64,000 nt of DNA from the NCBI GenBank assembly GCA_029262065.1, contig JAJDAC010000033.1:21231-85230 (forward strand). The letters are read 5' to 3'. Below the pieces are notes generated by a model. It was not told where the DNA came from. It was given only the letters and a program-made list of their open reading frames with translations, and did no database searches. The translations under genes were made by a program, and so were the position numbers. The DNA is from Candidatus Krumholzibacteriota bacterium. Its GTDB lineage: Bacteria; Krumholzibacteriota; Krumholzibacteriia; JAJRXK01. Below, one piece after another: positions 1 to 64,000 of the stretch; within the stretch, counting starts at the first letter, position 1; the number at the start of each line of letters is the position of its first letter.

Positions 1-424
1 AGCGCAGCCAGCGTGCGCATGGACAAGTATGTCACGACAGTACTTCCGCGGTTGGAGGCAGACTGCCGATTGTCGAGGAGGCAAGCGCCGGGGTCAACCG
101 GCAGGGTGGGCACAAGCGGCCCCGGTCTCAACCATGCGAACCGGGACCGCGGTGCATTCCGAAGCGGGCTCCCACCTGGCGACGATGGTTGGACGAGGGC
201 CCAACCACGGCCGCTGCCTCGGAACATTTCGTCGGGCGCCGCCATCAAGCGGTGTGACGTACATAGGTGCATGACGCCTCCAGATCCGTGCGTCGCTTGA
301 GTCACTTTTTCCGCGTTTTCCAGTTCGTCGCTCATTCGATTACGTTTGTTGTTGGAATAGCACCGCAGGCATGATAGGGTCAATTCACACCCTGACGACT
401 CGCCCGTCCAAGGAGGCTCCCCGA
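1..424. other. Left-edge stretch without a supported gene
   Basis: I see no convincing gene here. The open frames on the plus strand (about 13-300) have arginine/glycine-rich, low-complexity translations, no ribosome binding site and no recognisable motif. The last 120 bases become T-rich (around 300-360), which would suit the promoter of the caspase-like gene that follows, but no good -35/-10 pair stands out. An AAGGAGG Shine-Dalgarno sequence at 410-416 belongs to that gene. Confidence 0.5.
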
Positions 425-3400
425 ATGCGTCGCAGCTTCGCGATTGCCCTGCTGTCGCTACTGTCCTTCTCCCTGTTCGCCACCGACCCCTCTCAGGCCA
501 TTACTCCGCAGGACGCCGAGAACCTGGTCATTCAACAGGTCATCACCCCCGACCCACTCGAGCCCCAGCTGGTGGCTTTCTTCTACCAGATGGGCCTGCC
601 CTCGCCGGCCCTGACCGTGGGTCAAACGGTGGAGTCGGTCGACGGGTTGGTCTCGTTCACGGCCACCGAGCCCACGTACTTCATATGGATCGACCGTGAG
701 GCCACGTTCGAGTGGTACCACCAGTCGCGCTTCGTGTTCGTGACCGAGGCCGCGGGAATCGTTACGACTTTCGACTCGGAGACGTGGCCCATCATCGACG
801 GTTCCGAGTACGAGGGGTTCACCGATTCAACCGGCGACAATTTCTACGGCGCCTATCCAGCCCTCATGCCTCCGCCGCCCGCTACCGCGCCACCCGTCAG
901 TTTGACCAAGGCGGTCGACCCCAACGCGTGCGCCCTGATTGCCATTGGAAAAAACCGAGATGGCGTCAACGAGAAGCAGTCGCGCCAGGTCGATACCAAC
1001 CGCATCGTAAAATACCTGCAGAACAACCCGCGCGGGCCTGAGTTGGCTGGTGCCAACATCAAGACCGAGCGCGGACCCCAAGGCAGCCTCTACTGCGGCG
1101 CAAGCATCCAGGACGTGTGCACGCAGATTACCAACATCCTGCAGAACCCCAATTGCAAGAAGTTCTACTTCTTCTACGCGGGGCACGGATCGAAAGGCAG
1201 CAACGCATCCATGGTGTTTCGAGGCGCCAATGGGGGTCGCGAGCCCATGACCTACGCCGAGTTGGGCAGAAAGATCCTCAACGCGGTGCCCTTGAACCAA
1301 GCACCTCCCGAGTTATGCATCGTCATTGAGGCGTGCTACAGCGGCAGCGTGGTCAAACAACTCAAGGACGTGCGCGTGGTCCGCAACGGCAAACCCGTGG
1401 GTCTGAAGGTCTCCGTGATCTCCAGCTCATCGTCGGACCAGGTGACGGAACGTTTCGGCGACGGGAGCGGCACGCCGTTTTACCTGGGTCTGGAGATCTG
1501 CTCGGCCGATCTACAAGCCAACCTCAATGGCGACAGCAAGATCAGCCTGTCCGAGGCCATCGCCTGGGCCCGTGCCGTAATCCCTCAGAACGCCACCCGG
1601 TTCCCGCGTATCGAGGGAATCGGCGTGGAAACGAACGTGGTGTTCAGAGGGTCAAAAACCATCAGCAAGGAGGTAAAGATCAAGGACCGCGGCAAGGGGA
1701 AGCCACGCGTATGCGAAGTGCTTGTAGGCTTCCGCGTACTCATCGATGGTGAATGGGAAAACGTCAACAAACGGTTCCTCTACCTCAGGAACGCCAGCTG
1801 CACCAAAACCAATGTCCCCAGGGTTCCCTTCCGGATTACATGCGAGAAGTTTGTCAACGGCGAACGAACCACGGTCATCGTGAAGGACAAGATCAGCATC
1901 AAGCTACCGCCGAAGGCGCGGGTCCCCCTGATTGGTCTGCCTGCCGACTGTATCGCCAACACCTGGAAAATCGAGGTCTTGGGTAAGAATGGCGAACCCG
2001 TCGGCAAAGGATCACCCGAAGTCGTAGAGACAAGATACCGGTGGATCAACGTACCCAGGGATGAAGATTTCCTGATCTACGAAGACTTTGCGATCGTACC
2101 CGGCGAGAGCCACACCAACGACCTGGGAGTCACACCGCCGTTCGCGCTGACGGCCGACCCGGTGTCGTTCACCGACATCGGAACCCTGGACACGCTGAAC
2201 GTGGCAATCCGAGGCATTATCCCTCCACCCACGCCCGGCGGCACCCCCTTCACCTGGTCCCACTTCGTGCCCACCAGCGGCGACTCGACCGAAATCAGCT
2301 ACGACTTCCGAACGCAGGGCGAAGTACCCGGCAACATCGGAGCCGGCGCCGGAATCTTGTACGAGGCTCTTTTTGTCGGTGGGGACATCGATGTGGTCGG
2401 TGGCTTCGCGGCCCTGGATCACTCGTCGGTCATGTTCATGACCGACGGAGCCAGCGCCTCTACGGCCCCGGGCGCAATCTTCGACATCATCGAAGGCGGT
2501 ATCGAAGCCGACGACGGCGCCTCGTGGACCACCGACTTCCGCGGCGACATGATGTGGAACAACGCGAGCCTATCGTCTCCGGCCAATGGCCTTCGGCTCG
2601 ATAGCGCCAGAGGTGGCCTCAGCGGCGTATGTGTGATGGACAGCGAGGGCCCGGGCCTGTTCCTGACCGGCGACCTCTCGATGATCGGCATGGACAACAT
2701 CACGCTGATCGGCAGCGCGGGCGCGGGGGTCGAAGCGGACGGCGCCGGCTTGACCGGCATCACCGGCCTGCTCGTGGTCGACAGCGGGACCGACGACATC
2801 GTACTGAGCAACGGCACCCAGCTGGTACTGCTCGATTCCTACTATGACGACACCAAGGTGTCGATCGATGCGACCTCGGCCCTCGGCCGACTGTGGTCCA
2901 CGTCGGTGCAGGTGCTCGACGCGTCGGCAACGGAATTGCCGGTGGCGGGCGCGACCGTGGATTTCTACCGGCTCGAGGGCGGGCCCCGCGTGTTCGTCGA
3001 CTCCAAGGTCACCGACGTGGACGGGGTCACCGACACGCTCGAGCTGGAGGCGACGTTTACCGACATCTCTGGGTCGACCGACCTGTCCAACTACGAGATC
3101 GACGTCACGGTGGGCGTGGGTCCAGGCGCGGCGACCATCACCATCCCCTACCGGGCCGAGGACAACAACGTGGTCACGCTCTACTGGGATGCGGCCACGG
3201 GCACCGAGCCACCACGCCAGCCCATCAGTGCGCTGCGGCTGGCACCCAATCCGTTCAACCCCAAGACCACCGTGTCGTTCGAGTTGGCGACCGGGGGAAA
3301 CACCACGGTCACGATTTCCAATGCACGAGGCGAACGCGTGAAGGTGCTCCACGCCGGTGTGCTTGGTCACGGCGAGCATCGGTTCGATTGGAATGGGCGC

Positions 3401-3499
3401 GACGATTCTGGTCAGGATGTGGCCAGCGGCGTGTACTACTTCCGGCTGGAGACCGCGTCGGGCCCGACCCAGATGAAGAAGGGCGTCCTGGTTCGCTAG
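425..3499 (+). CDS. Secreted caspase-like (C13/C14-type) protein with FlgD-like C-terminal domain
   Basis: Predicted secreted or surface cysteine peptidase of 1024 aa. The start is ATG 425, preceded by AAGGAGG, and opens a classic signal peptide (MRRSFAIALLSLLSF, cleavage after SQA). An ATG at 371 is in frame but lacks these. Residues about 165-420 form a caspase/legumain-like domain with the catalytic pair visible: His254 in YAGHGS and Cys304 in EACYSGS, each after a hydrophobic strand. A middle region (about 430-580) looks Ig-like, and residues about 680-810 are Gly/Asp-rich and beta-helix-like. Residues about 935-1024 are a FlgD-like Ig fold (NPFNPKTTVSFEL, WNGRDDSG, VASGVYYFRL), probably a sorting or surface-anchoring module as in the type IX secretion cargo of related phyla. 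The domain order is reminiscent of gingipains, but whether it is proteolytically active is inference. Confidence 0.85.
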   Translation: MRRSFAIALLSLLSFSLFATDPSQAITPQDAENLVIQQVITPDPLEPQLVAFFYQMGLPSPALTVGQTVESVDGLVSFTATEPTYFIWIDREATFEWYHQSRFVFVTEAAGIVTTFDSETWPIIDGSEYEGFTDSTGDNFYGAYPALMPPPPATAPPVSLTKAVDPNACALIAIGKNRDGVNEKQSRQVDTNRIVKYLQNNPRGPELAGANIKTERGPQGSLYCGASIQDVCTQITNILQNPNCKKFYFFYAGHGSKGSNASMVFRGANGGREPMTYAELGRKILNAVPLNQAPPELCIVIEACYSGSVVKQLKDVRVVRNGKPVGLKVSVISSSSSDQVTERFGDGSGTPFYLGLEICSADLQANLNGDSKISLSEAIAWARAVIPQNATRFPRIEGIGVETNVVFRGSKTISKEVKIKDRGKGKPRVCEVLVGFRVLIDGEWENVNKRFLYLRNASCTKTNVPRVPFRITCEKFVNGERTTVIVKDKISIKLPPKARVPLIGLPADCIANTWKIEVLGKNGEPVGKGSPEVVETRYRWINVPRDEDFLIYEDFAIVPGESHTNDLGVTPPFALTADPVSFTDIGTLDTLNVAIRGIIPPPTPGGTPFTWSHFVPTSGDSTEISYDFRTQGEVPGNIGAGAGILYEALFVGGDIDVVGGFAALDHSSVMFMTDGASASTAPGAIFDIIEGGIEADDGASWTTDFRGDMMWNNASLSSPANGLRLDSARGGLSGVCVMDSEGPGLFLTGDLSMIGMDNITLIGSAGAGVEADGAGLTGITGLLVVDSGTDDIVLSNGTQLVLLDSYYDDTKVSIDATSALGRLWSTSVQVLDASATELPVAGATVDFYRLEGGPRVFVDSKVTDVDGVTDTLELEATFTDISGSTDLSNYEIDVTVGVGPGAATITIPYRAEDNNVVTLYWDAATGTEPPRQPISALRLAPNPFNPKTTVSFELATGGNTTVTISNARGERVKVLHAGVLGHGEHRFDWNGRDDSGQDVASGVYYFRLETASGPTQMKKGVLVR

Positions 3500-3584
3500 G
3501 CCCATGACAATTGGCACGGTGGCGTGGCACAATGGTGCCTACGCCACCGCCCGCCAATGGTCAGATAGCAGAGGGAAGCCCACC

Positions 3585-4838
3585 ATGTTCGATTGGAAGT
3601 TCCGCGCGGCACTCGCCGCGGCCGGATTCGTAGTTGCCGCCGCCGTAGCCGCACCCGACGCGGGCGCCGAGTGGTCGGGAACCCAGGAGCAGCGCGAGGG
3701 CGTGCTGCACATCCTGAACTCCGACACTCCCCAACTACCGCCGCTGAAGATTACCCTGGACGAGCAATGGCGTATTGGCACCGACGACGACGACGAGTTC
3801 TTCGGAGTGATCTCCCGCGTCACGACCGACAGCGATGGCAACGTCTACGCTCTGGATTCCCAGCTCACCGAAGTCCGCGTGTACGACGCCGACGGCAACT
3901 ACCTGCGCACGGTGGGCCGCGAGGGCGAGGGACCGGGCGAGTTTCGCAACCCCAACGACATGTACCTGGGCCTGGGCGACAAGATCGGCGTGCTCCAGGT
4001 GTTCCCCGGCAAGGTCGTGCAGCTGAGCAAGGACGGCGACCCGCTCGACAACTTCCGGCTGCCGGAGGTCGAGGGCGGTGGCTTCCAATTGGTGTTCAAC
4101 GCCATGGCCACGCGTGACCGGTTGGTCATGGCCGGCGCTCAGATGGCCCGCGAAGGTCAGGAGCAGATGCAGGTGACCTACCTGAAGGCCTTCGCCGACG
4201 ACGGCACCGAGCTGGTGCATTTCTACGACGAAGCGCGCGAGAATCGGTTCGGCAACATGAAGTACGAGGAGTCGACCTTCTCGAACTTCCAACGACGCTG
4301 GACCCTGGGCGGCGACGGACGCGTGTACGCAGCCCTGACCTTTGGCGAGTATGTCATCCATGTATGGAACGCCGACGGCACACCCGACCGGGTCATTCGC
4401 CGCGACTCCTACGTGCCCGCCTCGCGCAATCGCGAAACCAAGAAACGCTTCCAACGATTGTACGACGGTGTGACCAGCTGGAATCCCAACTCGGAGTTTT
4501 CCGTCAGCGACCACCACGTGGCCGTGGGTTCGCTATCGGTACGCGGCGATGGCACGTTATGGGTTCTGAGCGGACACGGCACGTACGAAACCCCTGAGGG
4601 TGTGGCCGCGGCCTTCGATATCTACGACAGCGAAGGCCGCTTCGTGCGGCAGGCTCATCTGATCGGCGACTTCGATCCTACCGAAGACGCGACCTTCTTT
4701 CGCGATGGCCGCCTGTACGTGGTAACCAGCTCGTTCAGCTCGGTGCTCAGCTCCATGGGCGGCGGCGATGACGACGAGGCCATGGAAGAACCCGAACCGG
4801 TCACGTTGGTGTGCTACAAGCTCGTGTCGGAGTTGTAG
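3585..4838 (+). CDS. Secreted six-bladed beta-propeller protein
   Basis: A 417 aa exported protein. ATG 3585 follows GAGGGAAG and gives a signal peptide (FDWKFRAALAAAGFVVAAAVAAPDAGAEW). The remainder shows NHL/six-bladed propeller blades: short strands ending in D-x-D-G-N turns such as TDSDGNVYALD and VYDADGNYLRTVG, and the hallmark GREGEGPGEFRNP. Such proteins usually act as interaction or sensing scaffolds; no enzymatic residues are evident. A clear paralogue lies at 48765-49985 with the same GEFFGVI and GREGEGPGEF segments. The C-terminus is acidic (GGGDDDEAMEEPEP), followed by VTLVCYKL, a tail shared with the paralogue (MEVICYRL). The 3' end overlaps the convergent gene at 4814-5389 by 25 bases. 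Confidence 0.8.
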   Translation: MFDWKFRAALAAAGFVVAAAVAAPDAGAEWSGTQEQREGVLHILNSDTPQLPPLKITLDEQWRIGTDDDDEFFGVISRVTTDSDGNVYALDSQLTEVRVYDADGNYLRTVGREGEGPGEFRNPNDMYLGLGDKIGVLQVFPGKVVQLSKDGDPLDNFRLPEVEGGGFQLVFNAMATRDRLVMAGAQMAREGQEQMQVTYLKAFADDGTELVHFYDEARENRFGNMKYEESTFSNFQRRWTLGGDGRVYAALTFGEYVIHVWNADGTPDRVIRRDSYVPASRNRETKKRFQRLYDGVTSWNPNSEFSVSDHHVAVGSLSVRGDGTLWVLSGHGTYETPEGVAAAFDIYDSEGRFVRQAHLIGDFDPTEDATFFRDGRLYVVTSSFSSVLSSMGGGDDDEAMEEPEPVTLVCYKLVSEL

Positions 4839-5389
4839 TCGAAGCGAATCTGCTTACGGACCCCGGTCAGCGTGATGTATTGATAAGTCACCAGGCCAGG
4901 GCCGGCTTCGGCCGACAACTCCATACGGCCGTCCTGGATGCTCCCCAACCATTCGGCCACCACCGACAGAAAATCCAGAGCCTCGACGCGCTGGAATGTT
5001 CCCTGGCAAGGTGCGGTCAGCGGCACCATGCCATCGGACTGCGTGGAAAGATCGAACTGGGGGGCAGTGGTCCACGTCACGGTGAAGCGACGCGCATCGG
5101 GCGAACTACCGTTCACGAAGGAAACGCGCCGCCAGGTGCCACAGCGTCGGGTGGACAAGCGAATGTCCATCTCGAACTGGGCTTCGGCCACGGTTGTGGC
5201 CATGGTCACGGCCGTCAACGGTGGCACCGCTTGCTGTTTGCTGATGGCTGCGGCCGCCATTCTCAGCTCGGCCAGCTTCGCGTCCATGTCAATGGACGAC
5301 TGGGCCACGGCGCGGCCCGAAAAAATCAAACAAACGGCGAAACAAACAGACCACGAAAACTTCGAGGACGAAGTACGTAGATCAACCAA
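4814..5389 (-). CDS. Hypothetical exported protein
   Basis: 191 aa protein I do not recognise. Translation probably starts at TTG 5389, since AGGAGGGG sits five bases upstream. The first 30 residues form a signal peptide (hydrophobic FSWSVCFAVCLIFSG, then AVAQ-SS). The mature part has an alpha-helical start (MDAKLAELRMAAAAISKQQ), then beta-rich sequence with two cysteines (RRCGTW and APCQGTF) that could form a disulfide. It overlaps the end of the propeller gene tail to tail. The opposite strand is also open over the same region, but its translation is histidine/glycine-rich shadow sequence without a ribosome binding site. Confidence 0.6.
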   Translation of the reverse strand: MVDLRTSSSKFSWSVCFAVCLIFSGRAVAQSSIDMDAKLAELRMAAAAISKQQAVPPLTAVTMATTVAEAQFEMDIRLSTRRCGTWRRVSFVNGSSPDARRFTVTWTTAPQFDLSTQSDGMVPLTAPCQGTFQRVEALDFLSVVAEWLGSIQDGRMELSAEAGPGLVTYQYITLTGVRKQIRFDYNSDTSL

Positions 5390-5615
5390 AGGCCCCTCCT
5401 GTACGGAGTAGGCCGAGTATTCCCGCGACGTAGATTTTTCGGTGGGAAGGACAGCACGTCACGAAGTGCTCGGCATGGGATGTCGTGTCAAGTGAGCGCG
5501 ATGTCGAGCTTCAAGAATACGAATCGAGATAGCCCTCCGCACGAGGGAAACCCCCCATGCCATTCAGGCGAGACCCGCTGGCCATTTGGCTGTACCCTGC
5601 GCCATCCAGACCCAC

Positions 5616-7469
5616 ATGCCGCCCCACGGGAAGACGACCGTGCCCCAGGAACAACTCCAGACCCACATCGATCGCGCCCGCAAATGCCTGCGCGAGGTGT
5701 ATGGCTACGCCGAGTTCCGCCCCCACCAGGACGAAGTCATCGTCCACGTCATGCAAGGAAATAGCGCCGTGCTGGTCATGCCCACCGGCGCGGGCAAGTC
5801 GGTGTGCTACCAGATCCCCGGACTGTTGCGAGACGGAATCGGCGTGGTCGTTTCGCCCCTCATCGCGCTCATGCAGGACCAGGTGGACGCGATGCGCCAG
5901 CTGGGGGTACGCGCCTACTATCAGAACTCCATGCAGTCGGCGGCCGAACAAAACCAGGTGAGGGAGCTGATACAGAAAGGTGAAGTAGACCTTCTATATG
6001 TGGCGCCCGAAAGAGCCGTGAAGCCGGGGTTCATGCAGTCGCTGGAAGGCTGTGACATTTCGCTTCTGGCCATCGACGAAGCCCACTGTATTTCGCAATG
6101 GGGTCACGAATTCCGTCCCGACTACCGCGGGCTCGCCATGCTGCGCCAGGCCTGGCCCCACGTGCCATGTCTGGCGGTGACCGCCACCGCCGACGAACCC
6201 ACGCGACACGACGTGGCCGCCCAGCTGGGTATCTCGCGTGACGACGTGTTCGTTACTGGTTTCGATCGGCCCAACATCCAATACACCGTGCTGCCCAAGG
6301 CCGACGCGCGCAAACAACTCATGGGGTTCCTGGCCAGCCGGCGCGGCGAGGCCGGCATTGTGTATTGCGGCACACGTAAGCGCGTGGATTCCATTTCCCA
6401 GTGGTTGAGCGACCAGGGCTTCGAGGCGCTCCCCTACCATGCCGGCCTCAACAGCGAAACGCGGGCTCGGAACCAGAAACGTTTCCTACGCGAGGACGAC
6501 GTGGTGATGGTCGCCACCGTGGCGTTCGGTATGGGCATCGACAAACCCAACGTGAGATTCGTGGCCCACCTGGACCTGCCCAAGAGCCTGGAGGCGTACT
6601 ACCAGGAATCCGGACGCGCGGGTCGCGACGGCGAGCCCGCGGTAGCGTGGCTCAGCTACGGTCTGGGCGACGCGGTTCAGATTCGACAGATGATCGGCGA
6701 ACCCAGCGACGAGCAGACCCACCGCTGGACCGAGCTACGCAAGTTGGACCAACTCATTGGTTACTGCGAGTCCACCGGCTGCCGCCGCAACATGTTGTTG
6801 GGCTACTTCGGTGAATCGCGTGACGTGGGTTGCGGCAACTGCGACACCTGCCTGCACCCGGTCGAAACCTGGGACGCAACGGTACCGGCCCAGATGTTCC
6901 TGTCGTGCGTCCGGCGCACGGGCGAGCGTTTCGGCGTGGGACACATCATCGACGTGCTCACCGGCCGCGAGACCGAGAAGACCCAGCGCTACGGCCATAA
7001 CCAGCTTCCCACGTGGAAGGTAGGCGAAGAATACGGTTCGTCGGACTGGCGCTCGATTTCGCGCCAACTGGTGGCCATGCAACTGGTGGGCGTGGAAATC
7101 GCCAAGTACGGTTCGCTGCGTTTGAACGAGGCCAGTTGGGAAGTGTTGAAGGGCTCGCGCACGGTGGAACTGAAGAAGGAAACGCGCAAGCCCACCTCGA
7201 AACGCAGCCGCGCCAAGGCGGCCGCGGGTATCGAGAACCCCAGCGATCCCCAGACGGCGCTGTTCGAGCGCCTGCGCGACCTACGTGCATCGCTGGCGGC
7301 CGAACAGAACGTGCCACCGTACGTGGTGTTCCACGATCGAAGCCTGTGGGACATGGTGGCCCAGCGACCGGCCAACCTGGAAGACTTCGCCCAGGTGTCG
7401 GGCGTGGGCGCCAAGAAGCTCGAGCGCTACGGCGAGGCGTTTCTGCAGATGCTGCAGGATCCCGAATAG
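5616..7469 (+). CDS. recQ: ATP-dependent DNA helicase RecQ
   Basis: Superfamily 2 3'-5' DNA helicase acting in recombination and replication-fork repair. Motifs in order: motif 0 (YGYAEFRPHQDEVI), Walker A MPTGAGKSVCYQIP, DEAH box with the RecQ aromatic-rich loop (DEAHCISQWGHEFRPDYR), SAT-like AVTATA, motif V/VI with QESGRAGRDG. Next come the zinc-binding cysteines (CRRNMLLGYFGES, CGNCDTC), an RQC winged helix and a C-terminal HRDC domain (last 75 residues). Length about 617 aa is normal for bacterial RecQ. The start is uncertain: ATG 5616 is used here, but GTG 5640 has a better Shine-Dalgarno (GGGAAG). Just after the stop, GGGACCCGGGTCCC with a downstream T-run could be a weak terminator. 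Confidence 0.96.
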   Translation: MPPHGKTTVPQEQLQTHIDRARKCLREVYGYAEFRPHQDEVIVHVMQGNSAVLVMPTGAGKSVCYQIPGLLRDGIGVVVSPLIALMQDQVDAMRQLGVRAYYQNSMQSAAEQNQVRELIQKGEVDLLYVAPERAVKPGFMQSLEGCDISLLAIDEAHCISQWGHEFRPDYRGLAMLRQAWPHVPCLAVTATADEPTRHDVAAQLGISRDDVFVTGFDRPNIQYTVLPKADARKQLMGFLASRRGEAGIVYCGTRKRVDSISQWLSDQGFEALPYHAGLNSETRARNQKRFLREDDVVMVATVAFGMGIDKPNVRFVAHLDLPKSLEAYYQESGRAGRDGEPAVAWLSYGLGDAVQIRQMIGEPSDEQTHRWTELRKLDQLIGYCESTGCRRNMLLGYFGESRDVGCGNCDTCLHPVETWDATVPAQMFLSCVRRTGERFGVGHIIDVLTGRETEKTQRYGHNQLPTWKVGEEYGSSDWRSISRQLVAMQLVGVEIAKYGSLRLNEASWEVLKGSRTVELKKETRKPTSKRSRAKAAAGIENPSDPQTALFERLRDLRASLAAEQNVPPYVVFHDRSLWDMVAQRPANLEDFAQVSGVGAKKLERYGEAFLQMLQDPE

Positions 7470-7598
7470 GGACCCGGGTCCCAAGACCCCCCAAACATTT
7501 TTCTCGAATATCGACTGCGCCTTGGCGTGGGCGTTCGCGCATCTACAGGTGAAGGGCCACCAGGCCCTCATGACTGACACTGAACACTGGAGAACGCA

Positions 7599-8192
7599 AT
7601 GAACATCCGTAAGACCATTGAAATCAATCTTTTGACCGTCCTGCTGGCAAGCCTGGCCCTGACCGCCGGTTGCGGCAGCGACGACGCCATGGGGCCCGCA
7701 GCTCCCGCCGCGCCCGTCCCCATGGATCGGGTAACCGTTTCGTTCGACCAGATACAGGTGCGCCAGGCCTGCGACGGCGGCGCCACCGGCGAGTTCGGCT
7801 ACAAATTCTACGTCGTGGTCAGCCAGAATGGCTCCGAGGTAGCTACCTACCTCCCCAACGAGATCGTGCGATTCTCGGCCGCCAACAACAGCACCTACCG
7901 TCCCGCGCGGTCGGTATCGTTCATGGTTCCGCGCGACGACAACACCAGGATCACCGTGCGTGCATCGCTGCGGGAATACGACGGCGCGGTTGAAGAGTTC
8001 ACCCAGGGATACTTCGTGCCCCACGCCAACGAGACCAATGGCATCCCCTGGTCGCCGACCGACAACTTCAACTACGACAACTACTCTCCGGCCAATATGA
8101 GCGGGGTAATGAATCTGGAAGCGGGCTACAGCGCGTCCTGCGACGTGCGCATGATCTACTCGCTGACCGTGGAGCCCCAGGAAGACCAATAG
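7599..8192 (+). CDS. Hypothetical lipoprotein
   Basis: 197 aa predicted lipoprotein. The signal sequence carries a lipobox LTAGC, giving lipidated Cys25. The following stretch (GSDDAMGPAAPAAPVPMD) is a flexible linker. The rest is beta-strand-rich with two further cysteines (QACDGG near the start, SCDVRM near the end) that may be disulfide-bonded. It is followed directly by a strong intrinsic terminator, so it is probably monocistronic or last in its transcript. I do not recognise the family; periplasmic or outer-membrane location is inferred from the lipobox. Confidence 0.7.
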   Translation: MNIRKTIEINLLTVLLASLALTAGCGSDDAMGPAAPAAPVPMDRVTVSFDQIQVRQACDGGATGEFGYKFYVVVSQNGSEVATYLPNEIVRFSAANNSTYRPARSVSFMVPRDDNTRITVRASLREYDGAVEEFTQGYFVPHANETNGIPWSPTDNFNYDNYSPANMSGVMNLEAGYSASCDVRMIYSLTVEPQEDQ

Positions 8193-8222
8193 AGACAGCC
8201 GCCGAGCGTTCCGTCGGCTCTG

Positions 8223-8258
8223 GGAGGCCCGGCCAGGATGGCTGGGCCTCCTTTCTTT
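8223..8258 (+). terminator. Intrinsic terminator after the lipoprotein gene
   Basis: GGAGGCCCGGCC pairs with GGCTGGGCCTCC (8240-8251) as a 12-bp stem with a five-base loop. It is followed by TTTCTTT and lies 30 bases after the lipoprotein stop codon. Confidence 0.85.
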
Positions 8259-8278
8259 GCGACTGTGACAGTGCTAAC

Positions 8279-8306
8279 TTTGAAGCAGCGATGTTCCACG
8301 TATAAG
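8279..8306 (+). promoter_or_regulatory. Possible sigma70-type promoter of the Het-C-like gene
   Basis: TTTGAA (8279-8284) and TATAAG (8301-8306) are separated by 16 bases. They lie between a strong terminator and the next start codon, where a promoter is required. The match is moderate. Confidence 0.35.
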
Positions 8307-8326
8307 CCGGTCCCACGAGGTCGTAG

Positions 8327-9199
8327 TTGCTTCGATTCAAGACGATTCGATTCATGACAATAGGTTGGGTCATTGCGGCCGGCTTCTGGGCGACCGAGGC
8401 GAACGCCTTCATGCTCGACGTTCACGGCGAACTCACCAAGGCGTGCCTACGCGCCATGGGCTGGCGCAGCTCTCGCGCCATCGAACGCGTCATCGAGGCC
8501 AACATCGCCACCGACATCGCGCGCGTGCCCGGCCCCTGGCAGTACGCCCTGTGGCCCACCATGCCCAAGATCGCCGACTTCGTGCCGTTGGTGCGCGAAA
8601 TGGCCGAGCACACACCGCGGGAAGATCGCGGCACCCTGGCCTTCCACTTCAACTCGCTGTACTCGTTCGATGCCGTGGCCAGCGACTGGGCCGACATGGA
8701 CACGTGGTTGGAGGATCGACTCGACGAGCTACGCGACCACCCACCGGGCGCCAGGCGCGAACGACGTACGATCGCGGTCATGGGCCTCGTGGCCCACGCC
8801 GTGCAGGATTTCTACGTGCACTCGAACTGGGTGTGGCTGCTCAGCGATTCGATCGCCGACAACACGAATGGCCACGCATACCCGCTGTGGGAAGACCTGA
8901 TGGAACCCGACAGCGCATGGCTGAACGCGCACCCCAAGTTCGATCGCGAGGCCGTATTGGACCGCATGCGCGTATCAAACCAGGCGCGAAGCACCCACGA
9001 CCGCGAGGGCGGGCTGCAGACGGGGCGCATTCTGGGCGATCCCGCTTCGGAGCCCAAGCCGTGGAGACACCGGCACCCCAAGGACGAGTGGAGTGAAGCC
9101 CGGGAAGTCCTGGCCATTCGCTCCACGGCACTGTGGATCGAGCGTATCGAGACCACCCTTGGGTATTCTCCCTGGCGGCACCTCCCCACCGGCCGCTGA
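8327..9199 (+). CDS. Exported zinc-dependent phospholipase C / Het-C-like protein
   Basis: 290 aa exported, mostly alpha-helical protein. TTG 8327 gives a signal peptide with a basic start (MLRFKTIRF) and cleavage after EANA; ATG 8354 is in frame but would lose the basic region and has no better ribosome binding site. The central motif GLVAHAVQDFYVHSNWVW, around His157, with an early histidine (LDVHGELT) after the signal peptide, matches the zinc-binding pattern of the phospholipase C/S1-P1-like helical superfamily and Het-C domain proteins. Phosphoesterase or phospholipase activity is therefore plausible, but the substrate cannot be read from sequence. It sits alone between a terminator and a small hypothetical gene. 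Confidence 0.7.
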   Translation: MLRFKTIRFMTIGWVIAAGFWATEANAFMLDVHGELTKACLRAMGWRSSRAIERVIEANIATDIARVPGPWQYALWPTMPKIADFVPLVREMAEHTPREDRGTLAFHFNSLYSFDAVASDWADMDTWLEDRLDELRDHPPGARRERRTIAVMGLVAHAVQDFYVHSNWVWLLSDSIADNTNGHAYPLWEDLMEPDSAWLNAHPKFDREAVLDRMRVSNQARSTHDREGGLQTGRILGDPASEPKPWRHRHPKDEWSEAREVLAIRSTALWIERIETTLGYSPWRHLPTGR

Positions 9200-9307
9200 G
9201 CAACGCCGCGACCCATTCCTAACGGCCTCGGGGAGTGCTATGATTGACGACTTCCACGCAGGAATTGTACGACTGTCGGTACTGTATTTTTGGAGCCAAT
9301 CACCACC

Positions 9308-9682
9308 ATGCCGAACCTGGAACTCTTCCGCGGGATGACCGGCGATGACATCCTGGAGATCCTGAACCGAAAGTGGATTCGGCCCAACCGGCACGGTGAG
9401 ATCTACTTCGGCGAGCGGCAGTTCGAGCGGGTCATTGCCTTCGGGGCCGACCGCCGACGGAAGAAGGCATTCGCCGTGCGGGTGATGGTCACGGTACCGA
9501 AGGAAGCCAAGGTGGCTCGCTGCGCAACGCAGGGAGTGCCCGACACGGTGGTGATCACCACGCCCAAGCCGCTACGGGCCCAGGTGCTCGAAATGCACGT
9601 GCGCACCCTGCGCGATGGATTCGGCGAGTTCGAACAGGTCCAGGGCGAGTGGGAGATCCGGCGGTTTCTGGAGCTGATCTGA
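9308..9682 (+). CDS. Small hypothetical protein
   Basis: 124 aa, cytoplasmic by composition (no signal peptide or membrane segment), basic, mixed alpha/beta. ATG 9308 is chosen because GGAG lies 12 bases upstream; a TTG at 9290 is also possible. The core has alternating strands (RVIAFGADRRRKKAFAVRVMVTV, DTVVITTPKPL) and a C-terminal helix. It runs toward the tRNA-Lys on the other strand. Function unknown. Confidence 0.5.
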   Translation: MPNLELFRGMTGDDILEILNRKWIRPNRHGEIYFGERQFERVIAFGADRRRKKAFAVRVMVTVPKEAKVARCATQGVPDTVVITTPKPLRAQVLEMHVRTLRDGFGEFEQVQGEWEIRRFLELI

Positions 9683-9699
9683 GGCGGGCGGAAGGGAGT

Positions 9700-9775
9700 T
9701 GGTGGGTCCCCTGGGACTCGAACCCAGCACCTACGGATTAAAAGTCCGTTGCTCTACCTGATGAGCTAGAGACCC
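9700..9775 (-). tRNA. tRNA-Lys (TTT)
   Basis: 76-nt cloverleaf on the minus strand. Acceptor GGGTCTC pairs with GGGACCC (one G-T pair), the D-arm contains AGCTCATCAGGTAGAGC, and anticodon stem ACGGA/TCCGT encloses CTTTTAA, so the anticodon is TTT. The T-arm carries GGTTCGAGTCC, and discriminator A is followed by an encoded CCA. Confidence 0.97.
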
Positions 9776-10080
9776 ACGAAGTCGTAACGCCAATCACGAC
9801 AACAAAATATCGAAGACATTCGCGCGCGACCACGCCGTGGTCGCGCGGGCGCGAAGCGGCCCTCGGATAGCGCAGCGCTACCACCAGCCGCACAATGTAC
9901 ATTAGCACCCCTCTATTCGTCTACGTAGGCGTTGGCCACCCGCGCCACGTTTTCGTGCCCCGACTTCCGCCGACCACCAGCGTGTTTGGCTGTCCCACTT
10001 CCTGCCAATAATGCGCTTTGGTAGGTGGCACAACTGCGTGAAAACTACCGTGCCTACCAGCCTCAGCAAAAGGAACCCCT
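9776..10080. other. Intergenic stretch between tRNA-Lys and the PPC-repeat gene
   Basis: No gene is visible in these 305 bases. A perfect hairpin (arms 9823-9833 and 9837-9847, loop GCC) lies upstream of the tRNA-Lys. It has no T-run on either side, so it is not a typical terminator. The remainder presumably holds the divergent promoters, but I cannot point to convincing boxes. The Shine-Dalgarno AAAGGAA near 10070 belongs to the next gene. Confidence 0.5.
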
Positions 10081-11817
10081 GTGCGCCCACTTCATCTCGC
10101 CGCCGTGGCCATCTGCATCCTCCTCGCCAACCCTTCGAACGCTACGGCGGGCAATCCCATTGAGTACGCCGAGCAGTCGCCCAAGCGTCTCGTTTGCCCA
10201 GGCACAGCCGAGTTCGGCGTGTATTTCAGCTGCAGCATCGGGGTCGGTGGCGAGGTCGACATCTTCCCGTTCGACGCGAACGAGGGAGACAAGATCTTTG
10301 CACGCATGGCTGACAACAGCGGATTCCAGCAAATTGCTCCGCGCGTGGACATCTTCGCTCAAGGCGGGGTCGCCCCAGTATGTACAGCTTCATCGAGTGG
10401 AATTGCTCAGATCAACGGCTGCGAAATCAGTTCGGACGGAACCTACGAGGTCAGAGCCTCGGATGGTCCGCCGTTCGTGGACACGGGTGGCTATGGCCTC
10501 TACGTCCAGCGACTCAACCAGCCCCAGAATGCAGTAGAAATGTCCCTGGGACAGTCCATCTCTTCGACGATCGCCGGGACCGGAGACGTAGATTCCTACA
10601 CATTCTTTGCGCAAACGGGAGACGTGCTTTGGGTTTCGATGTACGACACACCGGGATCTGCTCCTCTCAACCCAGCCATACAACTGTACGACCCCAACGG
10701 CGAACTGGTCTCCTCGGTAGCTTCGTCATCGGCGGCAATCATCGACGGCGCAGTAGCCGCCATGGGAGGAAAATACCTGGTCCTCGCAATGGACAATGGG
10801 ACCCTCAACTCGGGTACCTACAACCTTTCCGTTCACCAGCTGAACGGAGGTACAACAGCGATCCCCGCCGCCATGGGCCAGACTCTGGTGACTTCTTTCT
10901 CGCTCGAGGGCGAGGTCGACGCATTCTCCTTTGCCGGACAAGCCAATGACGTGGTGATCGTACGGGTCGTAGACCTGGCCGGTTTTGCAGAACTGACTCC
11001 GAACCTGCGTTTGTATTCACCGCAAGGAGTCCAACTAGGAAGTGTTACTTCGAACAACACAGCGGAGATCGTATCCCTGGTCCTCTCCGAAGAAGGAAAG
11101 TACACAGCGCTCGTACGCGAGACCGGTATCCCAGATAACGGATCCTATTCCTTCTTCTGGCAGCAGCTCAACGGACCGTCGAATGTGATCCCACACACGC
11201 CTGGAGTGCCGGTGGCAGAAACCATCAGCCCGGGCGGAGAAGTCGACACATACAGGTTCGTGGGTGAGGTGGGCCAGAACGTCTTCATTGAGATGATCGA
11301 CATGTCGGGCTTCTTGCAGCTTACACCGCTGGTCAGGGTATTCAGCCCCGACGGCGTGCTGGTGGCTCAAGCTACCGACGCCGATATCGCGAGCCTCAAT
11401 CTCACGTTGGGCGCGCCGGGATCCTACAGTGTTCTCGCCACGGATAACCTGCCATTTCCTGACGATACGGGTGCCTACACCATGCAGATCGATGCAGACA
11501 TTACGACCGGTGTTCCCGAAACTCCCGTAGCGCGTCTTTCAGCCGAACTGCTGCCAAACTCACCGAACCCGTTCAACCCTCGCACCGCCCTCAGGTTTCG
11601 GACGACTGTCGCCGGACTAGCTACCGTGGAAATCTACGACTCGATGGGCCGCAGTGTCCGTGACTGGACCGTGAACGCAACGACGGCCGGAAACTATGAA
11701 GTGGAGTGGAACGGGCGCGACCGTCAGGGCCGTGTAGTTGCTTCTGGTGTCTACCGTTCCCGCCTGGTATTCCGGGGAGAAGACCACGGTACGCAGTCGC
11801 TGGTACTGGTGCGCTAA
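10081..11817 (+). CDS. Secreted protein with four PPC-like repeats and FlgD-like C-terminal domain
   Basis: 578 aa exported protein starting at GTG 10081 behind AAAGGAA; signal peptide MRPLHLAAVAICILLANPSN, cleavage after ATAG. Four tandem beta-sandwich repeats, each of about 100 residues, resemble bacterial pre-peptidase C-terminal domains. Each opens with a D-x-[YF]-x-F strand (EVDIFPFDA, DVDSYTFFA, EVDAFSFAG, EVDTYRFVG), continues with a hydrophobic strand plus P-x-[LV]-x-[LV][FY]-x-P-[NDQ]-G, and closes with GxY. Residues about 485-578 are the FlgD-like Ig module (NSPNPFNPRTALRF, WNGRDRQG, VASGVYRSRL). It has no catalytic domain, so it is probably a surface-associated structural or binding protein. 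Confidence 0.8.
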   Translation: MRPLHLAAVAICILLANPSNATAGNPIEYAEQSPKRLVCPGTAEFGVYFSCSIGVGGEVDIFPFDANEGDKIFARMADNSGFQQIAPRVDIFAQGGVAPVCTASSSGIAQINGCEISSDGTYEVRASDGPPFVDTGGYGLYVQRLNQPQNAVEMSLGQSISSTIAGTGDVDSYTFFAQTGDVLWVSMYDTPGSAPLNPAIQLYDPNGELVSSVASSSAAIIDGAVAAMGGKYLVLAMDNGTLNSGTYNLSVHQLNGGTTAIPAAMGQTLVTSFSLEGEVDAFSFAGQANDVVIVRVVDLAGFAELTPNLRLYSPQGVQLGSVTSNNTAEIVSLVLSEEGKYTALVRETGIPDNGSYSFFWQQLNGPSNVIPHTPGVPVAETISPGGEVDTYRFVGEVGQNVFIEMIDMSGFLQLTPLVRVFSPDGVLVAQATDADIASLNLTLGAPGSYSVLATDNLPFPDDTGAYTMQIDADITTGVPETPVARLSAELLPNSPNPFNPRTALRFRTTVAGLATVEIYDSMGRSVRDWTVNATTAGNYEVEWNGRDRQGRVVASGVYRSRLVFRGEDHGTQSLVLVR

Positions 11818-11864
11818 ACCAGCTGAAGCCCCCTACTTGCCCCAGATAACCGATTCCCCGGGAG

Positions 11865-12416
11865 CTAGATACCGCGGTCGCTTCGCCGCTGCATCTCCCA
11901 CCGATCGATGGGCGCAAGCGGGCCGACCGGGCAATGGTGTTCCACCGACGGTCTGCCCTGGATCATGCTGAGAAGGTGAGGGACGGCGCGCATCTCGCAG
12001 CCGGGCGTCGCGAGCACCGCCGCCAGCACGAACGATAGCGTCAAGTGCGCGAACTCGTACGTGAGCCAGGCCCAAACGATCCAGTTCAGCGGTGACGACC
12101 AGACGGTTCCGTTCATCGTGTAGCTGATCGAACCGCCAACTGCCGCCGCCAAAAGCACTCCGACCTGTGGCCACCGCCCCCAGTTGCGGGAGAACCCGAT
12201 GTTCAGAACGTAGGGAAACAGAAAGAACCCAGCGAAAACGGTGAAGGCCCACTCCGACTGGGTCCAGGGCTCGCCATTGCGAAAGTACCGACCATCCACA
12301 ATCAAAGCCCAGGTACCTGAGAAGAACACCGCGGCGAGTAATAGACGGGCAACCCGGCCGACAGGACCGGGACGTTCGATTGTGCCCTCGGGGGCCAGCT
12401 GGAGTTCCGCGCTCAT
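11865..12416 (-). CDS. Hypothetical membrane protein, last gene of the mer-like operon
   Basis: 183 aa with about four hydrophobic helices: VARLLLAAVFFSGTWALIV, WAFTVFAGFFLFPYVLNIG, VGVLLAAAVGGSISY and IVWAWLTYEFAHLTLSF. The C-terminal tail is probably cytoplasmic and contains Cys residues (TPGCEMR, EHHCPVG) and histidines that could bind metal. The start ATG 12416 lies 10 bases after the redoxin stop, implying cotranscription with it. No family recognised. Its place in the operon suggests a role in metal transport or redox at the membrane, which is inference only. Confidence 0.65.
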   Translation of the reverse strand: MSAELQLAPEGTIERPGPVGRVARLLLAAVFFSGTWALIVDGRYFRNGEPWTQSEWAFTVFAGFFLFPYVLNIGFSRNWGRWPQVGVLLAAAVGGSISYTMNGTVWSSPLNWIVWAWLTYEFAHLTLSFVLAAVLATPGCEMRAVPHLLSMIQGRPSVEHHCPVGPLAPIDRWEMQRRSDRGI

Positions 12417-12426
12417 GGCTGCGCCA

Positions 12427-13164
12427 TCAACGCCCGGCTGACTGGCCCGTCGACACTGACTGTGCGAAGTGACTCGTCATACTTGCGACCACATGGTCCT
12501 TGCTCTGGTAACCAACAAGTCGTTGCTTCACGCTGCCCTCCGCGTCCACAAGCCAATAGGTGGGCACCAGGCGGCTATCGAATGTTTCGCCGAGCCCGTC
12601 GTCTGGCGAAGCCAGGACCGCATAATTGGGCTCGTACGCCTTCATGAACGAAGCCACACTCTCCGCGTCACCCGAGTTCACGAACACCCCCACCACCTGT
12701 ACACCTTGCTCCGCGTACTCCGTTTCAAGTTCCTTCAGAATTGGCAGCGTCTGAAAAGAATGTGAGCAGTGGCCAGCCAAGGTCACGAGGACCGTAGGCT
12801 TACCGACCAGGTCAGCGGAAGACACTTCACTACCGTCCATCGCGTATGCAGTGAACTCCGGAAGCGAGAGGTCCGCGTACGTTTCACCATCGCGGGCCTT
12901 TTCCTTGACGTACAAATCGAGCATGTCGCCGGTAGCACCCGAAAGGTCACCGTACAGGGAGCAGGCGCCATACTCGGCGCAACGGCTCAGGGATGCCGTA
13001 GATGGAGTTACACAGGCGCTGGTGGATGTGACTGCGCAGGCACTGGGTTCTGCGGCCACATCCTTTTCTGAGGAGTTCTTCTCGGCCGTTGCGATGCCCG
13101 TGCACAGTACGACCAGGGCCAACACGGCCGAGAGCTTCGCAATGCGAAATGTGAATTGTTCCAT
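12427..13164 (-). CDS. Exported redoxin (AhpC/TSA-thioredoxin fold) with CxxS active site
   Basis: 245 aa exported protein. ATG 13164 follows AAGGAG at nine bases and opens a signal peptide (FRIAKLSAVLALVVLCTGIATA). A Cys-rich linker (SACAVTSTSACVTP, SRCAEYGACS) precedes a redoxin domain: strand KPTVLVTLAGHCSHS, the cis-Pro segment LVPTYWLVDAEG, and VVGVFVNSGD. The usual W-C-x-x-C is replaced by Gly-His-Cys133-Ser-His-Ser136, so the resolving cysteine is missing. It might act as a one-cysteine isomerase or reductase, or use a linker cysteine. It lies 67 bases downstream of the candidate selenoprotein gene, in the same orientation. Confidence 0.8.
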   Translation of the reverse strand: MEQFTFRIAKLSAVLALVVLCTGIATAEKNSSEKDVAAEPSACAVTSTSACVTPSTASLSRCAEYGACSLYGDLSGATGDMLDLYVKEKARDGETYADLSLPEFTAYAMDGSEVSSADLVGKPTVLVTLAGHCSHSFQTLPILKELETEYAEQGVQVVGVFVNSGDAESVASFMKAYEPNYAVLASPDDGLGETFDSRLVPTYWLVDAEGSVKQRLVGYQSKDHVVASMTSHFAQSVSTGQSAGR

Positions 13165-13231
13165 GACTTCCAACTCCTTGGGTTCCCTGAAATACTCTTG
13201 CGCCAAAGCGGTTGTCGCGATGGCACTCGGT

Positions 13232-14701
13232 TCACCGTGTTTCTTCGTCGAGGTGCGTTCGTATCTGTTTGGCGAGTTCCGTAGCGTCCAGCCGGTTCTC
13301 TGCGGGAAGCCTGCCGCTGAGCTGGTGCATGAAGTAATTTGGCCGCGGCGGCCCGGCATCGTCCCAGGTAACGCCGGGCGCATACACCAGGTACACGTCC
13401 CAGGCCGGTTCAGTCTTTAGATCGATCGACGGCTGGAACAGTTCTCCCACCGAACGCGTGTCGACCCAGTAGTTGGAAACTCGTTCGTCGGGAAAAAGAA
13501 TCGTCGCCTTGCGGGACGACCGCTCGTCGTCGGTCTTCAAGATGGGCTCCCACACCGCATACACCGACAGGGTCGTGTCGTCGATCTGCTCCAGGGTCTT
13601 GGACTGCACCTCACGGGCGCCGTACTGACACCCGGGTCAGGTGGGAGACAGCAGCATCAGCAGACGGGTCTTGTCGACATCGGCGTTGAAGCGCGCGCGT
13701 AACTCCGCCGCATCGTCTGATAGTCTTTCGACGAGGGAGGCATTTTCGGCGGCCGTTTCCAGTTCCAGGAATCCCTCCGAGAACACGGCCTCACCGGTCT
13801 TGCGAAATATGAAGACCTCATTTTCCTCACCGACACTGCCCAGACCTTCCAGCGTCAGTCCGTCCGGAGACAGTGCACCCTCGAACTTGGTTCCCATGGC
13901 CGTCAGGAAAAGCTGGATGTTGGGTTCCAGGCCAGACACTTCCACGGGATAGTCCTCGACCCCATACCTGGGAAGATCGAACTCCCCCACCCAGCGGGAA
14001 TCGACTACACCGAGATCCATGATGATCTCGATCATCTCCCCGTCTTCGTCTTCGATTTCCGCGACCCAATGACCGGAAAGCTTGTTGCCATCCTGACTCG
14101 CCGGCGACTCGGCCACCGACTTCAGCTCGTATCCCGCCTTACCCACCGCCGCGGCGAGCGCCATTTGGGTGGGGACGGCGCCGGCGCCGAGTTCCACAAC
14201 CCCCTGCCGGTTCTCGTAGCTGACAGTGGCCGAAGTGACTTCAGCAAGTTCCAACAAGGCCATCTCGACCGCGGCCTCGCATCCCGCGCACGTCATGCCC
14301 TCGATATCCAAAACCAGTGTCTTGGATCGCGCGGAATCGGACGGCGCGGCTTGCGCGCCAACGACACGCCCTACGTAGCTTGGAAAGAGCGTGAGCGCCG
14401 CGACCAATGCCGTCGATGTCCAAAGCATCCCCAGGTTCAAGCGCCGGAGTCGTGAGTTGGAGGGTAGACACTCACCGTCGGGCCCGCACTCAAACCTCGA
14501 TGGGCGGTAGTTCAGGTAGAAACCAATGCCGAGCAACGCGACCGACACAACCAGGAATAGCGGACGGAACCGCTCGAAGAACGCCGAAGCTCCGGCCACT
14601 GAAAATCCCGCGGCAATCATGAGGAGCGGCAACCAGCAGCACGCGGAAGACGCAGCCGCGGATACAACGGAACCCATGGTCGCCCAGCCCGCGCGTTTCA
14701 T
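13232..14701 (-). CDS. MerT-HMA-thioredoxin fusion, candidate selenoprotein (Sec355)
   Basis: Reading through one in-frame TGA (13637-13639), this is a 489 aa protein. Residues 1-120 resemble MerT: three membrane helices, a vicinal Cys pair in helix 1 (Cys21-Cys22) and a C-x5-C pair (FECGPDGEC) in the loop before helix 3, the Tn501 MerT cysteine layout. Residues about 127-195 are an HMA/MerP domain (GMTCAGC). About 205-325 is a beta-rich domain of unknown role. About 335-489 is a thioredoxin-like domain whose redox motif reads Ser-Pro-Thr-Sec355-Pro-Gly-Cys358. Coding potential and family-like sequence continue after the TGA (SVYAVWEPIL, WDVYLVY, PRPNYFMHQLSGRL). With the N-terminus inside, the HMA and redox domains would be periplasmic. 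ATG 14701 overlaps the upstream stop (ATGA). The alternative is a nonsense mutation or an unrelated second start at 13609. Confidence 0.75.
13613..13639 (-). promoter_or_regulatory. Candidate bacterial SECIS at the in-frame TGA
   Basis: Immediately 3' of the TGA the transcript can fold in two ways. One is an 8-bp stem (13634-13627 with 13621-13614) capped by loop AGTAC. The other is a shorter stem ACGG/CCGT (13623-13620 with 13616-13613) capped by CGC, 17 nt after the TGA, with G as the second loop base. The second fits the usual bacterial SECIS spacing of 16-37 nt and the G-in-loop rule, though the stem is short. This was folded by eye only. Confidence 0.45.
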
Positions 14702-15003
14702 GGCGTACCGCTCGCGGTCAGTGCGGCCAGAACCAACTCCCGCGACGGAACCCCGGAGTTGCCGTAGCGGCGACAACTCATGGCGTAGTTCTCATCTTCA
14801 CGACGTGCGAGTTCGATGTCTTCGCCGTCCACCCGTATCGTCGGCGAACCCAGAAATGCCAGGCGACCAACGTCGTTCACGTGCTTGATTTCGACCTCGG
14901 TCAGAATCGCTTCGACGCCCGTTTCTGCAACTACTTCGCGCACGAGTTCGAGCGCGGGTGCATGGTTGGGGCAACCATTGAAATACAGAATGTCGATTCT
15001 CAT
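14698..15003 (-). CDS. Small thioredoxin-fold protein (CPNH motif)
   Basis: 101 aa cytoplasmic protein. ATG 15003 has AAGGAGG upstream. The sequence is a minimal thioredoxin fold: first strand IDILYFNGC11PNH, helix APALELVREVVAETGV, second strand AILTEVEI, then LGSPTIRVDGEDIE with the cis-proline, and a Cys-bearing end (YAMSCRRYGNSGVPSRELV). Family members commonly sit next to merR and mercury-related genes. The motif is C-P-N-H rather than CxxC, so metal or thiolate binding is as likely as disulfide exchange. Its stop overlaps the start of the MerT-like fusion (ATGA), implying translational coupling. Confidence 0.8.
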   Translation of the reverse strand: MRIDILYFNGCPNHAPALELVREVVAETGVEAILTEVEIKHVNDVGRLAFLGSPTIRVDGEDIELARREDENYAMSCRRYGNSGVPSRELVLAALTASGTP

Positions 15004-15038
15004 TGGGGCCCTCCTTGTCACTAAGAACAACCTGGACG

Positions 15039-15060
15039 TTGGACCCTGGTTCAGGGTCAA
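15039..15060 (-). promoter_or_regulatory. MerR-type operator dyad between merR and the downstream genes
   Basis: Perfect dyad GACCCTG-N3-CAGGGTC (15042-15058), read on the minus strand as TTGACC (-35-like) followed by the dyad, placed as in MerR-controlled promoters. It overlaps the merR stop codon and precedes the CPNH gene. No clear -10 is visible at the 19-20 base spacing. It resembles the dyad upstream of merR (TTGAACC versus TTGACCC). Confidence 0.5.
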
Positions 15061-15485
15061 GACTCGATTTTCGGCGACGGAAGATCTCGCCTGAACTCTT
15101 CGATGGCCGGGCACTGGCCTTGTTGGTGGGGGCTACAGCAGGCCTCGTGGAGTCTTTGCAGGGTCCGTTGAACCGCGCGCAGGTCGGCAAGCTGCTGCCC
15201 GACGTGCTCAAGCCTGGAATCGATGACAGAGAGGACTTGTTCGCAGGGCGCAACCGCCCCATCGGCAAACCGCAGGACGGTGGCGATATCTTCCAGCGAG
15301 AGCCCGCTCGATTGCGCGGCGCGGATGAAGCGCAGGCGAGATACTGAATTCGGCCCATACACACGGTAGTTGGCCGAACTCCGACCTTCGGGGCGAAGTA
15401 GCCCCCGGCGCTCGTAGTACCTTACGGTCGAGCCCGCGACGCCAACTTGCTTGGCGAGTTCACCTATGGTCAATGGCTTGTTCAT
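15057..15485 (-). CDS. merR: MerR-family Hg(II)-responsive regulator
   Basis: 142 aa (Tn501 MerR is 144). N-terminal MerR winged helix (LTIGELAKQVGVAGSTVRYYERRGLL, NYRVYG), dimerisation helix, and the metal-binding cysteines Cys81, Cys116 and Cys125. The spacings (35 and 9) equal those of MerR Cys82/Cys117/Cys126, which bind Hg(II) in a trigonal site; an extra Cys117 is adjacent to Cys116. This is better support for mercury than for copper, zinc or lead sensors, which use different spacings. ATG 15485 has no Shine-Dalgarno and sits only about 10 bases after a -10-like TATCAT, so the message may be leaderless. It heads the minus-strand operon. Confidence 0.88.
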   Translation of the reverse strand: MNKPLTIGELAKQVGVAGSTVRYYERRGLLRPEGRSSANYRVYGPNSVSRLRFIRAAQSSGLSLEDIATVLRFADGAVAPCEQVLSVIDSRLEHVGQQLADLRAVQRTLQRLHEACCSPHQQGQCPAIEEFRRDLPSPKIES

Positions 15486-15494
15486 TGTACTCAT

Positions 15495-15524
15495 ATGATA
15501 CCTACGCATTGAACCTGGGTTCAA
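15495..15524 (-). promoter_or_regulatory. merR promoter with operator dyad
   Basis: On the minus strand TTGAAC (15524-15519) and TATCAT (15500-15495) are 18 bases apart. The -35 box lies in a perfect inverted repeat TTGAACC-N2-GGTTCAA (15509-15524). This is the organisation expected for an autoregulated MerR promoter. Confidence 0.55.
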
Positions 15525-15648
15525 GGTTGCGCCGAATTCATCGGCCGAGACTCAAGGGTCTCGTCGGGTGCCGTGATGGACCCGATAGCGCGTACCCCCT
15601 AGTGTAGACTTTCAGGAAACGCACTCCCCGTGGCCAAGGAGTCCTCCG

Positions 15649-17688
15649 ATGACGTCACTGGCGAAGATCACGATCGCGCTCTCGTCGATTCTGCTCGCCA
15701 CGCCGGGCTGTGAGTCCAGCAGCGAAAACACGCCCGCACCTCGACCCCTCATGATCTCCGCCACCGTGGGTGCGTCCGGAGCCACGCTCACGTCGTCCGA
15801 CGGTCGACTGCAAATGGCCATCCCGCCGGGGGCCCTGACCTCGGATACCGACATCACGATCGAAGAAGTGGCGGCGGCCGACGCCGATCCCGCGTTTGGC
15901 GACGGTGACTTCTTCCACGTGTTCGACGTGACCCCGGCCGGGCAGGACTTCGCACAGCCCGTTACGTTCAACATCGAGATTCCCAGATCGGCCTACGCGA
16001 AATACCTCCCCGCCCGATCCAAAGAAGAGCAGACGTTCATAGAAATAGAGGGACGCTTGGTCCCCATCCGCGCCATCAACATCTTCGATGAAGACTTCGT
16101 CATGCCAGACGTGCAGCAAACCGTCGACGGCGAGGGAATGAACATCTCGTTCGAGCAGACCCGCCTATTCAAGTTCAGTCTCGACGATCTTGGCGTCGGC
16201 TTGGATGCGGCCAACGCCATCATGTTTGTCTTGGGCGAAGACGAGGTCGAGGTCGAAAAACCCTGGGGGCTCAATCTCGCGGCCAACCTGGACGGCTCAA
16301 TGCCCTCGCCTTGGTTCGTAGGAATGCAATCGGGTGACAACGTGGAGTCGCTAACCGAGTTCCCCGAAGACGGCGCCGTTCTCACCGCCGAAGTGGATCC
16401 CGACACTGGCCGCGACGTGTACAACTTCTCCTTCGATCTCCAGTTCGCAACGACAGACCCTGAAGTGGTCTCGTTCGACATGGAAACCACGCTCGACGTG
16501 GACGACCCCGCCGCCTTCGGCGTGCCCGACGGTGTAACATCCCCGCGATGGAACCTGGTGTTCAAGTCTGGCTCCCTGACTTTGCAAGCCACCGCGTGTG
16601 AAGTGAACTGCGGATCAGCCTCGGACCTGTCCGTGCCATTGGCCATGCAAGGAGTGCGCAGCGTGCGAGTAGGCCATTCGAGCCAAACCGACGCACCTCC
16701 CCCCGAACCCGGCAAGCGTGACGCCAACGATCCCTGGCTGTACGTGGCCGGGGCCGGCGGCCTGGAGTACTTCGAGCTGGCGCGCGATGCCGCGGGCCAG
16801 ATCACCGGCCACCGGGCAATCGATTTCAACAACACGGTGAACAACATCGAGGGCGTGGTGCCCATGAGTTTCGACGTGCAATCGGAGTTCGACCCCTACG
16901 CAGTTCTGTACTACAGCGACGCCGGCGCTTCGCGCTCGCAATGGAACGGCACAGCCTATGGCGCCAGCTTCATCTTCATCAACGGACCGCCCGTGAAGGA
17001 CGCGGTTCAATACGGAGGAACCACGGGAACCTCCGGTGCGGTCACCTGCAACAACTCGTCGAGCGCGGTCATCTTCCTGGAGATCGACCCGGTCTCGGGC
17101 ATCTTCTCCACGGCCGGAGGCGCATTGTTCGGCAGTGAGTTCGACGGCCGAACCGGCAACGCCGTAAGTGCGTTTGCCAACGGACCCACCAGTGGAGCCA
17201 TCGTGGTTACCGACGGATCCCCTGGGCAGATCTGGACGCACAGCCGATCGGACAAGGACGATGGAAACCCAAGGGGAGTCGTTCAGAACGATCCCCGCCA
17301 GGTCCGCGCCCAGAGCGGTAGGTACGCCGTGAGCAACCACGGATCCAACTCCATCAGCACCGGCACATGGGATGGTGGCACTTCACTTTCCCCACCCTCG
17401 TCATCGCCCGTTGGCACCGGCCCGATCGGCGTGGAGATGCTGGCACTGGCCGATGGAAACGTTGCCGTGCTCACAGCCAGCGAAGTGGACGGGGCCGCGA
17501 CGGTCACGATCCTCGGACCGTCGGGCAATGTAGTCGGTACCCCCGATACCATTCTGGACCCCGCCGGATGCGGTACCACATCCTATGCCGCGTGGATCGG
17601 TGGACCGGTGGTGTACATCGCGTTCCCGTGCGCGCGGTCGGGAACCATCGAGCTGGTGGCGACAAGCTACATTGCCGAGCTGCGATAA
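15649..17688 (+). CDS. Large lipoprotein with ZU5-like domain
   Basis: 679 aa. ATG 15649 follows AAGGAG. The signal peptide ends in LATPGC, so Cys21 is a likely lipidation site, although Pro at -2 is unusual. Residues about 35-120 resemble a ZU5 domain: TLTSSDGRLQMAIPPGALTSDTDITIEE is the characteristic start. The middle is beta-rich with Asp-rich turns (DTGRDVYNFSFDL), and the C-terminal 330 residues look propeller-like (DPWLYVAGAGGLEYFELARD, FANGPTSGAIVVTDGSPGQIW). Several cysteines (ACEVNCGS, PAGCGTT, FPCARS) suggest extracytoplasmic disulfides. It is divergent from merR. The function is not evident; envelope-anchored binding is inference. Confidence 0.7.
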   Translation: MTSLAKITIALSSILLATPGCESSSENTPAPRPLMISATVGASGATLTSSDGRLQMAIPPGALTSDTDITIEEVAAADADPAFGDGDFFHVFDVTPAGQDFAQPVTFNIEIPRSAYAKYLPARSKEEQTFIEIEGRLVPIRAINIFDEDFVMPDVQQTVDGEGMNISFEQTRLFKFSLDDLGVGLDAANAIMFVLGEDEVEVEKPWGLNLAANLDGSMPSPWFVGMQSGDNVESLTEFPEDGAVLTAEVDPDTGRDVYNFSFDLQFATTDPEVVSFDMETTLDVDDPAAFGVPDGVTSPRWNLVFKSGSLTLQATACEVNCGSASDLSVPLAMQGVRSVRVGHSSQTDAPPPEPGKRDANDPWLYVAGAGGLEYFELARDAAGQITGHRAIDFNNTVNNIEGVVPMSFDVQSEFDPYAVLYYSDAGASRSQWNGTAYGASFIFINGPPVKDAVQYGGTTGTSGAVTCNNSSSAVIFLEIDPVSGIFSTAGGALFGSEFDGRTGNAVSAFANGPTSGAIVVTDGSPGQIWTHSRSDKDDGNPRGVVQNDPRQVRAQSGRYAVSNHGSNSISTGTWDGGTSLSPPSSSPVGTGPIGVEMLALADGNVAVLTASEVDGAATVTILGPSGNVVGTPDTILDPAGCGTTSYAAWIGGPVVYIAFPCARSGTIELVATSYIAELR

Positions 17689-17797
17689 GCACCGCCACCT
17701 GAAGATAACAAACATATTTGCAACAGGTTACCCGGGTGAACATTCCCTTGGAATTCTCTGTTTTCTCGATTGAAACGATTTAATAGTTTATTTTTCA

Positions 17798-17826
17798 TTG
17801 TTTTTCCATTGTATTTCTCCTATATT
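17798..17826 (+). promoter_or_regulatory. Sigma70-type promoter of the aspartic protease gene
   Basis: TTGTTT (17798-17803) and TATATT (17821-17826) are separated by exactly 17 bases, in a conspicuously AT-rich 120-base island of an otherwise GC-rich window. The AAGGAG and ATG of the next gene follow 25-36 bases later. Confidence 0.65.
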
Positions 17827-17861
17827 TTCCAACATCAAATGAGCCCACCAAGGAGACGAAA

Positions 17862-19313
17862 ATGGAAGCATTGCTGGCCCGAATGAAAGACGCCGTCCAA
17901 GCCCAAGCCTGGCTCGACCACGACGGACAATGGCTGCTTACCGGGCACGAAGAAGGAAGCGGCGTGGAAGGGCCCCTGTCTCTCCACATGACTCACGACG
18001 GGCCGTTCCGTCGGACGTTCGACAGCCCACTTGGTACCACCGAGGCCTTCGACGGCGATCGCGGCTGGCAAACCGATGTCACCGGCATGCCCAGCCCGCT
18101 CGAGTTGTCGAATCTGGCGCAGGCCAAGTTGGACGTGTGGGTCTCCACGGGGTTGTGGTTGGCCAACCCGAGTCTTCTGGAGGTCGTATCAACTTCGGAT
18201 TCGCCGCACCAGAACGAAGTAACGGTCGAGTTGCGCGTTCCCGGATCACCGCTGGTTGCAAGCCTGATCGTGGATCGTGAAACGGCGCTGCCCCTACGAC
18301 TGGAAATACCGGGTGTAGTGCAATCGGTGCGCGAGTTTGTCGATTTTCAGGACATGGGCGGGGTACGACTGCCGTCGCAGGTCCTGAGAACCGTCTCGGG
18401 GCTTGTCGACAGTCGCCGCCATTTTCAACAACTCACCACCAACGCGACCGTAGCGAAAAATCCTCAACCCGCGGTTCCCGATGACTGTCACTTCGAGGCG
18501 CCATCGGGCGACGTTCCGCTGCACTTTGCCCCCACCGGCCATCTTCTTGTTCGACCCAGCATCAACGGCATCCAGACCGACGCATTCATCTTCGACACGG
18601 GCGCCGGGCAGTCGGGCGTGGCGGCAAACCCGCCGGCCCAACTGGGATTGGAGCCCGTGGGCAAGGGCATCATATCGTCCATCTTCGGCGTCGTGGAGAC
18701 TCCGGTTCTGCGCGGTGCGCCGCTGCAACTGGGACCTCTGGTGCTGCATGACCCCACGTTGGCCACGATCGATATGGATCCGCTGACCGAAGTGTTCGGA
18801 GAGCCCGTGGGCGGCATCATTGGTTTCGACGTCCTACGTCGGTCGATCGTGGAACTCGACCTGGCGCAGGGAACCATGCGGCTGCATGACCCCCAGCGAT
18901 ACGAACTTCCGGACGCAAAATGGCTCCCGCTACGGTTTCAGGACAACCACCCCATCGTGCCCGCTACGTTCGAAGGCCACACGGGCTTGTTTCGTATCGA
19001 CGTGGGCGCGTCAGGTGGCCCCCATGGCAACGTCGCCTTTCACGCCCCTACCGTAAAGCAACTCAAACTGGCCGAAGGCCGTGAAACACAACAAGCGCAA
19101 CTGGGCAACCAGACCGTGGCCATTGGTGCCATCGAGTCTTTCGAAATGGGCGGCGTGAGCTTCGGCCCACAGGACGTCGTGTTCGCACTCGATGACGAGG
19201 GGATATTTGCCGATCCTTCGACCATGGGCAACATTGGCGTGGGTATCCTGGGAAGGTTCACGATGGTGTTCGACTACTCGCGCGAACGAATCGCCCTGAT
19301 GCCGAAGACCTGA
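17862..19313 (+). CDS. Aspartic protease-like protein (pepsin/retropepsin fold)
   Basis: 483 aa with start ATG 17862 behind AAGGAG and no signal peptide. The N-terminal 200 residues are beta-rich (WQTDVTG, LRLEIPG), with an outer-membrane-lipoprotein-carrier-like look. Residues about 225-480 contain two aspartic-protease lobes: AFIFDTGAGQSGV with Asp245, and FRIDVGASGGP with Asp380, each followed by a flap-like region, and ILGRFTMVFDYSRERI matching the family's closing strands. The second motif is D-V-G instead of D-T/S-G, which may weaken catalysis. Bacterial homologues with two lobes usually have an export signal, so its cytoplasmic prediction is odd. Confidence 0.75.
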   Translation: MEALLARMKDAVQAQAWLDHDGQWLLTGHEEGSGVEGPLSLHMTHDGPFRRTFDSPLGTTEAFDGDRGWQTDVTGMPSPLELSNLAQAKLDVWVSTGLWLANPSLLEVVSTSDSPHQNEVTVELRVPGSPLVASLIVDRETALPLRLEIPGVVQSVREFVDFQDMGGVRLPSQVLRTVSGLVDSRRHFQQLTTNATVAKNPQPAVPDDCHFEAPSGDVPLHFAPTGHLLVRPSINGIQTDAFIFDTGAGQSGVAANPPAQLGLEPVGKGIISSIFGVVETPVLRGAPLQLGPLVLHDPTLATIDMDPLTEVFGEPVGGIIGFDVLRRSIVELDLAQGTMRLHDPQRYELPDAKWLPLRFQDNHPIVPATFEGHTGLFRIDVGASGGPHGNVAFHAPTVKQLKLAEGRETQQAQLGNQTVAIGAIESFEMGGVSFGPQDVVFALDDEGIFADPSTMGNIGVGILGRFTMVFDYSRERIALMPKT

Positions 19314-19359
19314 TCCCAGCCGCGTGGGACGATCAAACGCCGTGTGATAGGATGCCGCC

Positions 19360-19947
19360 ATGGCCAAGCGATCCAGCAAGACCAAAAAGAAGGTCGAAGA
19401 CAAGACGACGCTCTTCACCGACGAAGCCACATTGCGCGCGTTGTCGTCGCCGCTGCGTATGGAGATTCTACAGGCCTTCTCACCGGAGGGTCGACTCACG
19501 GTGGCCGAACTGGCCGAGCGACTGAGTCGACCCCGTGGTTCCCTCTACTACCACGTACGCAAGCTGACCAAGATCGGTGTGCTCGTGGAAGTGGAACAAC
19601 GACCCGTGGGCCGCAAGTACGAGTCCGTGTACGAAATCGTATCCGACCGCATCGCCATTGGTTCTGATCCCTCCTCGGGTCAGGGAAACAAGGCGCTGGC
19701 CAAACTGGTTGCTTCGATGCTGCGCCAAACGGGGCGAGAATTCGAAGTGGCTCTGCAACAGAACCTCTTCGAAGGGCGCGAGGGAGCACAGATGGGCCGG
19801 CGACAGCGTGCATGGCTGACCGACCGCGACCTGGAGAAAATCGAGGACCTGCTCGATCGCGTCGAAGAAATCTGCATGAAGGCCAGCGAACGCAAGGAGG
19901 GCCGACTCTACTCGGTCACGAGCCTGGTCGTTCCGCTGCCGAAGTAG
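19360..19947 (+). CDS. ArsR-like winged-helix transcriptional regulator
   Basis: 195 aa. ATG 19360 has AGGAT upstream. After a lysine-rich start (KRSSKTKKKVEDK), residues about 20-100 form a winged helix-turn-helix of the ArsR/HTH_20 type: LRALSSPLRMEILQAF, LTVAELAERL and RPRGSLYYHVRKLTKIGVL, then the wing EVEQRPVGRKYESVYEI. The C-terminal half is helical with a likely effector or dimer region (ALAKLVASMLRQTGREFEVAL, LEKIEDLLDRVEEICMKA). No metal-binding cysteine pair is present, so it is not a typical metal sensor. Targets are unknown; the protease gene upstream is the closest candidate. Confidence 0.8.
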   Translation: MAKRSSKTKKKVEDKTTLFTDEATLRALSSPLRMEILQAFSPEGRLTVAELAERLSRPRGSLYYHVRKLTKIGVLVEVEQRPVGRKYESVYEIVSDRIAIGSDPSSGQGNKALAKLVASMLRQTGREFEVALQQNLFEGREGAQMGRRQRAWLTDRDLEKIEDLLDRVEEICMKASERKEGRLYSVTSLVVPLPK

Positions 19948-20099
19948 CCGCGCTCGATCAAAGAGGGTCCTGGATGCCCTGATGAGAAAGAGCCCGGCCG
20001 TCTGCGAACTCGCGCGTGAACCTCGACCGCGTTCGGTAACGATCGGCCGGCACTACTTCTTGCATACCTGATCGGTGGGGATGGGACCTTCACTGAACC

Positions 20100-20645
20100 A
20101 TGGGTACAACGATGACTACTCAAAGCGAATCTTCCACACAATTCGTACTGGTAGAACCTCCTCGAGAGCGTCCACGACCGGCACCACAGGCCAAGAAACC
20201 ACGCCACGGTATTGTCCAAGCCGAACTCCTGGTGACGATCCGAATGGAAATCAAGGAGGGTCGATTCGCCGCTGCGCGACTGATGCTTCAGCAAGCGCGT
20301 TCCTTGGGCGATTCCCCGGTCTGTAACGCACTTCTGGGCCGCTGCAAGGCCGAGCTGAACCCCACATGCATTGAAGCAGTCACGCTCTGTCAGGGAGCGG
20401 TCCAGAGGGAGCGCACGCCAGAAACGCTGTTCCAACTGGGGCGGGTTCACCTGATTCGGGGCAACCGAGGCGAAGCCGTAGAGGCCTTCGAGGCAGGTTT
20501 GGCAATCAACCCGAACTACAAGCCCATCCTGGAGGAGTACGACCACATTGGGCGGCGTCATCCTTCGGTGCTTCCATTCCTTTCCCGCGACAACGCGATC
20601 AACAGGGGCCTCGGACAACTGCTGGCCAAGGCTGGCATGCGATAG
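20100..20645 (+). CDS. Small TPR-like protein
   Basis: 181 aa, no signal peptide. An N-terminal basic/proline-rich segment (PPRERPRPAPQAKKPRHG) is followed by tetratricopeptide-like helices: LLVTIRMEIKEGRFAAARLMLQQA, then PETLFQLGRVHLIRGNRGEAVEAFEAGLAINPNY, a good TPR with the A-x-x-x-F/Y-x-x-A-L pattern. It probably mediates protein contacts. ATG 20100 is used; ATG 20112 is equally possible because neither has a strong ribosome binding site. It precedes the phosphatase-like gene in the same direction with a 150-base gap. Confidence 0.65.
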   Translation: MGTTMTTQSESSTQFVLVEPPRERPRPAPQAKKPRHGIVQAELLVTIRMEIKEGRFAAARLMLQQARSLGDSPVCNALLGRCKAELNPTCIEAVTLCQGAVQRERTPETLFQLGRVHLIRGNRGEAVEAFEAGLAINPNYKPILEEYDHIGRRHPSVLPFLSRDNAINRGLGQLLAKAGMR

Positions 20646-20795
20646 GTCCGCGTTGACCTTTGGGAAAAGTGCGCACCTTGCTGAGCATCAAGGCCCACAC
20701 CACGCCGCCTGCGGCGTGGTCCTGGTGGCCACCGCCCGGCACGAATGCTGCAAATAGGGAGTGCTCCTCCACGCTCCGGAAAGTGAAGAAACGTC

Positions 20796-21263
20796 TTGGC
20801 CTCCAAAGCCCGTATCCTTGTCATCTGCACCAAAAGTGGACTACGCAGCCAACTCGCACGCGACGCATTCAGGCGATTGGCTCCCGAATTCGAGGTAGTA
20901 GCGGCCAGCTTCCAAAGTGACCCGGTACCGCCCGCCGCGCTTCAGGTCGCGCTGGAGCGGAACATCCAGCTGGATTCAGAACCCTGCCCCACCATCTTCG
21001 AGGGCCCCACTCGTGTGGGAACCTACGACCACGTCATCTCACTCTGCGATACATCGGGCGCCGAGAATTGCATGATCCTACGGGAGTGTGTGCACTCGAT
21101 CTTCTCGGCCACTGCCCACGTCGAGGCCTGGGATGTTCCTTTTCCGGGCGTGGCCAAGATGGTGCACATGACCGAGTCAGAGCGTATGGGCACCATCATC
21201 GATTGCATCGAAGGCAACGTTCGCGGGTTTCTGGCCCGAGCCAGGGAATCAGCGCCGGTCTAG
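20796..21263 (+). CDS. Low-molecular-weight protein tyrosine phosphatase / arsenate reductase-like protein
   Basis: 155 aa, TTG start at 20796 behind GGAAAGTGAAG. The P-loop is visible at the N-terminus as C11-T-K-S-G-L-R17-S18 (C-x5-R-S), and the general-acid loop as VEAWDVPFPG. The fold and length match LMW-PTP and thioredoxin-type ArsC. The usual G-N-S-C-R of these families reads K-S-G-L-R, and additional cysteines occur (SEPCPTI, ISLCDTSGAENCM, ILRECV), some of which could serve an ArsC-like cysteine relay. Phosphatase versus arsenate reductase cannot be decided; the divergent P-loop also allows loss of activity. Confidence 0.7.
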   Translation: MASKARILVICTKSGLRSQLARDAFRRLAPEFEVVAASFQSDPVPPAALQVALERNIQLDSEPCPTIFEGPTRVGTYDHVISLCDTSGAENCMILRECVHSIFSATAHVEAWDVPFPGVAKMVHMTESERMGTIIDCIEGNVRGFLARARESAPV

Positions 21264-21299
21264 CGCTTGCCGCGGCTGACTGAACGGTCCTGTGCACCG

Positions 21300-21317
21300 C
21301 CGTACCCTCAGGTACGG
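21300..21317. other. Hairpin after the phosphatase-like gene
   Basis: CCGTACC and GGTACGG form a 7-bp stem with loop CTCA, 37 bases after the stop. It lacks a T-run, so terminator function is doubtful. Confidence 0.3.
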
Positions 21318-21469
21318 GCAATACCGCTCGCGCGGATTGCACCGACTACGCAACACATTCAGATCCAACCACTTCCACCATCGGACGCGAAACGGGCACG
21401 AAGTTCGCTTTTGCCAACCGTCAGAGCGACGCACTTGACCCAAACGACCCGGAACACGGAGACAAGCCC

Positions 21470-22183
21470 ATGAAGCCCCGACGAAACTGGTCCAACTCGA
21501 TCGCCATGGTCACGCTGTTGGCCGCCACTACCGCCTCGGTTGGCTGCGCCACGGCCTACGCCGGCGACCGCCACCGCAACGCAGCCGAACGCGCGCAGGA
21601 CCGCCACGAAATCCGCACCGACAAGAAGAATCAGGCCGACGATCTGCACGACCTGGCGCGACTCAACAACCTGGCCGACCAGTACGCCGTGGCCACGAAG
21701 AGCAGCGACACCAGCGCCATCAAGAAGATCGACAACCAGGTGCACGCCATGCTCGTGGCCGAAGTTGGCGAGGCCAAATCCGAGGTCGCCAAGGCCCAGG
21801 CCGAAGTAAACCGCAGCCGTCGCGAGAAGCGCTCGGACAAGCGCGAAATCCGTGAAAATCGTCGCGAGAATGCCGGACCGTTGGAACGGGCCGACGACCG
21901 ACACGACCTACGGGATGACCGCCGCGACATGCGCGACGACCAACGCGATCGCGACCGCGAGGTAGCCCAGCGCGAGAAGTTGGAAAATATCCGAAACCGC
22001 TGGATCGCCCTGAAGGGCAAGACCGACCCAGCATCGGTAGCGGCCAAGACATCGATGCTCAACCAGCTCCAGGGGATGGCCAAGGCCGAACTGAAGCAGA
22101 ACGCCCAGGAGTTGCAGGAAGACAAACAGGAATTGCGTGAGGACCGCCGGGAGACACGGGAAGATCGACGCCAGCGCGGCTAG
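21470..22183 (+). CDS. Exported Arg/Asp-rich coiled-coil protein
   Basis: 237 aa. The signal sequence SIAMVTLLAATTASVGC gives either lipidated Cys26 or cleavage after AYA. The mature protein is almost entirely charged helix: heptad-like segments (AKSEVAKAQAEVNRSRREK), a DDRHDLRDDRRDMRDDQRDRD tract and a repetitive tail (DKQELREDRRETREDRRQ). It lacks aromatic residues apart from a Trp and a few Tyr. This resembles periplasmic, coil-forming proteins that bridge or bind through charge; no specific family recognised. It is followed immediately by a strong terminator. Confidence 0.65.
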   Translation: MKPRRNWSNSIAMVTLLAATTASVGCATAYAGDRHRNAAERAQDRHEIRTDKKNQADDLHDLARLNNLADQYAVATKSSDTSAIKKIDNQVHAMLVAEVGEAKSEVAKAQAEVNRSRREKRSDKREIRENRRENAGPLERADDRHDLRDDRRDMRDDQRDRDREVAQREKLENIRNRWIALKGKTDPASVAAKTSMLNQLQGMAKAELKQNAQELQEDKQELREDRRETREDRRQRG

Positions 22184-22214
22184 CCGCCGCCCGCCCTTCC
22201 GGTTCCTTTCGCGA

Positions 22215-22251
22215 ACGCCCTGTCTCCCCATGGAGGCAGGGCGTGTTTTTT
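22215..22251 (+). terminator. Intrinsic terminator after the coiled-coil gene
   Basis: ACGCCCTGTCTCC pairs with GGAGGCAGGGCGT (one G-T pair) across loop CCAT, followed by GTTTTTT. It is the strongest terminator in the window. Confidence 0.92.
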
Positions 22252-22317
22252 GGGGTCTGGACCTGCGCGTCGGCGGGGCGAGCTGCGCATCTATACATGA
22301 AGGATATGACGGCGACG

Positions 22318-22353
22318 CTGACGCCGAGTTTGACGCCGAATCTGACGCCGATC
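22318..22353 (+). repeat. Three 12-bp tandem units in a 5' leader
   Basis: Units beginning at 22318, 22330 and 22342 share the core TGACGCCGA and differ in flanking bases. They lie between the preceding terminator and ATG 22383, so they are in the presumed promoter/leader of the next gene. Confidence 0.55.
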
Positions 22354-22382
22354 TGGCCATCCCCGAGTGCAGGAACCTACCC

Positions 22383-24584
22383 ATGAAGCTCGTTTCCACG
22401 ACCACCATCGCCGTTCTGGGCCTATCGCTGGCCCTGGCTTTCAACCTGACGATGGGAACAACCCCCGCCCAGGCCGAAGACCTCCTACCCAAGCAGCTGC
22501 TCGTGTACTACGGCTGGCCCACGTCGATCACGAGCTGGTTCACCGTGGAGCGCGCTGTAATACACATGCGCGGGTACGAGTACATCATCCTGGGCGATGG
22601 CCTTTCCGCGGCCAGCCACCCCGACCACGCCAATACCGTAGCCATTCTGGCCCACCCCGACATGGCGTCGAGCACCGTGTTCGGCTACGTGAGCCTGGGC
22701 GTGACCACCCAGAACCTGCCCATGGTCGAGATCATGCAGCGGGTCGACGACTGGAAGACCATGGGAGCCGAAGGCATCATGTTCGACGAGTTCGGGTACG
22801 ACTTCGGCACCAGTCGGGCGCGTCAGAGTGAAGCCGTGGACTATGCGCATGCGCAGGGGTTGGCGGTGGCGGCCAACGCCTTCGAGCCCGACGACGCGTT
22901 CGGCACCATCGGCGGCCCCATGAATCCCACTGGAGCCGTCACGCGTCTGGGCCTGGGCGACTTCTATCTGTACGTGAGCCATCAGGTCCAGGAAAGCCAG
23001 TTTGTCGACGACGCCCTGTGGTTCGACAAGGCCAAGCGTCTGCGCAACCACCAGACGAAACGCCGGTTCGAGATTCTGTCAGTAACCACCAGCGGCATCG
23101 ACGATCCCGATGCCTACGACGAGACCCAGTTCTTCTACTCCTGGTACTCGGCGCTGTTATTCGGCCATGAAGCCACCGGCTGGGGTGAATGGAGCTTTTC
23201 GGCCTCGGGCAACTCCAACGGACAGGCGCCGTACCGAGCTCGTCCGGTGCTGCACCACGAGGGAACCCAGTTCGAGTCGATGGTCATGGGCGCCAGTCCG
23301 CAGTATCTGCGCGAAACCGATCGCGGCGTGATTCAGTTGGATACGACCACGCATCAGGGAAACTTCGAACGGACCAGCACCGGCCCGCAGGACGTGGGCG
23401 AACTACTCATCTACTACGGATGGCCCTCGGTCATCAACGGGTCCAGCAGCAACGCGGCGGCCGCGGGTCACTACGCGCAGTACGACTACGTGGTGCTTGG
23501 CGACGGCCTCTGGGCCGCCAGCCATCCCGACCATGCCAACACCTTGAGCATTCTGTCCGATCCGCAGCTCGCGAACACCAAGGTGTTCGGCTATCTGGAT
23601 CTGGGAGTGAGCACCCAGAACCTGACCATGTTCTCGATCGAGAGTCGGGTGCTGCAATGGCAGTCCATGGGAGTGCACGGCATCTTCTTCGACGACTTCG
23701 GCTATGACTTCGCTACATCACGCGATCGTCAAAACGAGGCGGTAGATTTCGTACACGCCCAGGGAATGCCCGTGATCGCCAACGCGTTTCAGCCGCAGGA
23801 TGCCTTTGGTACCGAATTCAACGGCAACTACAATCTCTTCCGCAAGCCCACCACCCTGAACCATGACGACTACTACCTGTTTGAAAGCCACCAGATCCTG
23901 AACGGGGTTCCGGTGAGCCAGTCTCAATGGTTGGACAAGGCCCTGGATCTTCGCGAGCTACGCGATGTTCACGGATTCAAGATCCTGTCGATTACCACAA
24001 AGTTGGCCGAAACCTACGACGAAACACTGTTCCACTACTCGTGGATGTCGGCGGTGTTGTTTGGTCATCACGCTACCGGATGGGGTGAGGAAGAGTTCTC
24101 GGCCACCGGCGCTTCCAACGGTCTGGCCCCGTACCGGGCGCGACCGACGCTCAACCCTGGCAACACGTACCGCGGACCCGTTGTCGCCAACGCAAACCTC
24201 GTTACACGGCAAACCGATGTTGGATTGCTGCAGGTGGATACCAACGACCAGGCCATCGACATGTTGGTAAGCGTGGCCGCACCGTCCATACCGTCGACCA
24301 CGACCGCCGGCGTGGAAATGCGTGCGCCGTATCCCAACCCCTTCAACCCACGGGTCACGATATCGTTCGTGCTGGAAGACGCGCAGCGTGTCAGCCTGAC
24401 GATCTACAACGTAGCCGGCCGTCGCGTGGCCACCCTGGCCGATGGGTGGCTCGAGCCGGGCGAACACCAGCGCGCGTGGTCGGGTTCCGATGACCGGAGC
24501 ACGCCGGTAACCAGCGGCGTGTACATAGCCGTGCTCGAAACGGCTTCGGGTCGGTCGAGGCAGAAACTCACGCTGGTGAGGTAG
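22383..24584 (+). CDS. Secreted protein with two tandem TIM-barrel glycosidase-like domains and FlgD-like C-terminal domain
   Basis: 733 aa. ATG 22383 opens a signal peptide (KLVSTTTIAVLGLSLALAF, cleavage after AQA); upstream in-frame codons run through the terminator and are rejected. Residues about 35-330 and 340-635 are two copies of one domain: LLVYYGWPTSI/LLIYYGWPSVI, YIILGDGLSAASHPDHANT/YVVLGDGLWAASHPDHANT, VFGYVSLGVTTQNL/VFGYLDLGVSTQNL, and GIMFDEFGYDFGTSR/GIFFDDFGYDFATSR. This looks like the GH114/spherulin-4-like TIM-barrel group, whose conserved acidic residues sit in the D-E/D-F-G-Y-D strand. Residues about 645-733 are the FlgD-like module (NPFNPRVTISFVL). It is probably a surface polysaccharide-acting enzyme. 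Confidence 0.75.
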   Translation: MKLVSTTTIAVLGLSLALAFNLTMGTTPAQAEDLLPKQLLVYYGWPTSITSWFTVERAVIHMRGYEYIILGDGLSAASHPDHANTVAILAHPDMASSTVFGYVSLGVTTQNLPMVEIMQRVDDWKTMGAEGIMFDEFGYDFGTSRARQSEAVDYAHAQGLAVAANAFEPDDAFGTIGGPMNPTGAVTRLGLGDFYLYVSHQVQESQFVDDALWFDKAKRLRNHQTKRRFEILSVTTSGIDDPDAYDETQFFYSWYSALLFGHEATGWGEWSFSASGNSNGQAPYRARPVLHHEGTQFESMVMGASPQYLRETDRGVIQLDTTTHQGNFERTSTGPQDVGELLIYYGWPSVINGSSSNAAAAGHYAQYDYVVLGDGLWAASHPDHANTLSILSDPQLANTKVFGYLDLGVSTQNLTMFSIESRVLQWQSMGVHGIFFDDFGYDFATSRDRQNEAVDFVHAQGMPVIANAFQPQDAFGTEFNGNYNLFRKPTTLNHDDYYLFESHQILNGVPVSQSQWLDKALDLRELRDVHGFKILSITTKLAETYDETLFHYSWMSAVLFGHHATGWGEEEFSATGASNGLAPYRARPTLNPGNTYRGPVVANANLVTRQTDVGLLQVDTNDQAIDMLVSVAAPSIPSTTTAGVEMRAPYPNPFNPRVTISFVLEDAQRVSLTIYNVAGRRVATLADGWLEPGEHQRAWSGSDDRSTPVTSGVYIAVLETASGRSRQKLTLVR

Positions 24585-24607
24585 CGCGGCTCACGCTTTG
24601 CAAGCTT

Positions 24608-24635
24608 GCCCCTCCGAGGATTTCCCCGGAGGGGC
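24608..24635 (+). terminator. GC-rich hairpin between the glycosidase-like gene and the cupredoxin gene
   Basis: GCCCCTCCG pairs with CGGAGGGGC (9 bp). No T-run follows, so termination would be weak. The 3' arm contains GGAGGGG, which is the Shine-Dalgarno for TTG 24638, so the hairpin would occlude that site in a read-through transcript. Confidence 0.5.
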
Positions 24636-24637
24636 TA

Positions 24638-25369
24638 TTGCGTAAGTTACATGCTAACAATGGACTTCGGCTCCCGAGTTGGGCGCGCCGCCAGCCGTGC
24701 GGCACGTTCTGCATGGCCTTGGTCATTCTGACCGCCCCGATCGCCGAACCCGCCGACGCGGGGCGCATCGTCGGGCGAGTCACGGTAGCCCCCCGCACCG
24801 CCTCGGCTCCCACCCTGAGCCCTTACGCCGGCCGCTTGGGTTCCCATCTGGGGCAAGACGCGAACGGATCCACGCGTGGTCTCGACGCATCGTCCGCTTC
24901 GGAAGTAGCCATTTATCTGAACGCGCCGGGCACGCCGCCTTCTGGATCGAAGAGTGACCTGCCCCAGATGCGGCAAAAGAATCTGCGCTTCGAACCTCGC
25001 GTGCTGGCCATCGCCGTGGGCACCGACGTCGCGTTCCCGAACCTCGACCCCGTCTTCCACAACGTGTTCTCGTACTCGCCGGCCCGCCGGTTCGATCTGG
25101 GACGGTACGCGAAGGGTAAATCCAAGACGGTAACGTTCCATGAACCCGGCCTGGTGAAAGTGTTCTGCGACGTACATGCCGACATGGCCGCCTACATTCT
25201 GGTGGTCGACGCCGATTGGGTAACACAACCGAACGGCGGCGGTGAGTTCGTCTTGGACGATGTACCAGCCGGAACCCACGCGCTGTCGTTCTGGCACCCC
25301 GACCACGGTGAGCGCCAGGTCCTCGTGGAAGTAGGCGACGGCACCACCCGCGTCGAGCTGTCGTTCTAG
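24638..25369 (+). CDS. Exported cupredoxin (plastocyanin-like, methylamine-utilisation type)
   Basis: 243 aa. TTG 24638 follows GGAGGGG and gives a basic start plus the hydrophobic segment CMALVILTAPIAEPADA; ATG 24713 is an alternative. Type-1 copper ligands are visible: His141 (DPVFHNVFS), then Cys177, His180 and Met183 in FCDVHADM, the C-x2-H-x2-M spacing of small secreted cupredoxins annotated as methylamine-utilisation proteins. The C-terminal 40 residues (LDDVPAGTHALSFWHPDHG) look like a carboxypeptidase-regulatory-type beta domain. Only two bases separate its stop from the kinase start. Electron transfer or copper binding in the periplasm is expected. Confidence 0.85.
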   Translation: MRKLHANNGLRLPSWARRQPCGTFCMALVILTAPIAEPADAGRIVGRVTVAPRTASAPTLSPYAGRLGSHLGQDANGSTRGLDASSASEVAIYLNAPGTPPSGSKSDLPQMRQKNLRFEPRVLAIAVGTDVAFPNLDPVFHNVFSYSPARRFDLGRYAKGKSKTVTFHEPGLVKVFCDVHADMAAYILVVDADWVTQPNGGGEFVLDDVPAGTHALSFWHPDHGERQVLVEVGDGTTRVELSF

Positions 25370-25371
25370 CC

Positions 25372-27219
25372 ATGCGCGCGGCACCGCTCAGACTACGCAC
25401 GCGCATCATGCTGCTGACCACGGGCCCACTGTTGGTTCTGTCGTGCACCCTCCTGTTCCTGACGCACCAGACCACGAAACGCTCGGTAGAGTCCACCGTT
25501 CGCCAGGGATTGCGTGATGCGGAGCTGGTATTCGATGAAATGCTCGCTTCTCAACGCCGCACGCTACGTTCCCAGGCCGAAGTGACGGCACGCGATCCCA
25601 GATTCTTCGCAACGTTTTCAGTACCCCACGCGGACCGCGGCGAGCAGTTCGCACAAACACTCCAGGGCGTGGCCGAAGACTTCCTGGAGGTGACCGACGC
25701 TACGTTTCTTGAGGTGTACAGCCAACACGGGGAACGCATCGCGCGGGCCGATCGCCGCGACGATCAGGACGACGCCTGGACGGATCTTTCCAATGGCCGG
25801 GCTTCCCTTGGTAGGGCTCGGCGGGGCATGCGATCAGAGGACCAATTCGTGGCTCATCACCAAGCCGTGGTCGTGACCGATGTTCCCGTGTGGGTGGCCG
25901 GACACATCGAGGCCGTCCTGCGGGTGGGTCAGACCATCGACGCAGCGTTTCTGAGACAGGTGTCCCAGCTCACCAGCACATCCCTGATCCTCACCGACGC
26001 TACTCGAATTCTCTGCGCCAATCGGGAGGTGCCGCCCGCACTGGCGGCCATCGTCGGCGGCGACCAGGACGCACTGAAAACCGAGCACGCCGACTACCGG
26101 ATCACTCGCCATGCGCTGGGCCAAGGCAACGCAACTGAAGCGGGAGCCGCCAGGGTGGTTATTGTTCGTGATGTGCGGCAGGATCTGGCCCCGTTGAAAC
26201 GGGCCGAAAAGACAATGGCAGGGCTTGGCGTAGCCACCATCCTGGCCACCCTGGCCGCCGCGTGGGCGTTATCCGTCGGAGTAACCGGTCCGCTACAGCG
26301 TGTGGTGCACGCGTCGCGTGAACTGCGGCGGGGCAACTACGAAGTGCCGGTTCCAATCGCCGGCAACGACGAAGTCGGCGAGCTTGGCCGCAGCTTCCAC
26401 GAGATGCGCACCGCGCTGCACGAGCACGTGAAGCACCTGGAAGACATCGATCGCATCAAGTCCGATTTCCTGGCTTTGGCGGGACACGAACTCAAGACAC
26501 CACTTACTACCATCATCAGCTTTCACGACGCCATCCACAGCGGAATGTTGGGAGAGCTCCCCGACGAGGTCGTCGAAACGAATCAGATTGTGAAAGAACA
26601 ACTCTGGCGCCTGAACGGACTGGTTCAGGACATCCTGGACCTGACACAGCTCGAGCAACAGAAGCAAGCAGCACTAGCCGTCGCGCCGGTGAACCTGTCG
26701 GATCTGGTGCAATCGATTCACGCTCGCCAGGACCGAAGCTGCCGCCGGGTCGAATGCAACTTCTTCCGCGCGCCCGAGGGCCTGGTCGTGAACGGCGACG
26801 CCCGCTTGCTCGAGCGGGCCGTGAGCTCGCTCCTGGATAACGCGGTGAAGTTCACCCCTGACGAGGGGCATGTACGCGTGGAGATAAGCCGAACCCAGGA
26901 AGAAGCCGTACTACGCGTGCGCGACGAGGGCGTGGGAATCGAACACGACGAGAAACGCTGGATCTTCGCCAAGTTCTACGAGCGCGGAGATATTGATCAC
27001 CACACCTCGGGAGACCTGGAATTCGGGTCGCGCGGCGCGGGGTTGGGGCTGGCCCTGGTGCAGGCCATCGCGCGCGCCCACTTCGGGCGCGTCGATGTGA
27101 ACAGTCAGCTGGGCCAGGGCAGCACGTTCACACTCACGCTACCGTTGGCCGCGACACTCTCTCCCAATTCTGAAGCGCCTGATCCTGTAGCCACACCCGA
27201 AGCGACGGTCACCGCATGA
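25372..27219 (+). CDS. Membrane sensor histidine kinase
   Basis: 615 aa. TM1 (IMLLTTGPLLVLSCTLLFL), periplasmic sensor of about 240 residues, TM2 (VATILATLAAAWALSVGVTG, near 285-305), HAMP (about 305-355), HisKA with phospho-acceptor His372 in LAGHELKTPL, and HATPase_c with DNAVKFTPDEG, DEGVGIEHDEKRWIF and GAGLGLALVQAI. All catalytic boxes are intact. It contains no receiver domain and no response regulator gene is adjacent, so the partner is encoded elsewhere. It lies between a periplasmic cupredoxin and a porin with two-base and overlapping junctions, implying that the sensor reads copper, redox state or the cupredoxin itself (inference). Confidence 0.92.
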   Translation: MRAAPLRLRTRIMLLTTGPLLVLSCTLLFLTHQTTKRSVESTVRQGLRDAELVFDEMLASQRRTLRSQAEVTARDPRFFATFSVPHADRGEQFAQTLQGVAEDFLEVTDATFLEVYSQHGERIARADRRDDQDDAWTDLSNGRASLGRARRGMRSEDQFVAHHQAVVVTDVPVWVAGHIEAVLRVGQTIDAAFLRQVSQLTSTSLILTDATRILCANREVPPALAAIVGGDQDALKTEHADYRITRHALGQGNATEAGAARVVIVRDVRQDLAPLKRAEKTMAGLGVATILATLAAAWALSVGVTGPLQRVVHASRELRRGNYEVPVPIAGNDEVGELGRSFHEMRTALHEHVKHLEDIDRIKSDFLALAGHELKTPLTTIISFHDAIHSGMLGELPDEVVETNQIVKEQLWRLNGLVQDILDLTQLEQQKQAALAVAPVNLSDLVQSIHARQDRSCRRVECNFFRAPEGLVVNGDARLLERAVSSLLDNAVKFTPDEGHVRVEISRTQEEAVLRVRDEGVGIEHDEKRWIFAKFYERGDIDHHTSGDLEFGSRGAGLGLALVQAIARAHFGRVDVNSQLGQGSTFTLTLPLAATLSPNSEAPDPVATPEATVTA

Positions 27220-28421
27220 ACACTGCAAGGAGACCATGGATGACCTTTGCCGGGGCGGTTCTCGTATGGGCCACTGTGTGCGCAACCAGCCCTACCCAGG
27301 TCATGGCCGAACTGGAGCTTCGTGGGCTGACCGACGCCGTCCTGAGCAATGATGATGATATACGCTACCTGAACTCACTGCGCTCGGGTGACACCGTGTC
27401 GGATCCGTTTCGAACGCGGCTGTTCGCCGAGGGCGGGCCGGAAAACACGCGGGCCTTCGTACAGATCATCTTGAACGATGCAAGCCAGGCCCGGGTACGG
27501 ATCTTCGGCGCCTACCTCATGCACCAGCCCATCAGCACGCGCGAGTTCTACGTTCAGTTGGGAAAGATTCCCACTCCGCAGGGCACGTGGGGACCTCGGA
27601 CCTACGCCAACAAGAACCCCCTGGTAGGAACCCCGCTGGCCTACCACTGGCAGACATCGCTTCCCGTGTCGCAAATGCCCGAGAGCCTCCAGGACCTTGC
27701 CGACCATCGCGGCCAGGGGCAACGCGGACTCGAGTACGACTCCGGCGATGGAATTCGCGGTGAGCGTGGGGCCGGATCGCTTCTGCTGTATGATAACTGT
27801 TGGAACGATGGCCTGTCGGTCCTGGGCATTCAAAATGGCATTGAGTATCAGTTCGCGGCCACATTGGGCGCCCCGGGGAATCCGGTGAACGGCGTGGACA
27901 AGAACGACGAGCTCGCCCTGCATGCTCGCCTTGGCTACGCTCCGATTCCAGAGATCTCGGTGCGACTATCGTGGGGACACGGTGCGTACCTCAACCGGTC
28001 CGTCGAGCCGTATCTGCCCTTGGGCTCCAGCGTGAACGACTACAAGCAACAGATCTGGGTACTCAGCACCGAGCTTTCCCGCGGACACTTCATCCTTCAC
28101 GCCGAAGCGTTTCGAAACACCTTCGAGACTCCGCTCGCCAGCTCGGCCCTGACGTCGTGGAGCACGTACGCCGAATTGTCCTGGCGCTTCGCCACCCGCT
28201 GGAATGGCGCGGCGCGTTTCGACACGCTTCGCTTCGGATCCATCGACACCTCGACCGGCCGCGCCAGCTGGGATGAAGACATCAATCGATGGGAAGCCGG
28301 GATCCGCTTTGAACCCAGCCGGGGGCTACAGCTGAAGGCCGTGGTGCAATGGACCGATGTCGGACAGGGGTTCGTGCCCAACACCCTGCTGCCCGTGTTG
28401 CAGACCGTAGTGGGTTTCTGA
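27216..28421 (+). CDS. Outer-membrane beta-barrel (porin-like) protein
   Basis: 401 aa. ATG 27216 overlaps the kinase stop (ATGA). Signal peptide (WMTFAGAVLVWATVCATSPTQVMA), then amphipathic strands with alternating aromatics (SVRLSWGHGAYL, HFILHAEAFRNTF, STYAELSWRFATRW, RWEAGIRFEP) and the terminal Phe of LQTVVGF, the classic outer-membrane insertion signature. The early region (VQLGKIPTPQGTWG) resembles phosphate-selective or DcaP-type porins, where a strand describes the pore. Third gene of the cupredoxin-kinase-porin operon; its substrate is unknown. Confidence 0.8.
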   Translation: MNTARRPWMTFAGAVLVWATVCATSPTQVMAELELRGLTDAVLSNDDDIRYLNSLRSGDTVSDPFRTRLFAEGGPENTRAFVQIILNDASQARVRIFGAYLMHQPISTREFYVQLGKIPTPQGTWGPRTYANKNPLVGTPLAYHWQTSLPVSQMPESLQDLADHRGQGQRGLEYDSGDGIRGERGAGSLLLYDNCWNDGLSVLGIQNGIEYQFAATLGAPGNPVNGVDKNDELALHARLGYAPIPEISVRLSWGHGAYLNRSVEPYLPLGSSVNDYKQQIWVLSTELSRGHFILHAEAFRNTFETPLASSALTSWSTYAELSWRFATRWNGAARFDTLRFGSIDTSTGRASWDEDINRWEAGIRFEPSRGLQLKAVVQWTDVGQGFVPNTLLPVLQTVVGF

Positions 28422-28506
28422 ACTCGTTGTTGAAACAACAGTAGTCGAGCGGTAATGTCGCGCAAAATGGATCGTTCGTTTGCCCTGACCCAACGGATGG
28501 AACCCC

Positions 28507-31248
28507 ATGTACAGACTGCTCTCCGCGCTCGCCGTCTGCTCAGTATTCATGCTCATCGGCTCCCCCACCCTGGCCGATGACGTAACCCAACTCATCCTCG
28601 TAAACGCCGACAGCGATCAGGATATCGGTCCCCTGATCGACGGTACGACGCTCGACCTCGACATCTACCCCACGTCGAATCTGAATGTTCGGGCCACAAC
28701 CTCGCCCGACCCCGCCGGCAGTGTCGTGTTTGACCTGAATGGCGTGGCCGCATTCCAGATCGAAACCACGCCGCCCTACGCCATGGCTGGCGACAGCAAC
28801 GGCAACTTCCACGGATGGACACCGGCGCCAGGCCCCTTGACCATCACGGCCACGGCCTATACGGGCGCCGGGGGTACGGGAACACCGGGCACGCCCTACA
28901 CCGTGAACCTGACCGTCGTGGGTACGGGCGGCGGTTTCGGAAACTCGTTCGGCTTGAGCATCGTCTCGGGCACCAGTCTCAACAATCCAACCGCGCTACA
29001 GTTCGGCCCCGATGACCGTCTCTACGTGGGTCAGCAGAACGGCAAACTGGTCGCCATGACCATCGTACGCAACGCCGCCAACGACTACTCGGTCACCGCG
29101 GCCGAGGCTATCTACCTCATCCAGAACATTCCCAATCACAACGACGACGGCAGTCTCGCCCCCGGCGTCAATACGCGTCAGGTAACCGGCATGGTGGTCA
29201 CGGGCACCGCCCAGTCGCCGGTGCTGTACGTAGCCTCGTCCGACTCGCGTATCGTGGTGAGCAATACGAATCCGCCGTCGCAGAGCCTGGATACCAACTC
29301 CGGCATGGTCTCTCGCCTGACCTGGAATTCCACGAGTGGACAGTGGGAGAAACTGGATATCGTGCGCGGACTGCCGCGTAGCGAGGAAAACCACGCCTCC
29401 AACGGCATGGCGCTCGACGAGTCGACCAACACCCTCTATCTGATGCAGGGTGGCCATACCAACATGGGCGCTCCGGGCACCAAGTTCTCTGGCCTGCCCG
29501 AGTATGCGCTCTCGGGCGCGTGCTTGAGCATCGATCTGGACGCGATTGGCGAGACCACCTACGACCTGCCCACTCTGGCCGGCACGGCCGAGCCATTCGG
29601 AGGAAACGATGGCGCGAACCAAGCCATGCTGGTGACTGGTGGCCCGGTGCAGGTGTACATGGCTGGCTTCCGCAACCCCTACGACATGGTGCGCACCCAG
29701 GCCGGCCTCATGTATTCCTGCGACAATGGTCCCAACAGTAGCTGGGGCGGACGCATCATCAACGGCTGCAACCAGGACTTCAACGAAGGCGGAAGCGCCA
29801 CGCTCGACGACAACCTGCACCTGATCACGCAGGGTGGATACGCTGGACATCCGAACCCGGCCCGCGCGAACCCGCAGGGCATCTTCGGCAACGAGGCCAA
29901 CTCGCCCGTCCCGTTCAGTATGGCCAATCCCATCGAGTGCGAGCTGCGCCACAATCAAGACGCGGTGGGCGACGGCGCCCTTGCCCTTTTCGATGACTCC
30001 ACGAACGGAATCTGCGAGTACACGGCTACCAACTTCAACGGCGGCATGCAGGGAAATCTGATCCTCGCCAGCTGGGATGACAGCATCTACCGCGTGGAAC
30101 TGAACGGAACCGGTGACGCAGTGGTTGCCGTGGAAGAAATGTTCAACCCCCCCGGCAACGACCCACTCGACGTTACCGCGGTGGGCGATGGCCACCCGTT
30201 CGGTGGCTCCATCTGGATTGCCAACTACACGTCCAATTCGCTCATCGTGGCCGAAGCCAATGCCCCGGCGCTGCCCCCCGCCGACCCCATTCGCGGCGCT
30301 ACGCTCTACGACAACTGGTGGCTGGCCAAGGGAGTCGCGGCCCCCGTGAACACGCACCCGCTGTATCCGCCCGCCGGTTCGATGTCGGGCACCGAGACCA
30401 ACCGTTGCGTGGAGTGTCACGGGTGGGACTACCTTGGCGCCGCGGGCGAATACGCCACCGGCCCCCACTTCACCGGCGTGGGCGGTGTTCTCAATACCAG
30501 TCGTACCGATTCCGAGCTGTTCGAACTCATCGACGGCGCGGTGTCGCCCGACGGACACGGTTTCGGCGCCATGGGTCTGTCGGCTGCCGATGTGAATGAC
30601 CTGGTCGCCTTCCTCACGCAGCTGGCCAGCGATCCGTCCAGCCTGGTGGACCCGAGCGGCGACTTCGTGGGCGATCCGGTGGTGGGAGAAACGAATTTCC
30701 TGAGCGCGACCAGCCCTACGTGCATTGGATGCCACGGTGGCAACGGTCAGGCCATCAACGTGGGCACCCTGGAAGACCCTCGCTGGATCGGCGATACGGC
30801 CAACGACGAACCCTTCAAGCTGCTGCACAAAGTCCAGTTCGGGAACCCCGGCACTCCCATGCCCAGTTTTCTCCTGCAGGGCGGCAGTACCCAGGGCGCG
30901 GCCGACATCGGGGCCTACGTGCAGGGCTTTCCGCGCGGCATTCTCGTAAGCACCCCGCCGCTGCCCGCCGCCGGAACCAGACTGTTCCAGAACGTACCAA
31001 ACCCCTTCAACCCTTCCACGCTCATCCGGTTCGAGCTGGCCACGGCGGGATTCACCACGGTAACGGTGCATGACGTGGCGGGACGCCTGGTAAAATTGTT
31101 GGCCCAGGCCGAACTGCCGGCGGGTCCCCACGCGCTGGTGTGGCGCGGCGATGATGCAAGGAACCGGCGCGTGGCTTCGGGCACGTACTACTACAAACTG
31201 GAATCAGCGGACGGCGCGCACAGCCGCCGCATGGTACTTTTGAAGTAA
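28507..31248 (+). CDS. Secreted sorbosone/glucose dehydrogenase-like propeller fused to diheme cytochrome c and FlgD-like domain
   Basis: 913 aa with signal peptide (YRLLSALAVCSVFMLIGSPTLA). Residues about 25-140 form an Ig/malectin-like domain (QLILVNADSDQDI, FDLNGVAAFQIET). Residues about 150-590 are a six-bladed sorbosone-dehydrogenase-like propeller (PTALQFGPDDRLYVGQQNGKLV, NGMALDESTNTLYLMQGGH, VYMAGFRNPYDMVRT). Two c-type heme sites follow: Cys634-V-E-C-H and Cys739-I-G-C-H, each with a likely Met ligand downstream. Residues about 825-913 are the FlgD-like module. It is likely an extracellular sugar or polyol oxidase passing electrons through its own hemes. The PQQ or other cofactor site is not certain, and the substrate is unknown. 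Confidence 0.8.
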   Translation: MYRLLSALAVCSVFMLIGSPTLADDVTQLILVNADSDQDIGPLIDGTTLDLDIYPTSNLNVRATTSPDPAGSVVFDLNGVAAFQIETTPPYAMAGDSNGNFHGWTPAPGPLTITATAYTGAGGTGTPGTPYTVNLTVVGTGGGFGNSFGLSIVSGTSLNNPTALQFGPDDRLYVGQQNGKLVAMTIVRNAANDYSVTAAEAIYLIQNIPNHNDDGSLAPGVNTRQVTGMVVTGTAQSPVLYVASSDSRIVVSNTNPPSQSLDTNSGMVSRLTWNSTSGQWEKLDIVRGLPRSEENHASNGMALDESTNTLYLMQGGHTNMGAPGTKFSGLPEYALSGACLSIDLDAIGETTYDLPTLAGTAEPFGGNDGANQAMLVTGGPVQVYMAGFRNPYDMVRTQAGLMYSCDNGPNSSWGGRIINGCNQDFNEGGSATLDDNLHLITQGGYAGHPNPARANPQGIFGNEANSPVPFSMANPIECELRHNQDAVGDGALALFDDSTNGICEYTATNFNGGMQGNLILASWDDSIYRVELNGTGDAVVAVEEMFNPPGNDPLDVTAVGDGHPFGGSIWIANYTSNSLIVAEANAPALPPADPIRGATLYDNWWLAKGVAAPVNTHPLYPPAGSMSGTETNRCVECHGWDYLGAAGEYATGPHFTGVGGVLNTSRTDSELFELIDGAVSPDGHGFGAMGLSAADVNDLVAFLTQLASDPSSLVDPSGDFVGDPVVGETNFLSATSPTCIGCHGGNGQAINVGTLEDPRWIGDTANDEPFKLLHKVQFGNPGTPMPSFLLQGGSTQGAADIGAYVQGFPRGILVSTPPLPAAGTRLFQNVPNPFNPSTLIRFELATAGFTTVTVHDVAGRLVKLLAQAELPAGPHALVWRGDDARNRRVASGTYYYKLESADGAHSRRMVLLK

Positions 31249-31249
31249 G

Positions 31250-31345
31250 CCACGCCAGCTCGCGAGAACAGGAACCTCGGTGTTCCGGCGCTGGCTTCTT
31301 CCACGCCAGCTCACGAGGAAGGAACCTCGAAGTTCCGGCGCTGGC
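31250..31345 (+). repeat. Two tandem imperfect hairpin units (about 46 bp)
   Basis: Units at 31250-31295 and 31301-31345 are about 90 percent alike. Each begins CCACGCCAGCTC and ends CCGGCGCTGGC, so the ends pair (GCCAGC with GCTGGC), as do inner GGAAC and GTTCC. They directly follow the cytochrome-propeller stop codon. They may act as transcript ends or be repetitive extragenic elements. Confidence 0.65.
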
Positions 31346-31518
31346 CCAGACCGCCCCCTCCCTGACGGGGCGCCCACATCCCCTGGGTGGACCAAGAAAA
31401 CGCGGGTATGCGTCAAATGGTGTGCTAGACTGCCGCCACCGTGCGTTCCTACCTCTCCGGCCATTGCAGCCGCTTAGGAAAAGGGCGCATTCTCAGGACC
31501 CTCGACCGGAGATGAAGG

Positions 31519-31953
31519 ATGATCGCGAAGGGTGACCTTGTGTCCATCGAATACACGTTGAAACTGGGAGACGGCACGCCCGTCGACTCGAACGAGGGCA
31601 AGGAGCCTCTCGTCTACGAACAGGGTGGACAGCAGATTCTGCCCGCACTGGAGAATGCAATTACCAACATGGCCGTGGACGACTCGGCCAACGTGGTACT
31701 CACGCCCGAAGACGGTTACGGAGTGGTCAACCCCGAGGCGTTTCAGCAGGTGGAACTTACCGCGATCCCCGAGGATGCGCGGGAAGAAGGCGCCATGCTC
31801 ACCGCACAGGATCCCGAAGGCGGCACGCAGACCGTCCGCATCCACGAGGTGCGCGAAGACGCAATCGTCGTCGACTTCAACCATCCCCTCGCGGGTCAGG
31901 AGCTCCACTTCCAGGTGAAGCTCCTGGGCGTGCAAGCCAAGCCCGCCGAGTGA
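31519..31953 (+). CDS. slyD: SlyD-type FKBP peptidyl-prolyl isomerase
   Basis: 144 aa cytoplasmic folding factor. The N-terminal FKBP strand (KGDLVSIEYTLKLGDGTPVDS) is followed by the insert-in-flap domain and the highly conserved closing segment DFNHPLAGQELHFQVKLL. The E-P-L-x-Y and LxPEDGYG segments match SlyD. The metal-binding His/Cys-rich tail of E. coli SlyD is absent, as in many short homologues. ATG 31519 has GGAGATGAAGG upstream. The next gene starts seven bases later, so the pair is probably cotranscribed. Confidence 0.9.
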   Translation: MIAKGDLVSIEYTLKLGDGTPVDSNEGKEPLVYEQGGQQILPALENAITNMAVDDSANVVLTPEDGYGVVNPEAFQQVELTAIPEDAREEGAMLTAQDPEGGTQTVRIHEVREDAIVVDFNHPLAGQELHFQVKLLGVQAKPAE

Positions 31954-31960
31954 TTCCGGG

Positions 31961-34900
31961 GTGATTCCCGCGCCAGAGCCGTCTGAGCGGCAACCCGAGC
32001 CGGGCACCAAGGCCCGGCTCGCGGCCACCCACGTGTGGCAGCGGATGGAGTGCCCGCACCTGGCCTACATCACGCTCCAGGGCGAACGCCGCGAAACGCT
32101 CGATGACACCACCGGAGCCCTGCTTCGGCGCAAAGGGTACGAGCACGAACAGCGGGTTCTGGCCGAGCTGCGCGCCACGCACAAACGTGTGGTGGAAGTC
32201 GATTCCAACGCATTTCTGTTCGATCGACGCGAGCGAACCCTGCAAGCCCTGCGCGCCGGCCCCCCGGTCATCTATCAGGCCGCGCTTCGCCATGAACAAT
32301 GGCACGGATTCGCCGACTTCCTGCTTCGGGTCGAGCAACCGTCGACCCTGGGCGATTGGTCGTACGAGGTGGCCGACACGAAGCTCGGCACTACACCAAA
32401 ACCCGCGCACGTGCTGCAACTATGCGTGTACTCGCGGCTGCTCGAGCAGGTTCAGGATCGCACGCCGGAATTCATGCACCTGATTCTCGGGGACGGGCGT
32501 TGGGCCAGCTACCGCTACGATGACTTCTCGCGCTACGCGCGCGCCCAGGAAAAATCCCTGGAAGATTTCGACGCCACCCAAACCGAAGCCCCCTACCCCG
32601 TCCCGTGCTCCCACTGCTCAATCTGCACCCAGCTACCGCACTGCGAGGCGCGCTGGGAGACGGACGATCACCTGTCGAGGGTGGCGACCATGCGTACCGC
32701 CTGGGCCAAGCAGATTTCCGAGCAAGGCCTGCGTACGGTGGCCGACCTGGCCAACGCGCCCCAGCCACCGAAGCTACGCAACATGGCAACCGCTACCGCG
32801 CAACGCCTGCATCGTCAGGCCCAGATGCAGTACGCGGCTCGCACCAGCGGAAAGCCCAGCTTCGAGCTGCTGCCGCCCGGCGACGAACGCGGCCTGGCGC
32901 GCCTGCCGCAGCCCGACGCCGGCGATCTGTTCTTCGACATGGAAGGCGACCCCTTCTACCCCGATGGCTTGGAATATCTGTTTGGGTTCGTCCGGGTCCA
33001 GGATGGTGAGCCCGTCTTCACGTCATTCTGGGCGCACGATCGCGACCAGGAACGCACCGCATTCGCGGCGGCCATGGACTTCATGGCCAACCATCTGAAG
33101 CAACACCCGCAGGCCCACATCTATCACTACAACCACTACGAGGAGACCGCATGCAAGCGACTGGCCTCTCGACACGCCACCCACGAAGCGGCCTTCGACA
33201 CGCTTCTGCGCGAGCAGCGGTTCGTGGATCTCTACCGCGTGGTACGCGAATCGTTACAGACATCGCAACCCAACCTGTCGCTCAAGAGCCTTGAGGTATT
33301 CTACGGCCGCGAACGCTTTGAACCGGTGAGCAGTGCCATGGATAGCGTGGTGGCCTACGAGCAGTACCTGGAAACCGGTGATGAGTCGCGGCTCGAAGAC
33401 ATCGAGCGCTACAACGAGGTGGACTGCCGCTCCACCTGGGAGCTGCGTAAATGGTTGGTGAGCTTGCGGGCTCCGGACATTCCCTGGCGGTTGCTGCCCG
33501 CCACCACGCAAGAGCGACAGGAAAAATGGCAGGAGCAGGAGTCTGCGCGGCAAGCCTACGAAGAGGCATTGCTGGAAGAATGTGATCCTGAGGAGCGACC
33601 CTGGCGTTCCTTGCTGGCCGATCTCCTGGGCTTCCACCGACGCGAGGAAAAACCCGAGTGGTGGGCCCAGTTCGACCGCCAGGAAAAATCGCACGAGGAT
33701 CTCGTGGACGATGCCGAGTGCCTGGGCAACCTGACTCTCGACGCCGACGCACCGGTGGGATCCATCGATCGTTCGCGCCTGTACACCTACACCTTCCCAC
33801 CACAGGACACGAAGCTCAAGGTGGGTTCGGACGCCTTGCTGCGCTCATTCGAGTCGGCCGGCACCATCCACCAACTCGATTCGGATCTGGGCCGCGTGGT
33901 GATCAAACGTGGCGCGAACCGTGATGCATTGCCTGGCCGACTGTCGTTGCTGCCTCGTGGCCCCATCGGCAACCGCGTACTGGCCGAGGCCATCTACCGC
34001 GTGGCCGCATCCGTCATTGCGGGAGACGGCAAATTCGCCGCGGTAGAAGCGCTACTGCGTCGTACGTCCCCCCTGTCCAACCAACAGCTACAGCCTCAGG
34101 CCACTGACGATCGCAACCCGTACATCCTGGACCTGGCCACACAAATGGATGGTGGCGTGCTGTTCCTACAGGGTCCACCGGGCGCCGGCAAGACGTACAC
34201 CGCGTCGCACGTCATCGTGGGTCTCATGGCGCAGGGCTATCGCGTGGGTGTTTCGTCGAACTCACACAAGGCCATCCACAATCTGCTGACCGCGGTTGAG
34301 AGCGTGGCGGCCGAGCAGGACCTGACGTTCAGCGGAGTCAAGAAAGCCACCGCCGGCAAAGAAGGAAGCCACTTCGAGGGACGTTGCATTCGCAGCGTGA
34401 CGGACAACGGAAAGGTCGGCCGACAAGCTCAGCTGCTGGCCGGCACGGCGTGGTTGTTCGCGCGTGCGCAGCACGAGCAGGCGCTGGACTACCTGTTCGT
34501 GGACGAAGCCGGTCAGGTTTCATTGGCCAACCTGGTGGCCATGGGCACCGCCGCTCAGAACCTGGTGCTGGTGGGCGACCAGATGCAACTGTCCCAACCC
34601 ATCCGGGGCGCCCATCCGGGCAACTCCGGATTGTCGGCCCTGGACCATCTACTGCAGGGGCGCGCGGTGATCGAGCCCAGCCGCGGTGTGTTCCTGGACA
34701 CGACATGGCGCATGCACCCGTCGGTGTGCCGTTTCATTTCGGAAGCCGTATACGAGGGGAAACTCAGATCCCACGCCGACAACGATCGCCAGCAGATCAT
34801 CCTGAACGGCTCGGCCCACCCGCAACTGCTCTCGCACGGAATCCGCTTTCTACCGGTGGAGCACGTGGGGTGCTCGCAGCGCAGCGACGAAGAGGCCGAA

Positions 34901-35317
34901 GTTCTGGCCGAGCTCTACGACAGCCTCTTGGAGCAGTCGTTCAGCGATCGAAACGGTCAGATCTCGATACTCACGCCCTACGACATACTGGTGGTGACAC
35001 CCTACAACGTGCAGGCAAACGCCCTGGCGCAACAATTGCCCGCCGGTGCGCGCGTGGGGACGGTCGACAAGTTTCAGGGCCAGGAGGCGCCGGTGGTCCT
35101 GGTCTCGATGTGCACGTCGGGATCCGAAGACCTCCCTCGCAACGTGGAGTTCCTGTACAGCACGAATCGTCTGAACGTGGCCATCTCACGCGCGCGATCG
35201 CTGGCCGTGGTCCTGGCGAGCCCAGGCCTGCTGAAACTGCCGTGCCGCACGGTCGAACAGATGCGAATGGTGAATACCATGCACTGGTTGGCGGAAGCTG
35301 GATCTACACCCGCATGA
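31961..35317 (+). CDS. TM0106-family RecB-like nuclease fused to Dna2/UPF1-type helicase
   Basis: 1118 aa, GTG start at 31961. The N-terminal third is a RecB-like PD-(D/E)XK nuclease (DWSYEVADTKLG is the acidic-Lys core) with a downstream cysteine cluster (PCSHCSICTQLPHC), typical of iron-sulfur-stabilised nucleases. Residues about 320-500 contain an RNase H-like exonuclease (DLFFDMEGDPFYPDGLEYLFG, then YNEVDCRSTWELR). The C-terminal half is an SF1 helicase: Walker A GPPGAGKTYTA, DEAGQV, GDQMQLSQPIRG and VDKFQGQEAPVVLVSM. The domain order equals the TM0106 group. It shares 14 bases tail to tail with the AddA-like gene. Confidence 0.9.
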   Translation: MIPAPEPSERQPEPGTKARLAATHVWQRMECPHLAYITLQGERRETLDDTTGALLRRKGYEHEQRVLAELRATHKRVVEVDSNAFLFDRRERTLQALRAGPPVIYQAALRHEQWHGFADFLLRVEQPSTLGDWSYEVADTKLGTTPKPAHVLQLCVYSRLLEQVQDRTPEFMHLILGDGRWASYRYDDFSRYARAQEKSLEDFDATQTEAPYPVPCSHCSICTQLPHCEARWETDDHLSRVATMRTAWAKQISEQGLRTVADLANAPQPPKLRNMATATAQRLHRQAQMQYAARTSGKPSFELLPPGDERGLARLPQPDAGDLFFDMEGDPFYPDGLEYLFGFVRVQDGEPVFTSFWAHDRDQERTAFAAAMDFMANHLKQHPQAHIYHYNHYEETACKRLASRHATHEAAFDTLLREQRFVDLYRVVRESLQTSQPNLSLKSLEVFYGRERFEPVSSAMDSVVAYEQYLETGDESRLEDIERYNEVDCRSTWELRKWLVSLRAPDIPWRLLPATTQERQEKWQEQESARQAYEEALLEECDPEERPWRSLLADLLGFHRREEKPEWWAQFDRQEKSHEDLVDDAECLGNLTLDADAPVGSIDRSRLYTYTFPPQDTKLKVGSDALLRSFESAGTIHQLDSDLGRVVIKRGANRDALPGRLSLLPRGPIGNRVLAEAIYRVAASVIAGDGKFAAVEALLRRTSPLSNQQLQPQATDDRNPYILDLATQMDGGVLFLQGPPGAGKTYTASHVIVGLMAQGYRVGVSSNSHKAIHNLLTAVESVAAEQDLTFSGVKKATAGKEGSHFEGRCIRSVTDNGKVGRQAQLLAGTAWLFARAQHEQALDYLFVDEAGQVSLANLVAMGTAAQNLVLVGDQMQLSQPIRGAHPGNSGLSALDHLLQGRAVIEPSRGVFLDTTWRMHPSVCRFISEAVYEGKLRSHADNDRQQIILNGSAHPQLLSHGIRFLPVEHVGCSQRSDEEAEVLAELYDSLLEQSFSDRNGQISILTPYDILVVTPYNVQANALAQQLPAGARVGTVDKFQGQEAPVVLVSMCTSGSEDLPRNVEFLYSTNRLNVAISRARSLAVVLASPGLLKLPCRTVEQMRMVNTMHWLAEAGSTPA

Positions 35318-38300
35318 GCACGCCACGGGCCGGTTCGCCCGTGGCCGAAGCAACCGCGCGCGCGTACAGACGAACCTGCTCACGGTAGGCGTCCAGCGGT
35401 GGTAGCTCGCGATCGGTCTTGAAGTCCAGGACCGTCCAGCCATCTTCGCCACGGAACGCCAGGTCGGCCACGCCTTCCAGCAGCACCTCGCCATCCTGCA
35501 GCAATGTAAGCGGCGTTTCGCGTCGACACGCCCCGCGCGTCAGTGCCTGGTAAGCTTGCTTGAGAATGTCATGGTCGAGCGCGGCCCGCACCGCCACCCG
35601 GGCGGCGTCCACTTCATCGGCCGACGCGCCCAGCACCCGCTGCTGCAGCTCGAGCACCGCATCGAGCGCCTCGTCGTTGGCATCAAGAGGAACCACCGCC
35701 AGCACCGCGTGCACGAAAATTCCAAAGCGAGGGCCGCCGGGACGCCCTTTGGCAATGGGCAGCTCCACCACCTCGACCTGTTCCGCGCCCTGTTCGTGAT
35801 CGGGATCCTGGCTCGCCTCGGTTATCGTGCGCACGTCAAGAGACATCTTCGAACCCGCGAACCGCGCCTCCAGCCTTTCCTGCGACCATCGAACATGACG
35901 CTCGACGTCGGCGGCGACGACCGCGTCGTCTACATCCTTGCTCAGCACATCCTGTTTGCGGATACCAAACTCGGGCGGCGCTCCAAGATTCAGGGTATGA
36001 GGGTCCCACCACACGACACGATGATCACCCACGGTGTATTGACCGGGCGTGACCCACTCCGCATCAAACGCGGCCGACTGCGGGCGTGCCACCACGGAAT
36101 CCTGACCAAACTCGGGACAGTGTTCCGCCGGATCCGGATGCGCCCACTGGTCGTGTGTCGGATACACGCTTTCGTTCAGCATCCCCAACCAGCCCAGCGG
36201 ATTCATCCGATCGTCGAGCGAGCCTTCTCCCCAGCGCCGGTCGCCCACGGTGGGGACCACCAACAATTCACGCGCCCGCGTCGCCGCCACGTAGGCAATG
36301 CGCACGCCCTCGGCCGCGTCGCGCGCCACCTCTTCTTCGCGCGCCTGCAACAGTTCCAACGGCGACCAACCTCCAATGCGGATCGCACACAGATCCCGCG
36401 CGGCGTCGATGGTTCGCGAGGCGTCGGCGCGAGCCAGCTTGGCAGTGGGGTCCACCAGAATCACGATGGGGAATTCCAGGCCCTTCGCACGATGCACGGT
36501 CATCAGACGCACACCCTCGCTGCCGTCCTCGAGAATCGGAGCCTGACCCGTGGCGCTGCGCTGGGCTTCTTCTTCCAGTCGCTGTACGAATCCGCGAAAG
36601 GAGATGCCGCCCTCGCCTTCGAAGGCGCGTGCCTGGTCGGCCAGGTGAAGTACGTTGGCCAGCGCCTGCTCACCCGAAGGCCGCAACGCAATCGCCGCGT
36701 GCGCGCGCGTACTCTCGAGCAACGCGTCCACGGTGTCGGCGATCGGCCGTTCGTTGCGCAGCCGATGCAGATCCTGAAGAATGGCCAATGCCTCGACGAT
36801 GGGCTCCAACCGGGCATCGACCGATTCGGGACGCCGAAACGGATGCAGGTGGCGCACACGCATGCGGTACTCCAACAGTTCTTCATCGCCGATGGCGAAC
36901 AGCGACCCTCTGAGCGTCGAGAACACGGCCAGCTCGTCGTCGGGCCATTCAATGGCCCGCAGCGCCGTACGAACCGATTCCACTTCTTCGCGCGTATGGA
37001 ATGATCGGCCTCCCACCAACAGATGTCGGATGCCGCGTGCCTCCAGGGCATCCACGTAGGGCCGGGTGACATCCTGAAACCACGCCTCGAACCGCCGAAA
37101 CAGCAGACAGATGTGGCGCGGCTGGATGGCCACGCGTTCGTCGGGGCGCTCGCGGCCGCTGACCGTCCATTGGCTGTCGTTGACCAGCCATTCCACGTAT
37201 GCGCCCACCGCGTCGGGCAACGATTCGGTCATGGCGGCTTGCGACACGTTTCGCATGCCGTAGGGGCGCGGAATGGGCAGGGCCACCACCGACGGCTGAT
37301 CGATGTCCGGACGATACGGCGTCAGGGGAACGTAACCCGCCTGGTTGGCGTCTTCATCGCTGACCATTACACGCGAGAAGGCCGCATTGATGGCCCGTTG
37401 CAAGTTGGGAAGGGCGCGAAAGCTGGTGGTCAAAGCAAGTAGCTGGGCACCCTGGGCCACCAATTGCTTCTTCACACCCAGGTAGGTGCCCACGTCGGCG
37501 CGCCGGAATCGATAGATGGCCTGCTTGGGGTCTCCCACCAGGAACAACTTTCCTGGCCGCGGAGTGACCTGGCGCCAGTCGCTTCCCTCGGGCGACTGCG
37601 CGGCCAGAAGCAGCAGGATTTCGGCCTGCAATGGGTCGGTATCCTGAAACTCGTCGACGAAGATGTGGCTGAAGCGGTCCTGGAATTCGGCGCGCACATG
37701 CGTCTGGTCGCGCACCAGGTCGCGGGTGCGCAACAGCAGGTCCACGAAGTCCAGACGGCCCCGCCGGTGCTTCTGTTCTTCGTACTGCTCCACGGCACCG
37801 AACAGTTCTACCTGTAGCAGTGCCGCCAGATCGGCGTCGGAATTTCGCGAGAAGTGCTCGAGAGCCAGTATGAACCTGGCGTGTGCATCATGGATATCAG
37901 CGCGCTCCAAGCCTTCGCCGAACCATTTCCCGCGGCCCTTGCCCGGGCTGCGCGCATCTTGATAACGCCACTCCTGCGCCAGGCTCACGAACTGAGCCTC
38001 CAATCCGTCGTGGTCCCGATCGCGCACGGCCTCCTGTCGTTCGACCAGATCGCTCAGGTCCTGCAGGGCCGCGGTATCGCGGTAGAAGTAGTCCCGCTCG
38101 GGAGCGGAGCATCGGGCTCGCTGGGCCACGAACCGGTGCAACTGATCGATCAGACCATCGATCTGGTTCTCGCGCGGAAAATCGGGGCGGGTCCAGGGCG
38201 CGCGAAAATCACGCCACGAGGCCAGGGTACGCGCGGCCGACTGCAGGCGCCCAATGGGCCCATCGGCGTCGCGGCCCGACGCCCGACGCAACGAGCGCCG

Positions 38301-38768
38301 GATTCCCTCGGTTGGTGCCTCGAGTTGATCCTGCAACCAGCGACGAAACGTCTCGGCGAACAGCCGATCGGACTCGGGCTCGGTAAGCACCTCGAATTCG
38401 GGATCCACCCGGGCCTCAATCGAACGCTCGCGTAGCAGGTCGGCGCAGAAGCCGTGGATCGTGCCCACGCGTGCCTCTTCCAGCAAACCCAACGCCGTCT
38501 CCACGCGTTGCCGGGTGTCGTCGTCGGCGTCACGTCGCTTCTGTTCCAGCTCGGCACGTAGCCGCAGCTTCAGCTCGCCCGCGGCCTTCTCGGTAAAGGT
38601 TACGGCCACCAGACTGCCCACATCGGCCCGCCCCTGGGCGATTACCTCGACCATCCGGCCGACCAGGGCGGTGGTCTTGCCGGTGCCGGCCGCGGCTTCG
38701 ACCACCAACGTGGCGTCGAGATCCTGCGCAATGGTGTCGCGCGCGGCCTGGTCGGCGATCTTCTTCAC
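35304..38768 (-). CDS. AddA/RecB-like helicase-exonuclease subunit
   Basis: 1154 aa, GTG 38768 start overlapping the upstream stop (GTGA). UvrD-type SF1A helicase: Walker A EAAAGTGKTTALVGRM, VTFTEKAAGELKLRLR, FVDEFQDTDPLQAEIL, LVGDPKQAIYRFRRAD, and motif V/VI VRLMTVHRAKGLEFPIV with YVAATRARELLVV. The C-terminal nuclease core is WTVLDFKTDRE. Together with the coupled upstream nuclease subunit it should form a double-strand-break resection enzyme like AddAB or AdnAB. It is larger than Rep/UvrD because of the C-terminal nuclease. The naming as AddA is by domain order. Confidence 0.9.
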   Translation of the reverse strand: MKKIADQAARDTIAQDLDATLVVEAAAGTGKTTALVGRMVEVIAQGRADVGSLVAVTFTEKAAGELKLRLRAELEQKRRDADDDTRQRVETALGLLEEARVGTIHGFCADLLRERSIEARVDPEFEVLTEPESDRLFAETFRRWLQDQLEAPTEGIRRSLRRASGRDADGPIGRLQSAARTLASWRDFRAPWTRPDFPRENQIDGLIDQLHRFVAQRARCSAPERDYFYRDTAALQDLSDLVERQEAVRDRDHDGLEAQFVSLAQEWRYQDARSPGKGRGKWFGEGLERADIHDAHARFILALEHFSRNSDADLAALLQVELFGAVEQYEEQKHRRGRLDFVDLLLRTRDLVRDQTHVRAEFQDRFSHIFVDEFQDTDPLQAEILLLLAAQSPEGSDWRQVTPRPGKLFLVGDPKQAIYRFRRADVGTYLGVKKQLVAQGAQLLALTTSFRALPNLQRAINAAFSRVMVSDEDANQAGYVPLTPYRPDIDQPSVVALPIPRPYGMRNVSQAAMTESLPDAVGAYVEWLVNDSQWTVSGRERPDERVAIQPRHICLLFRRFEAWFQDVTRPYVDALEARGIRHLLVGGRSFHTREEVESVRTALRAIEWPDDELAVFSTLRGSLFAIGDEELLEYRMRVRHLHPFRRPESVDARLEPIVEALAILQDLHRLRNERPIADTVDALLESTRAHAAIALRPSGEQALANVLHLADQARAFEGEGGISFRGFVQRLEEEAQRSATGQAPILEDGSEGVRLMTVHRAKGLEFPIVILVDPTAKLARADASRTIDAARDLCAIRIGGWSPLELLQAREEEVARDAAEGVRIAYVAATRARELLVVPTVGDRRWGEGSLDDRMNPLGWLGMLNESVYPTHDQWAHPDPAEHCPEFGQDSVVARPQSAAFDAEWVTPGQYTVGDHRVVWWDPHTLNLGAPPEFGIRKQDVLSKDVDDAVVAADVERHVRWSQERLEARFAGSKMSLDVRTITEASQDPDHEQGAEQVEVVELPIAKGRPGGPRFGIFVHAVLAVVPLDANDEALDAVLELQQRVLGASADEVDAARVAVRAALDHDILKQAYQALTRGACRRETPLTLLQDGEVLLEGVADLAFRGEDGWTVLDFKTDRELPPLDAYREQVRLYARAVASATGEPARGVLMRV

Positions 38769-41700
38769 GGGTCTTTCCTCAGTTCCAGCAGTCCATCGAT
38801 GAGCGCGGGGTCCTTGCGCAGAATACGCTGCTCTTCGTTGGGACCGCACACCGCGCGAAAATCACAGTAGCGGCACGCGTCCTTGCGCGGCGCGGGAGGT
38901 AGAACGCCGCCCACGATCGATTGGTCCACCTGGGCCAGAACCTTGTTGGCGTACAGTTTCGACCAGGCGTTGATGTCGATGGGCAACTCGGTAAAGCCGC
39001 CGCGCGACGTGCAGAACCACAGGCGGCCCAGCGTTACGGGTTTGCCCAGGGCTTCTTCCAACGCCAGTCCGTAGAGTACCGGCTGTAGTACTTCGCCACC
39101 GGCCACCACCGTGCCACGCTTCCAACGGTTTTTCCCGGTCTTGTGGTCGGTCACCCGCAGCGATTCGCCGTCGCGGGATTCTTCGACCATGTCGATGGCG
39201 CCCCGGAGCTTCCAGCCACCCGCCAGTTCCACTGGTTCGACCCGACTATGCGGATCGTGTTCGGCATTGGGGGCAAGGCCGAATGCGTATTCGAACCGCA
39301 GCGGCGTCCACTGATGTGATTCGTCGCTCAGCATGCGCAACCACACGCGTAGGTCAGCGCGCAGGGTTTCGACCTCGTCATCCCACACGCGTGTAATGGC
39401 CGGGGCCAGCAGCTCGCTGTACTCCTTCGCCACGGTCGCCAGCACGAAGTCAAGGCGATCGACCGCTTCGCCCAGTTGACTGGGATCGATCGGCAGTTTG
39501 CCTCGGGTCTGGCTGTCGCGCAGAAACCGCGCCTGCACCTCGTGCACCAGACTGCCGCGCGTCAGGGGGTCCATTCGCACCACGGCGACCGGCTCCTCGC
39601 GCGGGCGCAGGCGATGGATGGCCGACAGGAAGAATCGATACGGGCAGGCCGCGTAGTGTTGCAACGACGTGGGCGAGAACGACCGTTGTTTCAGGCTTTG
39701 CTCGGCCAGAATGGGGCCCGTGATATCATCGATACCGACCATGCCGTCGGCCTCGGACCACTTGCGCCGCCAGCGTAGCCATCGCGTGCGCAACGACCGG
39801 GCCATGGCCGGATTCAACTCCAACAGATAGCGCGCGCGCCCGTGATAATCGACGCTGCCCGCGCGCAACATGGGGCCCAGCGTGGCCAGATCGTGCTCGG
39901 GCGCATCGATGGCGTCGTTGGCATCGGCCGGCGCCGGCCACGCCAGCCGCGCATCGGCGGCGGCCGCCTTGTCGCGGGCAAATTCGTCGGCATCGGGAAT
40001 GCGTCCCGCCAACGCCCGCTCGATATCGAGACCATAAAAGGATGGCACGCGGGGGCGACCCTCGCGCAACTCCACGCGGGGATAGGACAAGACCAGGCGT
40101 TCGGTGGCCGCGCCCACCGACAAGCGCAATAGCACACGTTCCTGCTGCGCCCGATCGTCGCGCACCATGAGCTGCTCGTGCACGCGCCGTCGGGTGCTGT
40201 CGTGCAACAGAGGGTCTTCCCGCAACCGGCGCGGGAACACCCGCTCGGCCAGGCCCGGCACGAACACCCAGCGAAACGATCGGCCCCTCGCCTGATCCGG
40301 CGAACCCACGAAGACGTGACCAAAACGGTGCAGCGGCGGTTCCTCCTGCAGGTCGGACAACCGCGGCGCCAACACCGACCGGACTTCGTCGATCGTAACC
40401 GGGCCCACCTTGGCCATGGGCTGCATCTCGGCCAACACGCTCAGAACCCGTTCGGGCCGACGCAACGTCATGGGCGCCAGACGAGCCAGGTGCTCCAGCC
40501 ACACCCCCCAGGGCGCCGACGCGGGAAATGCATCGAGAATGTCGATAACCGGCAACGCGAACGCTTCCAGATGCGCCAGATTCTGTAGGTCGCGTTCGAG
40601 CGCGGCGACCTGGAGCGCTTCGGGGTCGCGCCTCGTCAGTTCCTGCAGCCGCAGCTTGGTTTCGCTTTTCAGACCCGACAGTCGACGGCGCCAGCGACTG
40701 GCCTGGCCAATGACCGCGGCCTCCACCAGGAACTCTTCCCACTTCCACGGCGCGCGCAGACTGCCGGCCAGATGGGGCTGGGCGTCATCATCGGGTTGAT
40801 CATTGGGCTCTGGCTCAGGCGGGACATCGAAGGCCAGCGAGAGTTGACCCACCGCATCCGAGACGATGAGCGTTTCCTCGCGCGGCGGCGCCCATTGCGG
40901 ACGATCGACGGGAGGTGCTCCCTCGTCGAGGAATGGCACCTGCGCAAACGCCAGGTACTCGGCGAAACGTCGCGCCGAAAGTTGCTCGCAGGCGCAGGCC
41001 AACAGAGCCAGGAAGGCTCGGCCCGCGGGGTCGGGGCGGCGCACGCCGCGCGCGAACCACGCCGGCACGTCGGCGCGTCGCAGCGCCGTGGACAGGAGCC
41101 CCGAGTACGACTCGGGTGCACGCAGCAGTACCGCCATCTCGTCGAAGCGAACCCCTTGCCGGGACGCCCGAACGATTTCGCGCGCGATCTCCACGCACTC
41201 GCGTCCCTCGCCGGGTGCGGAAAAGAAATGGACCGTGTCATCGGGTGACGCCGCGGGGGCAGCGGTGTCCTCGAACAGGTACCGGCGCAAGCGCGACAGG
41301 CCCTGCTCTCCTTGATCTTCGAGTTCGTCGGGACTGTCGACCAACCCCTTCAGCGATGCGAGGGTGGCCACATCGCCGCGAGGCACGGTCAAGATGGCCT
41401 TGGGCGCGGCTCGCACCAGCGTTTCCACGAACTCGCGTTCGGCCCGATGCACCACCGGTACATCCAACAACACCAATGGGAGCTGGGTCAGCCCCTCGAT
41501 ATCGTTGCCCACCGACTGCGTGGCCAGCGCCAGCAGGTCGGCGCGGTCGGCCACCCCCACCCGGGCACAGGCTTCCTCGTACGCCTCCAACAAATGCCCC
41601 AGGTCGGGATCGGCCTCGGCCACCGCACTGGCCGGGACGCCGGCCAAGCGCAGGTCAGCCAGGGTGGCGGCCAGGGCCCGCGGGAAACCAGGACAGGCGG

Positions 41701-42031
41701 TCACCGGAGCAAGTCTGGGGGTAGCGCCCTTTTCGGCGGCATCGAACGCGATATTCGCGGCGATGGCTTCGCGACCCAGACTGGTCGACGGAGCCAGCCT
41801 CTCCGCCGCCAGCGCGCCCGTGGCCAAACGCCCCACCAGCTGCCCAAAGCTGAACCGATGCAGCCCAAACGTGGCGGGGCGCTGTCGCGTGAGACGCCGC
41901 ACCAGATCGTCGACCGCGTCGCGATACGCTCCCACCAGCAACACTTCGGTGCCCGGCTCCAGCGCGCCCAGGAACTCCTCGACGCGCTCGAGCCGCATGG
42001 CGGCGCTGGTGGATATGCAGAGTTGAATCAT
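38765..42031 (-). CDS. AddB-like helicase/nuclease subunit with iron-sulfur cysteines
   Basis: 1088 aa. The N-terminal two thirds are a degenerate helicase fold (LLVGAYRDAVDDLV, FVGSPDQARGRSFRWVFVPGLAERVFP); the usual Walker A lysine motif is not visible. The C-terminal PD-(D/E)XK nuclease has FSPTSLQHYAACPYRFFLSAI and DHKTGKNRWKRG. Four cysteines (ACPYR, then DACRYCDFRAVC) fit the AddB iron-sulfur cluster. The stop overlaps the AddA-like start, implying one operon with a 1:1 product ratio. No RBS as clear as in other genes; ATG 42031 is used. Confidence 0.85.
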   Translation of the reverse strand: MIQLCISTSAAMRLERVEEFLGALEPGTEVLLVGAYRDAVDDLVRRLTRQRPATFGLHRFSFGQLVGRLATGALAAERLAPSTSLGREAIAANIAFDAAEKGATPRLAPVTACPGFPRALAATLADLRLAGVPASAVAEADPDLGHLLEAYEEACARVGVADRADLLALATQSVGNDIEGLTQLPLVLLDVPVVHRAEREFVETLVRAAPKAILTVPRGDVATLASLKGLVDSPDELEDQGEQGLSRLRRYLFEDTAAPAASPDDTVHFFSAPGEGRECVEIAREIVRASRQGVRFDEMAVLLRAPESYSGLLSTALRRADVPAWFARGVRRPDPAGRAFLALLACACEQLSARRFAEYLAFAQVPFLDEGAPPVDRPQWAPPREETLIVSDAVGQLSLAFDVPPEPEPNDQPDDDAQPHLAGSLRAPWKWEEFLVEAAVIGQASRWRRRLSGLKSETKLRLQELTRRDPEALQVAALERDLQNLAHLEAFALPVIDILDAFPASAPWGVWLEHLARLAPMTLRRPERVLSVLAEMQPMAKVGPVTIDEVRSVLAPRLSDLQEEPPLHRFGHVFVGSPDQARGRSFRWVFVPGLAERVFPRRLREDPLLHDSTRRRVHEQLMVRDDRAQQERVLLRLSVGAATERLVLSYPRVELREGRPRVPSFYGLDIERALAGRIPDADEFARDKAAAADARLAWPAPADANDAIDAPEHDLATLGPMLRAGSVDYHGRARYLLELNPAMARSLRTRWLRWRRKWSEADGMVGIDDITGPILAEQSLKQRSFSPTSLQHYAACPYRFFLSAIHRLRPREEPVAVVRMDPLTRGSLVHEVQARFLRDSQTRGKLPIDPSQLGEAVDRLDFVLATVAKEYSELLAPAITRVWDDEVETLRADLRVWLRMLSDESHQWTPLRFEYAFGLAPNAEHDPHSRVEPVELAGGWKLRGAIDMVEESRDGESLRVTDHKTGKNRWKRGTVVAGGEVLQPVLYGLALEEALGKPVTLGRLWFCTSRGGFTELPIDINAWSKLYANKVLAQVDQSIVGGVLPPAPRKDACRYCDFRAVCGPNEEQRILRKDPALIDGLLELRKDP

Positions 42032-42151
42032 CGCGTGGGCATTCTAGGGCGGAAGAGCAGCGGAAGCAAAGGCTGCCCTGTGCGGTCGACCGATCGGCGT
42101 CGTTGATAGGGGAAAGAACGACGATCCACCCGACAATTGGAGGCACCCACT

Positions 42152-43750
42152 ATGACTTGCCGCTCCCTATTCCTGGTTCTGTTCGCCCTGGTCGGACTCG
42201 TGGCCCCGGCCTCGGCCAACTTCATATACCTGAACGCGGAGTTCGACGGCAAGACGGTTGGGCAGCCGTTGGGCCGCGGCGGAGCTGAAATCGGCGAGCC
42301 GACCACGGGGCTCCACGACACGCCGACCGACGAGATCGTGAACGTGGCTCCCGGCAACAACGCCGTCCGGGTGGAGGATTCCGACAATTTCGCCGGCTCG
42401 GCCGACTTCCTCTACTTCACGTTCGCCGATTCACGTCAGCTGGACAGTGGCCGGCTGACTCTCACTTTCGAGATCACACCGGAGATCCAGGACGTCTACG
42501 AACTCCAGATCCTGGGTACGGGTGTGGACAACTACTTTGGCCTGGAGTTCGACCAGGCCGGATTCCTCTACTGGCGCGACGACGACGATCCCGCCGTGAA
42601 TTTCGACACCTACACGGTGGGCACCACCTACGCCGTCGAGCTGATCTACGACCTGGACGACTACACCTACACGTTCAATCTGAACGGCGTGAACATCCTG
42701 ACCGATGAATCCTCGGGCTTCGCTACCGGCGCCATCGAGGGCATGGCCATCGGCAACGGTTTCGACGGCAACAATACGGGCTCGTGCCTCATCGACAACG
42801 TCCGCGCGGTGTACAGACCGGGTGAAGCCAACGTGCTGCTTTCGGCCAACTTCAGCGCCAAGCCACTGGGACCCATCGGCACCGGCGGCGCCTCGGAGCA
42901 CGAACCAGTTGACGTCGATCCGGGAGCAATCGCCACCGTTGAGAACGCCAACCCTATCCTGAGCGGCAAGTACCTTCAGATCGTAGATGACGAACCTTTG
43001 AACTCGGCCACGGTGGAGTTCCAACTTCGCGATGCCGTGGAAGTGACCACCGGTAGCGTCTGCGTCTCTTTCGTGGTCAGCGTGGACAACGTGGAGCCGT
43101 TTTTCATCCACTTCTACGAGCAAGGAGGAGCCTCGTCGACGTTCATGCAGGTGGAGTTCAACAATCTGGGCGAGATCCTGCTCAAAGATGAACTCAGCCA
43201 ACCGAACGGCCTGGTGGTTGGCACCTACTCCGTGGACACGCCTCTGCGCATGACGTTCAACTTTGAAATGGACTACGGACTGACCTCGGCCTGGATCGAC
43301 GGTAACCAGGTACTGACCAACCGGGCCCATGGCATCGTCGGCGATGGGCTGGGGTCAATCTACTTCGGCCACACCGCCGACGGTAATACCACGGGTATCA
43401 TGAAGCTGGATGGGCTTACCGTGTACCACAGTGGAAGCGCAACGCCGGCGCCGCCGGCCACGCCGCAGGTATTGGCCAGCGTTCTGCACCCCGCGTCGCC
43501 CAATCCGTTCAATCCCACCACGACCATTCGATATGAACTGGACCGCTCGGCCCCGGTCGCGCTGGACCTGTTCGACGTACGCGGCCGTCATGTGGTGAAC
43601 CTGATCGACGATCATCGTTCGGCGGGCAACCACGCGGTGCAGTGGAACGGCCGTGACCGGCGCGGCGACGCGGTCGCCTCGGGCGTGTACTACGCCACGT
43701 TGCGCACGCCGGCCGAGAGTCTGCGCATCAAACTGGTTCTCAGCAAATAG
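42152..43750 (+). CDS. Secreted protein with two LamG-like domains and FlgD-like C-terminal domain
   Basis: 532 aa. ATG 42152 has GGAGG upstream and opens a signal peptide (CRSLFLVLFALVGLVAPASAN). Two tandem jelly-roll-like domains occupy about 25-230 and 235-430: FIYLNAEFDGKTVGQPLGRGG and VLLSANFSAKPLGPIGTGG are equivalent starts. Each has strands like LTLTFEITPEIQDVYELQIL and VCVSFVVSVDNVEPFFIHF, and FTFNLNGVNI or WIDGNQVL turns. Residues about 443-532 are the FlgD-like module (SPNPFNPTTTIRYEL, WNGRDRRGD, VASGVYYATL). It is probably a surface-bound carbohydrate- or matrix-binding protein. Confidence 0.78.
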   Translation: MTCRSLFLVLFALVGLVAPASANFIYLNAEFDGKTVGQPLGRGGAEIGEPTTGLHDTPTDEIVNVAPGNNAVRVEDSDNFAGSADFLYFTFADSRQLDSGRLTLTFEITPEIQDVYELQILGTGVDNYFGLEFDQAGFLYWRDDDDPAVNFDTYTVGTTYAVELIYDLDDYTYTFNLNGVNILTDESSGFATGAIEGMAIGNGFDGNNTGSCLIDNVRAVYRPGEANVLLSANFSAKPLGPIGTGGASEHEPVDVDPGAIATVENANPILSGKYLQIVDDEPLNSATVEFQLRDAVEVTTGSVCVSFVVSVDNVEPFFIHFYEQGGASSTFMQVEFNNLGEILLKDELSQPNGLVVGTYSVDTPLRMTFNFEMDYGLTSAWIDGNQVLTNRAHGIVGDGLGSIYFGHTADGNTTGIMKLDGLTVYHSGSATPAPPATPQVLASVLHPASPNPFNPTTTIRYELDRSAPVALDLFDVRGRHVVNLIDDHRSAGNHAVQWNGRDRRGDAVASGVYYATLRTPAESLRIKLVLSK

Positions 43751-43781
43751 CCGGCGACTCGCGGGGCGTCGCTGCGGTCTC

Positions 43782-46187
43782 CTAGCGGGCGTGCCCCTCC
43801 GGGCGCGCCCGCTCCCAATAGTCCACCGCCCGATCGGCGGCCATCCGTAACAACGTGCCTTCCGGGTACTGGCCGGCCTTGGAACGCTGTCCGGCCGGAA
43901 CGCCAGTCAAGAGCGCAAGCGCCTGGTGGATCTTCGACACCGCATAGACCGCAAACCGCTTCTCCTTGCAAGCCAGCACGACGTCTTCCCGTAGCATCAG
44001 ATCACCCACGTTGGCGGCGGGAATGATGACCGCGTGGCCGGACTCGCCGTTGCGACCCTGACATATATCGAAGAATCCTTCGATCTTCTCGTTCGCCCCG
44101 CCAATCGCCATGATGTTTCCGTGCTGGTCGATGGCCCCCGTCATGGCGAAGGTCTGAGCCAGCGGCACACCGGTCAGCGCGCTCAACAAACAGCACATCT
44201 CCGCCCCGGAAGCAGAATCGCCATCGATGCCCCCGTAGCTCTGTTCCATGCCGATGCTGGCGTCGAAGGTAAGCGGGTGATCGGACTGCAGCAGGTGCCG
44301 CAGCAAGCCGCTGAGTATGAAGAAGCCCTTGGTGTGGATGGCTCCGCTCAGTCGCGCTTCGCGATCGACATTCACCAGCCCCGCGGTCCCGGCGCCGACG
44401 GTCGCCGTGATGCGAGCGGGGAATCCATAGGTAAGTGGGCCCGCCCTCAGAACGGCCAGTCCGTTGATCTGACCCACGGCCAACCCCTGTGTTTGGAGCT
44501 GTATGGTGCCGTCCTGCACCATTTCGTGGTACCGCCGCGAGGGCAACGAAGCCCGAGCACGGCCGCGCGCGACCGCGCGTTTGACATGGGTTCCCTCCAC
44601 GCGCCGGCCCTGTTCTTCCTGCGCCAAGAACGCCGCTTCGCGTGCGATATCGGCCAGGCGGCCGAACCGCGCGGTGAGCTTGTCCCTTTGCGCCGCGATG
44701 CGCGCACCGTGCTCGACCAGAGCCGCCACCGCCGAGCGATTGAAGGGGAGCAGATTGTCGTCCATGGCGATACGCGACAGAACGCCACCGTACTGCTCCA
44801 CCGCGTCCGCGTTGCGCGGCAACGTGGTATCGAAATCGGCCAGGACCTTGAACAGATCCCCGAAATCCGGATCGGCCTGATCCAACAGGGCGTAGGTCTG
44901 GTGGTCGCCCAACAACACGACCTTTACCTGAATGGGAATGGGTTGTGGATTCAGCGTGGGGCCGGTCCACGGTCCCGACGAATCGCTGGGGGTGATTTCC
45001 AGTTTGCCGGTTCGCAGCGTTCGCGTCAGCGCGCGCCATGCTCCCGGCTCATTCAACACGTCGTAGGCGTGCAGAATCAGATACCCGCCATCGGCCCGGA
45101 GAATCGACCCGGCCCGAATGCCCATGTGGCTCACCCGGGGTTCGTCGCCCTCGTCGAAGTCGTAATCGATGCCGCCCCGCAACTGACGGGTGGTGGGCGT
45201 GCTTTCCACGATCACGGGGCAACAGGGAGCCGCCACATGGTCGAGCAGCACGTTGACCCGATAGAGATGCGTGAAACTCTCGGCCTCCTCCAGCGAGTCC
45301 AGGCGATGCGTGGCCAGATCTTCGACCACATCGTCGAGGTACTCCCGCGCCGAGGGCGTGGGAAAGGTCTCGGCAATGGACTCGACCGATTCGCGTACCG
45401 CGTCGCGGATCGCCTGCTCCATGATCTTCGCCAGGGAGTCGTCCTGCTTTCGCGCCAACGACCGTGCTCGTCGCTGCACTTGCATCAGTCGTTCGGCGAA
45501 ATTCTCCAGCTCTTTTTCGACACGCTGCAATTCCGCCTTGGGCAGTTTGCCCTCGGCGTGCATCGCCTGCAGCTGCTCGAACGGCACCGCCTGCCCCTCG
45601 AATGTGGGCACGACCGTGCGCATGGTGTGTCCCTGCATATCCACGTCCACCAACGCCAATCCCGCCGATTCAAGATCGCGCCGAAACGGATCCACGTACT
45701 TGGCCAGCTCGGCGTCGGTTTTCCTGGTGATGCGAGCCCTACGCTGCTTCACCAGGTCGGTGTATAGGCTGTCGCGCATCTCCTTCTCGATGAACTCGGC
45801 CAGGCGCTGCATTGCTCGCCGAAACGCCACTCCCTTGCGTGCGGGTAGCGTCACCAGCCGCGGCTGATCGGGCTGGGCGAAATTGTGCACGAAACACAGA
45901 TCGTTGGTTGATTCGCGTAGTGGTTGAATCTGTTCGATCAATCGACGAATCAGGGAGAAACGACCCGTGCCACTGATTCCCCTTACGAACACATGCTGGC
46001 CCGGCGCGACCGTGTTCAGGCCGAACCGCAGCGCGTCCACCGCGGCCGATTGGCCCACAATGCCCTCGACCGGGGCTACGTTCGCCGTGGACGCGAAGGG
46101 CACATCCTTGGGGCGGCACCGCCATCTCAGGTCACGCACCGGTAGCGGACGGGTTGCCTCTGTCTTCTTGGGGCTGGGTCCAGCCAT
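43782..46187 (-). CDS. Lon-like ATP-binding protease (AAA_32/LonC-type)
   Basis: 801 aa. N-terminal AAA-like region with a degenerate P-loop (RGISGTGRFSLIRRL; arginine where Walker A lysine is expected), a long helical insert (about 120-330), an AAA segment with VVESTPTTRQLRGGIDYDFDEGD and GGYLILHAYDVLN, and a C-terminal S16 protease domain: Ser658 in IDGDSASGAE, with the Lys of GGANEKIEGFFDIC completing the dyad. The segment SYGGIDGDSASGAEM and FAMTGAIDQHGNIMAIGG match Lon-like proteases that lack the Lon N-domain. It is distinct from the canonical lon at 52605-55022. Confidence 0.88.
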   Translation of the reverse strand: MAGPSPKKTEATRPLPVRDLRWRCRPKDVPFASTANVAPVEGIVGQSAAVDALRFGLNTVAPGQHVFVRGISGTGRFSLIRRLIEQIQPLRESTNDLCFVHNFAQPDQPRLVTLPARKGVAFRRAMQRLAEFIEKEMRDSLYTDLVKQRRARITRKTDAELAKYVDPFRRDLESAGLALVDVDMQGHTMRTVVPTFEGQAVPFEQLQAMHAEGKLPKAELQRVEKELENFAERLMQVQRRARSLARKQDDSLAKIMEQAIRDAVRESVESIAETFPTPSAREYLDDVVEDLATHRLDSLEEAESFTHLYRVNVLLDHVAAPCCPVIVESTPTTRQLRGGIDYDFDEGDEPRVSHMGIRAGSILRADGGYLILHAYDVLNEPGAWRALTRTLRTGKLEITPSDSSGPWTGPTLNPQPIPIQVKVVLLGDHQTYALLDQADPDFGDLFKVLADFDTTLPRNADAVEQYGGVLSRIAMDDNLLPFNRSAVAALVEHGARIAAQRDKLTARFGRLADIAREAAFLAQEEQGRRVEGTHVKRAVARGRARASLPSRRYHEMVQDGTIQLQTQGLAVGQINGLAVLRAGPLTYGFPARITATVGAGTAGLVNVDREARLSGAIHTKGFFILSGLLRHLLQSDHPLTFDASIGMEQSYGGIDGDSASGAEMCCLLSALTGVPLAQTFAMTGAIDQHGNIMAIGGANEKIEGFFDICQGRNGESGHAVIIPAANVGDLMLREDVVLACKEKRFAVYAVSKIHQALALLTGVPAGQRSKAGQYPEGTLLRMAADRAVDYWERARPEGHAR

Positions 46188-46303
46188 GGGCGGCGTCTCC
46201 TGAGCTCAGTATTCCGGGGGATAAAAAGGAAGCATGTCATCGTAACGGGCACTACCCTCGACCGACCAGCGAACGTACTCACGAAATCAGTGCGGTTCTA
46301 AAC

Positions 46304-46322
46304 GAAATCGAATATCATTTTC
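46304..46322 (+). promoter_or_regulatory. Possible Fur box in front of feoA
   Basis: The 19 bases GAAATCGAATATCATTTTC match the classical Fur consensus at 13 of 19 positions and end two bases before the feoA start. Iron control of feoAB is expected from biology; the match itself is modest. Confidence 0.4.
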
Positions 46323-46324
46323 AA

Positions 46325-46576
46325 ATGACCTCCCACTCCCCGCGCCACCTGGACGCTCTGCAACCCGGTACCAGCGCACGACTTGGCCAAATCCAGGGCA
46401 ACGCGGCGCTGCGCCGGCGCTTGCTCGAGCTTGGCCTGCTGCCCGGCACGCCCGTCCGGGCGGTGCGTCGGGTCGTGACCGGTGACCTGATCGAGGTAGA
46501 AGTGCGCGGCTGTTTCGTGAGCCTGCGACGGGCCGAGGCCCGGAACGTGTTCCTCTCCCCCGATGAGACCCCATGA
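46325..46576 (+). CDS. feoA: FeoA ferrous iron transport accessory protein
   Basis: 83 aa SH3-like protein: LDALQPGTSARLGQIQGN, LRRRLLELGLLPGTPVRAVRR, GDLIEVEVRGCFVSLRRAEARNVFL. The LLELGLLPGT segment is the FeoA signature. ATG 46325 is used; the same frame is open upstream but lacks the FeoA-like sequence. Its stop overlaps the feoB start (ATGA). Confidence 0.93.
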   Translation: MTSHSPRHLDALQPGTSARLGQIQGNAALRRRLLELGLLPGTPVRAVRRVVTGDLIEVEVRGCFVSLRRAEARNVFLSPDETP

Positions 46577-48768
46577 CCGCGACCCGGACCAAGACCGCGA
46601 TCGTCAACGTGGCGGGCAATCCAAACACGGGCAAGACGTCCATCTTCAACCGGCTGACGGGCAGGAACCTGAAGGTTGGCAACTACCCCGGCGTGACGGT
46701 GGAACGCATCGAGGGACGCGTGAAATCGGCGGGGCACGAGTTCATCGTATGCGACGTGCCTGGTACCTATAGTCTGTCGGCCCGAACCTCGGAAGAGGCC
46801 GTGGCCGTGGCCGCCGTGGCCGGTATTCCGCCCAACACCATGCCCGACGTGAACGTGGTGGTGGTCGACGCCACCCAGCTTTCACGCAATCTGTATCTGG
46901 CGCTGCAAACCCTGGAAACCGGCGTGCCCATGGTAGTGGCGTTGAGCATGGCCGACATGGCGGCGCGACGCCAGATGCGGGTCGACATCGCCGCGCTGCA
47001 GGAAATCCTGGGCGTGCCGGTGGTGGCGGTGAACGGCGTGAACGGCAAAGGCATCGACGACCTGAAGGTGGCGATCGTCACCGTGCTCGAAAACCCACAA
47101 CGCGGCCGTGGCCGATGGCGTTGGACGAGTGACAATGCGCCCCTAAAGGCCGACATCGAGGCCGTGGCCGCAGCGATACCGGCCGCCTGGACCCACGGAG
47201 AACCCCAGCGGCGCGAGGCTCTGGCCCGTTGGGCATTGCTCTCGGCCGCGGGCTCCGAAGAAATGGAGATCGTTCCCACCGAGCTGCGCGCGGCCGTGAA
47301 CGAACGTCATCAGCTGGCCCAACGCGACGGACGGGATCTGGATCTCGAACTCATCGAAACCCGCTACCGTTGGATCGACGACCACATCCCGCATGTACTT
47401 GAGCTCGCGGCGCCCAAGAAACGTCGCACGGAGAAACTCGACGCCATCATGCTGCACCCGGTTGGCGGCTTCGCATTGTTTCTGCTGATCATGGGCGTGG
47501 TGTTCCAGTCGTTGTTCAGTTGGGCCGACCCTGCCATTGCGGTCGTCGAACATGGCATGGCCTGGTTGGCCATGGGAATCGAAGCCGTGGTACCCGCCTC
47601 GCTGTTCCAGGACTTCCTGGTCGACGGGATCGTAGCTGGCGTGGGAAGCGTGCTGGTGTTCCTGCCCCAGATCCTGCTGTTGTTCTTTTTCATTGGCCTC
47701 ATGGAAGACTCGGGCTACATGGCACGGGTGGCCTTCCTGATGGACCGGATCATGCGATCCATGGGCCTGCACGGACGGGCGTTCGTGCCCATGCTGTCGG
47801 GATTCGCTTGCGCCGTCCCCGCCATTCTCGCCACGCGAACGCTCGAACGCAAACGCGACCGCTACCTGACCATGATGGTGGTGCCGCTCATGACCTGCTC
47901 GGCGCGTCTACCGGTCTACACGCTCATCATCGCGGCGTTGTTTCCCCCCACCCGACTCTGGGGCGTGGCCCCGGTGCAGGGACTCCTGATGGTAGGCATG
48001 TACCTGTTCAGTGTAATCGTGGCCTTGGCCGTGGCCGCGGTGCTCAGTCGCACCGTGTTCAAAGGCATCGACATGCCTCTGATTCTGGAGATGCCCCCCT
48101 ATCGCCGCCCCCACATGCACAGCGTGGTGCGCATGATGTGGATGCGCAGCTCCATGTTTCTGCGTGAAGCCGGCGGCGTGATCCTGGTGTGTACCATCGT
48201 CCTGTGGGGGCTCTTGAGTTTCCCTCGCAATCCCAGCCTGGAAACCGACTACGACGCGCTGCAACGCCTGGCCACGAGGGAACTTCAGGGCGAGGCCCAC
48301 GACACGCGCCTCGCCGAGCTGAAAGAACAACGCGAGGGAGAAGTCTTCCGGCGTAGCTACGGCGCCCGCATGGGTATGGCCATCGAGCCAATATTGGCGC
48401 CGTTGGGATTCGACTGGAAGATCGGCATTGGAATCATCGGTGCGTTCGCGGCGCGTGAGGTATTTGTAAGCACCTTGGGCGTGGTATACGGCGTGGGGTC
48501 GGAAGTCGACGAATCGTCAGCCACTCTTCGTCAGAAGATCCAGCGGGAAACCCGCGCCGACGGAAGTCCGCTGTACACGCCCATGGTGGGTCTGTCGTTG
48601 ATGATCTTCTTTGCCTTGGCGTGTCAGTGCATGAGCACGCTGGCCGCCGTGTATCGCGAAACGCAGACCTGGCGGTGGCCGGTGTTTCTGATGGTGTACA
48701 TGACGGTGCTCGCCTGGGTGGCGAGCTTCGCGGTGTACCAGGGCGGTAGAGCCCTGGGCTTCGCCTAG
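46573..48768 (+). CDS. feoB: FeoB ferrous iron transporter
   Basis: 731 aa Fe(II) permease. N-terminal G domain: G1 GNPNTGKTSIF, G2/switch NYPGVTVER, G3 DVPGTYSL, and a G4-like position with ALSMADMA (canonical N-x-x-D is altered to SMAD). The membrane part has two Gate motifs (VLVFLPQILLLFFFIGLMEDSGYMARVAFLMDRIM, GFACAVPAILATRTL) and about eight helices. Gate Cys residues are visible in SGFACAVPAI and FALACQCMSTLAAV. No FeoC gene. The 3' end overlaps the convergent propeller gene by four bases. Confidence 0.95.
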   Translation: MTATRTKTAIVNVAGNPNTGKTSIFNRLTGRNLKVGNYPGVTVERIEGRVKSAGHEFIVCDVPGTYSLSARTSEEAVAVAAVAGIPPNTMPDVNVVVVDATQLSRNLYLALQTLETGVPMVVALSMADMAARRQMRVDIAALQEILGVPVVAVNGVNGKGIDDLKVAIVTVLENPQRGRGRWRWTSDNAPLKADIEAVAAAIPAAWTHGEPQRREALARWALLSAAGSEEMEIVPTELRAAVNERHQLAQRDGRDLDLELIETRYRWIDDHIPHVLELAAPKKRRTEKLDAIMLHPVGGFALFLLIMGVVFQSLFSWADPAIAVVEHGMAWLAMGIEAVVPASLFQDFLVDGIVAGVGSVLVFLPQILLLFFFIGLMEDSGYMARVAFLMDRIMRSMGLHGRAFVPMLSGFACAVPAILATRTLERKRDRYLTMMVVPLMTCSARLPVYTLIIAALFPPTRLWGVAPVQGLLMVGMYLFSVIVALAVAAVLSRTVFKGIDMPLILEMPPYRRPHMHSVVRMMWMRSSMFLREAGGVILVCTIVLWGLLSFPRNPSLETDYDALQRLATRELQGEAHDTRLAELKEQREGEVFRRSYGARMGMAIEPILAPLGFDWKIGIGIIGAFAAREVFVSTLGVVYGVGSEVDESSATLRQKIQRETRADGSPLYTPMVGLSLMIFFALACQCMSTLAAVYRETQTWRWPVFLMVYMTVLAWVASFAVYQGGRALGFA

Positions 48769-49985
48769 TTCATGGCCCACAGGTCGGCGGGCAAGCGATA
48801 GCAGATGACTTCCATGGGGATGAAGTCTGCATCGTCGTCCAACTCTTCGTCGCCGCCCTGTCCCCGCCAGGCGTCCATGGCGGAGAAGAACTGCGTGATG
48901 ACAAACAGGCGATCCCCGCGCAGCACGAAGCGATCATCCAGGAACTTTCCCTGGCCGTCGAAGGTAACCTGACGGGAAAACCTACCGCTGGGGTCGAATA
49001 CGTCGAAGGTCGCGAGCGAACCGTTTCCCGACGCCTTGGCCGCCTGACCGTTGATCACCCAGAGATTGCCTTGGTCGTCGAATTCCATCCAACGTACCGC
49101 ACGCGCACGATCAGATACTTCATACTTCGGAGCGGAGCTACCGCGTCGACGACGGAACCGTACGTTTCTCGACAAACGTTCGCGTGCCTCTTCGATCTCC
49201 TGGGCGTCGCGCATCATCGGTTCCCACGCACGCTCGATGGTGTACGCCAGCTCGCCATCGACCTCGTATACTTCGATCTGATACTCGCGGTCACGCGACA
49301 TGGCTACACGACCGGTTGGCCCCAACACCCACGGATAGCCGTTTCCGCCGTCCTCTCGAATCACAAGATTCGCCATGGAGGTGGCGTCGTGCTTCTCCAT
49401 GTACTTCGCCACCTCGACACCACGATCGTCCAGGCGCACCAGGCGGGACGTACGATCAAAGCTGGTATCGGTGCGCTGCATTTCCGTGGCCAGCATTACC
49501 AGGCTGCCGCCGCGGTAACGCGCGTCGTTCACCATGCGAAAGCCATCCTGCTCGCTGGCAATGGGATAGTTGCCGACGGGATCGCCCATGGGGGTCAACA
49601 TCACGATGGCACCAGGGCGCGGCTGCACCACCCCCACGTTTCCGTCGGGTAGCACCAGCACCGAAGAGGGTCGACGAAACTCTCCGGGGCCCTCCCCTTC
49701 ACGACCGATGGTGCGTAGGTACATGCCTTCGGCATCGAACACCTTGATTTCGCTGAGCTGTCGGTCCAACAGATAGACGCTGCCCTCGGCATCGAGGGTG
49801 AGGTCTCCGATCACACCGAAGAACTCGCCCTCTTCGTCGGAGTCTCCTCCGATGCGCCACAGCTCTTCCAACGCGAATGACTGACTGCCGTTGGCCGGTT
49901 GAGCGGGACTGGCTACGACGTCGGCCCGCGTCGTTGTGGTCACGAGAACGAGAAGAACGAATATCAACGGAGAGATCGCCCGCAT
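48765..49985 (-). CDS. Secreted six-bladed beta-propeller protein (paralogue of 3585-4838)
   Basis: 406 aa. ATG 49985 has GGAG six bases upstream and a signal peptide (RAISPLIFVLLVLVTTTTRA); an upstream ATG at 50000 is in frame. The propeller blades share EEGEFFGVIGDLTLDAEGSVYLLD and GREGEGPGEFRRP with the first propeller protein, plus FDDQGNLWVING. Both proteins end in the same kind of acidic stretch and ICYRL/VCYKL tail, so they arose by duplication within this lineage. It follows purA with only 11 bases between them. Confidence 0.8.
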   Translation of the reverse strand: MRAISPLIFVLLVLVTTTTRADVVASPAQPANGSQSFALEELWRIGGDSDEEGEFFGVIGDLTLDAEGSVYLLDRQLSEIKVFDAEGMYLRTIGREGEGPGEFRRPSSVLVLPDGNVGVVQPRPGAIVMLTPMGDPVGNYPIASEQDGFRMVNDARYRGGSLVMLATEMQRTDTSFDRTSRLVRLDDRGVEVAKYMEKHDATSMANLVIREDGGNGYPWVLGPTGRVAMSRDREYQIEVYEVDGELAYTIERAWEPMMRDAQEIEEARERLSRNVRFRRRRGSSAPKYEVSDRARAVRWMEFDDQGNLWVINGQAAKASGNGSLATFDVFDPSGRFSRQVTFDGQGKFLDDRFVLRGDRLFVITQFFSAMDAWRGQGGDEELDDDADFIPMEVICYRLPADLWAMN

Positions 49986-49996
49986 ACCGGCTCCAA

Positions 49997-51283
49997 TCAT
50001 TTGCGTTCGAGCCAATGGTCGCGCGCGGGACCGTGCGTTACTGAACGTACGGGTACTCCGATCTGCGCCTCCAGTGCCTCAAGGTACTGCTTGGCGTTGC
50101 GGGGAAGTTGGTCAAACGAGGTCATGCCACTGATGTCCTCTTCCCATCCGGGAAAGTCTTCGTACACGGGACGACAACGCTCCAGTTGCTCGGCCCAGTT
50201 GGTGAAGCTTTCCCGGCGGCCTTCGCCTTCCAGTTCATACGCCACGGCGATGCGTAGAGTTTCGATACCGCTCAAAACGTCGAGCTTGGTAATCACCACG
50301 GCGTCGAGACCGTTCACCTGGGCGGCGTAGCGCGCGGCGGGTCCATCGAACCAGCCGCATCGGCGAGGCCGGCCGGTGGTGGCGCCAAACTCCTTGCCCT
50401 TGGCCCGTAGGTCTTCACCTTCGTCACCGTGCAGTTCGGTTGGATAGGGGCCGTTGCCCACGCGGGTGGAGTACGCCTTGAATACGCCCAACACGTGCCC
50501 GATTACGCGATGGGAAAGACCGGTGCCGGTGAGAGCGCCGCCGATGGCGGTGCTCGAACTGGTGACGTACGGAAACGTGCCGTGGTCCACGTCCAGCAAC
50601 GTACCCTGCGCGCCTTCGAGCAGACACGTCATCTTGCCTTCACGCACCGGGGCCAGGAAGTCGAATGCGTTCACGATGAGTGGACGCAACCGAGCGGCAC
50701 ATCCCAGCACCTCATCGGCGATGGCCTCGCTGGCCAACGGCGGCGCCTCGTGGCGCTCGGCCAGTAGTCGATTCGCGCGCAGGACTTTTTCGATGACCAG
50801 TCGCCGCAATGAATCGTCGTTGCGGGCCAGGTCACTCGCACGCAGGCCCATGCGCGCCATCTTGTCTTCGTAGCAGGGACCAATGCCCCGCCCGGTGGTG
50901 CCAATGCTCTTCTTCTTCAGATCACGCTCGCGCAGCTCTTCCAGGCGCCGGTGATACGGCATGACCAGGTGCGCGCCACCGGCGACGAGCAGGCGCTCCT
51001 CGGCCGGCACACCCTGCGCGGTAAGCTGCTCGATCTCTTCGACCAGCTTCCAGGGATCGAGCACCACGCCAGGGCCCAGTAGACTCTTCACGCCCTCGCG
51101 CAGAATTCCGGTAGGCATCAGGTGCATTACGAACGTCTGGTCGCCCACCTTGACGGTGTGACCAGCGTTGGCCCCACCTTGAAAACGCACCACCAATTCG
51201 ACGTCCGCGGCCAGGCGATCGACGACTTTTCCTTTGCCCTCGTCGCCCCACTGGCAACCCAAGACGACCTTTGTTGTGGCCAT
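49997..51283 (-). CDS. purA: Adenylosuccinate synthetase
   Basis: 428 aa, the usual length. Converts IMP and aspartate to adenylosuccinate using GTP. GCQWGDEGKGKVVD is the phosphate loop and active-site start; FQGGANAGHTVK, GTTGRGIGPCYEDK, LLEGAQGTLLDVDHGTFPYVTSS and TTGRPRRCGWFD are family blocks. ATG 51283 has AAGGAAG upstream; the frame is open to 51340 but those residues do not belong to the family. Possibly cotranscribed with the downstream propeller gene. Confidence 0.97.
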   Translation of the reverse strand: MATTKVVLGCQWGDEGKGKVVDRLAADVELVVRFQGGANAGHTVKVGDQTFVMHLMPTGILREGVKSLLGPGVVLDPWKLVEEIEQLTAQGVPAEERLLVAGGAHLVMPYHRRLEELRERDLKKKSIGTTGRGIGPCYEDKMARMGLRASDLARNDDSLRRLVIEKVLRANRLLAERHEAPPLASEAIADEVLGCAARLRPLIVNAFDFLAPVREGKMTCLLEGAQGTLLDVDHGTFPYVTSSSTAIGGALTGTGLSHRVIGHVLGVFKAYSTRVGNGPYPTELHGDEGEDLRAKGKEFGATTGRPRRCGWFDGPAARYAAQVNGLDAVVITKLDVLSGIETLRIAVAYELEGEGRRESFTNWAEQLERCRPVYEDFPGWEEDISGMTSFDQLPRNAKQYLEALEAQIGVPVRSVTHGPARDHWLERK

Positions 51284-51411
51284 GTCTTCCTTTGAATCAG
51301 GTTCGCGGTGGCGGTTCGGAAGCAAAAAAATCCCGCCCAACGCACTAGCGTTGAACGGTCCGACCGCCGTTTTCTGGCGCGGTCATTGTATGTCGCGCCC
51401 GACGGCGGAGT

Positions 51412-51858
51412 CTAGTCTTCCCCGAACAGCGCCTTCAGGGTACCCCAGGTCTCTTCGTTGATCGGCAGCGCGCAGTCACCTAGTTGACCTGGGTTGTTGC
51501 GGGCCCCTGAGGTGGTGGGTCGAGGCTGGCCCGGACGCCAGACTCCATTGGGATCGCCCAACTCGAAACCATTGGTGCAGCCGTCTCCATCGGAGTTGCT
51601 TTGAGCCAACTCAGCATCCCACTGTCGCTCGTTTTCGACCCAGTCTTCGCCAAATGGGTTCAGCTGGGAGGCCTGCTCCGACGGCACGAACACGACCGTA
51701 ACGCCAGAACCACCGTGACAGTTCTGACATCCGTAGCGCTCGAAGGTAGGGAGTTCCTGCATCTGTGCGTCGGTGGCGAAAGCAGGCGAGACCGACCCCA
51801 GGGCAAACAGACACGCGGCCAGAGGCAACATGAGCATGTACGACAGGGGGTGCTTCAA
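51412..51858 (-). CDS. Exported temptin-like protein with a CxxCH heme motif
   Basis: 148 aa. Signal peptide (MLPLAACLFALGSVSPAFA), then CQNCHGG, a c-type heme attachment motif or a CxxC redox pair, then a temptin-type segment: NSDGDGCTNGFELGDPNGVW and a second cysteine in GDCALP for a disulfide. The EF-hand-like D-x-D-G-D-G loop suggests calcium binding. The combination of heme/CxxC and temptin fold in one small protein is unusual. It has its own consensus promoter upstream, at the end of engB. Confidence 0.75.
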   Translation of the reverse strand: MKHPLSYMLMLPLAACLFALGSVSPAFATDAQMQELPTFERYGCQNCHGGSGVTVVFVPSEQASQLNPFGEDWVENERQWDAELAQSNSDGDGCTNGFELGDPNGVWRPGQPRPTTSGARNNPGQLGDCALPINEETWGTLKALFGED

Positions 51859-51966
51859 AATCTTCTCCGAATTCGGGAAGCCTGCGTCCCGTGGGTTCCT
51901 GTCTGGCGTGCCGAGGTTTGACCAGGACCTAGCTAACTAGATCCGTGCCAACGGTATGCTGTTTTC

Positions 51967-51995
51967 AGTATAGGAGCGCCCCCGGGGGGTGTCAA
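51967..51995 (-). promoter_or_regulatory. Consensus sigma70 promoter for the temptin-like gene
   Basis: On the minus strand TTGACA (51995-51990), a 17-base spacer and TATACT (51972-51967). The -35 box spans the engB stop codon. The predicted transcript would start near 51960, giving a leader of about 100 bases before ATG 51858. Confidence 0.85.
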
Positions 51996-52582
51996 CGCGA
52001 CGCCAGCTGATCGTTGATCCAGGCCCAGAGCTCCTTGGCACCGTAATGGGCCGTGGCCGAAGTAATGACCACCCCCGTGGTAGGCGGCACGTTCAAGTTG
52101 GCTAAGTGCTTTGCTACCATGGACTCATGCCGAGCGCGGGGGATCTTGTCGGCCTTGGTCATGACCAGACATAGCGGCAATCCGCGCCGGTTCAGCTCGA
52201 CCAGGCGGTCCCGATCAGCCGATGTGGGGCCAACCCTCATGTCGATCAATTGGACCACGCCAGCCAGCTGGGTGCGGCCGTGGAAGTATTCCGTGGCCGC
52301 CTTGCGCCAGCGGGCCCGCTCGGACTCGGAGGTCTTGGCGTAGCCGTAGCCGGGCATATCCACCAGATTCCAGGCGTCATCCATGCGGAAATAGATGAAG
52401 ACCTTGGTTTTCCCCGGAGTCTTGCTGGTGTGCGCCAGCTTCTTGCGACGAGTCAGGTAGTTCACCAGGGTGGACTTACCCACGTTGGAGCGTCCACTCA
52501 GGACGACCTCGGGAATGGGTTCCTTCGGGCACTCCGCGAGCGTGGCCGCGTAGTGCGTCAACTCTGCTTGGGGTGTGGCCAT
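51992..52582 (-). CDS. engB: Ribosome biogenesis GTP-binding protein EngB/YsxC
   Basis: 196 aa GTPase for large-subunit assembly. G1 SGRSNVGKSTLVNYL, G3 DMPGYGYA, G4 VMTKADKI, G5 TSATAHYG. ATG 52582 follows GAGGGACGTT. The frame is open farther upstream, over the 3' end of lon, but the family starts at the chosen ATG. Typical small EngB length. Confidence 0.95.
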   Translation of the reverse strand: MATPQAELTHYAATLAECPKEPIPEVVLSGRSNVGKSTLVNYLTRRKKLAHTSKTPGKTKVFIYFRMDDAWNLVDMPGYGYAKTSESERARWRKAATEYFHGRTQLAGVVQLIDMRVGPTSADRDRLVELNRRGLPLCLVMTKADKIPRARHESMVAKHLANLNVPPTTGVVITSATAHYGAKELWAWINDQLASR

Positions 52583-52604
52583 AACGTCCCTCGTGCCGCG
52601 ACCG

Positions 52605-55022
52605 TCAGTGGGCCGTGCCGCCGTCGGCTGGTAAATCCAACGACCTTCGCGTCTTGCCGCCGGGCTCGGCCGAGTCAACTGCGTCCGTCGGCTCCGGTGC
52701 GGGCAACAGGGCCAACTCGAGTACTTCTTCCACCCGACTCACCAGGTGCCAATGCAATCCCTTGCGCACCTGCCGCGGTAGCTCGCGATAGTCTTTCTCG
52801 TTCTCGGCCGGAATGATGATGTGCGTACACCCTGCGCGTTGCGCCGCCACCGCCTTCTCGGGCAGGCCACCGATGGGCAGAACCTTGCCGCGCAAGGTTA
52901 CCTCACCGGTCATGGCAACATCGCGTCGCACCAGTTGCCCGGTCAGCACCGACACCAACGCCGTGGCCATGGCCACTCCCGCGCTGGGTCCATCTTTGGG
53001 CACCGCACCCTCGGGCACATGCAGATGGATGTCGCGCTTGGCAAAAGTCTCACTCGCCTCGGGCACGCGCGCCCGCGCGTAACTCAGCGCGGCCTGCGCG
53101 CTTTCTTTCATCACGTCTTTCAGGTTGCCCGTGATCAGCAGTTTGCCGCTCCCGGGTAACGAGATGACCTCGATCTCCAGGATCTCGCCCCCCACTGGCG
53201 TCCACGCCAACCCCGTGACCACGCCAACTTCAGGGTCGCGTTCTACCGCCCGGTGAAGGTATTTCGGTGGGCCCAGAAGTCGATGGAGGTTCGTGCGCTG
53301 GATGGTCTTGGGCACCTTGCGTCGCTCGGCCTTGCGTCGAGCCAGCTTGCGGCACACGTGCGCAAGTTCGCGTTCCAGACTTCGAACGCCCGCCTCACGT
53401 GTGTAGAGGTTGATGACGTCGAGGATCGCGGGCTCGGTTATCGACACGCGCATGCGCTCGAGACCCATTCGCTTGCGAAGTTTTGGAAGCAGGAAATCTT
53501 TGGCAATCCGGACCTTTTCGGTCTCCAGGTATCCTGGAAGACGAATCACTTCCATGCGGTCTTCCAACGCCGGCGGAATGTCGTGGATGACATTGGCGGT
53601 GGCGATGAAGAACACCTCGGACAGGTCGAACGGCACTTCGAGGAAGTGGTCGCTGTAGTGTTGGTTCTGCTCGGGATCCAGAACTTCCAAAAGCGCCGAA
53701 CTGGGATCGCCGCGAAAGTCGCTCCCTAGCTTGTCGACTTCGTCCAGCAGGAACACCGGATTGCGTGTGCCCGCCTTGCGTAGGCCTTCCAGCACACGCC
53801 CGGGACGGCTGCCAATGTAGGTGCGCCGGTGGCCACGGATTTCGGCTTCGTCGCGCACGCCACCTAGACTCACGCGCACGAACTCGCGCCCCATGGCGGC
53901 GGCAATCGACCGGCCCAGGCTGGTCTTGCCCACCCCTGGCGGTCCCACCAGGCACAGGATGCTGCCCTGCAGGCTGCCGCTGAGCTTCACCACGCTCAGG
54001 TATTCGAGAATCCGCTCTTTTACTTTCTCCAGCCCGAAGTGATCGGCGTCGAGTTGCCGCTTGGCCTTGCGCGTGTCGAGGCTGCCGTCTGAACGGGCCT
54101 GCCAGGGAAGCCCCACCAACACGTCGAGGTAGTTGCGAATGACCGTGCCCTCGGGCGCCATGGGCGCCATCTTGGCCAGTCGACCGATTTCCTTGTGGGC
54201 GATCTCGCGCGCTTCGTCGCTCATGCCCGCGGCATCGACCTTCTTGATGTACTCGTCGATTTCTTCGTCTTCGTCAGCGCCGTACCCCAGCTCCTTGCGA
54301 ATCGCTCGCAGCTGTTCGTTCAGGTAGTACTCTTTCTGACCCTTCTCGACCTGATCTTTGACTTCACCTTCGATACGGTGTTCGACCTGGAGAATCTCCA
54401 ATTCGTGCCGCAGCACGTTGATCAACTCCGACAGTCGCGCCTGGGGTTCGACCTCGGCCAACAAGGATTGCTTGATCGCCACTCGCACCAGGAGGGTGCC
54501 CGCGACCGAGTCGGCCAACTGCACCGGGTCGTCGATCTGCCCCACGCCCGACACCAGTTCACTGGGCAAACGCCGGTTCAGGTCGACGTAGTCGGCAAAC
54601 AGTTCGCGAATCTGCCGGTGCAGCGCCTCGATCTCAGCGTTCCCCGCCAGCTCCTCGGCCTCGATGACTTCCACGTGCGCCCGCTGATGATCGGGCTCCT
54701 CGAGGAATTCCAGGATCCGCGCCCGGCTCAACCCCTCGATGAGAATCTTGGTCGTGCCGTCGGGCAGGCGCAGCATCTGATGAATGCGCGCGATCGACCC
54801 AACCTCGTAGAGATCCTTCGCCACCGGCTCAGAAATCTCCGGATCCTTCTGAGCCACGACCACGAGCAACTTCTCGTTCTCGGAAGCCAACGTAAGCGCC
54901 CGAATGGACTTTTCCCGACCCACAAGAAGCGGGACAACCGCACCGGGGAAGATGACCACATCCCGAAGCGGAAGCAGCGGAAGGTCGCCGGCGGTTTCGA
55001 TCGATTTGGTTTCTTCGGTCAC
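52605..55022 (-). CDS. lon: ATP-dependent protease Lon
   Basis: 805 aa. N-terminal LON substrate-binding domain (LPLLPLRDVVIFPGAVVPLLVGR), AAA+ module (Walker A CLVGPPGVGKTSLGRSIA, Walker B VFLLDEVDKLG), sensor region and S16 protease with Ser680 in PKDGPSAGVAMA plus the downstream Lys of GGLPEKAVAAQRAG. GTG 55022 is chosen because it places the catalytic Ser at the position found in E. coli Lon (679). A longer frame from 55067 would start inside a repeat element. There is no obvious Shine-Dalgarno. Lies in the tig-clpP-clpX-lon-engB block. Confidence 0.95.
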   Translation of the reverse strand: MTEETKSIETAGDLPLLPLRDVVIFPGAVVPLLVGREKSIRALTLASENEKLLVVVAQKDPEISEPVAKDLYEVGSIARIHQMLRLPDGTTKILIEGLSRARILEFLEEPDHQRAHVEVIEAEELAGNAEIEALHRQIRELFADYVDLNRRLPSELVSGVGQIDDPVQLADSVAGTLLVRVAIKQSLLAEVEPQARLSELINVLRHELEILQVEHRIEGEVKDQVEKGQKEYYLNEQLRAIRKELGYGADEDEEIDEYIKKVDAAGMSDEAREIAHKEIGRLAKMAPMAPEGTVIRNYLDVLVGLPWQARSDGSLDTRKAKRQLDADHFGLEKVKERILEYLSVVKLSGSLQGSILCLVGPPGVGKTSLGRSIAAAMGREFVRVSLGGVRDEAEIRGHRRTYIGSRPGRVLEGLRKAGTRNPVFLLDEVDKLGSDFRGDPSSALLEVLDPEQNQHYSDHFLEVPFDLSEVFFIATANVIHDIPPALEDRMEVIRLPGYLETEKVRIAKDFLLPKLRKRMGLERMRVSITEPAILDVINLYTREAGVRSLERELAHVCRKLARRKAERRKVPKTIQRTNLHRLLGPPKYLHRAVERDPEVGVVTGLAWTPVGGEILEIEVISLPGSGKLLITGNLKDVMKESAQAALSYARARVPEASETFAKRDIHLHVPEGAVPKDGPSAGVAMATALVSVLTGQLVRRDVAMTGEVTLRGKVLPIGGLPEKAVAAQRAGCTHIIIPAENEKDYRELPRQVRKGLHWHLVSRVEEVLELALLPAPEPTDAVDSAEPGGKTRRSLDLPADGGTAH

Positions 55023-55048
55023 GTGGTATCGGGGTCTTTCGTTGGGCC

Positions 55049-55185
55049 GGGGCAGGAACGAATACACCCTGCTTCGTTAGTCCTCGCGCCACGCCCGCTT
55101 CGGGGCCGGCTCGAGATGTCATGGAATATCGTACGAGCGGGCTGCGCTGCGGAAACACTCAGCAGGGTGTATTCGCCCCTGCCCC
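55049..55185. repeat. Foldback (MITE/REP-like) element
   Basis: Outer arms 55049-55073 and 55161-55185 are inverted repeats matching at 23 of 25 bases (arm core CGAATACACCCTGCT). The 87 bases between them also pair in part (CCCGCTTCGG against CGAGCGGGC). The whole could fold as one long imperfect hairpin. It lies just upstream of the lon start. Confidence 0.65.
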
Positions 55186-55371
55186 TACCCAGAAGCACGC
55201 GCTCGCTTGAGCCCCCCATGATAGCGAATTCAGCCCAGAATGCCCGTACTGGTTGGGAAAGCAGCGGAGATTGGGCATAGGCATGTCTGCAGGCAAGTCG
55301 AGACATTCCGGCCCCAGCAGCGAGATCGTCCGCCCTCCGACCTGCACGAACGTGCACGCCGAGGAGGTCGG

Positions 55372-55396
55372 GCACCCTGAGGCATTATTGATGTTG
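55372..55396 (-). repeat. Inverted copy of the clpX-proximal repeat
   Basis: These 25 bases are the exact reverse complement of 55531-55555 in the second direct repeat. With that copy they could form a 25-bp stem enclosing the first repeat unit. The match stops abruptly on both sides. Confidence 0.75.
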
Positions 55397-55454
55397 GGGA
55401 ACGATTCTGCAGCCCCGGCCACAGAACCCAAGAATGACGCGACAATCCACGGGG

Positions 55455-55512
55455 CGAAGCTTAGTGAGACAACATCAATAATGTCTCTGGGTGCGCCCCC
55501 CCGGCCACACTC
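55455..55512 (-). repeat. Direct repeat unit 1 (about 58 bp)
   Basis: Starts CGAAGCTTAGTGAGACAACA and ends GGCCACACTC, nearly identical to unit 2 at 55516-55574; only a few bases differ around TGTCTCTGG/TGCCTCAGG. The units are separated by three bases. Confidence 0.85.
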
Positions 55513-55515
55513 GCC

Positions 55516-55574
55516 CGAAGCTTAGTGAGACAACATCAATAATGCCTCAGGGTGCGCCCCCCACGGCCACACTC
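55516..55574 (-). repeat. Direct repeat unit 2, abutting the clpX stop codon
   Basis: 59 bases nearly identical to unit 1. The unit ends inside the clpX stop codon (55573-55575), so any clpX transcript carries both units in its 3' untranslated region. Confidence 0.85.
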
Positions 55575-56826
55575 AGGCCTCACGCACCCGCAACTGATCC
55601 TCCGCATAAACCTCAGGATCAAGATTCTTCTCGATCGTCTCTTCCGTCACCACGACCTTCGTAATATCCGTGGAGGACGGCAGGTCATACATGAGGTTCA
55701 GCATGATCTCTTCGAGAATGGCTCGCAGCCCGCGCGCACCGGTCTTGCGACCGATGGCCTTGCGAGCCACCGCGGCGAGGGCCTCGTCTTCGAAGACCAG
55801 CTCCACGTCTTCCATCTCGAATAACTTCTGGTACTGGCGTACCAGGGCGTTCTTGGGCTCGGAAAGGATCCGAACCATCGAGTGCTCGTCGAGTTCTTCC
55901 AGGGACACCGATACCGGAAGCCGACCCACGAGTTCGGGAATGATTCCGAACTTCATCAGGTCGCCCGGATCGAGCTTCTGCAGAACCTGGCCGCGCTCGA
56001 AGCGATTGAGAGTCTTGTCGGCTTGTTCGAAACCCATCGCGCGTTGACCAACGCGCTTCATGATCAGCCGATCGAGGCCTTCGAAGGCACCACCGCAGAT
56101 GAACAGGATGTCGCGCGTGTCGACTTCCAGGTATTTCTGCTGGGGATGCTTGCGTCCGCCCTGGGGCGGAACGTTGGCTACGGTACCTTCCAGCAGCTTC
56201 AATAGAGCTTGCTGCACGCCCTCACCGCTGACGTCGCGGGTGATGGACGGGTTGTCGGACTTGCGACTGATCTTGTCGATTTCGTCCACGTAGATGATGC
56301 CGCGCTCGGCCGCCGCAAGGTTGTAGTCGGCCGCCTGCAGCAGCTTGACCAGGATGTTCTCGACATCCTCGCCCACGTATCCGGCCTCGGTCAGCGCGGT
56401 GGCGTCGACGATAGCGAACGGCACCTTGAGAATGCGCGCCAGCGTCTGGGCCAGTAGCGTCTTGCCGGTACCCGTGGAACCCACGAGCAGGATGTTGCTC
56501 TTGTCGAGTTCGACGTCGTCGGCATCACGGCGGTGGTTGATGCGCTTGTAGTGGTTGTAGACAGCGACGCTCAGCGTGCGCTTGGCAACTTCCTGTCCCA
56601 CTACGTATTGGTCGAGCAGGTTCTTGATTTCGACCGGCTTGGGGAAGTCCTTGGTTTCGAGCGCGCTGATAGCCGGCAGCTCGTCCTCGAGGATGTCATT
56701 ACAGAGCTTGATGCACTCGTTGCAGATGTACACCGACGGCCCAGACACCAACTTGGCGACTTCGTCCTGCCCTCGACCGCAGAACGAGCACTTGATGACC
56801 TGTGGTGTGCCTTTTCTCGACTTCAT
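55573..56826 (-). CDS. clpX: ATP-dependent Clp protease ATP-binding subunit ClpX
   Basis: 417 aa AAA+ unfoldase. N-terminal C4 zinc domain ([20 protein letters not shown]), then Walker [18 protein letters not shown], Walker [11 protein letters not shown], and the LGF-type/tripartite region of Clp[19 protein letters not shown] and [16 protein letters not shown] are ClpX signatures. ATG 56826. Located 70 bases after clpP in the same orientation. It feeds substrates to ClpP. Confidence 0.97.
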
Positions 56827-56895
56827 GACTCTCCCAGTCCCGGTTCGAACCCTCGCGGGTACTGATTGGGCTCAACGTGCACCGCTCGTATCAGT

Positions 56896-57510
56896 CTACT
56901 CTCTACCGCCGTCCTTATCCTTATCCAACTCCGAACGTTTTTCGATGACCTTGTCCACGAGGCCGTACTCGGCGGCTTCGTTGGCGGCCATGAAGAAGTC
57001 CCGGTCCGTATCCTTGGCGATCTTCTTGATCGATTGGCCAGTATGGCTGGCCAGGATCTCATTCAGGCGATCCCGAGCGTACAGGATCTCCTTGGCGTAG
57101 ATCTCGATCATAGCGGCCTGGCCCTGGGATCCACCGAGCGGCTGATGGATCATGACCCGCGAATGCGGGAGCGCCGAGCGCTTCCCGGCGGTGCCGGCCG
57201 CCAGCAGAACCGCGCCCATGCTGGCGGCCTGCCCCATACAGATCGTGGCTACATCATTGGAAATGTACTGCATGGTGTCGTAGATGGCCAATCCGGCCGA
57301 AATCACGCCACCGGGGCTGTTGATATATAGGTAGATGTCGCGCTCGGAGTCCTCGGCCTGCAGGAAGAGCAGCTGCGCGATGACCAGGTTGCTGACGTTG
57401 TCATCAATCGGCGAACCGATGAATACGATACGGTCCTTCAGGAGGCGGCTGTAGATATCATACGCCCGCTCTCCTCGCCCGGTCTGCTCTACCACCATCG
57501 GCACAAGCAT
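56896..57510 (-). CDS. clpP: ATP-dependent Clp protease proteolytic subunit ClpP
   Basis: 204 aa. Catalytic Ser97 in [14 protein letters not shown], His in [12 protein letters not shown], Asp in the later helix (TDRDFFM region). ATG 57510 with AAGGAG overlapping the last codons of tig (tig ends at 57515), so the two are translationally close. The frame is open upstream into tig, but the family starts near [21 protein letters not shown]. Confidence 0.97.
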
Positions 57511-57514
57511 GCAG

Positions 57515-58852
57515 TCACTCCTTTGACTTTGTTTCGTCGGCGTCGTCATCGGACTCGCCGCTGTTCTTCTCGACCACGGTTATCTCGGCCCGCGATTCCA
57601 GCAGGGCCAGGGTCTTTTCCTCTTCGATATCGTGACGCAGCCGTTCCATGTTCTGGCTGGCCTCGATCTGGCGGCGCAACTCCTCGGCGGATCCATCCCT
57701 GGACTCGGCCATTTCGGCGATGCGTGCATCCACGTCTTCGTCGGCAACCTCGATGTTCTCGTTCCGGCGCAAGGTATCGAGCAACACGGCCCGTTGCGCG
57801 GCGCGATGGGCCGCCGGCTGGAGCCTTTCGGCCAGGGTGCGACGGTCGTCGTCGCTCATCTCCTGCCGGGTCATGGCCTCGTAGTCCTTCAGCATTGCTT
57901 GCAGATAGCGTGCCCCCAGGCTGGGCGGGGCGGGAATATCGTTCAACTCGATCATCTTGCCCACGAGAGCATCGTTGAGGGCTTTGGTGGCTTCGTCCTT
58001 CGAGGTCTGCTCGAGGTCTTCCTTCACCCGTGACCGCAATTCATCCAGCGTCTGGTACTCGCTGATGCTCTGAGCCAGATCGTCGTCGATGGCCGGAATC
58101 TGCTTCTCGCGAATATCGTCGACCTTCACCTCGATGCGCCGTACCTGATTGGCGAGGTCTTCGTTGGGATAGTCAGACGGATACGTCACCTCGACCACGG
58201 TGTCGTCGCCCACCTGCAACCCCCCCAGAGCGGCATTGAACTCGGGCAGGACACCCTCGCCGCCCAGCTCCAGGCTGTAGCTCTCCTCGGCCTTGTCCGT
58301 CTCGGGCTCGCCGTCCTCGTTCAGCGGGACATACGAGATGCGCATCGCGTCGCCATCCTTGGCGCCGCGCCCTTCCACCGGAACCCAGCGGGCGGCGCGC
58401 TCGGCCAATTCGGTCAGACCCTGCTCGACGCGTTCGTCGGTGATGATCAGACTGATTTTCTCCACCGCGAGACCTTCGAACGTCAGATCGACTTCGGGCC
58501 GGACTTCGATGATGAGGTCGAACTGAATGGGCTCGCCGTCATCCATCTTGAAATTCTCGACCCTGGGCTCGGCGATGGGACGGATGTCCTCGTTTGCGTC
58601 GAGGACGGCCCGGTAGGCATCGGGAATCAGCTCCTCGATGGCGTTCTGCTCAACCTGCCCGGCATAGCTGGACAAAATGAGACTTACCGGGACCTTGCCC
58701 TTACGAAAGCCGGGCAAACTGGCGCTCTTCGCCAGCTTGGCCGCCACGTTGGTCCGCATACGTTCCATATGGCTGGGGTCGACCTGGACGTGGGCGAGCC
58801 GCTTCCACGACTCGGGGCTCTCCAGCTCGAACGTAATAGCCTCGGTGGTCAC
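57515..58852 (-). CDS. tig: Trigger factor
   Basis: 445 aa ribosome-associated chaperone. N-terminal ribosome-binding domain with [15 protein letters not shown] (the GFRxxKxP signature), PPIase domain about 165-245 (degenerate FKBP fold), C-terminal helical arms ([19 protein letters not shown]). GTG 58852 has AGGAGA upstream. The longer frame starting at 58945 translates the tRNA-Leu gene and is rejected. First protein gene after tRNA-Leu in the tig-clpP-clpX-lon order common in bacteria. Confidence 0.95.
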
Positions 58853-58866
58853 GCGATCTCCTGATC

Positions 58867-58951
58867 TGGTGCGAGAGGGGGGACTCGAACCCCCACAGGT
58901 TTCCCTACTGGAACCTAAATCCAGCGCGTCTGCCAGTTCCGCCACTCTCGC
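58867..58951 (-). tRNA. tRNA-Leu (TAG)
   Basis: 85-nt type II tRNA on the minus strand. Acceptor GCGAGAG/CTCTCGC, anticodon stem CTGGA/TCCAG enclosing TTTAGGT (anticodon TAG), a long variable arm, T-loop GGTTCGAGTCC and encoded CCA. Confidence 0.97.
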
Positions 58952-58968
58952 GGCAAACGAGTGGGCAC

Positions 58969-58997
58969 ACTATAACGACGGCCCCGGGGGTGGTCAA
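58969..58997 (-). promoter_or_regulatory. Sigma70 promoter of tRNA-Leu and the tig block
   Basis: TTGACC (58997-58992), 17-base spacer, TATAGT (58974-58969) on the minus strand, 18 bases upstream of the tRNA 5' end. No terminator lies between tRNA-Leu and tig, so it may serve both. Confidence 0.85.
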
Positions 58998-59092
58998 GTC
59001 GGCCCAGTGCGGTCTATGTACTAATTTTTCAATGAGTTATCAAATTTTGGCCAGATCGGGGGGCCAGATTCTCCTGGCGTGGGAAACCCGCC

Positions 59093-60148
59093 CTACGACG
59101 CGGCGACTTCCATGAGAATATCAGTGAATTCGCTGGTCTTCAGTCCACTCCGGGTCGACAGATCGGCAATACGGCCGCTGGACAGGGCGTTGGCGATCGC
59201 GTCGTCGATCATGGTCGCGCCCTCGCGATGCCCCAGGAACTCCAGCATCATGCCGGCGGCCGCGATCGTGGCCACCGGACACGCCACTCCCTTGCCACGA
59301 TACTTGGGCGCCGACCCATGAATGGGCTCGAACATACTGACCTGCCCCGGGTGGATATTGCCCGAAGCCGCCACCCCCAGCCCGCCTTGGATCATCGCGC
59401 CCACGTCGGTGATGATGTCTCCGAACATGTTGTCGACCACGGCCACATCGAACCACTCGGGGTTCTTCACCATCCACATGCAGGCCGCGTCGATGTAGGC
59501 GTGGTCCTGCTCCACCTGGGGATACTCGCCGCCAACTTCCGCGAACGTACGCGTCCAAAGATCCTGCGAACGCAGCGCGTTGGCCTTGTCGATGAGCGTG
59601 AGTTTCTTGCGGGGACGATCCTTCGCCAGCTCGTAGGCGTAGCGCACGGCTCGCTCGACCCCCTTGCGCGTGTTCACCATTTCCTGCGTGGTGATCTCGT
59701 CTGGCGTGCCCTTCTTGAAGAAGCCCGCAATCTGACAGTAGAGGCTCTCGGTGTTCTCCCGCACGAACACCATGTCCACGTCGGCTGGCCCCTTGTCTTT
59801 CAACGGACACATGTCGGCGTGGTACAGCTTGATGGGGCGCAGGTTGATGAACATGTCGAGCTTCCACCGGATACCGCCGATGATGGAACGCTCCAGCAGA
59901 CCCGTTTCCACGCGCGGATCGCCGATGGCACCCAGCAGAATGGCATCGAGATCGCGGTACTCCGAAAGAACCGAGTCAGGCATGGTTTCCTGCGTCTGCA
60001 GGTAGTGGTCGGCACTCCAGGGATACTCGACGATCTCGTAGTCGAAACCCGTTTTCTCGGCGACGAACCGCAACATGCGCAGCGCCTCGCCGACGACTTC
60101 CGGACCAATTCCGTCGCCGGCCACCACGCCAATTTTCTTCCTGCTCAT
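59093..60148 (-). CDS. Isopropylmalate/isocitrate-type dehydrogenase
   Basis: 351 aa, NAD(P)-dependent decarboxylating beta-hydroxyacid dehydrogenase. AGDGIGPEVV at the start, DAILLGAIGDPR, NLRPIKLY, VRENTESLYC, the Mg/NAD region VVDNMFGDIITDVGAMIQGGLGVAASGNIHPG and FEPIHGSAPKYRGKG. The substrate loop (ETGLLERSIIGGIRWKLDMFINLRP) is not a typical LeuB (GLLALRK) or ICDH loop, and the later TTQEMVNTRKGVERAVRYAYELA recalls the tartrate/D-malate branch. Partner of the aconitase-family gene, with which it overlaps by four bases (ATGA). The step could be leucine, TCA-cycle or a related dehydrogenation. Confidence 0.85.
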   Translation of the reverse strand: MSRKKIGVVAGDGIGPEVVGEALRMLRFVAEKTGFDYEIVEYPWSADHYLQTQETMPDSVLSEYRDLDAILLGAIGDPRVETGLLERSIIGGIRWKLDMFINLRPIKLYHADMCPLKDKGPADVDMVFVRENTESLYCQIAGFFKKGTPDEITTQEMVNTRKGVERAVRYAYELAKDRPRKKLTLIDKANALRSQDLWTRTFAEVGGEYPQVEQDHAYIDAACMWMVKNPEWFDVAVVDNMFGDIITDVGAMIQGGLGVAASGNIHPGQVSMFEPIHGSAPKYRGKGVACPVATIAAAGMMLEFLGHREGATMIDDAIANALSSGRIADLSTRSGLKTSEFTDILMEVAAS

Positions 60149-62166
60149 GCGAACGCCCCCTCTTCCACTTCGTCGTCACCCTCGAACGGTGTGATCACGC
60201 CGGTCAGCGCCGAAGCCGCCACGGTAAGCGGACTGGCGAGATACATCTGCCCCGGTCCGCTACGCCCGGGGAAGTTTCGATTGATCGCCGACACCGTCAC
60301 CTGGTCGCGGTTGTCGCTTACGCCCGGGCCGGCGTTGATGCAGGCACCGCAGCTTGGCTCGATGACCTTGGCGCCAGCTGCGTCGAACAAGTCGAGGTAA
60401 CCTTCACGCAGGCAATAGTCACGCACTTCCTGGCTGCCGAATTGAATCCAGAAGGTCACATCGGGATGCACGGTCAACCCAGCATCGAGCCCCGCCTGCA
60501 ACACCCGCGCATACATGTCCATGTCTTCGATCTTGCCCGCGGTGCAACTGCCGCCGTAGGCGATATCGATCTTTATGTCATCGGCCAGATCACTCAACGG
60601 CACGCCGTTGCCAGGATCGCCCGGTAAAGCCACCATGGGCTGGATGTGGTTGGCGTCGAGAATGATTTCGTGGTCCCACGTAGCGTCGTCGTCGCTGTAC
60701 AAACCTTCAAGAAGTGACTGCGCCGTGGCGCGATCCATTTTTCGCCAGTGCATGAGGTACTCGACCGTCTTCTCGTCGGGCCGGATGATCCCGGTGAAGG
60801 CCCCCACTTCGGCCGCCATGTTGGTGAGCGTAGCGCGTTCGTCCACGTTGAGAGCCTCGATCGCCTCGCCGCAATACTCCACGACCTTGCCAATGGCATG
60901 GCCGTCTTTCACGTACGGCTGCCGCAGGATGTCCAGGATGATGTCCTTGGCGGTAACACCCGGGCGACACCTACCACGCACTTCCACGCGCACGTTTTCG
61001 GGTACGCGCACCATGGTGTCCTGAGTGACCCAGCTGTTGAAAATAGCCGTGGTACCCACACCGAAAGCCAAGCACCCCACCGCGCCACTGTGCGGGGTGT
61101 GGCTGTCACTGCCAATGATCAGCTGACCGGGCAACGCGTAGCTTTCGAGCACCTTGCTGTGGCAAATGGCTTCGCTGCCGCCGCGCTCGGTTTCGCCGTA
61201 GAGGCGAATTCCCTGGGCCTTCGAAAAGGCCTCCTGCTTCACCGCAAGCTGGTTGGCCACGTCCAGCAGGCCCATTTTTATGCGCGCCGGCGTCATGGCC
61301 ATTTCCAGGAACGTCAGGTGGTCGCGAAAGAACAACACGCTGTCCTTTTCGCGCACGGGAACATCCGGACCCACCATGGTCTCGTAGAAGATCGAAGCCA
61401 TGGGCGTAACGTACTCGTGCGAGAATCGAAGGTCGGTGCGTACGAACCCGCTGTCACCAGGCTGCACCGCGGGTACGCCCACGGCGTCCTGACTCAGGTC
61501 GGTAACCATGTGACGGGCGAAGATCTTTTCGGCCAACGTCATACCGCGCATCCCGGTCTCCACCGGCGCCACCACGACTTTGCCCTGCAACCGAGCCACG
61601 TTGAAATTGAACAAGCCGCCATGTTCGACGATCTGACGTGTAGTGTCGTCCATGCCCGCGGTAAATTCGCTGAGCGGAATGGACTCGTCCCGCTGGAGAC
61701 GATCTATGACCTTGAAATCGGTACTGGTCAGGATACCCAGGTTGATGCAGTTCTGGTTGTAGATACGCTCGATGTTCTCGGCCACTACCAGTTGAATACC
61801 GGCGACCATTTCGGCGTAGGGACTGTGCTCGCGGCTGGAGCCCTTGCCGCGACGTTTGCCGCTGACGGAAATGGCAAACTTCCCTCCTTTCACGTCACCG
61901 CGGCCAATGGGTGTTTCATCACCCGCGGTGAGCCCCACGTAGGGAAATTCGCCCAATGTTTCGTCGTGGTGAAAGCACACCCAACCGGGTGTGATCTCGT
62001 CGGTGGAAATATCGTTGCGCAGCGCAATGCTGGGATCCCAGTTCAGGTCTTCTCCCGCCAGCTGGGAACGAATGTGTTTGGGGTCTTCCGTCAGGTACAG
62101 GACGCGCCCGTCCACGGCTACCGTATCGCCCCGTCGGGGAATGTTGCGTCGAAGAAGATCTGTCAT
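60145..62166 (-). CDS. Aconitase-family hydratase with swivel domain at the N-terminus
   Basis: 673 aa. The LeuD-like swivel domain comes first (GKGSSREHSPYAE, near residues 105-117), then the LeuC-like catalytic part: IIGSDSHTPHSGAVG near 350, GGSC541TAGK and PSC606GAC609INAGP. The three cysteines fit the 4Fe-4S ligands. In aconitase the swivel is at the C-terminus; here the order is reversed, as in a gene fusion of leuD-leuC. It is cotranscribed with the dehydrogenase, so the pair does hydratase then dehydrogenase chemistry (aconitase/ICDH, LeuCD/LeuB or homologous). Which of these cannot be told. Confidence 0.85.
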   Translation of the reverse strand: MTDLLRRNIPRRGDTVAVDGRVLYLTEDPKHIRSQLAGEDLNWDPSIALRNDISTDEITPGWVCFHHDETLGEFPYVGLTAGDETPIGRGDVKGGKFAISVSGKRRGKGSSREHSPYAEMVAGIQLVVAENIERIYNQNCINLGILTSTDFKVIDRLQRDESIPLSEFTAGMDDTTRQIVEHGGLFNFNVARLQGKVVVAPVETGMRGMTLAEKIFARHMVTDLSQDAVGVPAVQPGDSGFVRTDLRFSHEYVTPMASIFYETMVGPDVPVREKDSVLFFRDHLTFLEMAMTPARIKMGLLDVANQLAVKQEAFSKAQGIRLYGETERGGSEAICHSKVLESYALPGQLIIGSDSHTPHSGAVGCLAFGVGTTAIFNSWVTQDTMVRVPENVRVEVRGRCRPGVTAKDIILDILRQPYVKDGHAIGKVVEYCGEAIEALNVDERATLTNMAAEVGAFTGIIRPDEKTVEYLMHWRKMDRATAQSLLEGLYSDDDATWDHEIILDANHIQPMVALPGDPGNGVPLSDLADDIKIDIAYGGSCTAGKIEDMDMYARVLQAGLDAGLTVHPDVTFWIQFGSQEVRDYCLREGYLDLFDAAGAKVIEPSCGACINAGPGVSDNRDQVTVSAINRNFPGRSGPGQMYLASPLTVAASALTGVITPFEGDDEVEEGAFA

Positions 62167-62185
62167 GAGGTTCGCTTTCCTTGGA

Positions 62186-63394
62186 CTAGACGGACTCGAG
62201 AATCATGGCAATACCCTGCCCGCCACCGATGCAGGCACTGGCCACGCCGTACTTCGACTTCGACCGCCGTAGCTCCAGGCCCAGCGTAAGCAGCAAACGA
62301 GCACCCGTTGCTCCCAACGGATGGCCCAGCGCGATCGCGCCACCGTTGACGTTGACCTTGTCGCGATCCAGCTCCAGCGCCTTCTCAACGGCCAGGTATT
62401 GCGCCGCGAACGCTTCGTTGATCTCGAACCGGTCGATCTGATCCAGACTCAGGCCAGCTTTGTCCAGGGCCGCACGTATGGCCGGTACCGGTCCAATGCC
62501 CATGCGGCTGGGATCCACGCCCACCGTTGCGTGCGCGACCACCCGGGCCAGCGGTGCGGCGCCGTCGGGCAACGATGCTTCCCCACACACCACCAGCATG
62601 GCCGCGCCGTCGACCATACCGCTCGCGTTACCCGCGGTAACGAAACCGTCCTTGCCGAAGGCCGGTCGCAGCTTGGACAGACCCTCGAGGGACGCGTTGG
62701 GAAAGAAATGGTCATCGTGTTCGAACACCGTCACGTCGCCGCGTCGCCCCTTCAGCTCCACGGGCTGAACCTCTTCGGCGAAGAGTCCGTCGGCGATGGC
62801 TTTCTCGGCCCGTTGGAAACTGCGCAACGCGAACTCGTCCTGGGCATCACGTGTGATCTCGTAATCGCGGGCCAGGTTTTCGGCGGTGTGCGCCATGTAG
62901 CATTTGCTCACCGTGTCGTGCAGCGAAGTCATGAGCGAGTCTTCCAGATTTCCCTGGCCGAACCGCAGCCCTTTGCGCGCGCCACGCACCACGAACGGGG
63001 CCTGCGAGAGGTTTTCCATACCACCGGCCAGCGCCGTACCGATTTCGCCCAGTCGAATGAGATGGTCGGCTTGAACCACGGCTTCGATACCCGAACCGCA
63101 CAGGCGATTGACGGTCAGGGCCGGTCGGTCCTCGGGAACGCCCGCCTTCAGGGCCACGTGTCGAGCGCCGTACAGAGCGTCGGCGCTGGTCTGCAAAGCA
63201 TTGCCACAGATCGTGTGCTCGATACGGTCGGCCGGAACGCCGGTTCGCTCCAGCGCGGCGCGGGCCGCATGTGCGCCCAGGTCGATGGCACTGAGATCGT
63301 GAAACGCACCGCCGGGCTTGCCGGTGCCGGTCTTGCCGCCCGCCCACTCGGCCATTGGGGTGCGGGCTCCGCCCAGAATGAATGTGCTTTCCAC
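62186..63394 (-). CDS. Acetyl-CoA C-acyltransferase (thiolase)
   Basis: 402 aa. Nucleophilic Cys in VNRLCGSGIEAV, GGMENLSQAPF, EINEAFAAQYL, GGAIALGHPLGATGARL and the second active Cys in ACIGGGQGIAM; all thiolase blocks are intact. Either degradative (beta-oxidation) or biosynthetic (acetoacetyl-CoA) direction is possible; the neighbouring enoyl-CoA hydratase favours beta-oxidation or butyrate-type metabolism. It has a 19-base gap to the aconitase gene downstream, so all four genes may form one operon. Confidence 0.93.
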   Translation of the reverse strand: MESTFILGGARTPMAEWAGGKTGTGKPGGAFHDLSAIDLGAHAARAALERTGVPADRIEHTICGNALQTSADALYGARHVALKAGVPEDRPALTVNRLCGSGIEAVVQADHLIRLGEIGTALAGGMENLSQAPFVVRGARKGLRFGQGNLEDSLMTSLHDTVSKCYMAHTAENLARDYEITRDAQDEFALRSFQRAEKAIADGLFAEEVQPVELKGRRGDVTVFEHDDHFFPNASLEGLSKLRPAFGKDGFVTAGNASGMVDGAAMLVVCGEASLPDGAAPLARVVAHATVGVDPSRMGIGPVPAIRAALDKAGLSLDQIDRFEINEAFAAQYLAVEKALELDRDKVNVNGGAIALGHPLGATGARLLLTLGLELRRSKSKYGVASACIGGGQGIAMILESV

Positions 63395-63490
63395 GTCACA
63401 ACTCCACTACGAAGGAATAAGTAAAGGAACGCGCCGCGGACTCGCCGGGCAGCCCCCAATATCAAAAAGAACCCTGCGGGCAGCAAACAT

Positions 63491-64000
63491 CTAGTGGTCG
63501 ACGAACTTGGCTTTCCGCTTCTCGAGGAACGCCTGCATGCCCTCCTGGTAGTCGGCGGTCGAGGCCGCCAGGCCGAATTGGGATGCCTCATAGGCCAGCG
63601 CGTCGGGAAACGACATCTCGCCGCCCAGACGGATTGTCTCCTCTGCGATACGCATAGTGACCTGACTGTGGGCCGCCAAGCCCTCGGCCAGCTTCTGGAC
63701 GGTGGCCGAGAGTTCTTCTGGCTCGACCACCTGGGACACCAACCCCCACTCGGCCGCGGTGGCCGCGCCGATCGGCCGAGCGGTCAAGATCAGGTGCAGC
63801 GCACGACCCTGTCCGACGATCCGACCCAGCCTTTGGGTACCGCCGAATCCCGGTATGATACCGAGAGTTACCTCGGGCAACCCCAGTTTGGCGTTGCTCG
63901 ACGCAACGCGTAATGTGCAGGCCATGGCCAGCTCGAGCCCGCCGCCCAATGCGAAGCCATTGATGGCCGCGATCGAGGGCTTGCCCAGCGTCTCGAGCTT
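63491..64000 (-). CDS. Enoyl-CoA hydratase/isomerase (partial; 5' end outside the window)
   Basis: The C-terminal 169 residues of a crotonase. At the window edge the frame reads KLETLGKPSIAAINGFALGGGLELAMACTLRVA, which contains the oxyanion-hole helix, then LGLPEVTLGIIPGFGGTQRLGRIVG with the catalytic Glu region, and a normal C-terminus (AFLEKRKAKFVDH). It is cut by the window end, not broken. It would supply 3-hydroxyacyl-CoA upstream of the thiolase, 96 bases away. Confidence 0.93.
   Translation of the reverse strand, partial: KLETLGKPSIAAINGFALGGGLELAMACTLRVASSNAKLGLPEVTLGIIPGFGGTQRLGRIVGQGRALHLILTARPIGAATAAEWGLVSQVVEPEELSATVQKLAEGLAAHSQVTMRIAEETIRLGGEMSFPDALAYEASQFGLAASTADYQEGMQAFLEKRKAKFVDH

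What the first reader, a model, noticed from the sequence alone, without database searches (positions are those of the whole stretch)
13232..14701. In-frame TGA at a U-P-G-C redox motif: a candidate mercury-linked selenoprotein
Seen directly: a 354-codon frame with MerT-like and HMA domains ends in TGA at 13637-13639 and the same frame continues for 134 codons without another stop until TAG/TGA at 13232. The codons around the TGA read S-P-T-(TGA)-P-G-C-Q-Y-G-A-R, so TGA sits precisely at the first redox position of a thioredoxin CxxC. The continuation looks like a real protein (SVYAVWEPIL, WDVYLVYAPG). Established: bacterial selenocysteine commonly replaces the first Cys of CxxC (UxxC). Inference: this protein binds or reduces metal through a selenol; selenols have extremely high affinity for Hg(II). 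I know of no well-described MerT-MerP-thioredoxin selenoprotein, but could not search.
Basis: partly seen in the sequence, partly recalled or inferred. Interest (0 to 1): 0.92.

Follow-up and report, generated by a model that had tools for sequence, protein, structure and literature searches.

The report
Likely selenocysteine thioredoxin on mercury-type transporter
A bacterial gene that looks cut short by a stop codon is predicted to read through it by inserting selenocysteine, giving a mercury-type transporter with a thioredoxin-like domain at its end that likely keeps its metal-binding sulfurs reduced; dozens of related database proteins break off at the same place, so an unnamed group of selenium proteins has probably been misannotated.

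Summary
TGA 13637-13639 lies in one frame of 489 codons. It sits exactly where 57 relatives carry the first Cys of an SPTCxxC-type motif. Another 58 database proteins, the window's own included, stop at that codon. None of 120 listed homologues of the downstream piece holds the motif. At DNA level 12 of 17 profile hits, in 11 genomes of two phylum sets, have TGA there, 4 have a Cys codon and 1 has no CxxC. The window's genome holds tRNA-Sec, selA, selB and selD, and its selD itself has an in-frame TGA. The full chain is MerT (3 helices), an HMA (MerP-like) domain, a beta-barrel and a thioredoxin-fold domain (pLDDT 92). That last domain matched neither Pfam nor NCBIfam. Sec-containing MerT/HMA proteins are already reported, so this is a new variant: a separate domain carries the UxxC. 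Function is inferred: a likely extracytoplasmic reductase serving the chain's own metal-binding cysteines. Mercury is likely but not proven: the MerR keeps three aligned Cys, yet no MerA passes its cut-off in this genome. SECIS evidence is weak.

The parts
13232..14701 (-). whole gene read through: 489 codons with codon 355 = TGA, terminal stop TGA 13232-13234
13637..13639 (-). in-frame TGA, predicted selenocysteine codon (residue 355)
   Evidence: same codon TGA in 12 loci, Cys in 57 proteins
13628..13639 (-). U-P-G-C active-site motif, residues 355-358
13614..13634 (-). hairpin right after the TGA (8-bp stem, loop AGUAC): SECIS candidate, weak
   Evidence: fold; synonymous-codon test
14384..14686 (-). 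MerT-like domain, residues 6-106, three helices, Cys21-Cys22 and Cys72/Cys78
   Evidence: PF02411 34.2 bits; helices; Cys positions
14126..14314 (-). HMA (MerP-like) domain, residues 130-192, GMTC(138)AGC(141)
13793..14074 (-). beta-barrel domain, residues about 210-303
13235..13777 (-). thioredoxin-fold domain carrying UxxC, residues about 309-489
   Evidence: AF2 pLDDT 92.2, modelled with Cys for Sec; Foldseek 1lu4, 2b5x, ResA, CcmG
14698..15003 (-). DF family (seleno)protein, Cys form here (NGCPNH); its stop overlaps the start of the transporter gene (ATGA)
   Evidence: NF049942 105.1 bits, cut-off 70; sequence
15057..15524 (-). MerR-family regulator; three Cys align with Cys of the solved mercuric regulator 5crl
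12427..13164 (-). redoxin/ResA-like protein with a single Cys in its active-site region (GHCSHS)
   Evidence: PF08534 61.6 bits
11865..12416 (-). 183-aa protein of unknown family that looks like a membrane protein, last gene of the run
   Evidence: no Pfam or NCBIfam match; membrane character by eye

Best explanation
The TGA at 13637-13639 stands where 57 relatives carry a CxxC cysteine and is predicted to be read as selenocysteine, giving a 489-residue MerT + HMA + beta-barrel + thioredoxin-fold protein whose UxxC site likely keeps the metal-binding cysteines of the same chain reduced while it takes up mercury or a similar soft metal. Shown: the frame, the Cys/TGA exchange across relatives, the Sec machinery in the genome, the MerT and HMA domains, and the regulator and DF-family neighbours. 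Predicted by AlphaFold2: the thioredoxin fold and the barrel. Inferred: the MerT helices put the C-terminus outside the cytoplasm (topology recalled for MerT; the Arg-rich second loop agrees), so HMA and the thioredoxin domain would face the oxidising side, where Cys138/141 and Cys21/22 would otherwise become disulfides. Sec355 would attack such a disulfide, or an Hg-thiolate, and Cys358 would resolve it. The electron donor is unknown; the adjacent redoxin is a candidate.
For: Cys relatives: of 116 proteins have an in-frame Cys at the site, 58 (the window's own P0003 included) end exactly before it, and 1 (P0114) starts after the site. 120 listed of 121 homologues of the downstream ORF contain no [SA]P[TSA]CxxC (that search admits only lengths of about 69-218 residues, so longer continuous relatives could not appear in it). 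22 of 58 truncated proteins, the window's own among them, share the exact longest-contig length with one of these. DNA: of 17 profile hits in 80 + 47 genomes, 12 have TGA at the codon, 4 a Cys codon and 1 (G073) no CxxC. The terminal stops of the same 12 genes are mixed, TGA 7, TAG 4, TAA 1, while the internal codon is TGA in 12 of 12. Genome: tRNA-Sec 71.6 bits with TCA anticodon, selA 467.8 bits, selB 354.1 (15), selD 336.2 with its own TGA. Fold. Repeated Sec/Cys exchange: at least 4 changes forced by well-supported branches. Metal context: MerT/HMA, MerR, MerR plus a DF-MerC fusion at a second TGA locus (61, 66), and Cys forms with HMA, with MerT, or with both in the precomputed Pfam lists; rescored, the MerT match of P0096 passes (37.8, cut-off 32.9) while P0063, P0054 and P0002 fall short (32.8, 32.5, 28.8).
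Against: No peptide or selenium data. The hairpin after the TGA beats synonymous recodings only modestly (window z -1.6 to -2.3 depending on length; mean over 10 of the 12 loci -0.6 to -0.9), and against dinucleotide shuffles z is -0.59. One TGA genome (G080) has no selA over cut-off, though it has tRNA-Sec. No MerA passes its cut-off in the window's genome (best 358.3 of 454.45 bits). The MerR scores marginally better against a Zn regulator model than against MerR and passes neither cut-off. A sequence-profile comparison of the domain with the neighbouring redoxin finds no relationship (E 0.12), and the domain matches no Pfam thioredoxin family. Topology and reductase activity are not tested.
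Confidence: 0.6

Rival explanations
1. Sec is inserted, but the selenol and Cys358 act as a soft-metal ligand pair: the domain captures Hg(II) (or methylmercury, Cd, Cu) and hands it to the HMA domain and then to MerT, a relay rather than a reductase.
For: Presence in one chain with HMA and MerT and, at a second locus, next to a DF-MerC fusion. Just before the third strand 175 of 177 family rows carry W-D, with Ala before it in 173 of the 175, where thioredoxins usually have a cis-proline that may prevent metal binding (PMC2757866, passages read). This placement rests on predicted strands, not on a residue alignment.
Against: [quoted passage not shown] The fold resembles DsbE/ResA/CcmG oxidoreductases. 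A very tight Se-Hg bond would act as a trap rather than a relay (chemistry recalled).
Confidence: 0.28
2. A Sec oxidoreductase whose main client is not mercury: the MerT/HMA part moves another metal (Cu, Zn, Cd, Pb) and the domain repairs thiols or peroxides in the envelope.
For: No MerA over cut-off; the MerR is ambiguous between Zn, Hg and Cd/Pb models; many Cys relatives have no MerT or HMA in the precomputed Pfam lists; the HMA domain is also like CopZ; GPX8 is among the fold matches.
Against: MerT is the fused transporter in the window and in the Cys relative P0096 over cut-off, MerC turns up at another TGA locus, and the window MerR keeps three Cys aligned with those of the solved mercuric regulator 5crl.
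Confidence: 0.35
3. The TGA is a true stop: a 354-residue MerT-HMA-barrel protein and a separately started 125-residue protein.
For: Gene callers predict exactly this kind of pair; a GTG begins 28 bases after the TGA in the window, and 92 of 120 called starts of the downstream piece lie at the same two places (17 or 18 residues before the AVW-type motif).
Against: The split falls inside one predicted domain and removes its CxxC; 57 relatives are continuous; at least 8 of 120 called starts fall at or beyond the VYAVW strand; internal codon TGA in 12 of 12 loci against 7 of 12 terminal stops.
Confidence: 0.03
4. Sequencing or assembly error creating a TGA from TGT or TGC.
For: None found.
Against: The same codon is TGA in 12 loci of 11 genomes.
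Confidence: 0.005

Closest known systems
Putative mercuric transport selenoprotein (PF02411, C/SxxU; ABB16073.1) and NCBIfam NF045683 MerT/CopZ fusion-like heavy metal transport selenoprotein
   Same: MerT-family protein with a predicted Sec (table passages of PMC13188914 and PMC9312934); NF045683 is described as a MerT/CopZ fusion
   Different: Window protein scores 58 bits against the NF045683 cut-off of 375; its Sec lies in a separate C-terminal thioredoxin-fold domain as UxxC, not C/SxxU; it adds a beta-barrel. I could not fetch ABB16073.1 itself
MerTP fusion, NF033556
   Same: Mercuric transporter fused to a MerP-like domain (90.2 bits)
   Different: Below the cut-off of 180; two further domains and Sec
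DsbE/DsbF, ResA, CcmG thiol-disulfide oxidoreductases
   Different: No match to the Pfam redoxin or thioredoxin models; family hallmarks SPT[C/U]xxC, AWDVY, HQL; Sec at the first position
Other thioredoxin-like selenoproteins (SaoT UxxC, UGC-containing TlpA-like, thiol-disulfide isomerase-like UxxC)
   Same: Sec in a thioredoxin-like protein, mostly as UxxC (listed in PMC13188914, passages seen)
   Different: No NCBIfam model matches the domain; I found no report of one fused to MerT

Membership tests
Bacterial selenoprotein (Sec by UGA recoding) | In-frame TGA at a position that is Cys in homologues, coding on both sides | tested here: met
   57 Cys relatives and 12 TGA loci; pN below pS before and after the TGA in 15 of 15 pairs of 6 loci
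Bacterial selenoprotein (Sec by UGA recoding) | tRNA-Sec, SelA, SelB, SelD in the same genome | tested here: met
   co-occurrence is not discriminating, as 77 of 80 genomes of the phylum have selA over cut-off
Bacterial selenoprotein (Sec by UGA recoding) | SECIS hairpin just 3' of the UGA | tested here: inconclusive
   hairpin predicted in the window, weak against synonymous recodings, mean z -0.6 to -0.9 over 10 of 12 loci
Bacterial selenoprotein (Sec by UGA recoding) | Selenium found in the protein | not testable with these tools
   needs 75Se labelling or mass spectrometry
NF045683 MerT/CopZ fusion-like selenoprotein | Score over the curated cut-off of 375 bits | tested here: not met
   58 bits
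NF033556 MerTP fusion | Score over the curated cut-off of 180 bits | tested here: not met
   90.2 bits
PF02411 MerT | Score over the gathering threshold, paired Cys in first helix | tested here: met
   34.2 vs 32.9 bits; Cys21-Cys22
PF00403 HMA | Gathering threshold and GMTCxxC | tested here: met
   47.1 vs 24.8 bits; C138, C141
Thioredoxin-fold oxidoreductase (DsbE/ResA type) | Thioredoxin fold with CxxC at the start of the first core helix | tested here: met
   AF2 pLDDT 92.2 and Foldseek/VIA matches; a predicted model with Cys for Sec
Thioredoxin-fold oxidoreductase (DsbE/ResA type) | cis-proline before the third core strand | tested here: inconclusive
   W-D before the strand in 175 of 177 rows; Pro within two residues before it in 129 of 175
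Complete mercury-resistance (mer) operon | MerA mercuric reductase | tested here: not met
   best hit 358.3 bits vs cut-off 454.45 in the own genome, 95.6% complete
Complete mercury-resistance (mer) operon | Hg-responsive MerR | tested here: inconclusive
   three Cys align with those of 5crl, but below the MerR cut-off and level with a Zn regulator model

The most novel reading that the evidence does not exclude
This is the first described member of a widespread selenoprotein family in which a selenol-armed envelope thioredoxin is built into a mercury transporter, so that bacteria without MerA use selenium's affinity for mercury to strip, carry or release Hg(II) at the cell surface; Sec and Cys have exchanged several times along the way.
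Probability: 0.3. Interest if true: 0.82.

Novelty: new variant of a known kind. Interest (0 to 1): 0.66.

Why it matters
It adds an unnamed thioredoxin-fold family to the predicted selenoproteome. It also suggests that a set of database proteins is truncated at a Sec codon: among the 58 that stop there, 12 carry the source name CopZ and 3 mercuric ion transport protein. It makes one question directly testable: does selenium take part in bacterial handling of mercury inside a dedicated transporter? The same family supplies natural Cys controls.

Tried and rejected
Chance open frame: P about 0.013 from composition, so not sufficient alone; settled by homology. Stop plus reinitiation and sequencing error: rejected as above; called starts of the downstream piece are mostly at the same two places (92 of 120), so they do not argue against reinitiation by themselves. 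SECIS: no strong support; dinucleotide-shuffle z -0.59, mononucleotide shuffles -1.25 to 1.21 over 10 loci, synonymous recodings weak. SelA co-occurrence as a discriminating test: useless, since most genomes of both sets have selA over cut-off (77 of 80; 40 of 47). Plasmids: no match. Viral contigs: the DNA pattern hit 10 contigs, none of which gives a tblastn match to the protein. PHROGs: none. hhalign of the domain with the adjacent redoxin: nothing. I first took P0057 for a CcdA-type fusion, but Pfam finds no family, so I dropped that. An early note calls the 11865-12416 protein 'MauE-like?'; no model supports it. MerA: four FAD-disulfide-reductase paralogues read, none over cut-off.

Dropped or left out before counts: P0001 itself from protein counts; L068 as a duplicate of L059; in the tree only 49 of the 119 downstream fragments P0119-P0237 were used; in the SECIS tests 10 of the 12 TGA loci, without L073 and L074; in the pN/pS table 6 of 12 loci, and upstream only the 50 codons before the TGA.

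Full report
OBSERVATION. On the minus strand the frame from ATG 14701 meets TGA at 13637-13639 (codon 355) and goes on for 134 codons to TGA 13232-13234. The codons around the first TGA read SPT-(TGA)-PGCQYGAR. GC by codon position is alike on both sides (0.64/0.47/0.72 and 0.63/0.44/0.77). A random open run of this length has probability about 0.013, so the argument has to come from relatives.

RELATIVES. Two protein searches gave 116 proteins besides the query. 57 carry Cys at codon 355 in one continuous frame, 58 end exactly at the residue before it (the window's own predicted protein P0003 among them), and one (P0114) starts after the site. P0002 is a Cys twin with all four parts, its MerT part called short at the N-terminus (60% identity in the alignment). 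A third search with the downstream 125-residue ORF gave 121 proteins, 120 listed; none of the 120 contains the [SA]P[TSA]CxxC motif. That search admits only lengths of about 69-218 residues, so longer continuous relatives could not appear. 92 of the 120 called starts lie 17 or 18 residues before the AVW-type motif; at least 8 fall at or beyond the strand that holds it. 22 of the 58 truncated proteins (the window's own included) have the same longest-contig length as a listed downstream piece, which points to pairs on one contig, though short lengths could agree by chance.

DNA LOCI. A profile of the C-terminal domain (A3) over 80 genomes of the window's phylum gave 5 hits in 4 genomes; over 47 genomes of the phylum of locus L059 (titled Candidatus Eisenbacteria) it gave 12 hits in 11 genomes. 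Of these 17, 12 have TGA at the codon (window, G001, G080, G104, G105, G111, G113 twice, G114, G118, G121, G126), 4 have a Cys codon (G001, G002, G081, G082) and 1 (G073) has no CxxC. The terminal stops of the 12 TGA genes are TGA 7, TAG 4, TAA 1. The 50 codons before the TGA and the part after it both show pN below pS in all 15 pairs of 6 loci; several pS values are saturated and for a few distant pairs the gap is small.

SEC MACHINERY. The window's genome (95.6% complete) has tRNA-Sec (71.6 bits; ARAGORN reads SeC with TCA anticodon), selA 467.8, selB 354.1 and selD 336.2 bits, all over cut-off. Its selD has an in-frame TGA after SAAG, as in Sec-type SelD (family knowledge recalled). Ten of the 11 TGA genomes have selA over cut-off; G080 does not but has tRNA-Sec at 66.8 bits. 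In G104 the best tRNA-Sec hit is marginal (47.9 bits, cut-off 47). tRNA-Sec was not searched in G001. SelA is over cut-off in 77 of 80 and 40 of 47 genomes, so this is consistent rather than discriminating.

SECIS. A hairpin directly after the TGA (8-bp stem, loop AGUAC) is predicted. Against recodings that keep the protein, the window's flank is more stable by z -1.6 to -2.3, but the mean over 10 of 12 loci is only -0.6 to -0.9. I count this as weak.

NEIGHBOURS. Upstream lie a MerR regulator and a DF family (seleno)protein in its Cys form, whose stop overlaps the transporter's start as ATGA. Downstream lie a redoxin/ResA-like protein and a 183-residue protein of unknown family. DF neighbours recur in G113 and G111; at a second G113 locus MerR, a DF-MerC fusion and a TGA-type domain stand together. 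L059 has MerR directly before the gene. The window MerR keeps three Cys aligned with those of the solved mercuric regulator 5crl (their role as Hg ligands recalled), but it scores 107 bits for MerR and 110 for a Zn regulator, both under cut-off. No MerA passes its cut-off.

MECHANISM. I commit to a Sec/Cys thiol-disulfide reductase built into a metal transporter, acting outside the cytoplasm on Cys138/141 and perhaps Cys21/22. Probability that TGA is read as Sec: about 0.96. That the metal is mercury: about 0.6. That the main role is reduction rather than metal binding: about 0.5. The confidence of 0.6 is for the whole statement with mercury 'or a similar soft metal' and the reductase as the likeliest role. 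Rivals overlap with it in part, so their confidences do not sum to one.

NOVELTY. Sec-containing MerT-family and MerP proteins are listed in PMC13188914, PMC9312934 and PMC2398784 (passages seen), and NF045683 names a MerT/CopZ selenoprotein. I found no report of a UxxC thioredoxin-like domain fused to MerT in five searches of the held open-access library, of which I opened only the papers named here and and saw the other hits as listings; subscription papers are mostly missing there. The main texts of PMC12013277 and PMC5029168 have no occurrence of MerT or mercury by term search; supplements were not open. Hence: new variant of a known kind.

Noticed in passing
L088 (second locus of G113), 1692-2474 and 1234-1611: A DF-family domain fused to MerC (PF03203 29.3 bits, over cut-off) between a MerR and a TGA-type thioredoxin domain: a second mercury-type transporter tied to the same family
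   Followed up: partly
L018/L090 (G000:C48:88900-89832): The window genome's selD carries an in-frame TGA near its start and is itself a probable selenoprotein
   Followed up: partly
L080 (G104), ORF ending at the TGA codon: The MerT part seems reduced to its first helix, now like a lipoprotein signal (LLASACWIGSLLLGAIGLGC) before the barrel and Sec domain
   Followed up: no
L071, L072, L073, L074, L076: More distant relatives in which tblastn finds no MerT or HMA part also carry TGA at the same codon, some with N-termini that look like signal sequences; L071 lies at a contig end
   Followed up: partly
window 12427-13164: Redoxin with a single-Cys GHCSHS motif where ResA has CxxC (recalled), and a Cys-rich N-terminal stretch
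   Followed up: no
80 genomes of the window's phylum: selA over cut-off in 77 of 80 genomes: Sec use is almost universal in this phylum
   Followed up: no
L065 (G001:C80) beside L030 (G001:C145): One genome holds both a TGA form and a distant Cys form of the domain
   Followed up: no
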